IMG/VR virus record: IMGVR_UViG_3300022841_000045
Location: 1 to 31,909 of that record
DNA: 31,909 nucleotides
DNA from: a virus
Reading direction: 5' to 3' (one strand)
This document shows, piece by piece, positions 1-31,909 of this stretch. The notes beneath the pieces were generated by a model. That model ran no database searches, had not been told where the DNA came from, and was given only the letters and a program-made list of their open reading frames with translations. The position numbers and the translations under genes were made by a program. Position 1 is the first letter of the stretch; each line of letters starts with the position of its first letter.

Positions 1-9
1 GGAGATGAT

Positions 10-354
10 ATGAATCTGGAAGAGGAAGAAGTTGATGCATTAAAAACTGTGTTGGAGCTTTATGGAGAAACAAAAAGCAATATTCTCGAAGCTGACCCAA
101 GTACAGATCCTGAAGAAGATATATTTAGTAATAACTACTTCTACGGTAGACTTTCTGCTGTGAATGCTAGGGTGGACGCAATGCAAGTTCAAATTGATAA
201 ATTCAAAACAAGCTCACTAACTACAACTCCTTACTATCCTAGCTACCCTCCAATGTTGTACGGTGATAATACTGTATTATGTGGCGCGGATGAGATGCTA
301 GCAAAGGTTCAAAGAGTTAAAAACGGGAATGACGCACCACAACCTGGTGATTAA
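10..354 (+). CDS. Small acidic protein of unknown function
   Basis: A 114-residue protein I do not recognise. The start is supported by a GGAG just upstream (positions 1-4). The first third is rich in Glu and Asp and probably helical; the middle (about residues 71-86) is rich in Tyr and Pro, and the end is Gly/Asp/Pro-rich. There is no signal peptide, membrane segment or catalytic motif. It lies directly before a T4-type late promoter, so it belongs to the transcription unit to its left, most of which is outside the window. Function unknown. Confidence 0.75.
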   Translation: MNLEEEEVDALKTVLELYGETKSNILEADPSTDPEEDIFSNNYFYGRLSAVNARVDAMQVQIDKFKTSSLTTTPYYPSYPPMLYGDNTVLCGADEMLAKVQRVKNGNDAPQPGD

Positions 355-362
355 TATAAATA
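355..362 (+). promoter_or_regulatory. T4-type late promoter (TATAAATA)
   Basis: An exact TATAAATA octamer followed by CCTTTACT lies between the stop of the first gene and the resolvase start, with no -35 box. This is the T4 late promoter form, read in T4 by host core polymerase with gp55, gp33 and the sliding clamp. Those partners are not in this window, so use as a late promoter is inferred. The start of transcription would be about 6-8 bases downstream, leaving a leader of roughly 25 bases before the ATG at 393. Confidence 0.65.
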
Positions 363-392
363 CCTTTACTAATAATGGTAAGGGTGATTTAT

Positions 393-941
393 ATGATTGT
401 AGCAGGTGTTGATTATAGCTTGACAAGTCCGGCAATTGTCGTGCATGACGGCGATGAGTGGAAATATGAAAATTGCACGTTTTATTATCTTGTGAGAAAA
501 GATAAGTATGTACAAGAAAACGGTCAGTACCAAGGTGATATGTATCCGGAATTTACGAGTGATTATGAAAGATATGATAATCTAGCTCAATGGTCTAGCG
601 ATATAATATTCGGTGCTGATGTTTGTTTCATAGAAGGTTACGCCTTTGGTGCAGTCGGTAGAGTATTTCAAATTGCCGAAAATGCAGGTCTGTTAAAGTA
701 TATGATCTGGAAAGATGGTATTCCTATCGAAACAGTCCCACCTACTGTAATCAAAAAGTTTGCTACAGGAAAGGGTAATTCAAACAAGTTAAAAATGGAA
801 GAGGCTTTTGTTGAAGAAACTAAAGTCATTCTAAACGATAAACATGGCGTACACACAAAAACGGGTAATCCGTCCAACGATATAGTAGATGCCTATTATA
901 TCGCTAAATATGGATTTATGTTGAAAACAGGAAATTTATAA
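393..941 (+). CDS. RuvC-like Holliday junction resolvase
   Basis: Predicted RNase H-fold endonuclease that would cut branched DNA during recombination, replication and packaging. The first strand is MIVAGVDYSLTSPA with the first catalytic Asp (D7). A central FIEGYAFG supplies a Glu (E81), a Lys-rich segment (VIKKFATGKGNSNK) follows, and the C-terminal NDIVDAYYIAKYG gives the last two Asp (D163, D166). This D-E-DxxD order is the RuvC layout. The in-frame ATG at 375 would add six residues, but AAGGGTG at 380-386 is correctly spaced for 393. T4 itself uses an unrelated resolvase (gp49). It is read from the late promoter at 355 and is followed at once by the nucleotide-kinase gene. Confidence 0.8.
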   Translation: MIVAGVDYSLTSPAIVVHDGDEWKYENCTFYYLVRKDKYVQENGQYQGDMYPEFTSDYERYDNLAQWSSDIIFGADVCFIEGYAFGAVGRVFQIAENAGLLKYMIWKDGIPIETVPPTVIKKFATGKGNSNKLKMEEAFVEETKVILNDKHGVHTKTGNPSNDIVDAYYIAKYGFMLKTGNL

Positions 942-942
942 T

Positions 943-1581
943 ATGATAGTTATTTTTAACGGGCCTCCAGGTTCGGGTAAAGACGAAGGTGCAATAATAT
1001 TTAAAATGTTGGGATCAGTACACCTCAGTTTCAAAGAGGAATTATTTAAAGCTACTGTGAAAGAATTTGGCGTAACCCTTGAATGGTTTATGAAAGATTA
1101 TGACAACCGTGAAATCAAAGAACGTCCTCAAGTTGAACTGCGTGGTAAATCCCGCAGGGAAGCTCTTATCTACACTTCTGAAGTTAAAATAAAACCAAAA
1201 TATGGTAAAAGATTTTTCGGTGATAAAGTAGCTGAAGCCATAGACCCACGCGGGAATTACGTATTATCAGACGGTGGTTTTACTGAAGAAGCACTTCCTA
1301 TAATCGAAAAAGTGGGTATTGAAAACGTACTTATTGTTAGGTTATTTCGCGAAGGTTTCTCATTCGAAGGTGATTCAAGACGATATCTCAACGGCAAGAT
1401 TAGACAAACATACACGACAGGCAAAAAATCACAAGTTGATAATGATTACGTCTTGTCTCATAAACTAGATTCTCCAATTTATGATATGCATAACAATGGC
1501 GACCTCGAGGACTTTCATAACAAACTTATATTGCTGCATAGTGACATTGTTGAAAAAAGAAAACGAGGTGAATTTCTGTGA
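943..1581 (+). CDS. P-loop (deoxy)nucleoside monophosphate kinase-like protein
   Basis: A 212-residue protein beginning with a Walker A loop (GPPGSGKDE, residues 7-15), the arrangement in adenylate-kinase-fold enzymes and phage deoxynucleotide kinases. A later VLSDGGFTEEALPI could form the Walker B/NMP side and RLFREGFSFEGDSRRYL an Arg-rich lid. Such enzymes phosphorylate dNMPs for phage DNA synthesis; T4 gp1 plays this part and is of similar length (241 residues). Substrate cannot be read from the sequence. SD GGAAAT lies ahead of the ATG, and the stop overlaps the next start (GTGA), implying coupled translation. Confidence 0.65.
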   Translation: MIVIFNGPPGSGKDEGAIIFKMLGSVHLSFKEELFKATVKEFGVTLEWFMKDYDNREIKERPQVELRGKSRREALIYTSEVKIKPKYGKRFFGDKVAEAIDPRGNYVLSDGGFTEEALPIIEKVGIENVLIVRLFREGFSFEGDSRRYLNGKIRQTYTTGKKSQVDNDYVLSHKLDSPIYDMHNNGDLEDFHNKLILLHSDIVEKRKRGEFL

Positions 1582-2336
1582 ATAAACTGCATGGCATGCC
1601 TTGTCCTAATGTTATTAATCTTTCTGAATGTGAAGATCGCAAAAGATATATGGCAAGTAAATTTGCTGAATATGGCGTATCTCCTGTATTTTATTCTTAT
1701 TCTAGGTTTGAAGATTCTGACAATGAAATTGTCGGTGATGAAAGTGCTATAGCTTTAACAAGCAAAGGCTGTTTTTCATCTCATCTACTAACCATTAGAG
1801 ATTGGTTGTTGAACACTGAAGACGAATTAGGTATATTCTTTGAAGATGATGTTGACTTTGAAACTGTGAAATATTGGAACTTTAATTTCGATGAGTTTAT
1901 AGCCTCGATAAGTGACGACTGGGATGCTTTTCAACTCTGCGGCATTTACGAGACATATCCTCTTATGATCCCCAGAGCAAGAAAATTTTGGGATCACGGT
2001 ATTCAGTGTTATATTCTAAAGCGCAGCTATGCCCAACGATTAGTAGATTTTTATTTTAAAGATGTTGGCAGTAAAGTCATGCATTACAGCATGCCTCAAG
2101 ATTTACCACCTTCAGTTGAAAATAACATTCTGAATGGATTTGGACCTACGCTTACATTCCCTTTATTTAATCACAACATTAACGACTTCAAATCTGAAAA
2201 TATAAATCCATGTATTGATAACTACAATCAACAGACAGGTCCATCTATATTTTCATATAGGCTTATTGAAGCGTGGTGGAGAATAACAGGAAGTAAATTA
2301 ACATTGCAAGATATTATTGAAGGAAAAGGAAAATGA
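1578..2336 (+). CDS. Glycosyltransferase family 25 (GT-A) protein
   Basis: A 252-residue protein with the GT25 pattern: an N-terminal VINLSECEDRKRYM (residues 12-25, the INL..R...M signature), GCFSSH (64-69), then FFEDDVDFE (88-95) carrying the acidic metal/nucleotide-sugar site, and DAFQLCG. GT25 enzymes move a sugar, often galactose, from a nucleotide donor to a glycan or protein. The start is GTG, overlapping the preceding stop, with SD GAGGTGA. Its stop overlaps the next gene, another glycosyltransferase, so the two are probably made together. The acceptor (modified phage DNA base, virion protein or host glycan) is unknown. Confidence 0.8.
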   Translation: MNKLHGMPCPNVINLSECEDRKRYMASKFAEYGVSPVFYSYSRFEDSDNEIVGDESAIALTSKGCFSSHLLTIRDWLLNTEDELGIFFEDDVDFETVKYWNFNFDEFIASISDDWDAFQLCGIYETYPLMIPRARKFWDHGIQCYILKRSYAQRLVDFYFKDVGSKVMHYSMPQDLPPSVENNILNGFGPTLTFPLFNHNINDFKSENINPCIDNYNQQTGPSIFSYRLIEAWWRITGSKLTLQDIIEGKGK

Positions 2337-3289
2337 GTTGCATTTATAAAGGCGAAGTGATAGAAAGTGAATTATCAAAAAATGCTAGAGGTGGAACTGA
2401 GATGATGCGAGATCGTCTGTATGGTTACATCAACCCAGATTATCTTAGCAAAGTAGCTGTGCATTTTTCCAGACCCAGACAAGTTTATGATGATGTTCCC
2501 AACATTTTATATTGCCATGACCTCGCTGAGGACCCAGAAAACGCAATACTTGCCGAAGGCGGTTGGACAAAATTTGCTCATATAGTATTCGTTTCTTGCT
2601 GGCAACGTGATCAATATATTACTAGATTTGGTATACCCTATTCTAGATGCAGTGTGATTTATAATGCAGTTGAAAAAGAACCCGTCGTAAAAGATTACAC
2701 GAAAATAGATACTATTCGGTTCATTTATCATACTACACCACACCGCGGGTTAGAATTGCTGATACCTGTATTTGAAGAGTTATGTAAAAATCATAATAAT
2801 ATCCAACTTGATGTCTACTCATCTTTTTCTATATACGGCTGGAATCAAAGAGATGCAGAATATAATGATTGTTTCGATAGAGTTAAAGCACATCCTAAGA
2901 TGAATTATCACGGCGCAGTCAGTAATGAAGAAGTGTTGAAAGCACTAGATGATTCTCATGTATTTTTATATCCAAACACATGGAAAGAAACTTCGTGTAT
3001 AGCACTTATCGAAGCTATGAAAAGTCAAGTAATTTGCATACACCCTGATTTTGGTGCTTTGCCTGAAACTGCGGCATCAGGTACTATTATGTATCCTTAT
3101 ACAGAAAACATACAAAAACACGCAAATATGGCCTATACAGTCTCTGACTTTCTGATAAAAAATATTAGAAAAGATTACGAGTTCTTCCCCAAAACAGTAA
3201 ACACTGAGCGATATAAAAATCCTAAAAATAGCATTGCTTCGTTTGCTACCATGTGGGATGCATTACTCGCCAACTTATTATCAGAATAA
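2333..3289 (+). CDS. GT-B fold glycosyltransferase (GT4/GT1 type)
   Basis: A 318-residue protein with an N-terminal glycine-rich ARGGTEMM (residues 18-25), a middle VSCWQRDQY, FIYHTTPHRGLELL (130-143) opening the second Rossmann domain, and FLYPNTWKETSCIALIEAM (211-229) containing the E-x7-E motif (E219, E227) that binds the nucleotide sugar in retaining GT4 enzymes. It overlaps the GT25 gene by 4 bases (ATGA), so the pair may act in sequence on one acceptor. The N-terminal domain is shorter than in typical 370-400-residue family members. A new sigma70 promoter begins directly after its stop. Confidence 0.82.
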   Translation: MSCIYKGEVIESELSKNARGGTEMMRDRLYGYINPDYLSKVAVHFSRPRQVYDDVPNILYCHDLAEDPENAILAEGGWTKFAHIVFVSCWQRDQYITRFGIPYSRCSVIYNAVEKEPVVKDYTKIDTIRFIYHTTPHRGLELLIPVFEELCKNHNNIQLDVYSSFSIYGWNQRDAEYNDCFDRVKAHPKMNYHGAVSNEEVLKALDDSHVFLYPNTWKETSCIALIEAMKSQVICIHPDFGALPETAASGTIMYPYTENIQKHANMAYTVSDFLIKNIRKDYEFFPKTVNTERYKNPKNSIASFATMWDALLANLLSE

Positions 3290-3295
3290 TAAAGA

Positions 3296-3324
3296 TTGAC
3301 ATAACATAATGAGTATGTTATAAT
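3296..3324 (+). promoter_or_regulatory. Consensus sigma70 promoter before RNase H
   Basis: TTGACA (3296-3301), 17-base spacer, TATAAT (3319-3324) preceded by TG in the extended -10 position. Both hexamers are perfect. It drives the gene starting at 3358 and probably the genes up to the terminator at 4811. The leader does not match the repeated leader of the downstream promoter family. An inverted repeat fills the spacer and overlaps the -10. Confidence 0.85.
3301..3321. repeat. Perfect 8-bp inverted repeat in promoter spacer (candidate operator)
   Basis: Arms ATAACATA (3301-3308) and TATGTTAT (3314-3321) are exact reverse complements around ATGAG. The element begins on the last base of the -35 and ends inside the -10, so a protein bound there would exclude RNA polymerase. 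Chance is possible because the arms are AT-rich. Confidence 0.5.
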
Positions 3325-3357
3325 AGATGTTCTAACAAATACAAAACGGTAAACTAC

Positions 3358-4215
3358 ATGATATTCATGGACTACAATGCAGTAATAATTGCATCCTTAA
3401 TGGCAAGTCTTGGCGGCCATACTAACATAGAACTTGATGAAAATCTAATCAGACATATGTTCCTAAATTCCCTCCGATTTAACCGCAAAAAATTCCTCAA
3501 AACGTATGGCGAAATGGTCATAACAACGGACAGCACAAATTGCTGGCGAAAAGACATTTATTCCTATTACAAAGCAAACCGTAAAACAGGTCGCGAAGAA
3601 TCTAATTTGGATTGGAAATTATTGTTTGAAATAATTACAAAAATTCGTGGTGAACTTACCGACCATTTCCCATATAAAGTTATCTATGTCGAACGCTGTG
3701 AGGCTGATGATATCATCGGCGTTTGTGCTCACGAATTGGGTACTGATTTGAATATGGGAAGCGAAAAGCACTTAATACTTTCTGGCGACCACGATTTTAA
3801 GCAATTAACAGGCTATGCGAATGTCGATCAGTGGAATCCCATCCGTAAAAGCTGGGTTCAAATTGCGGACTCTGATAAATACCTTCGTGAACATATAATA
3901 AAAGGCGATAAAGGTGATGGTGTGCCTAACATATTATCACCTGACAATTGCCTTGTTCTAAATGAGAGACAAGCTACGATGACGGCCGGACGATTGGCAA
4001 AATATTCAAAAGGTATTTCTGAAATGGATGCAGAAACTATTTTAAGATATAATCGAAACAAAGCAATGGTCGACTTAAAACAAGTTCCAGAGGAATACAA
4101 GACAAAAATTCTCGCGGAATTATACAAAGAAGAAACGGTTGATAGATCAGGTTTGTTTAACTTTTTTATCAAGATGAGACTAAAACACTTAATTACAGAC
4201 TTACAGGATTTTTAA
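3358..4215 (+). CDS. rnh: T4-type RNase H (FEN-1 family 5'-nuclease)
   Basis: Removes RNA primers and 5' flaps from lagging-strand fragments, acting with the phage replisome. The 285 residues (T4 Rnh has 305) keep the acidic metal-site residues in T4 order: D5 in FMDYN, D58 with WRKD (63-66), EADD (115-118), SGDHDF (142-147; D144, D146) and IIKGDKGDGVPN (180-191; D184, D187). The C-terminus GLFNFFIKMRLKHL resembles the T4 end. ATG at 3358 has a weak GGTAAA ribosome site; ATG at 3367 (MDYN) is an alternative. The strong promoter just upstream gives it its own unit. Confidence 0.9.
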   Translation: MIFMDYNAVIIASLMASLGGHTNIELDENLIRHMFLNSLRFNRKKFLKTYGEMVITTDSTNCWRKDIYSYYKANRKTGREESNLDWKLLFEIITKIRGELTDHFPYKVIYVERCEADDIIGVCAHELGTDLNMGSEKHLILSGDHDFKQLTGYANVDQWNPIRKSWVQIADSDKYLREHIIKGDKGDGVPNILSPDNCLVLNERQATMTAGRLAKYSKGISEMDAETILRYNRNKAMVDLKQVPEEYKTKILAELYKEETVDRSGLFNFFIKMRLKHLITDLQDF

Positions 4216-4218
4216 AGA

Positions 4219-4650
4219 ATGAAGTTATCAATAGCAGAAATATTAACTAGTGCCGGCAAAGAGAAAAAGACTGCTGACAAGATTGCGTATCTGCATAAAC
4301 ACAACAGCCAACCATTACAGGTTATTTTAAGATTAACCTACGGAACCGACGTAGAATTTCTCTTGCCAGAAACAGCACCGCCATATAAAAAGAATGAATA
4401 TACAGATGCACAGGGTATGCTGTATAAAGAAACAAGGCGCCTTCGTATATTTTTTAAAGGTGGAGGTTATGATGATCTCAACCAACTAAAACGTGAACAA
4501 CTTTTCATAGGTTTATTAGAAGACGTTCAGAATGAAGATGGTGCATTACTGTGCGATATGTTAGCACATAAACCTGTTAAAGGTCTATCAAGAAAGACTG
4601 TTGAAGAAGCATTTCCTGCTTTGCTTCAATCCAGAATAACTGCAAATTAA
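4219..4650 (+). CDS. Conserved T4-like phage protein (DUF6433-like)
   Basis: A 143-residue soluble protein starting MKLSIAEILTSAGKEKKTADK with a central EFLLPETAPPYKK. This pattern resembles a family of unknown function in T4-like marine phages (I believe DUF6433, from memory). It sits three bases after rnh in the place where T4 has dsbA, but I see no resemblance to DsbA. Probably co-transcribed with rnh and possibly linked to replication or late transcription by position only. Confidence 0.7.
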   Translation: MKLSIAEILTSAGKEKKTADKIAYLHKHNSQPLQVILRLTYGTDVEFLLPETAPPYKKNEYTDAQGMLYKETRRLRIFFKGGGYDDLNQLKREQLFIGLLEDVQNEDGALLCDMLAHKPVKGLSRKTVEEAFPALLQSRITAN

Positions 4651-4659
4651 GGTAACAAA

Positions 4660-4806
4660 ATGAAAGGTTTTAAAAAGTTTAGAGACGAATCCACGGACGA
4701 AGACTGGGGTTCGCTAGACGAATATGATGAACGTAAAGAACGCAACAAAAAAGATAAGCGTAGTAAACGTAAAGCACGCTTTGACGAAAAGCATCAAAGT
4801 ACGTAA
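4660..4806 (+). CDS. Small charged protein, 48 residues
   Basis: An ATG with SD AAGGTAA opens a 48-codon frame starting MKGFKKFRDESTDEDWGSL. The second half is extremely rich in Lys, Arg, Glu and Asp (ERKERNKKDKRSKRKAR) and likely a single charged helix that could touch nucleic acid. Short proteins beginning MKGFKKF-like occur near replication genes in T4-like marine phages, by memory. It ends just before a terminator, closing the rnh unit. Function unknown. Confidence 0.65.
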   Translation: MKGFKKFRDESTDEDWGSLDEYDERKERNKKDKRSKRKARFDEKHQST

Positions 4807-4810
4807 TTAA

Positions 4811-4835
4811 AATTGGCGTTTCGGCGCCATTTATT
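4811..4835 (+). terminator. Rho-independent terminator, short stem
   Basis: Stem TGGCG (4814-4818) with CGCCA (4825-4829) around TTTCGG, followed by TTTATT. The T tract is short and broken, so termination may be partial. It closes the rnh unit and abuts the late promoter at 4835. Confidence 0.55.
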
Positions 4836-4842
4836 ATAAATA
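4835..4842 (+). promoter_or_regulatory. T4-type late promoter (TATAAATA)
   Basis: An exact TATAAATA octamer with no -35 box, 21 bases before the ATG at 4864 and immediately after a terminator. It probably starts the late unit that includes PhoH, PAAR and perhaps the following nuclease. The terminator/late-promoter pair supports real use. Confidence 0.65.
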
Positions 4843-4863
4843 AAATTATAGAGGATCAATACA

Positions 4864-5100
4864 ATGCCAATGTATGATTTCGAAAATTCCAAGACGGAAC
4901 AAAGGTTTACCAAATTGATGAGTTATGCTGACAAGCTTCAATTTCTTGAAGAAAACCCAGATATAAAATCAATTATTATAACAGCACCAAGCGTGGGTGA
5001 CTCACACCGAATGGGTCTCAAAAAACCCGATAATGGTTTTAGAGACGTTTTAAAGGAGGTACAGAAAGCTCACCCAATCAATAATATAAACACATTTTAA
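4864..5100 (+). CDS. Small conserved phage protein with MPMYDFEN start
   Basis: A 78-residue protein. The start MPMYDFENSKTEQRF recalls the first strand of FmdB-type zinc-ribbon proteins, but there is no CxxC pair, so zinc binding is unlikely. The later segments IIITAPSVGDSHRMG and KPDNGFRDVLKEV resemble a family found in T4-like marine phages. It follows the late promoter and precedes PhoH by 18 bases. Function unknown. Confidence 0.7.
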   Translation: MPMYDFENSKTEQRFTKLMSYADKLQFLEENPDIKSIIITAPSVGDSHRMGLKKPDNGFRDVLKEVQKAHPINNINTF

Positions 5101-5118
5101 TCAAGCAAGGGGTTTAAT

Positions 5119-5865
5119 ATGCCTAGACAGCGTCAGAAAGTTACTTCAAGAGAAAAAAGAAGAAATCACAAAGATGCAGTACAGCAAATTCAAAACAGCA
5201 AATTCTCTATGAGAGAAATTGAACCTATAACAGAAACTCAAGAGGATATGTTTGACTCGTTTCATCAAGGCCTAAATATTGCAGCGATTGGCACTGCAGG
5301 TACAGGCAAAACTATGTGTGCTTTATACCTAGCACTAAATGACGTAATGACTAATAAAGAATGTCACAAGGTGATAGTTATTAGATCTGCCGTTCAGACC
5401 AGAGAACAAGGCCACATGCCAGGTACAAAGGAACAAAAAGAAGCACATTTTTCCGCACCATACGCAGACATTACAAATAATCTTTTTGAAAGAGGAGACG
5501 CTTGGCAAATATTACAAACAAAAAGACAAGTCGAGTTTACTACCACCTCATTCATTCGAGGATTAACCTTTGATAATTCTATTATAATTGTTGACGAATG
5601 CCAGTCTATGACATATCATGAACTAGATACAATCATAACCCGCGTGGGTGAAAATTCAAAGATAATTTTCTGCGGTGATACGAGACAGGATGACTTGCAA
5701 TCTTCAAGGAACCGAGCCGACGTTTCTGGCTTGACGCACTTTTTGAAAGTATTAAAACAAATGAATTCCTTTGATACTGTTGTTTTTACTCCTGAAGATA
5801 TAGTACGTTCAGGTTTGGTTAAAGAATATATACTGGCGAAGGAAGCACTCCCCTCAACCACATAA
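5119..5865 (+). CDS. phoH: PhoH-like P-loop ATPase
   Basis: A 248-residue PhoH-family NTPase, common in T4-like marine phages; its role there (RNA metabolism or phosphate stress) is unsettled. Residues 1-20 are highly basic. Walker A is GTAGTGKT (58-65), Walker B IIIVDECQ (155-162), and IIFCGDTRQDDL (182-193) is the characteristic sensor-like segment; the family ending IVRSGLVKEYI is present. A good SD (AAGGGG) precedes the ATG. It appears to be in the late-promoter unit started at 4835. Confidence 0.92.
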   Translation: MPRQRQKVTSREKRRNHKDAVQQIQNSKFSMREIEPITETQEDMFDSFHQGLNIAAIGTAGTGKTMCALYLALNDVMTNKECHKVIVIRSAVQTREQGHMPGTKEQKEAHFSAPYADITNNLFERGDAWQILQTKRQVEFTTTSFIRGLTFDNSIIIVDECQSMTYHELDTIITRVGENSKIIFCGDTRQDDLQSSRNRADVSGLTHFLKVLKQMNSFDTVVFTPEDIVRSGLVKEYILAKEALPSTT

Positions 5866-5876
5866 GGAAAATAGAA

Positions 5877-6236
5877 ATGTCAGCAGCAGCAAGAGTTGGA
5901 GTAGATACGATACTTTGTAATATTTTACATAAGTGTCAAACTACACCTTTGATTTCGATAGATTTATTAACATCGGAATCTCTCAATGAGAAGGTAACTA
6001 TAAACGGTTCTTTCGCAGCTGTTGCTGGTGATTCAATAGAAACTCATACAATAGAATCAAGCGGTTCTTGCGTCCCTCATGTTACCCCACCTTTATCTCC
6101 AACTGGAATACAAAAGATCATAAATGCAGGCTCAGCAAAAGTCACAATCGGCGGAATACCTGCGGCAAGAGTAGGCGACCAAGCGGATGATGATGGAGCT
6201 GTAGGAACAGGATCTCCTAATGTTACAATCGGGTAA
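5877..6236 (+). CDS. PAAR-domain baseplate spike-tip protein (T4 gp5.4-like)
   Basis: A 119-residue PAAR protein that would cap the central tail spike and sharpen it for membrane piercing. The repeats show at the end: KVTIGGIPAARVGDQADD and GTGSPNVTIG, with His/Cys candidates for the metal site (H57, H68, C65). It is slightly longer than T4 gp5.4 (97 residues), with an extra N-terminal hydrophobic strand region. SD AAGGAAA precedes it. Placement behind a late promoter fits a virion protein. Confidence 0.88.
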   Translation: MSAAARVGVDTILCNILHKCQTTPLISIDLLTSESLNEKVTINGSFAAVAGDSIETHTIESSGSCVPHVTPPLSPTGIQKIINAGSAKVTIGGIPAARVGDQADDDGAVGTGSPNVTIG

Positions 6237-6263
6237 ACTTATATTAACAAAAAGAACTATATT

Positions 6264-6953
6264 ATGCAACCATTTACTTATTATGACCACGGAATTATAC
6301 TACCAAAATTAACAAGAAAAACGACTGACACTGGCCGAAAGTACTGTACACCCGAAAATAATTCCTACCCCTCAATAACAACTGTCTTGGGTATTGTAGG
6401 AAAACAGGCCATCATTGAATGGCGCGCCCGCGTAGGTGCAGAAGAAGCAAACAAGATATCTCGTCAAGCCTCAACCAGAGGTACTGCAGTACATAAACTT
6501 GCAGAAAATTATATCAACAATGACTCCAACTATAAATCCAAACACATGCCCGTCAACATCTACACCTTCAATCAAATAAAACCAATCATCGATGCTAGAA
6601 TTAATAATATCTATTTTCAAGAAGCCTTTCTTTATAGTGACATATTAAAGACCGCAGGACAAGTCGATCTTATATCAGAATGGATCTGTGACGATGGAGT
6701 TACTAGACTTGCTATAATCGATTTCAAAACCTCTCTCAGACCCAAAGAAAAAGAATGGATTACAAATTATTTTATACAGACATTCTTTTACGCAGCCGCA
6801 TTTTTAGAAATGACAGGCATTGCCATAAAGAAAGGCGTTATACTTATTGCAGTAGACGACAGCGAACCACAGGTATTTGAATTTGATCTACATGAATACC
6901 TCCCACACTTTCTTTCAATCCGCGCCAAATATAAGGAATTATATGAAAAGTAA
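6264..6953 (+). CDS. PD-(D/E)XK exonuclease (MGME1/RecB/Cas4-like)
   Basis: A 229-residue nuclease with the full motif set: TRGTAVHKLAE (71-81), Glu in YFQEAFLYS (E120), AGQVDLI (D135), AIIDFKTS (D153, K155 of the PD-ExK core) and QTFFYAAAF (Q172-Y176, QxxxY). Spacing resembles mitochondrial MGME1-like and phage RecB-family ssDNA exonucleases, with no Cas4 cysteine cluster. A role in recombination or in breaking down DNA ends is inferred. The SD is weak (AAAAAGAA). It overlaps the next gene by 11 bases. Confidence 0.82.
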   Translation: MQPFTYYDHGIILPKLTRKTTDTGRKYCTPENNSYPSITTVLGIVGKQAIIEWRARVGAEEANKISRQASTRGTAVHKLAENYINNDSNYKSKHMPVNIYTFNQIKPIIDARINNIYFQEAFLYSDILKTAGQVDLISEWICDDGVTRLAIIDFKTSLRPKEKEWITNYFIQTFFYAAAFLEMTGIAIKKGVILIAVDDSEPQVFEFDLHEYLPHFLSIRAKYKELYEK

Positions 6954-7305
6954 TACAAGATTTTTAATACTAGATGAAAAACTAGGTGTCTATTTAGGTT
7001 CATATGATGCCTCGATTTTTGAAGATATTATTGATATCACACAAAGTGCCAATAAGCGCTATGCTGCTTTCGCAGGTTGCAATCCGTTCGGTGTAGTGCA
7101 TGGCTTAACTTTCGACGATACTCAACAAGCAGAAATATTTATGTACAGCACCTTCCCAAAAGACGTGTTTACTGTGAAAGTTGTTTCGATTGAAATGGAG
7201 TCTGAAGTGGCATCTGTAATAGATATTATAAGAGCAGGTTATGGTGATTATACCCACGATATGCTCGATTATTGGGTAGATGAAACAGCAGAAACATGTC
7301 ATTAA
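6943..7305 (+). CDS. Protein of unknown function, 120 residues
   Basis: The ATG at 6943 has SD AAGGA at 6932-6936 and overlaps the nuclease stop. A longer frame from 6877 would run deep into the nuclease gene and is unlikely. The protein starts MKSNTRFLILDEKLGVYLG and contains GCNPFGVVHGLTFDD; it looks like a small alpha/beta fold without catalytic motifs. Last gene before the first repeated-family promoter. Confidence 0.75.
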   Translation: MKSNTRFLILDEKLGVYLGSYDASIFEDIIDITQSANKRYAAFAGCNPFGVVHGLTFDDTQQAEIFMYSTFPKDVFTVKVVSIEMESEVASVIDIIRAGYGDYTHDMLDYWVDETAETCH

Positions 7306-7319
7306 ATTAACGAAATGTG

Positions 7320-7347
7320 TTGACTTGAAGGTGAGACTTGGTATAAT
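7320..7347 (+). promoter_or_regulatory. Repeated-family sigma70 promoter (1)
   Basis: TTGACT (7320-7325), 16-base spacer, TATAAT (7342-7347) with extended TGG. The leader TTGTATTGAATCGAAAC follows at 7350. Drives the gene at 7395, whose ribosome site AGGAATTATATTATG recurs at other genes led by these promoters. Confidence 0.88.
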
Positions 7348-7394
7348 AGTTGTATTGAATCGAAACACAAACAACAATCATTAGGAATTATATT

Positions 7395-7613
7395 ATGAGT
7401 TTATTTAAAAAGCACGACATTTCACATGTTTTAAATGTAGTTCAAGACCAAGTAGATTTCTTTTTTGACGATGACGATGATGAGATAGGGTCATCCGACA
7501 TCTCTTGTTGTGTTAATCAAGTATTAAGACAATTAGATTGCCTTGATGCTGACGATACAGAACGTTCAATGATTCGTAATGCGGTTATGAATAACATACC
7601 TGATACAAATTAA
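7395..7613 (+). CDS. Small acidic protein, unknown
   Basis: A 72-residue protein with a run of six Asp and Glu after three Phe (FFFDDDDDE, about 22-30) and two adjacent Cys (SCCVNQ). The strongly negative patch could mimic DNA or bind a basic host protein, which is inference only. It is a single-gene cassette: its own family promoter upstream and another family promoter four bases after its stop. Confidence 0.72.
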   Translation: MSLFKKHDISHVLNVVQDQVDFFFDDDDDEIGSSDISCCVNQVLRQLDCLDADDTERSMIRNAVMNNIPDTN

Positions 7614-7616
7614 AGG

Positions 7617-7645
7617 TTGACTTCAAGGTGAGTTTTTGATATAAT
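7617..7645 (+). promoter_or_regulatory. Repeated-family sigma70 promoter (2)
   Basis: TTGACT (7617-7622), 17-base spacer, TATAAT (7640-7645) with TGA extension. The leader TATATTGAATCGAAAC is almost that of the copy at 7320, as is the first part of the spacer (TCAAGGTGAG). Drives the small gene at 7679 and the DUF932-type gene. Confidence 0.88.
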
Positions 7646-7678
7646 ATTTATATTGAATCGAAACACAAAGAGAATATT

Positions 7679-7768
7679 ATGAACGAACAATGCTGGATAT
7701 ATGAATACTCACCCGAAGAAATTACCGACCATGAACTTGCAATGAATGCAAATGCTGAAACTGAATAA
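7679..7768 (+). CDS. Micro-protein, 29 residues
   Basis: First ATG after the promoter, opening MNEQCWIYEYSPEEITDHEL and ending NANAETE. The ribosome site is AAGAGAATATT, close to the spacing at sister cassettes. Acidic and aromatic, no known motif. It could be a real small protein or a leader peptide for the DUF932-type gene 32 bases downstream. Confidence 0.5.
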   Translation: MNEQCWIYEYSPEEITDHELAMNANAETE

Positions 7769-7800
7769 ATCAATTAATCAAAAAACAGGAATATTATATT

Positions 7801-8757
7801 ATGTCACATGAATTAGAAATGGTAAACGGCGAAGCGCAAATGGCTTATCGAGCTTCAAATGGTGTTCCATGGCACGGTCTGGGTACTCCCGTCAGTGATG
7901 ATATGACACCCAAAGAAATGATGCAAGCAGCTGGACTCGACTGGAAAGTCAAAAAGGTTGATCAATACGTTAAGCTTGACGGGCAAGAAATTTACACAGG
8001 AAAACAAGCGCTTGTTCGTGAAAGCGATAACAGAATATTGACTAACGTCGGTAAAGGTTGGAATCCAGTTCAGAATGAAGATGCTTTTGACTTCTTTAAT
8101 GAATTTGTATCGAACGGTGATATGTCAATGGATACAGCGGGTTCATTAAAAGACGGGATGGTTGTCTGGGCAATGGCTGATGTTAATGAGTCATTTAGTC
8201 TCTTTGGCGGCGATGAAGTTAAAGGTTATTTGTTATTTTCTAATCCTCATGAATATGGCAAAGCAATCGATGTCAAGTTCGTTATGGAACGAGTAGTATG
8301 TAACAACACTCTTGCTGTTGCGCTCCGCGAAGACAACCAACCCGCAGTTCGAATGAATCACTGTTCTGTATTCGATCCATCGAAAGTTAAAGAGATTCTA
8401 GGTATAGGTTCAGATCGTATCAATCAATTTAAACAAGCTGCAGAGTTCCTTGGCTCAAAACGTTACAGCGATGAGGCCTTTAAGAATTTTCTCGGTCAAG
8501 TGTTTGGTGCTCCCACAAAAGAAGGACAAATATTGACTCGGACAGGCCTTCGTGCTCTTGAAATCGTAGAAACCCAACCTGGCGCTGATTTCAAAAAGGG
8601 TTCATGGTGGCAGGCATTTAACGCGGTTACTTACATGACCGATCACGAACTTGGTAAAACCGCAGATGCGCGCATGAATTCCGCTTTGTTTGGTAATAAT
8701 GCGAAACGTAAGGTCGCGGCATTAAACCTCGCACTTGAACTTGCAGAAACGGCTTAA
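7801..8757 (+). CDS. DUF932 / TIGR03299 phage-plasmid protein
   Basis: A 318-residue protein with the family start MSHELEMVNGEAQMAYR followed by GVPWHGLGTPV, then NVGKGWNPVQNEDAFDFF, a central FSNPHEYGKAIDVKF with RVVCNNTLAVAL, and a C-terminal WWQAFNAVTYMTDHELG. These are hallmarks of a family found in many phages and plasmids whose biochemistry is unclear; a link to replication or recombination is sometimes proposed. It is complete. The ribosome site is CAGGAATATTATATT. The stop lies in the loop of a terminator, so this is the last gene of the unit. Confidence 0.85.
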   Translation: MSHELEMVNGEAQMAYRASNGVPWHGLGTPVSDDMTPKEMMQAAGLDWKVKKVDQYVKLDGQEIYTGKQALVRESDNRILTNVGKGWNPVQNEDAFDFFNEFVSNGDMSMDTAGSLKDGMVVWAMADVNESFSLFGGDEVKGYLLFSNPHEYGKAIDVKFVMERVVCNNTLAVALREDNQPAVRMNHCSVFDPSKVKEILGIGSDRINQFKQAAEFLGSKRYSDEAFKNFLGQVFGAPTKEGQILTRTGLRALEIVETQPGADFKKGSWWQAFNAVTYMTDHELGKTADARMNSALFGNNAKRKVAALNLALELAETA

Positions 8758-8772
8758 TTGCCGTTTCGTTTT
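8746..8772 (+). terminator. Rho-independent terminator overlapping the stop codon
   Basis: GAAACGGC (8746-8753) and GCCGTTTC (8760-8767) are perfect complements around a six-base loop TTAATT that holds the TAA stop of the DUF932-type gene; GTTTT follows. One of the best stems in the window. Confidence 0.78.
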
Positions 8773-8783
8773 AAAGGTATGCA

Positions 8784-8990
8784 ATGATGGAAGATTTAGA
8801 AGTAAAAAAACTTAAAAGAAAATTACAACGTCTTAAGGCAAGAAAATTACAGCTTCAACTGGAACACGGTGGTAATGAGATGAATTGCACTTACCATGGA
8901 GGTTTTACCTTGGGCTATGTTACAGGACAAGTCAGCGAAATAGAAAATTGTTTGGACATTCTAGGTTTTTTAGATGAAAATAAAAATTGA
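8784..8990 (+). CDS. Small coiled-coil protein, unknown
   Basis: A 68-residue protein. Residues 5-27 (LEVKKLKRKLQRLKARKLQL) form a Lys/Arg/Leu helix with coiled-coil spacing; the second half has CTYHGGFTLGYVTGQVSEIENC. ATG at 8784 or 8787. It lies just after a terminator with no clear promoter, so it may depend on read-through. Its stop TGA is inside the -35 box of the next promoter. Confidence 0.65.
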   Translation: MMEDLEVKKLKRKLQRLKARKLQLQLEHGGNEMNCTYHGGFTLGYVTGQVSEIENCLDILGFLDENKN

Positions 8991-9014
8991 CAGGCCTTCA
9001 AATCTTGATATAAT
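8987..9014 (+). promoter_or_regulatory. Repeated-family sigma70 promoter (3)
   Basis: TTGACA (8987-8992), 16-base spacer, TATAAT (9009-9014) with TGA extension and leader TTGTATTGAATCGAAAC. The upstream gene's stop TGA is 8988-8990, inside the -35. Drives 9070 through about 11357. Confidence 0.88.
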
Positions 9015-9069
9015 GGTTGTATTGAATCGAAACACGAACAATAAATTTTTAATAAACAGGAAATAAAAT

Positions 9070-9321
9070 ATGATTACTGACGGAATGACTTCACGCGATA
9101 AATTTCTTTTCTCAAAAGTTTGCAACAAAACATGGGATCGCAGTAGGCCAACTCGTATGGCAGTCGCCGCTCTTGTTCGTAAAACCACGGTAATCTATGA
9201 TGAATTAAACGATGATGAAAAAACCGGCATTAATACCTTAATTAAAGAAATGCTAGTTTTTAAAGTTAAGGATACCACTGTACCTATCTCTTATAAATTC
9301 ACTCCAGGCGCTAAGGCATAA
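9070..9321 (+). CDS. Protein of unknown function, 83 residues
   Basis: A basic protein beginning MITDGMTSRDKFLFSKVC. It is mostly helical with a central RPTRMAVAALVRKTTVIYDEL and a strand-rich end. First gene of its unit; the ribosome site is CAGGAAATAAAAT. No motif recognised. Confidence 0.72.
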   Translation: MITDGMTSRDKFLFSKVCNKTWDRSRPTRMAVAALVRKTTVIYDELNDDEKTGINTLIKEMLVFKVKDTTVPISYKFTPGAKA

Positions 9322-9323
9322 TC

Positions 9324-9569
9324 ATGAAAATTGTAGAATTTAACGATGGTAAATTTGGCGTTCGAAGACGCCATCTTGGGTTATTTTGGTATGAATATGC
9401 CACAATCTGTGGGTCCTGGATTTCCATCTTCTTGGGAAAGGAAAACTCATACGTACATGAGTTCTGTCATCATACCTATAAAGATGCAGAACGTACAATT
9501 GAAAACTTTAAAAGACATAAACTCAAAAATGACTACGGCATAGCCGTTAAAACAAAGGAAGCAAAATGA
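9324..9569 (+). CDS. Protein of unknown function, 81 residues
   Basis: Starts MKIVEFNDGKFGVRRRHLG and has aromatic-rich FWYEYATICGSWIS and a His/Cys cluster (VHEFCHHTYKDAE), followed by a basic helix. The look is of a small beta-rich domain plus helix, similar to other phage proteins that begin with a 'description of appearance' strand pair, but I cannot name a family. An overlapping frame from 9346 is a shadow. AAGG gives the ribosome site. Confidence 0.7.
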   Translation: MKIVEFNDGKFGVRRRHLGLFWYEYATICGSWISIFLGKENSYVHEFCHHTYKDAERTIENFKRHKLKNDYGIAVKTKEAK

Positions 9570-9844
9570 ACAGATCACAAATACAAGACGCACTTAGACA
9601 AGAAGTTGTAATGTTCACCTTCACGAAAGTGAACGGTGAAAAAAGAGTAATGACTGGAACTTTAAACAGCGGTTACATCCCAAAAGAATTACTACCTGTC
9701 TTGAAAGAAGGCCAAGAACCCGCTAAAGAAAACGAATCTGTCGTGCGGTGTTTCGATACTGGAATACAGCAATGGCGTTCGTTCCGCGTTGACTCTTTAG
9801 TAAGTTTTGACGGCAAAGATATCACTCAGGCAAAGGCTGATTAA
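9566..9844 (+). CDS. DUF2693-like SH3-fold phage protein
   Basis: A 92-residue protein. The segments MFTFTKVNGEKRVMTGTL and the C-terminal QQWRSFRVDSLVSFD, with SGYIPKELLP between, match my memory of DUF2693, a small SH3-like beta-barrel family common in T4-like and other phages. It overlaps the gene before it by four bases and has a strong SD (AAAGGAAG). Function unknown; nucleic-acid or protein binding is plausible for the fold. Confidence 0.75.
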   Translation: MNRSQIQDALRQEVVMFTFTKVNGEKRVMTGTLNSGYIPKELLPVLKEGQEPAKENESVVRCFDTGIQQWRSFRVDSLVSFDGKDITQAKAD

Positions 9845-9847
9845 CTC

Positions 9848-10366
9848 GTGAAAAAATCATTCATACTGTTATTTTTTATAATATCATTCGGCATAGTTGC
9901 TGGCGATAATTTGTATTTTAAAGACGACGGCAAGTTGATGAATAAACCCATCGCTTGTAATAATCAAGATTACAATGTTGCCTTTGCGCCAAACGAATTT
10001 AAACTTTATATTGATTGCGGTATGAATGACAACTACGAATATTATTCAAAAGTTCGTCGTGATTACATACTTGAACTAGAAACATCTAGCGTTTTGGTGG
10101 TATTAATTAATAAGAACTTGACTGAAGTGGTCGATCAACCTAAATTTTTACCACAAACAGGCACTAATAATTTTATGGTATTAATGAGAGGTGAACAATG
10201 GTATCAAGTTGTAATACCTATTGAGACCCAACCCATACCACAATTTAAAAATAAACCTGTATATGAAGTTTCGGCGCCAAGTTTTTTCGGAACAATGGGG
10301 TTTTTTATTTTAGTTTTATTCATTATAGGATTTAAAAGATGCAAAAAGCAAACAAAAAAGAAATAG
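9848..10366 (+). CDS. Exported membrane-anchored protein, unknown
   Basis: A 172-residue protein with a GTG start. Residues 1-19 (MKKSFILLFFIISFGIVAG) are a classic signal peptide. A periplasmic domain of about 120 residues holds Cys pairs (C38, C57) and the end has a membrane helix (about 149-163) followed by a very basic tail (KRCKKQTKKK). This predicts a type I membrane protein facing the periplasm. Host-envelope or superinfection-exclusion roles are possible but not shown. The SD is weak; it overlaps the next membrane gene by 28 bases. Confidence 0.72.
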   Translation: MKKSFILLFFIISFGIVAGDNLYFKDDGKLMNKPIACNNQDYNVAFAPNEFKLYIDCGMNDNYEYYSKVRRDYILELETSSVLVVLINKNLTEVVDQPKFLPQTGTNNFMVLMRGEQWYQVVIPIETQPIPQFKNKPVYEVSAPSFFGTMGFFILVLFIIGFKRCKKQTKKK

Positions 10367-10587
10367 CAAAAGAGACCATGTGGTTAGTTTTCTCAGGTCT
10401 TGCTATCAATTTTCCTTTGAATATTGTAATACTATATTTGTTGATTGATGTATTACAAATAAAAAGCACGCTTGTTATAAGCGTGGTAGCAACTGCAATA
10501 TTTACTATTGTCGCCTTGGCAAGAACATTTACAATTAGGTATAATACTGAAACGAAAAAGTTAAATAGAGGCACTAATAATGTATAG
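10339..10587 (+). CDS. Two-helix membrane protein, conserved in phages
   Basis: An 82-residue protein with a short basic N-terminus, two hydrophobic helices (about 15-38 and 44-63) and a C-terminal RTFTIRYN followed by a charged tail. The order (ETMWLVFSGLAINFPLNI, then AIFTIVALARTF) resembles a small phage membrane family I recall as DUF7220. Two-helix topology also allows a holin, but nothing lysis-related is beside it. SD AGGA. Confidence 0.68.
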   Translation: MQKANKKEIAKETMWLVFSGLAINFPLNIVILYLLIDVLQIKSTLVISVVATAIFTIVALARTFTIRYNTETKKLNRGTNNV

Positions 10588-10816
10588 TGGTTTTAATGCG
10601 AAAAATCAAGGTTATACCTGCACGTGCACTAAATGTGGTGATAATTTCATGGGAAGGAAACGTGACTTTTCCTGTGCTCCCTGCACTTCTATCCTTAATC
10701 AAGACAATACTAATAAACTAAAGAATGAAAATGAAAAGTTAATTCTTAAAATTCAGACGCTTGAAAAAACAATAGTAAACATGGCGATTGCACACGAAAA
10801 GGCTGAAAAGAAATGA
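10580..10816 (+). CDS. Zinc-ribbon plus coiled-coil protein
   Basis: A 78-residue protein. The N-terminal half has CTCTKCG (C14, C16, C19) and CAPC (C32, C35), a treble-clef or zinc-ribbon set of CxxC pairs. The second half (about 41-78) is a Lys/Glu/Leu coiled coil (KLKNENEKLILKIQTLEKT). A small regulatory or nucleic-acid-binding adaptor is plausible. It overlaps both neighbours, indicating coupled translation. Confidence 0.72.
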   Translation: MYSGFNAKNQGYTCTCTKCGDNFMGRKRDFSCAPCTSILNQDNTNKLKNENEKLILKIQTLEKTIVNMAIAHEKAEKK

Positions 10817-11019
10817 CAAAGCATCTGTTAATAACTCAAAAAGAACTTGACGCTCTTATGGATTGTGCAGCTAGTTGTGAATCAATGGGTGAGGGTGTAA
10901 CAGAAGAAGGTAAACGTGGCATGAAAGCCTATAAAGCGGTAATGCGTAGAAACGACAGGACGATTGAAAGTTACAAACCTAAAGAATACATTTTGATAAG
11001 CCCGTTTGGTGACTTATGA
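10813..11019 (+). CDS. Protein of unknown function, 68 residues
   Basis: Helical start (MTKHLLITQKELDALMDCAA) with two nearby Cys and a basic middle (EGKRGMKAYKAVMRRNDR). The ATGA overlap with the upstream gene and four-base overlap downstream place it firmly in the unit. No motif recognised. Confidence 0.7.
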   Translation: MTKHLLITQKELDALMDCAASCESMGEGVTEEGKRGMKAYKAVMRRNDRTIESYKPKEYILISPFGDL

Positions 11020-11357
11020 GCAACATGGAAATAAACAAAGGTCTTTTGAGACCTAGCAATATGAATGATTATCAAGTTTGTGTTTATATGTGGGAAGAAG
11101 AACCTGACATAAGAAAATTCTATGAAGACTTTAGCGAGATGTGTGAATATTTTTTAGATCATGTAGAAGATATTAATATGCGAAAATTCAACGGCGAATG
11201 GTATACATTATTAAAACATGAAACGCATGGAGAAAGTGAATTCACGGTTCTGAATTATGAGAAAAACGGCAACATTAGTTTCTTAACGAATCATCATAAT
11301 GGCGGCGGATCTTGGGAAGAGAACATTGAAGAACAAATGAGCAAAGATAGTTGTTGA
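11016..11357 (+). CDS. Acidic protein of unknown function, 113 residues
   Basis: Rich in Glu, Asp and aromatic residues (VYMWEEEPDIRKFYEDF), with a later HETHGESEFTV and HHNGGGSWEENIEEQ. ATG at 11016; ATG at 11025 is an alternative. Its stop TGA (11355-11357) lies in the -35 box of the next promoter. Confidence 0.7.
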   Translation: MSNMEINKGLLRPSNMNDYQVCVYMWEEEPDIRKFYEDFSEMCEYFLDHVEDINMRKFNGEWYTLLKHETHGESEFTVLNYEKNGNISFLTNHHNGGGSWEENIEEQMSKDSC

Positions 11358-11382
11358 CACTCACTTTTAAACTTGATACAAT
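11354..11382 (+). promoter_or_regulatory. Repeated-family sigma70 promoter (4), diverged
   Basis: TTGACA (11354-11359), 17-base spacer, TACAAT (11377-11382) with TGA extension. The leader keeps only GTATTGAA. The upstream stop is embedded in the -35. Drives 11416 and 11798. Confidence 0.75.
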
Positions 11383-11415
11383 TTGAGTATTGAAATTAAT
11401 AAAGGTAAATTTAAA

Positions 11416-11784
11416 ATGAATCAAGACATAAAGGCATCACCTGAAACAAAGGTGGCATTAACTGAATATATGATCAACATTCGTGACTTATTTGAAACCA
11501 GACCCAAAACGTTTCTTAAGACTGTGAAGGTAACACGTTTAGGATTTATCAAATACAAAAAGAAAGTCCTTGATACGGCGGCTCTCGAACGGTTTACAGA
11601 TCATCCCGCACTAAGTTCAATGGGTCGAAGGTTTTGGGATGATAAAGATAAACAAGTGTACTATAATGATTATGCTATGTTTTTGATTAAACTGCACAGT
11701 GCACTAAAAACAAACGATACAGTCACGCTGGTTAGTGGAAAGGAGATATATTTCTACCGCGACTTTATTGAAGCTCACAAATAA
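11416..11784 (+). CDS. Protein of unknown function, 122 residues
   Basis: The chosen ATG has SD AAAGGTAAA. A TTG at 11383 would extend the frame, but that base is next to the -10 and upstream of the likely transcript start, so it cannot serve. The protein is basic, with VKVTRLGFIKYKKKVLD and SMGRRFWDDKDKQVYYNDY. No known motif. Confidence 0.72.
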   Translation: MNQDIKASPETKVALTEYMINIRDLFETRPKTFLKTVKVTRLGFIKYKKKVLDTAALERFTDHPALSSMGRRFWDDKDKQVYYNDYAMFLIKLHSALKTNDTVTLVSGKEIYFYRDFIEAHK

Positions 11785-11797
11785 ACTGGAGTATTAA

Positions 11798-12025
11798 ATG
11801 AAAAAACCACTACGATTAAATTATTGGCAGGCACTTTTAAAGATTCAAAAATGCATCGAGACTTGCGAAACTACAAAACAATCACATGTTATAGAAAAAA
11901 TGATAGACAACACAATCTACCATTACGATAAAGAAGAAACTTATCTTCCTGATTGGACTGAACAATCAATAGTAACAAAGTATATGCTGATGGATAAATC
12001 AAAATATTTTGTTGACTTTACTTGA
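11798..12025 (+). CDS. Protein of unknown function, 75 residues
   Basis: Mixed-charge helical protein beginning MKKPLRLNYWQALLKIQKC with SD CTGGAG. Its last 14 bases overlap the next promoter (the -35 lies within the final codons). No motif recognised. Confidence 0.68.
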   Translation: MKKPLRLNYWQALLKIQKCIETCETTKQSHVIEKMIDNTIYHYDKEETYLPDWTEQSIVTKYMLMDKSKYFVDFT

Positions 12026-12039
12026 GTCTTTGATATAAT
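12012..12039 (+). promoter_or_regulatory. Repeated-family sigma70 promoter (5)
   Basis: TTGACT (12012-12017), 16-base spacer, TATAAT (12034-12039), TGA extension. The leader TTATATTGAATTAAAC continues as AACAAACGGAATAATTATG, identical through the start codon to the promoter at 29224, so one was copied from the other. Confidence 0.88.
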
Positions 12040-12073
12040 AGTTATATTGAATTAAACAACAAACGGAATAATT

Positions 12074-12508
12074 ATGATTAAACCAAACGTTGTACTTGCC
12101 CATCACCTAGAACATGGCACTTCTGATGAAGATATTGCCAACATGTTTACTTATATTCACAACTTGGAAACTCAGGTTAGTGATTTACAGGCCCAGATAA
12201 TGAGAGAACGTGGATGTGAACCGGCACCTGAAGAAGTTACAGTTTGGAATGTTATTGACAAACTAGATTCTATCCGCGCAGCGTATTTAAGTGATAATAA
12301 AGATCAAGAAGAGTATGACGGCGATGTCGAATTAAAAGAAACGATTGCAGAAATGATTGCAGATGATCTTGCCGCTATGGATTTATTCATCAAAGCTTAC
12401 AAAACGGATCGTGATGACCAAGAATTGATCGCCTCAATTTACCATCTAGACACCGTTGTTCGTGATTTATTCTTTGATGTTTATGAAATCTTAGAGAGAT
12501 GTGAATAA
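12074..12508 (+). CDS. Acidic helical protein, unknown
   Basis: A 144-residue strongly acidic protein, largely helical: an N-terminal heptad-like NLETQVSDLQAQIM and a long LKETIAEMIADDLAAMDLF. No catalytic motif. First gene of a unit that runs on to the glyA gene, judging by close spacing and lack of terminators. Confidence 0.72.
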   Translation: MIKPNVVLAHHLEHGTSDEDIANMFTYIHNLETQVSDLQAQIMRERGCEPAPEEVTVWNVIDKLDSIRAAYLSDNKDQEEYDGDVELKETIAEMIADDLAAMDLFIKAYKTDRDDQELIASIYHLDTVVRDLFFDVYEILERCE

Positions 12509-12786
12509 TGATAATTCAACCCGATACAGTTTTGACTATGTTAATTTCCGGCGTATTTTTGGGCTGCATAGTTTCATTCTGTCATGCCAGGTTCAGAAAA
12601 ATAACAGACGATAATAAAGAATTCTTCAACAGATGGACAATTGCATTATTTTGTGGATGTTTAATCTGGCCGATATCTTTATTGGGAATAATATTATTGT
12701 TAATAAGCGTAACCATAACTCTTACTTTTGCAAAAGGTATCCCATTCACTTTTAACAAACTTGCAACATTAACGGGAAAGAAATAA
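12508..12786 (+). CDS. Two-helix membrane protein, unknown
   Basis: A 92-residue protein with hydrophobic helices at about 8-24 and 45-73, the second long enough to be a hairpin, and a basic loop and tail. The TAATG overlap couples it to the upstream gene. Function unknown. Confidence 0.68.
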   Translation: MIIQPDTVLTMLISGVFLGCIVSFCHARFRKITDDNKEFFNRWTIALFCGCLIWPISLLGIILLLISVTITLTFAKGIPFTFNKLATLTGKK

Positions 12787-12788
12787 AA

Positions 12789-13013
12789 ATGACTAAAATA
12801 TTTATAGGTAATGGTTCGGAAAGTGTTAATGAATTACAGTTTACTACAGGTAGTGGTGGAACTGAAATGATCGCTTCTATGAAAGGTATGCACTGTGGCG
12901 GCAATATTGATTTAATTACCTGGGAAGGCAAAAAAGTTGGACATTTAAAAATGGATGATGTAGATGCTATTATATCCGCACTTAAACTCGCCAAAAAATT
13001 GTGGAAGAAATAA
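12789..13013 (+). CDS. Small Gly-rich protein, unknown
   Basis: A 74-residue protein with FIGNGSESVNELQFTTGSGG, MHCGGNIDLITWEGKKVGHL and a C-terminal helix (VDAIISALKLAKKLWKK). The look is a small beta sheet followed by an amphipathic helix. No family recognised. Confidence 0.68.
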   Translation: MTKIFIGNGSESVNELQFTTGSGGTEMIASMKGMHCGGNIDLITWEGKKVGHLKMDDVDAIISALKLAKKLWKK

Positions 13014-13014
13014 G

Positions 13015-13224
13015 ATGAAGAATAGATCTGTATCTGATATAAATATATCGCTAATGACTTATGACATAGTCGAAGAAATTATGAGCCTAGAATTATTCGG
13101 AAATGACGAATATGAGATGGCATATAATGGTGCTATTCGTGAGTGTATAGAAATTATCAACAAAATGAAAAATGATTATATGGAAACCCCATGCAGTGAT
13201 GTTAGGCCAAAGAGCAGAGAGTAA
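13015..13224 (+). CDS. Protein of unknown function, 69 residues
   Basis: ATG at 13015 with GGAAG upstream. A frame from 12964 would begin inside the preceding gene without a ribosome site and is less likely. Helical, acidic, containing VEEIMSLELFGNDEYEMAY. A TATAAATA inside it at 13038 is probably just coding sequence. Confidence 0.65.
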   Translation: MKNRSVSDINISLMTYDIVEEIMSLELFGNDEYEMAYNGAIRECIEIINKMKNDYMETPCSDVRPKSRE

Positions 13225-13231
13225 CTAAATT

Positions 13232-14446
13232 ATGAATAGTAAATTGTATATACCAAAAACCATTATGGTAGGATTTCAAGAACGTTATGGTACCTTCACT
13301 GGTAAACTTGCTTACATTGTCTATGTTGATGATAAAGGCGTACACAGGAAGAAACCCTCATGGGACAGTTGGAGAAATCATCAGCTCGGAACTTTAGAAC
13401 TTGAAAACAAACCACAAACCTCCTTTATGTTCAATAAGGGAATTGAAAGATCTGGATCACATTTTGGTTCTGGGCGAAGCGTAGTCAGAGTACACGATGA
13501 GCGCGATTTCGAATTTGAAATTTCAGTAGATAATCTAATCGGTATTCTCATGCACTCAGACGTATCCAAGCGCGATATTGTTGAAGAATGCGTTTATGCT
13601 TGGTGCGGCAAAGACTTAGTGTTGTTACCTACAAACTCCGAACAGTACAGAGAATCCGTAATTCACACCAAGAAACAGTCCAAAAACTTATCCACTAAAG
13701 ACTTTGTTAAAGGTCATACCTACAGTATGAAAAGTAACGAAAACAAACTGATTTATATCGGATTTCGTCCGTGGTATCAAGAGGAATCTCACGGCACACT
13801 CAATTCAAACGCAATGAGCCGAAGAATGTTATTGAAGGGTAACAAACACATCTTTCAATACACAGATTGCTGTGAATACAGTTTTGAAAGAAGGACATTT
13901 ATTGTACCGTCTACTTCCCAACTTGCTGAATGTATCCTTGACGAATGTGTGGATGACTATGCAGATCGTGTAATTGAATTTGAAAAATCGCGACTAAGTC
14001 AGCCCATTACAGGTTATAAGTTGACTGATGTAACAAAGAAAGAAAGTGATGCTTATTTACTTGCAAACAATTATTCCGGTAATGTATCTTTTTTTAAAGA
14101 GATTGAGACGAAGGGTAAATTCGTTACATTCGATGGCACTATAAGTTATTATCACCAATCAAATTTAGTAAGTAGATATGATAGAAGACATTTTCATAAC
14201 GGTTACGGAAACGGAAGAAATAGAAACTTATTTGCAATTGTAGAATTTATCGACGGTCAAATGATAAAAGATTACGATCCAGATTCCGCTTCCAGAGAAA
14301 TTTTGGCGCGCTATGAAAGTATTATTTTTGAAAATAAAACAGAAACAACAAGAGAAAGATTATTACAACAGCTAGAAGTAACTGGGTTTAAAGTGGCTAC
14401 TCTGGTTTGTTCAAACGGCACATCTACCCCTGTACGTAGATACTAA
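13232..14446 (+). CDS. Large conserved phage protein of unknown function
   Basis: A 404-residue soluble protein starting MNSKLYIPKTIMVGFQERYG, then GKLAYIVYVDDKGVHRKK and SWDSWRN. Proteins with this start recur in large T4-like and other myophages with no assigned role, as far as I remember. It has KGHTYSMK and a central DCCEYSFERRTFIVPS. There is no Walker motif or nuclease signature, so an enzyme class cannot be given. It is the second largest gene of the early region, implying a costly and useful function. Confidence 0.78.
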   Translation: MNSKLYIPKTIMVGFQERYGTFTGKLAYIVYVDDKGVHRKKPSWDSWRNHQLGTLELENKPQTSFMFNKGIERSGSHFGSGRSVVRVHDERDFEFEISVDNLIGILMHSDVSKRDIVEECVYAWCGKDLVLLPTNSEQYRESVIHTKKQSKNLSTKDFVKGHTYSMKSNENKLIYIGFRPWYQEESHGTLNSNAMSRRMLLKGNKHIFQYTDCCEYSFERRTFIVPSTSQLAECILDECVDDYADRVIEFEKSRLSQPITGYKLTDVTKKESDAYLLANNYSGNVSFFKEIETKGKFVTFDGTISYYHQSNLVSRYDRRHFHNGYGNGRNRNLFAIVEFIDGQMIKDYDPDSASREILARYESIIFENKTETTRERLLQQLEVTGFKVATLVCSNGTSTPVRRY

Positions 14447-14458
14447 GGAGAAATAAAA

Positions 14459-14905
14459 ATGAGTAAAGATTACGGCATCGACGATAAGATCGAAGCAATC
14501 ATCCAAAAAATAGAAAGCGACAGAACAGAAATTGCAAAAGTTAAATCAGAGCTTCAGAGTTGTTGGGTTACCAATTGTTCCTTGAAGTTCGGAAATTCTG
14601 ATTCTATTAATATCGCCACAGCATCGGCGCCTGTGTTAGTTGAATCATTGACTCAACTTTTAATGTGGGAAGAATTTAGAGGTCGTGCAGATGCAACGTT
14701 GAATCAGATAGCAAAACCTATATTGTTTAAAAGCTTTTACGTTAAAGATTGGACTACTGACATCAAGAAAAGAATGTCCATGATAGAGCTAAAACAAAAA
14801 GAAACTGCATTGGCGCAACTGGAAAAACGAGCACAGGCAATTCTATCAGATGATAAAAGACGTCAAATGGAATACGACGATATACTAAAGACAATGGGGT
14901 TATAA
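14459..14905 (+). CDS. Coiled-coil protein, unknown
   Basis: A 148-residue protein with N-terminal (about 9-33) and C-terminal (about 99-143) charged helices of coiled-coil type flanking a middle with ATASAPVLVESLTQLLMWEEF. A good SD (AAGGAG) precedes it. It abuts the glyA start by one base, so the two are translated together; a regulatory link to glyA is possible but unsupported. Confidence 0.7.
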   Translation: MSKDYGIDDKIEAIIQKIESDRTEIAKVKSELQSCWVTNCSLKFGNSDSINIATASAPVLVESLTQLLMWEEFRGRADATLNQIAKPILFKSFYVKDWTTDIKKRMSMIELKQKETALAQLEKRAQAILSDDKRRQMEYDDILKTMGL

Positions 14906-16063
14906 ATGATAGATAACAGCATAGCAAAAATATTATATAAAGAAACGAAAAGACAAGATAGAACAATCGAGCTAATTGCTAGTGAAAATTTCGCTAGTCA
15001 AGAAGTTATGGATTTGTGCGGTTCTGTCTTTACTAACAAATATGCTGAAGGATATCCAGGCAGGCGTTATTATAATGGCTGCGATCATATGGACGAAATT
15101 GAGCAATTAGCAATTGATTCTGTTTGTAAGTTATATGGTGCAAGATTTGCAAATGTCCAACCCCATTCTGGCGCGAATGCAAACACAGCTGTTTATCAAG
15201 CACTTCTTGAACCTGGTGATGTTTTGTTAGGAATGTCATTATCTGCAGGCGGTCATCTTTCGCATGGCAGTGTTGTAAATATATCAGGTAAAACTTACGA
15301 CTCTTATTCCTATGGAGTTGATGAAGATGGCTATATCGATATGCAAGACGTTAGAAACAAAGCGTTAACATTTAAACCTAAAGTTATTGTTGCTGGTGCT
15401 AGTGCATATTCAGGTATAATCGAATGGCATATCTTCAGAGAAATTGCAGACGAAATAGGCGCTTTTTTAGTTGCTGATATGTCACACTACTCTGGTTTAA
15501 TTGCTGCAAAAGCTTATCCTTCACCCGTACCCTATGCTGATGTAGTAACTTCTACAACACACAAAACTTTACGCGGCCCGCGTGGTGGATTTATTTTATG
15601 GAATTCTGAATGCTTATCCAAACGAATCAACAGCGCTATATTCCCAGGTACTCAAGGCGGTCCATTGATGCATATTATTGCAGCGAAGGCTCAGTGTTTT
15701 ATTGAAGCAGATACACCAGAATTTATAAGCTACGCAAAAAGAGTTATTTCTAATGCTCAAACCATGGCCAATATTTTTATTGAAAGAGGATTTAAAGTTC
15801 TGACTGGAGGTACTGAATGTCATATCATATTGCTTGATTTAAGTAATTCAAAATATAGCGGTAGAGAAGCAGCTGATCTTTTAGAATTAAGACATATAAC
15901 GGTAAACAAAAATAGTGTTCCTAATGATCCGAGGTCATTCGTTCAAACAAGCGGTATTAGATTAGGTACAGCAGCTGAAACAACAAGATGCAATCCAAAA
16001 AATGATTATGGTTTCTTCTCTGCTCTTGCAGACGAAATTTGTGATATCTTATCTGACGAGTAA
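14906..16063 (+). CDS. glyA: Serine hydroxymethyltransferase
   Basis: PLP enzyme that turns serine and tetrahydrofolate into glycine and methylene-tetrahydrofolate. All key sites align with E. coli GlyA by a shift of nine: Y46 and E48 (KYAEGYPG), Y56, H117 (GGHLSHG), D191 and H194 (LVADMSHYSGLIA), H219 and the PLP lysine K220 (TTHKTLRGPRGG), R226 and the C-terminal SGIRLG arginine. At 385 residues it is about 30 shorter than E. coli GlyA, with shorter ends, and looks active. In a phage it would feed one-carbon units to thymidylate synthase or a dCMP/dUMP hydroxymethylase, none of which is in this window. It may be host-derived or serve base modification. Confidence 0.93.
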   Translation: MIDNSIAKILYKETKRQDRTIELIASENFASQEVMDLCGSVFTNKYAEGYPGRRYYNGCDHMDEIEQLAIDSVCKLYGARFANVQPHSGANANTAVYQALLEPGDVLLGMSLSAGGHLSHGSVVNISGKTYDSYSYGVDEDGYIDMQDVRNKALTFKPKVIVAGASAYSGIIEWHIFREIADEIGAFLVADMSHYSGLIAAKAYPSPVPYADVVTSTTHKTLRGPRGGFILWNSECLSKRINSAIFPGTQGGPLMHIIAAKAQCFIEADTPEFISYAKRVISNAQTMANIFIERGFKVLTGGTECHIILLDLSNSKYSGREAADLLELRHITVNKNSVPNDPRSFVQTSGIRLGTAAETTRCNPKNDYGFFSALADEICDILSDE

Positions 16064-16068
16064 AATGG

Positions 16069-16097
16069 TTGACAGCAGCACAATAACTTGTTATTGT
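16069..16097 (+). promoter_or_regulatory. Repeated-family promoter (6) with unusual -10
   Basis: TTGACA (16069-16074), 17-base spacer, TATTGT (16092-16097) with TGT extension. The leader TTGTATTGAATTAAA places TATTGT exactly where sister copies have TATAAT. The weak -10 coincides with a long inverted repeat. Drives 16126 onward. Confidence 0.75.
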
Positions 16098-16099
16098 GC
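16078..16099. repeat. Perfect 10-bp inverted repeat over spacer and -10 (candidate operator)
   Basis: Arms GCACAATAAC (16078-16087) and GTTATTGTGC (16090-16099) are exact reverse complements around TT. Too close to a -10 to act as an ordinary terminator for glyA, and no T tract follows. A 22-bp two-fold symmetric site is typical for a helix-turn-helix dimer. Confidence 0.65.
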
Positions 16100-16125
16100 T
16101 TGTATTGAATTAAAGGAAATATATT

Positions 16126-16389
16126 ATGTCTTCAACCGAAGAACTCAAAAAAAACATACAAATCATTCTTAACAGTTATGCCGAAGTGTTGATATTAATC
16201 GACGCTTATTCTGAGGAGGCGATAGAAGCCTTTGCAGAAAGATTAGAAACTGATATTGAAGATGAATTTGATGTCGTTTCTGATACACCTCTTGATGCCA
16301 TTTCTGATACACCTCTTAATGTGTTGGCAATAATAATTGCTGACTCTCTTTATATCACTAAATCAAAATATGAGAGCTACGCAAAATGA
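16126..16389 (+). CDS. Acidic helical protein with internal repeat
   Basis: An 87-residue acidic protein. An eight-residue unit (SDTPLDAI then SDTPLNVL, about residues 52-67) is duplicated, matching a 24-bp tandem DNA repeat. The rest is helical. The ribosome site is AAGGAAATATATT. It is the first gene behind the promoter with the 22-bp palindrome, so it may be specially regulated. Function unknown. Confidence 0.72.
   Translation: MSSTEELKKNIQIILNSYAEVLILIDAYSEEAIEAFAERLETDIEDEFDVVSDTPLDAISDTPLNVLAIIIADSLYITKSKYESYAK
16277..16324 (+). repeat. 24-bp tandem direct duplication within a gene
   Basis: Units 16277-16300 and 16301-16324 both read TTTCTGATACACCTCTT, then GATGCCA or AATGTGT. The 17 leading bases are identical and the frame is kept. 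Confidence 0.8.
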
Positions 16390-16589
16390 GTTTAACAATA
16401 CACCAAATTGAATCAATCGCTTCTGATGTGTCGTATTTACGCGATGAATTTAGAAATAAGCTATCAGGAGATATTGATGGTTATGTAACACTTGAGAATA
16501 TTATCAAATTCTTAGAAGGTGATGATTTCAATAATATTCATTTAATGGAACATATCATTGCAGTCGTAAAGAAGAAGAATCAATTATGA
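16386..16589 (+). CDS. Protein of unknown function, 67 residues
   Basis: Small helical protein (IHQIESIASDVSYLRDEF, then YVTLENIIKFLEGDD) overlapping both neighbours by four bases. No motif recognised. Confidence 0.7.
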   Translation: MSLTIHQIESIASDVSYLRDEFRNKLSGDIDGYVTLENIIKFLEGDDFNNIHLMEHIIAVVKKKNQL

Positions 16590-16840
16590 GAGTCATGAAA
16601 ACCTGCTGCAATGAATGTCTGATGTACAAGAACAAGGTTGTAAGTGATGAACGTAGAGTACAGCTATTGAAAGAAATAACTGGCGAACAAGGTTATTTTG
16701 TATGTCATAAGTCAAGCATTGCTGACGATGGCGATGTATGTTGTAAAGGTTTTTATGATAAACTAGGACACACTTCACAGATGATTAGAATCTCAGAAAG
16801 ACTGAGAATGATAGAATTCATAAAAGAAGAGGAGTTATAA
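16586..16840 (+). CDS. Cys-rich, probably metal-binding protein
   Basis: An 84-residue protein with CCNEC (C7, C8, C11), FVCHKSS (C40, H41) and DVCCKGFYD (C52, C53). The order resembles a family of small Cys/His proteins in phages with ...CP...FxCHKT...C.G. It likely binds zinc or iron-sulphur. Start at 16586, or at 16595 (the fourth codon, also ATG). The last third is a basic helix (RISERLRMIEFIKEEE). Role unknown. Confidence 0.72.
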   Translation: MRVMKTCCNECLMYKNKVVSDERRVQLLKEITGEQGYFVCHKSSIADDGDVCCKGFYDKLGHTSQMIRISERLRMIEFIKEEEL

Positions 16841-16843
16841 ATT

Positions 16844-17125
16844 ATGAGTAGCACACCACCATATGACTGGGGTACAGAAAAAAGTTGGTTTCAAATGGAC
16901 GAACTTGAAAGGAGCGGTATGACAGACGAAAGATTTAAAGAACTTTATGAAGCTAAATTTGTCAACACCTCAGCACCTGAAGATTCTTATACAGCTAGCC
17001 TTGAACAGCGAATTGTCTTACTTGAAAAAGAGGTTGTGAAATTATCAGAGAGTAAGGATAAAGATAATGAGACGATTTGTCAAATGATACGAAACATAGC
17101 ACAAGATCAAGGTTGGAAAATATAA
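16844..17125 (+). CDS. Protein of unknown function with C-terminal coiled coil
   Basis: A 93-residue protein: an acidic, aromatic N-terminal half (YDWGTEKSWFQMDELE) and a helix with heptad spacing (LEQRIVLLEKEVVKLSESK). SD GAGGAG. Its stop overlaps the next start by one base. Confidence 0.7.
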   Translation: MSSTPPYDWGTEKSWFQMDELERSGMTDERFKELYEAKFVNTSAPEDSYTASLEQRIVLLEKEVVKLSESKDKDNETICQMIRNIAQDQGWKI

Positions 17126-17358
17126 TGAAGAACATGCAAGTTAAAATATACCCAGTTGTGGCTCAAGATGGTATTTATTATTACGCAAAATATAAAATAG
17201 CTTGGTTTGGTAAATGGGAAAATGTTACAGAGACCAAACAATCAGCTTGGGGTTCTTATGGAGAAACAGTAATCAAATCTACAATAAAAGAAATGACGGA
17301 ATTTATTAAAGAAAAACACGGAACATCCGCAACAATAATTTCTAATTATTTAACTTAA
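17125..17358 (+). CDS. Protein of unknown function, 77 residues
   Basis: The ATG at 17125 overlaps the upstream stop (TAATG) with SD AAGG. An extension to a TTG at 17077 lies within the preceding gene. The protein is strand-rich at the start (MQVKIYPVVAQDGIYYYAKY, WFGKWENVTE) with a C-terminal helix. No family recognised. Confidence 0.7.
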   Translation: MKNMQVKIYPVVAQDGIYYYAKYKIAWFGKWENVTETKQSAWGSYGETVIKSTIKEMTEFIKEKHGTSATIISNYLT

Positions 17359-17371
17359 ATGGTCGTATAAA

Positions 17372-17719
17372 ATGAAATTATTTACCATCAAAGACACCCT
17401 CACTGAAACATATCTCAGAAGCCTAAATTATCAGGCTTTCACCCACGATATCAACATGGCAAGCATATTTACAAATGCTAAAAACGCCCAAAAAGGAATC
17501 AGACAATTGTCCAAGGATGGTGACTATAATATTGATAATGAATATTATTTTACTACTGACGCCAAGAAATCCGAAAAATTAGATGAAGAAGTAACTGCAA
17601 ACAACAAGAGCAAATATCCTAATTACGGTTACATTGTTCAAATTAAGGAACAACAAGTCAAAAGACAAAATCTAGAAGTAACTGAAATTAAAGTTATGGA
17701 AGCATATATTAATGGTTGA
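17372..17719 (+). CDS. Protein of unknown function, 115 residues
   Basis: Starts MKLFTIKDTLTETYLRSLN and has a central KNAQKGIRQLSKDGDYN. This pattern (a short domain that reads like 'parameter conversion' repeats with FTNAKNAQKGIR) recalls small T4-family proteins with a helix after strand, but I cannot place it. Its stop TGA is inside the -35 of the next promoter. Confidence 0.7.
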   Translation: MKLFTIKDTLTETYLRSLNYQAFTHDINMASIFTNAKNAQKGIRQLSKDGDYNIDNEYYFTTDAKKSEKLDEEVTANNKSKYPNYGYIVQIKEQQVKRQNLEVTEIKVMEAYING

Positions 17720-17743
17720 CTCTGCTTGAGACTTTGATATAAT
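17716..17743 (+). promoter_or_regulatory. Repeated-family sigma70 promoter (7)
   Basis: TTGACT (17716-17721), 16-base spacer, TATAAT (17738-17743), TGA extension, leader TTGTATTGAATTAA. The spacer (CTGCTTGAGACTT) is nearly that of the copy at 28026. The upstream stop TGA is 17717-17719. Confidence 0.88.
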
Positions 17744-17775
17744 AGTTGTATTGAATTAATAAGGAATTACATTTT

Positions 17776-17952
17776 ATGAACGATTTTTATGACGACCTTT
17801 GCGAAAACGAAAAATCAAAATTTGAAGAATTTATGTTGGCCATTTCACAACGTGCTTCTTTTGAGAGAATATCGGAAATATCACTTATCGAATGGTACGA
17901 TTATTTTATGAACGGCGACACGCCTGACTCTGCAATCAAATCAGCGCTGTAA
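17776..17952 (+). CDS. Small acidic protein, 58 residues
   Basis: First ATG after the promoter with SD AAGGAATTA. The protein begins MNDFYDDLCENEKSKFEEF and ends MNGDTPDSAIKSAL, acidic and helical. It sits in a proper place for a cassette gene and is followed 10 bases later by another. No motif. Confidence 0.68.
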   Translation: MNDFYDDLCENEKSKFEEFMLAISQRASFERISEISLIEWYDYFMNGDTPDSAIKSAL

Positions 17953-17962
17953 AGGAACTATT

Positions 17963-18271
17963 ATGAAAAATACAATTCTTGAAATGTATCGTCCGATGCT
18001 TGATGTAACTATCTCATCTTTAGGATTTACTCTCGACCAAACAATCTTGTTTATGGGTAACGACAATATCAATAAACAACTTACAGACTTGGAAGACATG
18101 CATAACTTGAAAACAGGAGAGCTGGTCAATATGTATCAAAAAGAAATTTTACAAAGAACTTACTTATCAAAAAAGGTCAATGGTTTAACTGGTGATTTTC
18201 AGGTTACCATGCAAATATATGACTTCGCCCCAGGCGGTTTTGCCCTTGAAGGAATTTCAGGAGAACAATGA
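17963..18271 (+). CDS. Protein of unknown function, 102 residues
   Basis: SD AAAGGAAC before the ATG. It contains MYRPMLDVTISSLGFTLDQ and a strand-rich end (DFQVTMQIYDFAPGGFALEG). No known motif; mixed alpha/beta. Confidence 0.7.
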   Translation: MKNTILEMYRPMLDVTISSLGFTLDQTILFMGNDNINKQLTDLEDMHNLKTGELVNMYQKEILQRTYLSKKVNGLTGDFQVTMQIYDFAPGGFALEGISGEQ

Positions 18272-18498
18272 TGAATAAATTTTATTACATAGTTGAAGAA
18301 ATACTAGAGTTTGATCACGAAGGTATTTCAAGCACAACTAAGTTCGTGTCCAATTGTCCTGAGGTTCCTTTCGAATGGATTAAAAATAACCCTATAGTCT
18401 ATGATCCAGAGTCTTACTTAAATGAACCTTATTATATAGTCACAGTGCATGAAGAATGCCCAGCATATATACTTAAGAATTACAAAGGATTGTTATGA
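18268..18498 (+). CDS. Acidic protein of unknown function, 76 residues
   Basis: Two adjacent ATG codons (18268, 18271); GGAG at 18260-18263 fits the second better. Sequence is acidic and aromatic, with two strand-like segments and HEECPAYILKNYKG at the end. It overlaps both neighbours. Confidence 0.68.
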   Translation: MMNKFYYIVEEILEFDHEGISSTTKFVSNCPEVPFEWIKNNPIVYDPESYLNEPYYIVTVHEECPAYILKNYKGLL

Positions 18499-18968
18499 AT
18501 TTAAAAATTGCTTTCATAGGACGTGCTGAAGCTTTAAAGTTTATTGAAGACGATGAAAATTTAGAAGACGGTAAAGTAGACTTCATAAGCGTAAGTGATA
18601 CCAACAAAGAAAAAGAACATATGCACAACGTCTGGAAAATAACCAAAGGTCCAATGAGCGCCGCTATATTCCTTAACTTTGCCGATACCGAAGACGAATA
18701 TAGTTCAGGTCTTACTGATGCAAAAGTTGACAAGATAATTGAATTCCTAGCAGAGACTAAAAAACAAAACAAGATGTTATTAGTTCATTGCTTCGCGGGC
18801 ATCAGTCGTAGCGCCGCAATCGCTAAATATTATAGAGATTTTTATAATATAGATTGTCAGCAACTCGTCGGTTACGAGATGCATAACAGAATGGTCTATA
18901 ACGCTCTCATGGAAAGGAGCGGAATAACAACTTTGCGTTCTCATTACAGGTCTTTGGAGGTAAAATGA
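18495..18968 (+). CDS. Dual-specificity/tyrosine phosphatase-like protein
   Basis: A 157-residue protein with the cysteine-phosphatase loop LLVHCFAGISRSAA: H98, C99, five residues, R105, S106 (HCx5RS). A candidate general acid is D64 in FADTEDE ahead of it. The loop is followed by the usual helix (AIAKYYRDFYN). It would remove phosphate from Tyr/Ser/Thr of host proteins, or from a small molecule or RNA 5' end; the target is unknown. It has four-base overlaps on both sides, with SD AAAGGA. Confidence 0.82.
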   Translation: MNLKIAFIGRAEALKFIEDDENLEDGKVDFISVSDTNKEKEHMHNVWKITKGPMSAAIFLNFADTEDEYSSGLTDAKVDKIIEFLAETKKQNKMLLVHCFAGISRSAAIAKYYRDFYNIDCQQLVGYEMHNRMVYNALMERSGITTLRSHYRSLEVK

Positions 18969-19210
18969 GCCACGAATATCAATGTTGTTATGGAGGATAT
19001 CAAGTTTATATAGTACCTCCGGTTGAAACAAAAATAGTAAGAAAGCGAACATTGCGCCAATTTTTCACAGAAAGACCTTGGTCCTTCAAAAGAACAAAAA
19101 CAAGTACGACACTCACAGAAATACTCATTGACGACCAAATATTGAAAACAGAATCAAAAATATTAATGAACACAAGAACTTTTGAAAAGTTCAAAGCGAC
19201 AATTATTTGA
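18965..19210 (+). CDS. Basic protein of unknown function, 81 residues
   Basis: Strongly basic, with KIVRKRTLRQFF and SFKRTKTSTTLTEILID. The positive charge suggests nucleic-acid or membrane-surface contact. Its stop TGA is inside the -35 of the next promoter. SD GGAGG. Confidence 0.68.
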   Translation: MSHEYQCCYGGYQVYIVPPVETKIVRKRTLRQFFTERPWSFKRTKTSTTLTEILIDDQILKTESKILMNTRTFEKFKATII

Positions 19211-19235
19211 CTTTTGCTTGTTTCTGTGATATGAT
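19207..19235 (+). promoter_or_regulatory. Repeated-family sigma70 promoter (8), diverged
   Basis: TTGACT (19207-19212), 17-base spacer, TATGAT (19230-19235), TGA extension. The leader CTGTAATGAATTAG is a decayed form of the family leader. The upstream stop is embedded in the -35. Confidence 0.75.
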
Positions 19236-19262
19236 TGCTGTAATGAATTAGTAGAGGTACAC

Positions 19263-19553
19263 ATGAATAGAATAATCCGAAAATATCAAATAAGATGGGG
19301 CGAGGGGCAAAGAGAAAAGATAACCGTTCCTTGTGGTTCTGAATTATTGGGTGCTGAAATGCAAGTAGGCGACAATACGGAATACGAAAAATTGTGGGTA
19401 TTCTTCGAAGAGGATGTTGGTTCTTGTGTTCATGATGTCAGAACCTTTGTCTATTACTATACAGGAACTCCGATTGGATATAAAAATGTCCAATATATTC
19501 GTAGTGTTAAACATAACAAAATAATCTATCACCTATATGAGATATTTAGCTAA
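19263..19553 (+). CDS. DUF7352-like small phage protein
   Basis: A 96-residue protein: MNRIIRKYQIRWGEGQREKI, then VPCGSELLGAEMQVGD, LWVFFEE, TFVYYYTGTPIG and a C-terminal IYHLYEIF. This order of strands (K-Y, GSELLGA, TGxPI, HLYE) matches a small beta-rich family often found in phages that I recall as DUF7352. Function unknown. SD AGAGGT. Confidence 0.75.
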   Translation: MNRIIRKYQIRWGEGQREKITVPCGSELLGAEMQVGDNTEYEKLWVFFEEDVGSCVHDVRTFVYYYTGTPIGYKNVQYIRSVKHNKIIYHLYEIFS

Positions 19554-20134
19554 TGAATGAATTAGAAACGCTAGAAAGTATTATCGCGGATAAGCCAGAA
19601 AGGGCTACTCATATAGAAGAAAAGACAAACTTATTCATAAAAGTACTCCAAAACACTAAATGCAAATTATTTGATGAATGGTTTATTTTTGAAGATGGCG
19701 AATGGATTATTGCAGATGGTTATAACATTCTTTTAATGCGCTCACTCGCTGACATAGAAAAACAGATAGACCAGTTGAAAGAGATTGATAGTTTACGTGA
19801 ACAGTTAGCTGAAATGACAAGTGCTTTTAATTCTATGGACTCACAAAACAGAAACATAGTTTGGGATAATGTTTGTTTAAATGAGCAGTTAGCTAGTGCG
19901 CCAAAATGGATAAGTGTTGATGAATACTTGCCAAGATCAGCGAATGGTACTTGGTCAAAAAGAGTTATAGGTTTATGTGATATAGGTTTAGTTTATTCTT
20001 TATCTTACTTTAATTCAGATTTAGAGGTTGGCGGATGCTGGCAAAGATCAAATTCATTTGTTGAAAATGCAAGCAAGAAAATTGTAGCTTGGATGGAAAA
20101 CCCACATTTTGAATTACTAGAGGGTAAAGGCTAA
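19553..20134 (+). CDS. DUF551-like phage protein
   Basis: A 193-residue protein in three parts: an N-terminal strand-rich segment (THIEEKTNLFIKVLQ, LFDEWFIFEDGEWI), a coiled coil (about 80-105, EIDSLREQLAEM) and a C-terminal DUF551-type domain starting APKWISVDEYLP and ending IVAWMENPHFELL. DUF551 is a short Trp-rich domain common in phage and prophage proteins, of unknown role. Its first codons are repeated in the gene remnant at 22003, and a 17-base piece recurs in the next gene. Confidence 0.82.
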   Translation: MNELETLESIIADKPERATHIEEKTNLFIKVLQNTKCKLFDEWFIFEDGEWIIADGYNILLMRSLADIEKQIDQLKEIDSLREQLAEMTSAFNSMDSQNRNIVWDNVCLNEQLASAPKWISVDEYLPRSANGTWSKRVIGLCDIGLVYSLSYFNSDLEVGGCWQRSNSFVENASKKIVAWMENPHFELLEGKG

Positions 20135-20478
20135 TGACAACAGTAAATGTGGGCAAAGCGTCAGTTACGGATGAGTTATCTGGGGGTTATAGTTATGAAA
20201 TAACAATTCCAAGCAATGCGAGAGAAAAAAACAAGGCATTGCGTGAGTCACTGAAGTTACTTCTTGAGAAAGAAAATGAAATTAAAAGATTACGCGAGCA
20301 GTTAGCTAGTGCAAAGGCTGATGCTTTCAATATATCAAACGAAGAGATTAGCGATTACCTATGGACACACAACAATATAAAAATATATTCAAATAGCTTA
20401 ATTCCTTTTTTACGTAACTTTTGTTTACATTTCAAAATAAAGAACACCAAACAACTAGAAGGTAAAGACAATGAATAA
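20134..20478 (+). CDS. Coiled-coil protein, unknown
   Basis: A 114-residue protein with a strand-rich start (VGKASVTDELSGGYSYEITI), a coiled coil (about 29-65: RESLKLLLEKENEIKRLREQ) and a mixed end. The LREQLAS stretch is encoded by the same 17 bases found in the upstream gene, as in many composite phage proteins of this type. One-base overlap with the previous stop. Confidence 0.7.
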   Translation: MTTVNVGKASVTDELSGGYSYEITIPSNAREKNKALRESLKLLLEKENEIKRLREQLASAKADAFNISNEEISDYLWTHNNIKIYSNSLIPFLRNFCLHFKIKNTKQLEGKDNE

Positions 20479-21070
20479 GTGGAACGGCATCGGAGTGCCT
20501 CTTTTAGGTACACAGTTAGATACGGGTAAAGTTTTTGGAAGTAAAGGTATTGAAGAATGGTGGTGTAAAGCTACTCATAAAGTAGTAGGACATCATGCAG
20601 ACGGAGTCCAGTTCTTTGTTGAAAATCTTATGAACAATAAACAAATTTCTATATATAGCATAGCTGTTAAACAGCCGCAATATAGACTTGTACCAGACCC
20701 AGAGATAACCGCAAAAGAAAAAGCGGTTGATAAAATGTTAAGCTACGCAGAATGTAAATTGGATTCTTTGTGTTGTGATTTTGCGGAAAACTTATATGAT
20801 GCAGGATACTCAACCTCTGAAAGCAAAGCGATTGATCACTGGAGAACTAAGTATCTGAAACAATACAATGATAATGGTTTAATTTCCAAAGAATTGTGGT
20901 CTATACCAAATCGTTTAGCTGCTGCAAAGATTGATGGCATCCGAGAAGCTTTAACGCACTGTGATATTAACTTACATCCCGTCGCATCTGCTTTACCTGG
21001 GTTTGCTGTGCTAAAACAAGAGTTGGTATCATATGCGAATCTATTAGAGGATAAAAAAGATGAAGTTTGA
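20471..21070 (+). CDS. Phage protein of unknown function, 199 residues
   Basis: The N-terminal part (WNGIGVPLLGTQLD, then GIEEWWCKATHKVVGHHADGVQFFVE) resembles a domain seen in enterobacterial phage early proteins. The second part is helical, with the segment NRLAAAKIDGIREALTHC. No catalytic motif visible. It overlaps the next start by 11 bases. Confidence 0.7.
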   Translation: MNKWNGIGVPLLGTQLDTGKVFGSKGIEEWWCKATHKVVGHHADGVQFFVENLMNNKQISIYSIAVKQPQYRLVPDPEITAKEKAVDKMLSYAECKLDSLCCDFAENLYDAGYSTSESKAIDHWRTKYLKQYNDNGLISKELWSIPNRLAAAKIDGIREALTHCDINLHPVASALPGFAVLKQELVSYANLLEDKKDEV

Positions 21071-21611
21071 AAAAACAAAAGAACAAATAACTCTACATGG
21101 TCTCGGATTTCTTCAAGTGATATTACCAGGCGATCAAAGGTTGCATGTATGGCATCCTGATCTACCAAGACGCAGTTGCTTTGAAAGTTCTTCTATTCAC
21201 GATCATCGATTTGGCTTTGTTTCTAAAGTGCTTATTGGGACACAAGTGAATCAACTTTACAGAGAAATACATAATTCTGAAAAAGTGACTCACTGGTCAT
21301 ATTTGCACGAAGGCGAAAGAACTAAATTTGGCAATCGACCTTGGCTGAAAGTTTATCCTTGTTTACTTGAAAAGGTAGGAGAACCAAGAATAATACTGCC
21401 TGGAGAAAGCTATGAAATGAATCCTTATATGCTTCACTCCACTCAGTGCGAAGATATCACAGTTACTTTAATGACAAAAACACATTCTGAAAACGTAGGC
21501 GCTCATTCATACTGTAAAGTAAACGTGAAACCTGATGAGGATTTTGACAGAAAACAATGGTCAGAAGATCGCCTTTGGGACATATTCACAAAATCAATGA
21601 AACAAGGATAA
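21060..21611 (+). CDS. Cupin-like (double-stranded beta-helix) protein with HDH site
   Basis: A 183-residue, strand-rich protein. SSSIHDHRFGFVSKVLIG (residues 43-60) looks like cupin motif 1 with H47 and H49. EMNPYMLHST (119-128) gives the second-half histidine, H126, as in cupin motif 2. Gly-turns (LPGD, LPGES) sit at strand ends. Such a metal centre supports dioxygenase, isomerase or hydrolase activity, so the reaction cannot be named. A small-molecule or modified-base substrate is conceivable. SD AGAGGAT, overlapping the previous gene. Confidence 0.68.
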   Translation: MKFEKTKEQITLHGLGFLQVILPGDQRLHVWHPDLPRRSCFESSSIHDHRFGFVSKVLIGTQVNQLYREIHNSEKVTHWSYLHEGERTKFGNRPWLKVYPCLLEKVGEPRIILPGESYEMNPYMLHSTQCEDITVTLMTKTHSENVGAHSYCKVNVKPDEDFDRKQWSEDRLWDIFTKSMKQG

Positions 21612-21613
21612 AT

Positions 21614-21742
21614 ATGATGATCAAAGTTAAAAGAAATTCAGATGGTGCAGTATATACCAGCGATATGTCTAGCGATAAGGTTATATATGAACAAATGGAA
21701 TACCTCAGTTCCGACAATGACAAGAATGTTTTAATTATTTAA
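21614..21742 (+). CDS. Micro-protein, 42 residues
   Basis: ATG at 21614 (or 21617) with AAGGATAA at the right distance; a frame from 21557 begins inside the cupin-like gene. It begins MMIKVKRNSDGAVYTSDM and is mostly polar. Function unknown. Confidence 0.6.
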   Translation: MMIKVKRNSDGAVYTSDMSSDKVIYEQMEYLSSDNDKNVLII

Positions 21743-21757
21743 CGGGAGTGTAGAGTA

Positions 21758-21997
21758 ATGATTGAATTGACGACAAAGCAATATAATAAAATTAAAAGAG
21801 CCGTTAAAGCATTAAATGATGCTAGAGATGAGATACAAACGGACTCAGACCAAAATATAAATTGGTATTTAGAGGATAGCAATAATCTCAATCTAATGTG
21901 TGGGCCTACACATACGGAAGACATAGTGATGAAACCACTACATGAAAATGTAATGTTTTGTTTTAATCTTAAAAATTCAAGCGGCGGGGGATGGTAA
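21758..21997 (+). CDS. Protein of unknown function, 79 residues
   Basis: Basic helix at the start (TTKQYNKIKRAVKALNDA), acidic middle, then strand-rich NNLNLMCGP and a Gly-rich end (SSGGGW). SD GGGAG. No motif. Confidence 0.68.
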   Translation: MIELTTKQYNKIKRAVKALNDARDEIQTDSDQNINWYLEDSNNLNLMCGPTHTEDIVMKPLHENVMFCFNLKNSSGGGW

Positions 21998-22002
21998 AGC
22001 TA

Positions 22003-22104
22003 ATGTCTGAACTACAAACGCTAGAAAGTATTAAAGCAAGTACACCGAAGGTACGACTCATATTATTGATGATGTTTTCAGAAAAGGCATCTTTACATGA
22101 GTAA
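22003..22104 (+). pseudogene. Frameshifted, truncated copy of the 19553 gene
   Basis: The frame starts MSELQTLESIKASTPK, close to the first codons of the 19553 gene (MNELETLESIIADKPE), and shares the 16-base run ACGCTAGAAAGTATTA with it. After PK the match jumps to another frame: ACTCATATTATTGATGATG reads THIIDD there, the counterpart of THIEEK. Both frames then stop (TAA 22102-22104; TGA 22098-22100, overlapping the next ATG). This is best read as a decayed duplicate, though a 33-residue peptide could still be made. Confidence 0.6.
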
Positions 22105-22315
22105 TCCTTATAGAGTATATGAAAGAGGTATTATTAAAACTTACTTTAAAAAGGACGGTGCTGGATGGTGGTGTACGCATGGAGGTTGGCATGGTAGACA
22201 TAAAGATAAAGATGGTGCGCCTTGCTTACAAGTAGGCAGGGGCAAAGAGGGTTTAATTGTTTATGAGTCTTTCAGAGACTTAACTCAAGATGAATACGAC
22301 AAAGAATATAATTAA
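22097..22315 (+). CDS. Small Gly/Trp/His-rich protein, unknown
   Basis: A 72-residue protein with a Trp-His-Gly core (GAGWWCTHGGWHGRHKDKDG) and FRDLTQDEYDKEY at the end. The Cys/His content could bind metal. Its ATG overlaps the ancestral-frame stop of the gene remnant upstream (ATGA). No strong SD of its own (ATCTTTAC). Confidence 0.65.
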   Translation: MSNPYRVYERGIIKTYFKKDGAGWWCTHGGWHGRHKDKDGAPCLQVGRGKEGLIVYESFRDLTQDEYDKEYN

Positions 22316-22327
22316 CAGGAGCAAAAC

Positions 22328-22873
22328 ATGATGAGCAGTAGTTATATTATCAGCGACCTTCACATTGGGCACGGCTCAATAATTAAGTACAGACCTGAGT
22401 TTTCTTCGATTGAAGAACACGACGAACTTTTGAAAGAAAATATTAAACTTGCGGGCAGCAAAAGAAATCAACTCTGGATGCTAGGTGACTGTTTCTTCAC
22501 TTGGGAATCGTATAAGTTTCTTCAAGAAATTGCGCCATATTATGAGCGTATTAATTTTGTTCCAGGTAACCACGATACGGACAACGCCGAGAGAGTTGAG
22601 ATTTTAAAAGAGTCTATCAAGCAAGGATATTACGCAAAGGTAGGTTCCATGTTCAAACAGTCAGGTTTTTGGTTGACTCATCCTCCAATTCATCCAGATG
22701 AACTTAGGGGCTGTATTAATATCCATGGTCACGTTCACGGAAACACTGTGCGCGACCCGGGCTTCATTAATGTATCTTGTGAAAACGTAAGGTATAAGCC
22801 TGTAAATTTACATCAATTAAAAGAACAACGCTTTAGAGAATCATTACTTGTGGAGTACGGTTATGAAGATTAA
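22328..22873 (+). CDS. Calcineurin-like metallophosphoesterase
   Basis: A 181-residue protein with all five blocks: SDLHIGH (D10, H12), LGD (D54), GNHD (80-83), THPPIH (H118) and HGHVHG (133-138). It is the length of small bacterial and phage metallophosphatases. It could hydrolyse phosphodiesters or phosphomonoesters, including cyclic nucleotides used in anti-phage signalling; the sequence does not fix the substrate. SD AGGAG. It overlaps the next gene by 11 bases. Confidence 0.9.
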   Translation: MMSSSYIISDLHIGHGSIIKYRPEFSSIEEHDELLKENIKLAGSKRNQLWMLGDCFFTWESYKFLQEIAPYYERINFVPGNHDTDNAERVEILKESIKQGYYAKVGSMFKQSGFWLTHPPIHPDELRGCINIHGHVHGNTVRDPGFINVSCENVRYKPVNLHQLKEQRFRESLLVEYGYED

Positions 22874-23072
22874 GTTAAATGATGAAATGGTAGAATCCAT
22901 AGTACGAAAAAGTTTACAGGAAGGACTCATGTTCCTCCAAGAAAGCGCAAAGAAAATAAGAGCAGGCGAGAGTCTGAATATTTTTGTCTATAATAATAAT
23001 CTGCAAGACATTGATATTATCGAAGAACACATTACGGCATATCAGAAAGTAATTTTAGATTTTACAATTTAA
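22863..23072 (+). CDS. Small helical protein, unknown
   Basis: ATG at 22863 with GGAG at 22852-22855; a TTG extension to 22848 is less likely. The 69 residues begin MKIKLNDEMVESIVRKSLQE and continue with an amphipathic helix. No motif. Likely co-transcribed with the phosphoesterase. Confidence 0.7.
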   Translation: MKIKLNDEMVESIVRKSLQEGLMFLQESAKKIRAGESLNIFVYNNNLQDIDIIEEHITAYQKVILDFTI

Positions 23073-23076
23073 ACAT

Positions 23077-23105
23077 TGACACTGACATTAGCATTTGATA
23101 TGATT
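23077..23105 (+). promoter_or_regulatory. sigma70 promoter (9), not of the leader family
   Basis: TTGACA (23077-23082), 17-base spacer, TATGAT (23100-23105) with TGA extension. No TATTGAAT leader follows. Drives 23135 and likely the lipoprotein cluster. Confidence 0.78.
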
Positions 23106-23134
23106 ACATCCTAATCAAAAAACAGGTAATAACC

Positions 23135-23317
23135 ATGAACGTAAAAGAAATGACAATTGAAGAATTACGCGCTGAATGTTTCTCGATAAGAGATAAAAAC
23201 GAACATTGGGCATCTTGTCAAGACGGTTCTCACGGAATGGCTTTACATTGTGCAGGCTTGACCTATGTTTTAGACGAATTGCAGTTCAGAGGTGTTAGTG
23301 AATATGAAAAAGTTTAG
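23135..23317 (+). CDS. Protein of unknown function, 60 residues
   Basis: An acidic, helical protein (MNVKEMTIEELRAECFSIRD) with a Cys/His-containing middle (HWASCQDGSHGMALHC). The four Cys/His residues could bind metal. The ribosome site is CAGGTAATAACC. It overlaps the lipoprotein start. Confidence 0.7.
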   Translation: MNVKEMTIEELRAECFSIRDKNEHWASCQDGSHGMALHCAGLTYVLDELQFRGVSEYEKV

Positions 23318-23588
23318 CAAACCTATATGTTTGCTTTTTGCAATTGCAATCATATTTGGTTGCGGCAAGATGAGCAATATGCACATAGCAAAAGGAAAAT
23401 TTATTTGTAAAGATAATGGTGGGATGTATGAGTTTTATCCCTTTCCAGCCACTGCTAACATGAAATCAACAAAACATATACGTGTATTATGTATGGATGG
23501 CACAACATACACATCTTTGGAAATTAACGATATTATCATAACAGATTCGGATTTTTATCCCGATCGGATGCGCAAGCATGAACTGTGA
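23304..23588 (+). CDS. Predicted lipoprotein
   Basis: The ATG at 23304 with AGAGGT at 23289-23294 gives a basic MKKFSKP, a hydrophobic ICLLFAIAI and a lipobox IIFGC (C20). The mature part is about 74 residues, with Cys34 and Cys64. Phage lipoproteins of this size can block superinfection or act at lysis; no partner gene for a spanin pair is nearby, so exclusion is only a guess. The start at 23292 given by the longer frame adds four residues before a proper signal and is less likely. Confidence 0.72.
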   Translation: MKKFSKPICLLFAIAIIFGCGKMSNMHIAKGKFICKDNGGMYEFYPFPATANMKSTKHIRVLCMDGTTYTSLEINDIIITDSDFYPDRMRKHEL

Positions 23589-23769
23589 CGTATGTGGAGA
23601 ACGTTCTGAAATTAAAATTAAATCCGAAAGATACAACGGCGAACAAATGTTTTTTCTAGAGTGTACAAAGTGTGGTGTCGATTATGCGGACCACGTTATA
23701 TTAAAATTGAACATATTACTGAAAAATGGTAGTATGAATTATGAAGAATTCTTAGGAGCTATAAAATGA
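23578..23769 (+). CDS. Zinc-ribbon protein, 63 residues
   Basis: MNCDVCGERSEIKI (C3, C6) and LECTKCGVDY (C29, C32) form two CxxC pairs of a zinc ribbon, followed by a helix. Small phage zinc ribbons can bind DNA, RNA or protein; the role here is unknown. It overlaps both neighbours. Confidence 0.75.
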   Translation: MNCDVCGERSEIKIKSERYNGEQMFFLECTKCGVDYADHVILKLNILLKNGSMNYEEFLGAIK

Positions 23770-24332
23770 AATATACAGTTGAAGACAAATACATGAAAGC
23801 ATGGCAGGTCGTGGATGATATTGATTTGTTGTACCGTAACATAAGTGATACTGATTTCGGCGATAATAAAGATAACATACTTAATGCATTACTAGGTATG
23901 TACACAATTTATCAGCTGCGGTTTGAAGAATTGCAAGAAACACATGAACAAAGTCTGGTGAAAAATGTAAATCCCGAACCTGATGATAAAGACATTAAAA
24001 TTTCAAAATTGCAGGATGACGTTTTGAAATTGACAAATGCTAATAATACTCTTAGAGTTTCGCTACTTAGGATTGACGCCGATGTAAAAATCTATAAGTC
24101 TCATATTGAAGAATTAAGCGCCGAACCACAAGAAAGACATGCGATGCGAGATAAACATGAGAAACTCTACGGTGAATTCAAAGCACTATTAGCTAAATAC
24201 AAAACTATATCCGATACAAAATCCGAACTCCAACTTGAAAACGATAAACTTCATGCTGACTCAGAACTTTATAAGTCTCACATTAAGAATCTAGAAAAAA
24301 GTTTGAATAATTATAAATCTAATGAAAAATAG
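23766..24332 (+). CDS. Long coiled-coil protein, unknown
   Basis: A 188-residue protein with about 130 residues of coiled coil from near position 75 (ISKLQDDVLKLTNANNTLR; later LQLENDKLHADSELYKSHI). The segment YKSHI(E/K)(E/N)L occurs twice, so there is an internal duplication. No catalytic part. Confidence 0.72.
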   Translation: MKYTVEDKYMKAWQVVDDIDLLYRNISDTDFGDNKDNILNALLGMYTIYQLRFEELQETHEQSLVKNVNPEPDDKDIKISKLQDDVLKLTNANNTLRVSLLRIDADVKIYKSHIEELSAEPQERHAMRDKHEKLYGEFKALLAKYKTISDTKSELQLENDKLHADSELYKSHIKNLEKSLNNYKSNEK

Positions 24333-24361
24333 ATTCACTCAAAAAGCCTAGTTTGGATAAA

Positions 24362-24769
24362 ATGAAAACAATTGAAAATGTAACTATACACAAACCTTCA
24401 AACCTATGTGAATCTTTTAATTATTTGGTTTCATTCATCGGTAGAGTTTGCGAAGAACTAAATATCTATGACTATGAAGGCTTCGTTGATATTGAATTTC
24501 TTCACGACTTGGATGGACACGGCGGAGGATCAAGCGGTGACGACCAAACCGCTTACGTTTCAATCGCTCAACATGACTCTCAAGGCGTGATACCAATCGA
24601 CGAAATGCTGCGCAACATAGCTCACGAGTTGGTACACGTACAGCAATTCTTGTCTGGTCGCCTTGATGATTTTACATGGGAAGGCGTTGATTATTTTGGA
24701 ACGCCTTACTTAGAACGTCCATGGGAAATTGAAGCCTATGAAATGGAAGAAAAATTATGTCTAATGTAG
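24362..24769 (+). CDS. HExxH zinc metallopeptidase-like protein
   Basis: A 135-residue protein containing NIAHELVHVQQFL (residues 85-97): HExxH with H88, E89 and H92, and a downstream RPWEIEAYEMEE (119-130) whose Glu (E122 or E124) would be the third zinc ligand, as in minigluzincins. The Gly-rich HDLDGHGGGSSGDDQ sits before the site. It is small, like single-domain phage and toxin peptidases. Target unknown. ATG at 24362 is preferred over TTG at 24353; the SD is weak (GGAT). Confidence 0.72.
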   Translation: MKTIENVTIHKPSNLCESFNYLVSFIGRVCEELNIYDYEGFVDIEFLHDLDGHGGGSSGDDQTAYVSIAQHDSQGVIPIDEMLRNIAHELVHVQQFLSGRLDDFTWEGVDYFGTPYLERPWEIEAYEMEEKLCLM

Positions 24770-25029
24770 AAGAAGGTTCTGATTTAATTAATTACATTTA
24801 CTTTGATGTTGATAACAAGTACATCGTTGATACCTATGAAGAACTTAAGACAATTTATTACAAAGGTGTAAAGACGGTATACGAAAATTGGTACACTGTC
24901 GGAAAGGAGCCGATGCAAATTTTACGGTCGATGAGTTCAACACAAGAGACCCTTTTGACGTTAAAACTAAAATTGTATTGGATGGGAAATTATACATACC
25001 TAGGAAAATTGAAAACGAATCCAAAATAA
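24757..25029 (+). CDS. First part of a frame-interrupted protein (with 25056-25862)
   Basis: The ATG has SD GGAAGAAAA and the first 50 codons (MSNVEEGSDLINYIYFD to ENWYTVGKE) look like normal protein. After AAAGGAG at 24903-24909 this frame turns into an unlikely tail (LLTLKLKLYWMGNYTYLG) and stops at 25029. The neighbouring frame meanwhile reads a natural continuation (KGADANFTVDEFNTR, then LDGKLYIPRK). A one-base loss in a G run, or -1 frameshifting, would join them into a 368-residue protein. As annotated the product is 90 residues, probably non-native at its end. Confidence 0.55.
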   Translation: MSNVEEGSDLINYIYFDVDNKYIVDTYEELKTIYYKGVKTVYENWYTVGKEPMQILRSMSSTQETLLTLKLKLYWMGNYTYLGKLKTNPK

Positions 25030-25055
25030 TATTCGACAGTAAGGCAATATACATT

Positions 25056-25862
25056 ATGAACAGTTTAGAAATACGACCTATAGAAGATTTAAGACAGTTC
25101 ATCGAACTATTTAATGAAAATGTAAGGACGCTAGATGCTGATGAAGCAACAGCAAAAGTTAATTCTTTAATTAAATATTATTCCTACGGTTCTAAAGATC
25201 CAGAACGCCCGGCAAATCCATTGGAGCATTTAGAGCGACAATGGATTGATGCTCTAGATAAAGGCGAAATAGACTACTCGGTTTATTCTGACGATGATTA
25301 TTATGTAGAGGCTTATGCTTGCTGGATGGTTTATACTCGAAATGTTATGAAAGGTCTTTCTAAACACTTACACATATTTTCAGACGTGAAACGCATATTG
25401 GATCTCGGTAACGGTATAGGTAGAACGACTGTAGGTTGGAAAAGCCTATATCCAGATGCAGAGGTTATTGCTACAAATTTTAAAGACTGCGAACAATGGA
25501 AAATATCCCAGGCGTTACAAAAAACCTGCGATTTCCGACTAGAAGAAAATTCACTCAACTTGGGTGAAATTGATATATTATTTGCTTGTGAATACTTTGA
25601 ACACATCGAATATCCGCTAGAACATCTTGCTGAGGTTATTGAAGCAAACAATCCTAGATATATGATAATCGCCAACTCTTTCGGTACTGTAGGCATCGGG
25701 CACTTCAAAGAATATAAAGATAGTAATTTCTTTGTTGGCACTGACATAATTGATTGGAAGAAAATAAGTAGAAGATTCAACCAACTTATGCGTGATAAAG
25801 GCTATGTAAAAATGGAAAAACAATTCTTTAATATGACACCTTATATGTGGGAAAGAAAATAA
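25056..25862 (+). CDS. SAM-dependent class I methyltransferase
   Basis: A 268-residue frame from the ATG at 25056 (AAGG ahead, long spacing). The same frame is open from about 24888 and probably belongs to a longer protein joined to the gene at 24757. The methyltransferase part has motif I, RILDLGNGIGRTTVGW, then VIATNFKD at the ribose-binding strand, EIDILFACEYFEHIEYPLEHL (motif IV and the next helix) and YMIIANSFG. The family includes modifiers of small molecules, sugars and nucleic acids; the substrate is not visible. N-terminal about 115 residues are helical and unrelated to the fold. Confidence 0.75.
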   Translation: MNSLEIRPIEDLRQFIELFNENVRTLDADEATAKVNSLIKYYSYGSKDPERPANPLEHLERQWIDALDKGEIDYSVYSDDDYYVEAYACWMVYTRNVMKGLSKHLHIFSDVKRILDLGNGIGRTTVGWKSLYPDAEVIATNFKDCEQWKISQALQKTCDFRLEENSLNLGEIDILFACEYFEHIEYPLEHLAEVIEANNPRYMIIANSFGTVGIGHFKEYKDSNFFVGTDIIDWKKISRRFNQLMRDKGYVKMEKQFFNMTPYMWERK

Positions 25863-25871
25863 AAATAAATG

Positions 25872-25900
25872 TTGACAGTAAAACAAATTTTACGTATAAT
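25872..25900 (+). promoter_or_regulatory. Consensus sigma70 promoter before RNA ligase
   Basis: Perfect TTGACA (25872-25877), 17-base spacer, perfect TATAAT (25895-25900), no extended TG, no family leader. A 6-bp inverted repeat fills the spacer. The ribosome site of the following gene (CTGGAATTATATTATG) matches other cassettes. Confidence 0.88.
25878..25893. repeat. 6-bp inverted repeat in promoter spacer
   Basis: GTAAAA (25878-25883) and TTTTAC (25888-25893) are exact reverse complements around CAAA, lying wholly between -35 and -10. Short and AT-rich, so chance is quite possible. Confidence 0.4.
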
Positions 25901-25934
25901 ACACCTATAAACTTAAATAAACTGGAATTATATT

Positions 25935-26954
25935 ATGAGACAGATGGCAACAGTACGAATGATTAGCGACGTGAGCCCAATCGAAAACGCTGACGCAATT
26001 GAAGTCGCGACCGTAGACGGCTGGAAAGTTGTAATCAGAAAAGGTGAATACAACGAAGGACAGATAATTGTTTTTTGTGAAATTGACAGTTGGATACCTA
26101 TAGATTTGGCACCGTTTCTATCTAAAGGAAAAGAACCTCGCACGTATGAAGGCGTGAAAGGTGAACGCCTCAGAACAATTAAATTGCGCGGGCAAATTAG
26201 TCAAGGTCTAATATTATCTACTGAACTCCTAACTGACTTTTGGGATATCGGTGACGATGTTTCTGAAATTTTGAATATCGCTAAATACGATCCTCCCGTA
26301 AATGCTCAACTTGCAGGTATGGCCAAAGGTAATTTCCCTCCGCAAATAAGAAAAACAGATCAAGAAAGAATTCAAAATTGTATGTCTCATGTTGCCAACT
26401 ATTTGACTTCTCCTGAATCATGGGAAATTACAGAAAAATTAGAAGGCAGTTCAATGACCTGTTATCTAATTGACGGTGAATTTGGTGTATGTAGCAGAAA
26501 TCTCGATCTTAAAGAGACCGAAGGTAATGGCTTTTGGGAATGCGCAAGACGTTTAGATATCGAAACAAAGATGAGAAATTGTGGATTTATTGATGGTAGA
26601 TATTGGGATAATATTGCGATTCAAGGTGAGCTTATCGGACCAGGCATTCAGAAAAACATCTACAAACTTGATAAAACTCAATTTAAGGTATTTGATATAT
26701 TCGATATACAAACACAACGATACTTAACCCCAGATGCAAGATTCGAATTTAAACGTGTTGGGATAGATTCAGTGCCTGTTTTATACTATACGCCTCTGTC
26801 TGTACGATATACAACTGCTTCTGATATTATTAAAGATGCAGACGGAATGAGTATTCTAAATAGTACTAATCGAGAAGGTTTAGTATTTAAAAGCCATGAC
26901 GGCCAAAAAAGTTTCAAAGCAATAAGCAATAAATATCTGTTGAAAGAAAAATAA
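25935..26954 (+). CDS. RNA ligase, DRB0094/Rnl5 type
   Basis: ATP-dependent ligase of 339 residues, the length of Deinococcus DraRnl (342). The N-terminal about 130 residues are an OB-type domain (VATVDGWKVVIRKGEYNEG). The nucleotidyl-transferase part has motif I EKLEGSS with the AMP-binding K168, motif Ia SRNLDL, motif III IQGELIGPG (E232), IIIa FKVFDIFD, motif IV EGLVFK (314-319) and motif V SFKAISNKY. This class seals 3'-OH/5'-phosphate RNA ends, preferring nicks in duplexes. It has its own strong promoter. Kinase and phosphatase partners lie 4.3 kb downstream. Confidence 0.9.
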   Translation: MRQMATVRMISDVSPIENADAIEVATVDGWKVVIRKGEYNEGQIIVFCEIDSWIPIDLAPFLSKGKEPRTYEGVKGERLRTIKLRGQISQGLILSTELLTDFWDIGDDVSEILNIAKYDPPVNAQLAGMAKGNFPPQIRKTDQERIQNCMSHVANYLTSPESWEITEKLEGSSMTCYLIDGEFGVCSRNLDLKETEGNGFWECARRLDIETKMRNCGFIDGRYWDNIAIQGELIGPGIQKNIYKLDKTQFKVFDIFDIQTQRYLTPDARFEFKRVGIDSVPVLYYTPLSVRYTTASDIIKDADGMSILNSTNREGLVFKSHDGQKSFKAISNKYLLKEK

Positions 26955-26965
26955 AGGTTGGGATT

Positions 26966-27142
26966 ATGTTTGAAAGTAAGAAGTTTAGAATTGTATTATC
27001 ACTGATAATACTGTGTCTTGTTTCAGTGACTATCGTATTAGCATATCAAGTTAGTGTTCCTATGATGACCGTGATAGGAGGTTGGCACCTCGGTAGGTTT
27101 ATAGGAAAGAAACTTGATTCGTATGTAGAGGGGAAAGAATGA
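26966..27142 (+). CDS. Small membrane protein, 58 residues
   Basis: ATG with GGTTGGGA ahead. After a short basic MFESKKFR comes a membrane helix (about 9-29), then a second weak hydrophobic stretch with Gly (MTVIGGWHLGRFIGKKL). It ends with an ATGA-type overlap onto the next gene. Function unknown. Confidence 0.65.
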   Translation: MFESKKFRIVLSLIILCLVSVTIVLAYQVSVPMMTVIGGWHLGRFIGKKLDSYVEGKE

Positions 27143-27300
27143 GAGTTACTACAAAGAGACCAAATCACGCCAAATTCAGTCCAGCTCTAACTGATGAAGA
27201 TGGCTATATGATATTACCTGAAAATTGTAACAAAAACAAAGAATTCTCGATGCGTATATTAAGCATGATATACAAGAGGATTGACGGCACCCGTGGTTGA
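27139..27300 (+). CDS. Small basic protein, 53 residues
   Basis: A strong GAGGGG lies before the ATG, which overlaps the previous stop. The protein starts MRVTTKRPNHAKFSPALTDE and ends SMIYKRIDGTRG; basic, no motif. Placement and ribosome site support it. Confidence 0.6.
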   Translation: MRVTTKRPNHAKFSPALTDEDGYMILPENCNKNKEFSMRILSMIYKRIDGTRG

Positions 27301-27309
27301 AAGGATTAA

Positions 27310-27792
27310 ATGATGAAATATAGTTATAAGTTCGATAACACAAAAAAGAATTATGGCGCAAGATACAAACTAAGATTGGACAAGCATGACAGCTGGGATT
27401 TCGGCTGCACACTTTCTCCTGTTATATTGCCGATGCTGAAACAGTTGAGAAAAAATAAAAAAGGAACACCATTAACTGATAAATTGGATGTTCCTTTTTT
27501 ATTACAACTTGATCCAGAAGAAAAACATGAAGGTTTTAGTGAAAAGCGCTGGGCCTGGATTCTTGATGAGATGATCTTTTCATTTAATCATACTTACAAA
27601 TGTCAAAACGATCCAGACTACAATGAAGACTACTTTTACGCGACTGGTGCAATTGAATATATAGGAAAAAATATGAAAGAAGGTAAAAATCATACTTATA
27701 AATGCGATGACGATAAAATGTTTCAGTTTTATCAGAGAGTAGATCGTGGGTTTGTATTGTTTGGCAAATATTTTCAAAATTTGGTATGTTGA
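27310..27792 (+). CDS. Conserved phage protein of unknown function
   Basis: A 160-residue protein with a pattern I know from many phages: DSWDFGCTLSPVILPMLKQL, then KGTPLTDKLDVPFLL, RWAWILDEMIFSFN, and the ending RVDRGFVLFGKYFQNL. It appears in diverse phages without assigned function. ATG at 27310 or 27313, SD AAAGGA. Confidence 0.78.
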   Translation: MMKYSYKFDNTKKNYGARYKLRLDKHDSWDFGCTLSPVILPMLKQLRKNKKGTPLTDKLDVPFLLQLDPEEKHEGFSEKRWAWILDEMIFSFNHTYKCQNDPDYNEDYFYATGAIEYIGKNMKEGKNHTYKCDDDKMFQFYQRVDRGFVLFGKYFQNLVC

Positions 27793-27905
27793 TGAACAGC
27801 CTAGCAAATCAGCATTGCAAAACATATTATAGATATTTAATATGTTTGTGGTATCAACTCCCAACAAGCAGAGTCAACAATTACGAAGACGGCTACTGGG
27901 ATTAA
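27792..27905 (+). CDS. Possible micro-protein, 37 residues
   Basis: An ATG overlapping the previous stop (TGATG) opens a short frame with aromatic-rich CKTYYRYLICLWYQLP and an acidic NYEDGYWD end. There is little SD, so translation would depend on coupling. Low certainty. Confidence 0.4.
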   Translation: MNSLANQHCKTYYRYLICLWYQLPTSRVNNYEDGYWD

Positions 27906-27920
27906 CATAAAGAGAATATA

Positions 27921-27971
27921 ATGAAAACTCAAGAAGAAGATTGGGGTTTCGGTGAAGCTTACTTAGACTAG
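27921..27971 (+). CDS. Possible peptide, 16 residues
   Basis: MKTQEEDWGFGEAYLD between a modest AAGAGAATATA ribosome site and a strong terminator. The DEDWG-like start also occurs in the 48-residue protein at 4660 (DEDWGSLDEY). It may be a leader or spurious. Confidence 0.35.
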   Translation: MKTQEEDWGFGEAYLD

Positions 27972-27978
27972 AGAAAAG

Positions 27979-28006
27979 GTTGCAGACGTTTGTTTGCAAC
28001 TTTTTT
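27979..28006 (+). terminator. Strong rho-independent terminator
   Basis: GTTGCAGAC (27979-27987) pairs with GTTTGCAAC (27992-28000), nine pairs with one G-U, around GTTT, followed by TTTTTT (28001-28006). It closes the RNA-ligase unit; a family promoter starts 20 bases later. Confidence 0.85.
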
Positions 28007-28025
28007 AGTATAGTGCATAAAAGGG

Positions 28026-28053
28026 TTGACTCTACTTGGGACTTTGATATAAT
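28026..28053 (+). promoter_or_regulatory. Repeated-family sigma70 promoter (11)
   Basis: TTGACT (28026-28031), 16-base spacer, TATAAT (28048-28053), TGA extension, leader TTGTATTGAATCAAAAC. Directly after the terminator. Drives 28088 onward. Confidence 0.88.
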
Positions 28054-28087
28054 AGTTGTATTGAATCAAAACACAAAAGAGAAAATT

Positions 28088-28375
28088 ATGTTCCTCAATA
28101 AAGCTGAAAGAAAATTACTTAAAGAATCTATCAACCGTATCGGTTTTACATACGGAAGAATTTACGGTCAATCTAACAAAAGTAAAATCTCATATAACGC
28201 TTGCTTATCACTTCTATCCAAAGGCCTTATTGAAGGCGAATCAAAAACCATTTTTCAAAAAGCAAATCCTAACGCAAAAGGCCTTGCCGCAAAATTTGGA
28301 GTTTCATATCAAACTTTCGTTGGCGAAATCAAGAACATAGATAACCTTAAAATGTCACTCGATCATGAAGTTTAA
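28088..28375 (+). CDS. Protein of unknown function, 95 residues
   Basis: The ATG at 28088 lies after the promoter; a longer frame from 27980 would start in the terminator and is false. The protein is basic with MFLNKAERKLLKESINRIG and a C-terminal AAKFGVSYQTFVGEIKN that has the feel of a small helix-turn-helix (GVSYQTF). A DNA-binding role is possible but weak. Confidence 0.68.
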   Translation: MFLNKAERKLLKESINRIGFTYGRIYGQSNKSKISYNACLSLLSKGLIEGESKTIFQKANPNAKGLAAKFGVSYQTFVGEIKNIDNLKMSLDHEV

Positions 28376-28679
28376 AATTATGAGTTGGAAGACTGTTAAT
28401 GTCATATTAGCTTGTGTGATTGTAGTGTTTTTTATATACAGCTATAACACACCTGGTACTCAAAAAACTCCATTGGAGGTTCATTTTGACGAAGTACACA
28501 GATACAACGGACTGGAGTGTATCACGTATAGAAATAGCGATAAAGATTTTGGTATGACTTGCGATTGGGAAAAGCACAACAGACAAGTAGAACAATGTGA
28601 AGCGGAAAGTTTAAAGAGACGAACCACAAAAGATGGGCGAGTATTTCCAGCTGTCAAAGGCGAATGTAAGAACTACTAG
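28365..28679 (+). CDS. Membrane-anchored protein, unknown
   Basis: A 104-residue protein with one N-terminal membrane helix (about 9-26, TVNVILACVIVVFFIYS) and a soluble domain with three or four Cys (C52, C66, C78, C101), consistent with a periplasmic, disulphide-bearing domain. ATG at 28365 overlaps the previous gene; ATG at 28380 is an alternative. Confidence 0.68.
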   Translation: MKFKIMSWKTVNVILACVIVVFFIYSYNTPGTQKTPLEVHFDEVHRYNGLECITYRNSDKDFGMTCDWEKHNRQVEQCEAESLKRRTTKDGRVFPAVKGECKNY

Positions 28680-28692
28680 AGGTAATTAAACA

Positions 28693-28959
28693 ATGAAAAC
28701 CGAACACGAATTTATTGCAGATTTGAATCAATTTCTAGCATGCAGCAATGAAGATCTATGCATATCAGGTGAGGTTGAATCCAAGATGACTTATTATACA
28801 CTGGTGCTAAACAGTCCTTGGGCATTCAAAGACATGGTTTATATGTCAGACGTATTGCGAGATCATATTTCATTTAAAGCGAGAAAAGAACTACCGACTA
28901 AATGTTTAGAGTTCAATAATGCAAGAAAAGTTTTTTGGTTTAGCGAAGATAATTGTTGA
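28693..28959 (+). CDS. Protein of unknown function, 88 residues
   Basis: Acidic start (MKTEHEFIADLNQFLACSNE), strand-rich middle and a basic helix (LRDHISFKARKELPTK). SD AGAGGTAA. Its stop TGA (28957-28959) lies inside the next -35 box. No motif. Confidence 0.7.
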   Translation: MKTEHEFIADLNQFLACSNEDLCISGEVESKMTYYTLVLNSPWAFKDMVYMSDVLRDHISFKARKELPTKCLEFNNARKVFWFSEDNC

Positions 28960-28983
28960 CTTGAAGGTGAGTTTTGATATAAT
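28956..28983 (+). promoter_or_regulatory. Repeated-family sigma70 promoter (12)
   Basis: TTGACT (28956-28961), 16-base spacer, TATAAT (28978-28983), TGA extension, leader TTGTATTGAATTAAAC then AACAAACGGAA, identical to the copy at 29224. The spacer start TGAAGGTGAG equals that at 7320. Confidence 0.88.
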
Positions 28984-29019
28984 AGTTGTATTGAATTAAA
29001 CAACAAACGGAAATAAATC

Positions 29020-29220
29020 ATGCATAACATTTTAGATTACAGCGTACAAACTCTTTTTGATCCGGTGCAAACTCACGCTGCATATAGAGTACCAAGTTAC
29101 GCAGTCGATGAATTGAAATCTGTATTGAAATCTGAACATGCCGCAACAAGATTTCGTATAGTTGGTAAATTAAAAGACGACGAGCTCGTAATTGTCTGTT
29201 TTAAATTAAAATCAAAATAA
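29020..29220 (+). CDS. Protein of unknown function, 66 residues
   Basis: Single-gene cassette between two family promoters. Starts MHNILDYSVQTLFDPVQ; the second half is basic with ATRFRIVGKLKDDELVIV, strand-rich. No family recognised. The ribosome site is CGGAAATAAATC. Confidence 0.7.
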   Translation: MHNILDYSVQTLFDPVQTHAAYRVPSYAVDELKSVLKSEHAATRFRIVGKLKDDELVIVCFKLKSK

Positions 29221-29223
29221 TGG

Positions 29224-29251
29224 TTGATTTTAAGATTAGGCTTGATATAAT
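29224..29251 (+). promoter_or_regulatory. Repeated-family sigma70 promoter (13)
   Basis: TTGATT (29224-29229), 16-base spacer, TATAAT (29246-29251), TGA extension, leader TTGTATTGAATTAAAC then AACAAACGGAATAATTATG. The -35 has one mismatch. Drives 29286 onward, up to the end of the window. Confidence 0.85.
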
Positions 29252-29285
29252 AGTTGTATTGAATTAAACAACAAACGGAATAATT

Positions 29286-29495
29286 ATGCGAAATGTATTT
29301 AAAAAAGGTTTATCTTACCACGAATTCACTTTCAACCCACATTCAGGTATTCTTGATATAGTCACAGACGACTCTATTGATAGAGATTTCTTGATACTCG
29401 AACTTCAAGAATTGGCTTCCAATATGGGTTTTATGAATTATGAAATCCTTCACTTCGAAGACGACAAAAAACTGGAGATTGTCATATGCGGTTAG
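29286..29495 (+). CDS. Protein of unknown function, 69 residues
   Basis: Acidic second half (DDSIDRDFLILELQELASN) after a short basic start (MRNVFKKGLSYHEF). Overlaps the next gene by 10 bases. No motif. Confidence 0.7.
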   Translation: MRNVFKKGLSYHEFTFNPHSGILDIVTDDSIDRDFLILELQELASNMGFMNYEILHFEDDKKLEIVICG

Positions 29496-30028
29496 TCACT
29501 GTTAATGATAAAATGCAGTCGAATTATCAATACGGCTGCCCCGCAAATGTAGGCGATTTGCCAGACAACTTCAATCCTACAGCGACTCCAAAAGATATGC
29601 TTGAAATGGGCGTCTTTGGCGGAAAATACATGACCGACTGTCGTGATGAATTTCCTGCTGTTTGGTTCGATAATGCTAAATTGGATTCAAAGAAATACAA
29701 CGTAAATCTTAATTTCTTCAAATGCAAGGCAAGTCAAAATCTTAAAGAGTGGCGTGATAGTGGCTGGATTCACGAACAAGATCCGCGCGGTTGGTTTCAA
29801 TGGTACTGCCGTTTCTATATGGGTCGCCGCACCGATGATGATGCTAGACAAATTATGCGCTGGAAAAAAATTAAGCGACATTTGACTTATATTACTAATC
29901 GTTTTGAAATGGACACGTGGACAAAAAATACTGGCAGTCCTGTGAGACGTCAGGCGTTACTCCATTGGGGTATCAGAGTTGATGGTACATACACAGCGGA
30001 AGAATTATTGGAGAGTCTAAGTAAATGA
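29486..30028 (+). CDS. Conserved protein with RGWFQWYCR motif, unknown function
   Basis: A 180-residue protein: FNPTATPKDMLEMGVFGGKY, then ASQNLKEWRDSGWI, DPRGWFQWYCRFYMGRR, QIMRWKKIKRHL and VRRQALLHWGI. This ordered, Trp-rich pattern is one I recognise from proteins in phages, bacteria and eukaryotes, all unassigned. It has no signal or membrane segment. The many invariant Trp, Arg and His suggest a defined enzyme or binding fold. Start overlaps the previous gene; SD TGGAGAT. Confidence 0.8.
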   Translation: MRLVTVNDKMQSNYQYGCPANVGDLPDNFNPTATPKDMLEMGVFGGKYMTDCRDEFPAVWFDNAKLDSKKYNVNLNFFKCKASQNLKEWRDSGWIHEQDPRGWFQWYCRFYMGRRTDDDARQIMRWKKIKRHLTYITNRFEMDTWTKNTGSPVRRQALLHWGIRVDGTYTAEELLESLSK

Positions 30029-30465
30029 ATGGTTTAAATAAAGTTCAACTATTATCGTATTTGATAGAAACCTTAGAATTATCAAACTCAAGGGAAGAAG
30101 TTTTAGATATGAGAGAGTGGGTTCAATTTAGATATGAGAGCACACATTTTTGTGGTTATGCCGCCTGTATATGCGGCTTTGTGGCTTTGCGTACTCTATC
30201 GGATCGACAACCTACAGAGAATGATGAAGATTATGAGAATAGAATTAGAAACGAAGCTAGTGCTGTTGAAAGAGAAATAACTCGAGTGATTGGCCTTGAC
30301 CTATCTGATTCTATCACTGGGCCAGGGGAAAAGGTACGCAGGCACCGTGCTGTGGCATCAGGTTATTTCACGCCTGAGGAATTAAACCATCCTCACTTAA
30401 ACAGTGACACTTCCTTGAAAGAAGCAATATCTTATATGAAAATGTTAAGGTCTAAATTAAGATGA
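30025..30465 (+). CDS. Protein of unknown function, 146 residues
   Basis: A helical protein with STHFCGYAACICGFVAL (Cys-rich hydrophobic helix, about 35-52), an acidic middle (TENDEDYENRIRNEASAVE) and SGYFTPEELNHPHLN later, resembling a phage protein family in which a helix-loop follows an 'ACxxGxxAL' segment. No active site assigned. Four-base overlap with both neighbours. Confidence 0.7.
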   Translation: MNGLNKVQLLSYLIETLELSNSREEVLDMREWVQFRYESTHFCGYAACICGFVALRTLSDRQPTENDEDYENRIRNEASAVEREITRVIGLDLSDSITGPGEKVRRHRAVASGYFTPEELNHPHLNSDTSLKEAISYMKMLRSKLR

Positions 30466-30758
30466 GTAAATATTTTGCATTTGTCGAAGGTGTGCCTCAT
30501 GATTTTAAATTTAAAAAATTATCTGATGCACATCCATTTGATTATTCATTTCATCTTGGCGAAACGAGCATAGGATGCATAGGCAAAAGTGGCACCAGAA
30601 ATGATAACAGTTGGGTATGTATGGTTTATGGTGATGAGTACACATATAAACATAAAATACCTACGTTAGTTTACGGTTTTGTCAGCCGCCATAGAGCAAT
30701 TGACTACATGTTGATGGTACATCCATTAACCAAAGATACATATATGAGGAAAGATTAA
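30462..30758 (+). CDS. Protein of unknown function, 98 residues
   Basis: Strand-rich, basic/aromatic protein with FVEGVPHDFKFKKLSDA, GETSIGCIGKSGTRNDNSW and SRHRAIDYML. No motif recognised. Overlaps the upstream gene and precedes a membrane protein by one base. Confidence 0.7.
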   Translation: MSKYFAFVEGVPHDFKFKKLSDAHPFDYSFHLGETSIGCIGKSGTRNDNSWVCMVYGDEYTYKHKIPTLVYGFVSRHRAIDYMLMVHPLTKDTYMRKD

Positions 30759-30759
30759 A

Positions 30760-31197
30760 ATGAAAATTAGTACAAAGTCGTGGCATTACAGATGGTTAAG
30801 CAAATTGAAAATAGTACAAAGTCGAAGTTTGTGCGTATATTTATGGCAAGTCGTGTTTTCAACCACTATATTTCCTGGGATAGCGCTGTTAATTTTATCT
30901 GCTATTGTAATTTTGGCATTAGCATGCTTAGTTGGTATATTCACAGTACCCCTTACTTTGTTTGGTGTTGTGACACTTTCGCCTGATGGTATCTTAGCTG
31001 CTACATTAATATTCGGAACGGGTTCTTACGCATTGCTTGTATGGAATAGTGGAAGTTATGCATTAAAAATATATTCTCGTTATAAAAATCGCAGATACCT
31101 TAGCAGAGACTTTGTCCCAGTTGAAGATGGATTAGTCGTATCTTATATTAAAGCTAAGAAAGCAAAAATTTGCCCCTTTATTGATTTTACGGATTAA
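30760..31197 (+). CDS. Two-helix phage membrane protein
   Basis: A 145-residue protein: basic SWHYRWLSK start, membrane segments at about 37-73 (a hairpin) and 78-96, then a basic KNRRYLSRD and a C-terminal SYIKAKKAKICPFIDF. The C-terminal motif is one I recall in phage membrane proteins of unknown function. A 13-base direct repeat (TAGTACAAAGTCG) lies at its start, at 30768 and 30812, so the N-terminal 20 residues may have been altered. SD GAGGAAAG. Confidence 0.72.
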   Translation: MKISTKSWHYRWLSKLKIVQSRSLCVYLWQVVFSTTIFPGIALLILSAIVILALACLVGIFTVPLTLFGVVTLSPDGILAATLIFGTGSYALLVWNSGSYALKIYSRYKNRRYLSRDFVPVEDGLVVSYIKAKKAKICPFIDFTD

Positions 31198-31206
31198 GAG
31201 ATTATT

Positions 31207-31665
31207 ATGAGTAAATTATTAGTAGTGTTTGACATTGATGGAACTGTTGCAAACTTGGATCACCGTTTAAAATATGTGAGATGTAAACCAAAAAACTGGC
31301 CTGCTTTTAATAAGGCCATTAAATTTGATTTGCCTATTAAAGCAACCGTTGACGTTTGCATCCGTTATATTGAAGATCCAAATGTGTATGTAATCTTTGC
31401 ATCTGGGCGTTCTGACGATACACGAAAAGATACTGAAACGTGGTTGAGCGAAAATGGCATGGGAGAATATGATGATTTATACATGCGTAGATTCGGTGAC
31501 TATCGCTGCGACTCAATCGTAAAGAGAGAAATCTTATATGGTATCATAGAAAGTTATAAACAGATGCCTGATATGGTATTCGATGATCGTCCTCGTGTTG
31601 TCAAAATGTGGCGCGAAGAAGGCATCTGGGTATTTGATTGTAATCAAAGTGGAGTAGATTTCTAA
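31207..31665 (+). CDS. HAD-family 3'-phosphatase (PseT phosphatase-domain-like)
   Basis: A 152-residue HAD phosphatase: VFDIDGTVANLDHR (D9, D11), FASGRSDDTR (motif II), SIVKREIL (motif III Lys) and MVFDDRPRVVKMWREEG (motif IV, residues 127-143). Order and length match the C-terminal 3'-phosphatase domain of T4 polynucleotide kinase (PseT), here as a separate gene. It would remove 3' or 2',3'-cyclic phosphate from cleaved RNA. Its stop overlaps the kinase start (TAATG). Confidence 0.82.
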   Translation: MSKLLVVFDIDGTVANLDHRLKYVRCKPKNWPAFNKAIKFDLPIKATVDVCIRYIEDPNVYVIFASGRSDDTRKDTETWLSENGMGEYDDLYMRRFGDYRCDSIVKREILYGIIESYKQMPDMVFDDRPRVVKMWREEGIWVFDCNQSGVDF

Positions 31666-31909
31666 TGGAAACGAAACAAAAGTTCTGTCACGTAATGGTT
31701 GGTCTTCCTGCCTCAGGAAAAAGCACAATGACGTCTAAAGCATCAAAAAATATTTTTGTGTATTCGTCGGATGCTTATATAGAATCCGTAGCTAAATTGG
31801 AAGATAAAACATATAATGATGTTTTTATGGAAACGATTAAACCTGCTATTAAAGTTTGCGAAGTGGGTTTAACTCAAGCCATAGTGAACAATCAAGATGT
31901 TATATGGGA
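31665..31909 (+). CDS. P-loop kinase, probably polynucleotide 5'-kinase, partial (3' end beyond window)
   Basis: The first 81 codons of a gene cut by the window edge. The P-loop GLPASGKST (residues 13-21) is followed by VYSSDAYIESVAK (32-44), the substrate-binding segment of AAA_33/PNK-type kinases, and KTYNDVFMETI. Coupled one base after the phosphatase gene, it is likely the 5'-kinase half of a split T4-type Pnkp. Whether the whole kinase is intact cannot be seen. Confidence 0.72.
   Translation, partial: METKQKFCHVMVGLPASGKSTMTSKASKNIFVYSSDAYIESVAKLEDKTYNDVFMETIKPAIKVCEVGLTQAIVNNQDVIW

Follow-up and report, generated by a model that had tools for sequence, protein, structure and literature searches.

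The stretch analyzed here, referred to below as the window, is a 31,909-base phage fragment of an uncultured virus (IMG/VR record IMGVR_UViG_3300022841_000045), and its plausible genes all lie on the + strand in the list of open reading frames. Towards its end it encodes an RNA ligase, a PNKP-type phosphatase and a P-loop kinase (Table 1). An initial annotation made from the letters alone had placed these three genes with a spacing of 4.3 kb, and the open reading frames confirmed both the positions and the distance, the phosphatase gene starting 4.25 kb after the end of the ligase gene on the same strand. The sequence shows one base shared by the TAA of the phosphatase gene and the ATG of the kinase gene, so that kinase and phosphatase are unfused and occupy two frames with a one-base overlap. 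The contig ends within the kinase gene, of which 81 residues are present. No tRNA genes were found in the window, and the search for RNA families returned nothing at gathering score and one snoRNA match at chance level.

Table 1. Features of the window discussed in the text
Feature	Position	Strand	Basis
Rnl5-class (DRB0094/NgrRnl-type) ATP-dependent RNA ligase, predicted, 339 aa	25935-26954	+	Pfam, NgrRnl alignment, motifs
Stand-alone PNKP-type HAD 3'-phosphatase, predicted, 152 aa	31207-31665	+	HAD_PNKP, motifs compared with T4-type PNKP
P-loop 5'-OH polynucleotide kinase-like protein, N-terminal 81 residues	31665-31909	+	Walker A, relatives, model
Calcineurin-like metallophosphoesterase (phrog_547)	22328-22873	+	Homologs in phosphatase-kinase-Rnl1 clusters of relatives
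Protein of unknown function, family phrog_11543	27310-27792	+	Homologs recur near Rnl1 in several relatives

Identity of the ligase and of the two healing enzymes

In the ligase, Pfam placed an RNA_ligase domain at residues 162-330 (E = 2.5e-28) and a PHA02142 OB-fold domain at residues 4-94 (6.9e-28), and the Naegleria gruberi RNA ligase NgrRnl (5cot) aligned to residues 2-339 with an E value of 3.8e-76. This layout, with the OB-fold domain at the N terminus and the nucleotidyltransferase domain at the C terminus of a protein of about 340 residues, is that of the Rnl5 class, and the nucleotidyltransferase motifs are intact (motif I K168-LEGSS, QGELIG at 230, REGLVFK at 313 and SFKAISN at 326). 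By architecture and motifs we assign the protein to the Rnl5 class, which bears out its earlier description as a DRB0094/Rnl5-type ligase. Such enzymes are common in phages, with 333 phage records carrying one; the 40 matches listed of these 333 share 36-49% identity with the window ligase. DRB0094-family ligases have been reported to be enriched in theta-ribozyme phages (PMC10879173), and the RNA-family search revealed no ribozyme or tRNA link within the window.

The phosphatase matched Pfam HAD_PNKP at 3.1e-25 (89.4 bits, cut-off 27.6), and solved chains of Pnkp1 and T4 Pnkp also matched it. Its motifs DxDGT, SGR, YRCD (R-x-D) and FDDR align to those of the T4-type PNKP of Aeromonas phage AS-gz. 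A similar phosphatase domain occurs in 2,090 phage records, fused enzymes included. Together with the Walker A motif of the kinase and the two frames, the HAD_PNKP match upholds the earlier claim that a 3'-phosphatase and a P-loop kinase are here separate proteins.

The kinase fragment carries a Walker A sequence GLPASGKST at residue 13 and YSSDAYIE at 33; the P-loop and the catalytic Asp (SSD) are invariant or nearly so among its relatives. Its AAA_33 match (2.7e-5) fell slightly below the Pfam cut-off, and no confirmed relative was found with the 81 residues as query. Completion of the gene, which the initial annotation had proposed, did not succeed, as no overlapping IMG/VR contig was found when the final 26 bases of the window were searched for exactly. 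Full-length relatives, which are AAA_33 proteins, were instead drawn from phosphatase-bearing contigs. They retain GxxxxGKST, the Asp, WDQTNL, an Arg before PGKTIP, and EEGF. The initial annotation had allowed for a kinase that lacks catalytic residues downstream; WDQTN and the Arg before PGKTIP are kept in the relatives, where alone they can be read since they lie beyond the contig end, and their correspondence to T4 residues was judged by eye. Another residue that matters in T4 Pnkp is R38, an Arg three positions past the catalytic Asp. This position is Ile in the window kinase, and the Arg is not conserved across the relatives.

A structural model of one relative (L005) reached a mean pLDDT of 89; in the PDB it came closest to mammalian PNKP chains (E = 6e-8) and after these to PFKFB, zeta toxin and PSTK. 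A profile search yielded a similar group, namely PSTK, PNKP, Pnkp1 and T4 Pnkp. The P-loop protein is best read as a polynucleotide kinase, with the proviso that sequence does not prove its substrate. The matches of ligase, phosphatase and kinase are all far beyond chance.

Ligases in the neighbourhood of the healing genes

The ligase that accompanies the split healing pair was sought in relatives. A ligase of the T4 Rnl1 family (PF09511) was present in 23 of 30 phosphatase-bearing contigs and an Rnl5 ligase in one. The 25 closest phosphatases, whose loci include near-identical copies and are therefore not all independent, had Rnl1 within some 8 kb in 21 cases, the kinase in 20 and Rnl5 in none. 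Rnl1 was not seen near the remaining four (L012, L017, L018 and L025); of these, L012, which lies on the same contig as L134, has the kinase that matches that of the window best (48%). A separate survey centred on the kinase, grouped at 80% identity into 61 clusters and scored with iterated profiles over at most 6 kb, gave Rnl1 in 35 clusters, the phosphatase in 27, the metallophosphoesterase in 18 and Rnl5 in 2. For the 21 clusters most similar to the kinase used as query (at least 46% identity, L007 to L156) the figures were 19 for Rnl1, 18 for the phosphatase and none for Rnl5; distant kinases made up most of the survey clusters without Rnl1. Of 39 long loci, 12 had Rnl1 no more than 600 bp from the kinase, compared to 2.7 expected for random positions in the same loci. 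The gene order varied between phosphatase-kinase-Rnl1, kinase-Rnl1-phosphatase and phosphatase-Rnl1-kinase, which speaks for a functional connection and against inheritance as a single block. The Rnl1-class assignment was supported by a match of one such ligase to T4 Rnl1 (2c5u, E = 5e-32). The frames for the metallophosphoesterase, phosphatase and kinase are contiguous or overlapping at L005, and Rnl1 follows after 0.6 kb.

The initial annotation had the healing pair served by a sealer of a class other than that of T4. This was not sustained, as the split pair of the relatives goes with the Rnl1 class and almost never with Rnl5. Several relatives run on past the kinase into Rnl1, and it is at this point that the window stops; no Rnl1-class ligase was found in the window, which ends inside the kinase gene. 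The apparent use of a different sealer is thus probably due to the point at which the contig breaks off.

Rnl5 and Rnl1 do occur together. Of 15 phage records with Rnl5 that were tested, 8 also had an Rnl1-family ligase and 3 a fused T4-type PNKP; in phage AS-gz about 2 kb separate the Rnl5 and Rnl1-family genes. Phosphatase, Rnl5, Rnl1 and kinase all lie within 9 kb at L178, and Rnl1, a weak kinase match, the phosphatase and Rnl5 within 9 kb at L042. Synechococcus phage BUCT-ZZ01 (L087) carries Rnl1, the kinase and the metallophosphoesterase, with Rnl5 about 11 kb on. At L102 a kinase of the same family follows Rnl5 within 1.3 kb, and an Rnl1-like gene also adjoins the kinase. At L094, the closest relative of the window Rnl5, a kinase lies 1.2 kb after Rnl5 and no Rnl1 was detected across 87 kb of contig, so that an Rnl5-kinase pairing may exist. 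Absences at L094 and in the 15-record test are soft, as PF09511 alone misses divergent Rnl1-like proteins. The co-occurrence in 8 of 15 records and the few four-gene loci indicate that Rnl5 is an additional ligase, and this is most likely its position in the window phage too, as in several annotated phages.

Some further observations concern these ligases and their neighbours. The Rnl1-like ligase at L102:11813-12787, beside Rnl5 and the kinase, is divergent and has no Pfam match. In other relatives Rnl1 is split into two open reading frames (L008:5401-6184, L023:8181-8942 and L032:1193-1922), a similar ITGxY motif preceding each insert. The inserts measure 730-784 bp, and their longest frame is homing-endonuclease-like and on the opposite strand, by eye GIY-YIG-like in L008 and L032 and HNH-like in L023. 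An intron in these interrupted genes was considered and is unsupported, there being no Rfam intron match and opposite-strand homing-endonuclease-like frames instead. The calcineurin-like metallophosphoesterase is repeatedly found close to the kinase, phosphatase and Rnl1 genes (in the window, at L005:7444-8004 and at L102:14694-15290) and may be a partner in the processing of 2',3'-cyclic phosphates or RNA 3' ends. The phrog_11543 gene follows Rnl5 by a few hundred bases in the window and comes just after Rnl1 at L061:11871-12539 and L002:4917-5588; in 9 of the 61 clusters it was no more than 6 kb from the kinase, and a tie to RNA repair is a guess. A small protein with a HELVH metalloprotease-like motif (phrog_16532) is encoded at 24353-24769 of the window and has homologs directly 3' of the phosphatase gene in L044 and L045.

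Proposed role in RNA repair

We favour, with a probability of roughly 0.7, the reading that the window holds part of a heal-and-seal set of the T4 kind, with unfused healing enzymes, an Rnl1-class ligase to be expected past the contig end, and Rnl5 as an extra. An RNA-repair role is well supported by protein family and gene neighbourhood, since the kinase motifs are retained in complete relatives and a structural model of high confidence best matches mammalian PNKP. This part of the earlier proposal therefore stands, whereas its other part, Rnl5 as the partner of the healing pair, was not supported.

The set would most likely serve to reverse the cleavage of tRNAs by bacterial defences. Cleavage by PrrC-type anticodon nucleases produces 2',3'-cyclic phosphate and 5'-OH termini. 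The HAD phosphatase would take off the 3'-phosphate left by a host tRNA-cutting nuclease and perhaps also remove the 2',3'-cyclic phosphate, helped by the metallophosphoesterase, and the separate P-loop kinase would phosphorylate the 5'-OH. The anticodon loop would then be sealed by the Rnl1-class ligase, which in the window phage is probably encoded just past the contig end, and the upstream Rnl5 would act as an additional sealer, probably of nicks in duplex RNA. The tRNA arrays of 8-18 genes beside the phosphatase cluster in several relatives agree with a tRNA role.

Two alternatives give Rnl5 a larger part. It could be the dedicated sealer of the split kinase and phosphatase, with nicked duplex RNA and not anticodon loops as the target. 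The same-strand location of Rnl5 near the phosphatase, the kinases that follow Rnl5 at L094 and L102, and the lack of a visible Rnl1 in the window would fit such an arrangement. We nevertheless consider it doubtful, because no Rnl5 lies near the 25 closest phosphatases or in the 21 kinase clusters closest to the survey query, where Rnl1 is nearly always found, because an Rnl1-like gene adjoins the kinase at L102 itself, and because the window stops short of the expected position of Rnl1. It is likewise unlikely that Rnl5 is the sole sealer, replacing Rnl1 beside the split pair, perhaps as at L094, in a pathway for nicked duplex RNA.

Alternatively, the healing pair could act on DNA ends together with a phage DNA ligase, as metazoan PNKP does, and not in RNA repair. 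The likeness of the kinase model to mammalian PNKP, a DNA-repair enzyme, and the lack of conservation at the T4 R38 position point in this direction; the recurrent neighbour, however, is an RNA ligase of the Rnl1 class, and tRNA arrays lie beside several clusters, which makes a role at DNA ends quite improbable. The P-loop protein could instead belong to the AAA_33/zeta/PSTK group as a kinase of small molecules, proteins or aminoacyl-tRNA. PSTK, PFKFB and zeta toxin match it almost as strongly as PNKP does in fold and profile comparisons, and the window covers only 81 of its residues. This reading is nonetheless very improbable, since in many lineages the gene is closely linked to those of a PNKP-type phosphatase and an RNA ligase, and since the profile matches include PNKP, Pnkp1 and T4 Pnkp.

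Cutting of tRNA is a bacterial answer to phages, and phage repair sets help decide whether the defence works. The relatives form a large group of uncultured phages in which healing is divided between two genes, and these nonetheless stay associated with an Rnl1 ligase. With Rnl5 as an extra ligase, a testable question is what a second, nick-sealing ligase repairs that Rnl1 does not.

Comparison with known systems

The set resembles the tRNA repair system of T4 (Pnkp/PseT and Rnl1) in its predicted 3'-phosphatase and 5'-kinase and, in the relatives, in a sealer of the Rnl1 class. It differs from T4 in that kinase and phosphatase are separate, the equivalent of R38 is absent and Rnl5 is added; Rnl1 itself is not seen in the window, since the contig ends. 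The window ligase shares with the DRB0094/Rnl5 enzymes of Deinococcus radiodurans (DraRnl) and Naegleria gruberi (NgrRnl) the OB domain and motifs as well as a full-length NgrRnl match, and differs from them in being phage-borne.

Jumbo phages encode several RNA ligases with kinases and HAD or calcineurin-like phosphatases, which have been read as answers to tRNA cleavage, and specialised roles have been inferred for the multiple ligases of one phage (PMC7824862). In these repertoires the PNK-type HAD domain is usually fused to the kinase and most phage ligases are Rnl1 or Rnl2 (PMC7824862), whereas the window has an unfused PNK-type HAD and an Rnl5 ligase. A split set is also present in Roseobacter phage DSS3P8 (KT870145), in which a stand-alone PNKP-type phosphatase (gp099), Rnl1 (gp105) and the kinase (gp106) lie within 4.2 kb, the Rnl1 and kinase genes overlapping. 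Its gene order differs from that of the window, and DSS3P8 is absent from the 40 Rnl5 matches listed of 333. The DSS3P8 phosphatase is annotated as 'polynucleotide kinase' and the kinase-like gene as 'hypothetical' (L211, 568-1119 and 4217-4732), and the label 'polynucleotide kinase' is also found on other stand-alone PNKP-type phosphatases. Comparable sets thus already exist in named phages, and the genes of the window belong to a common phage toolkit.
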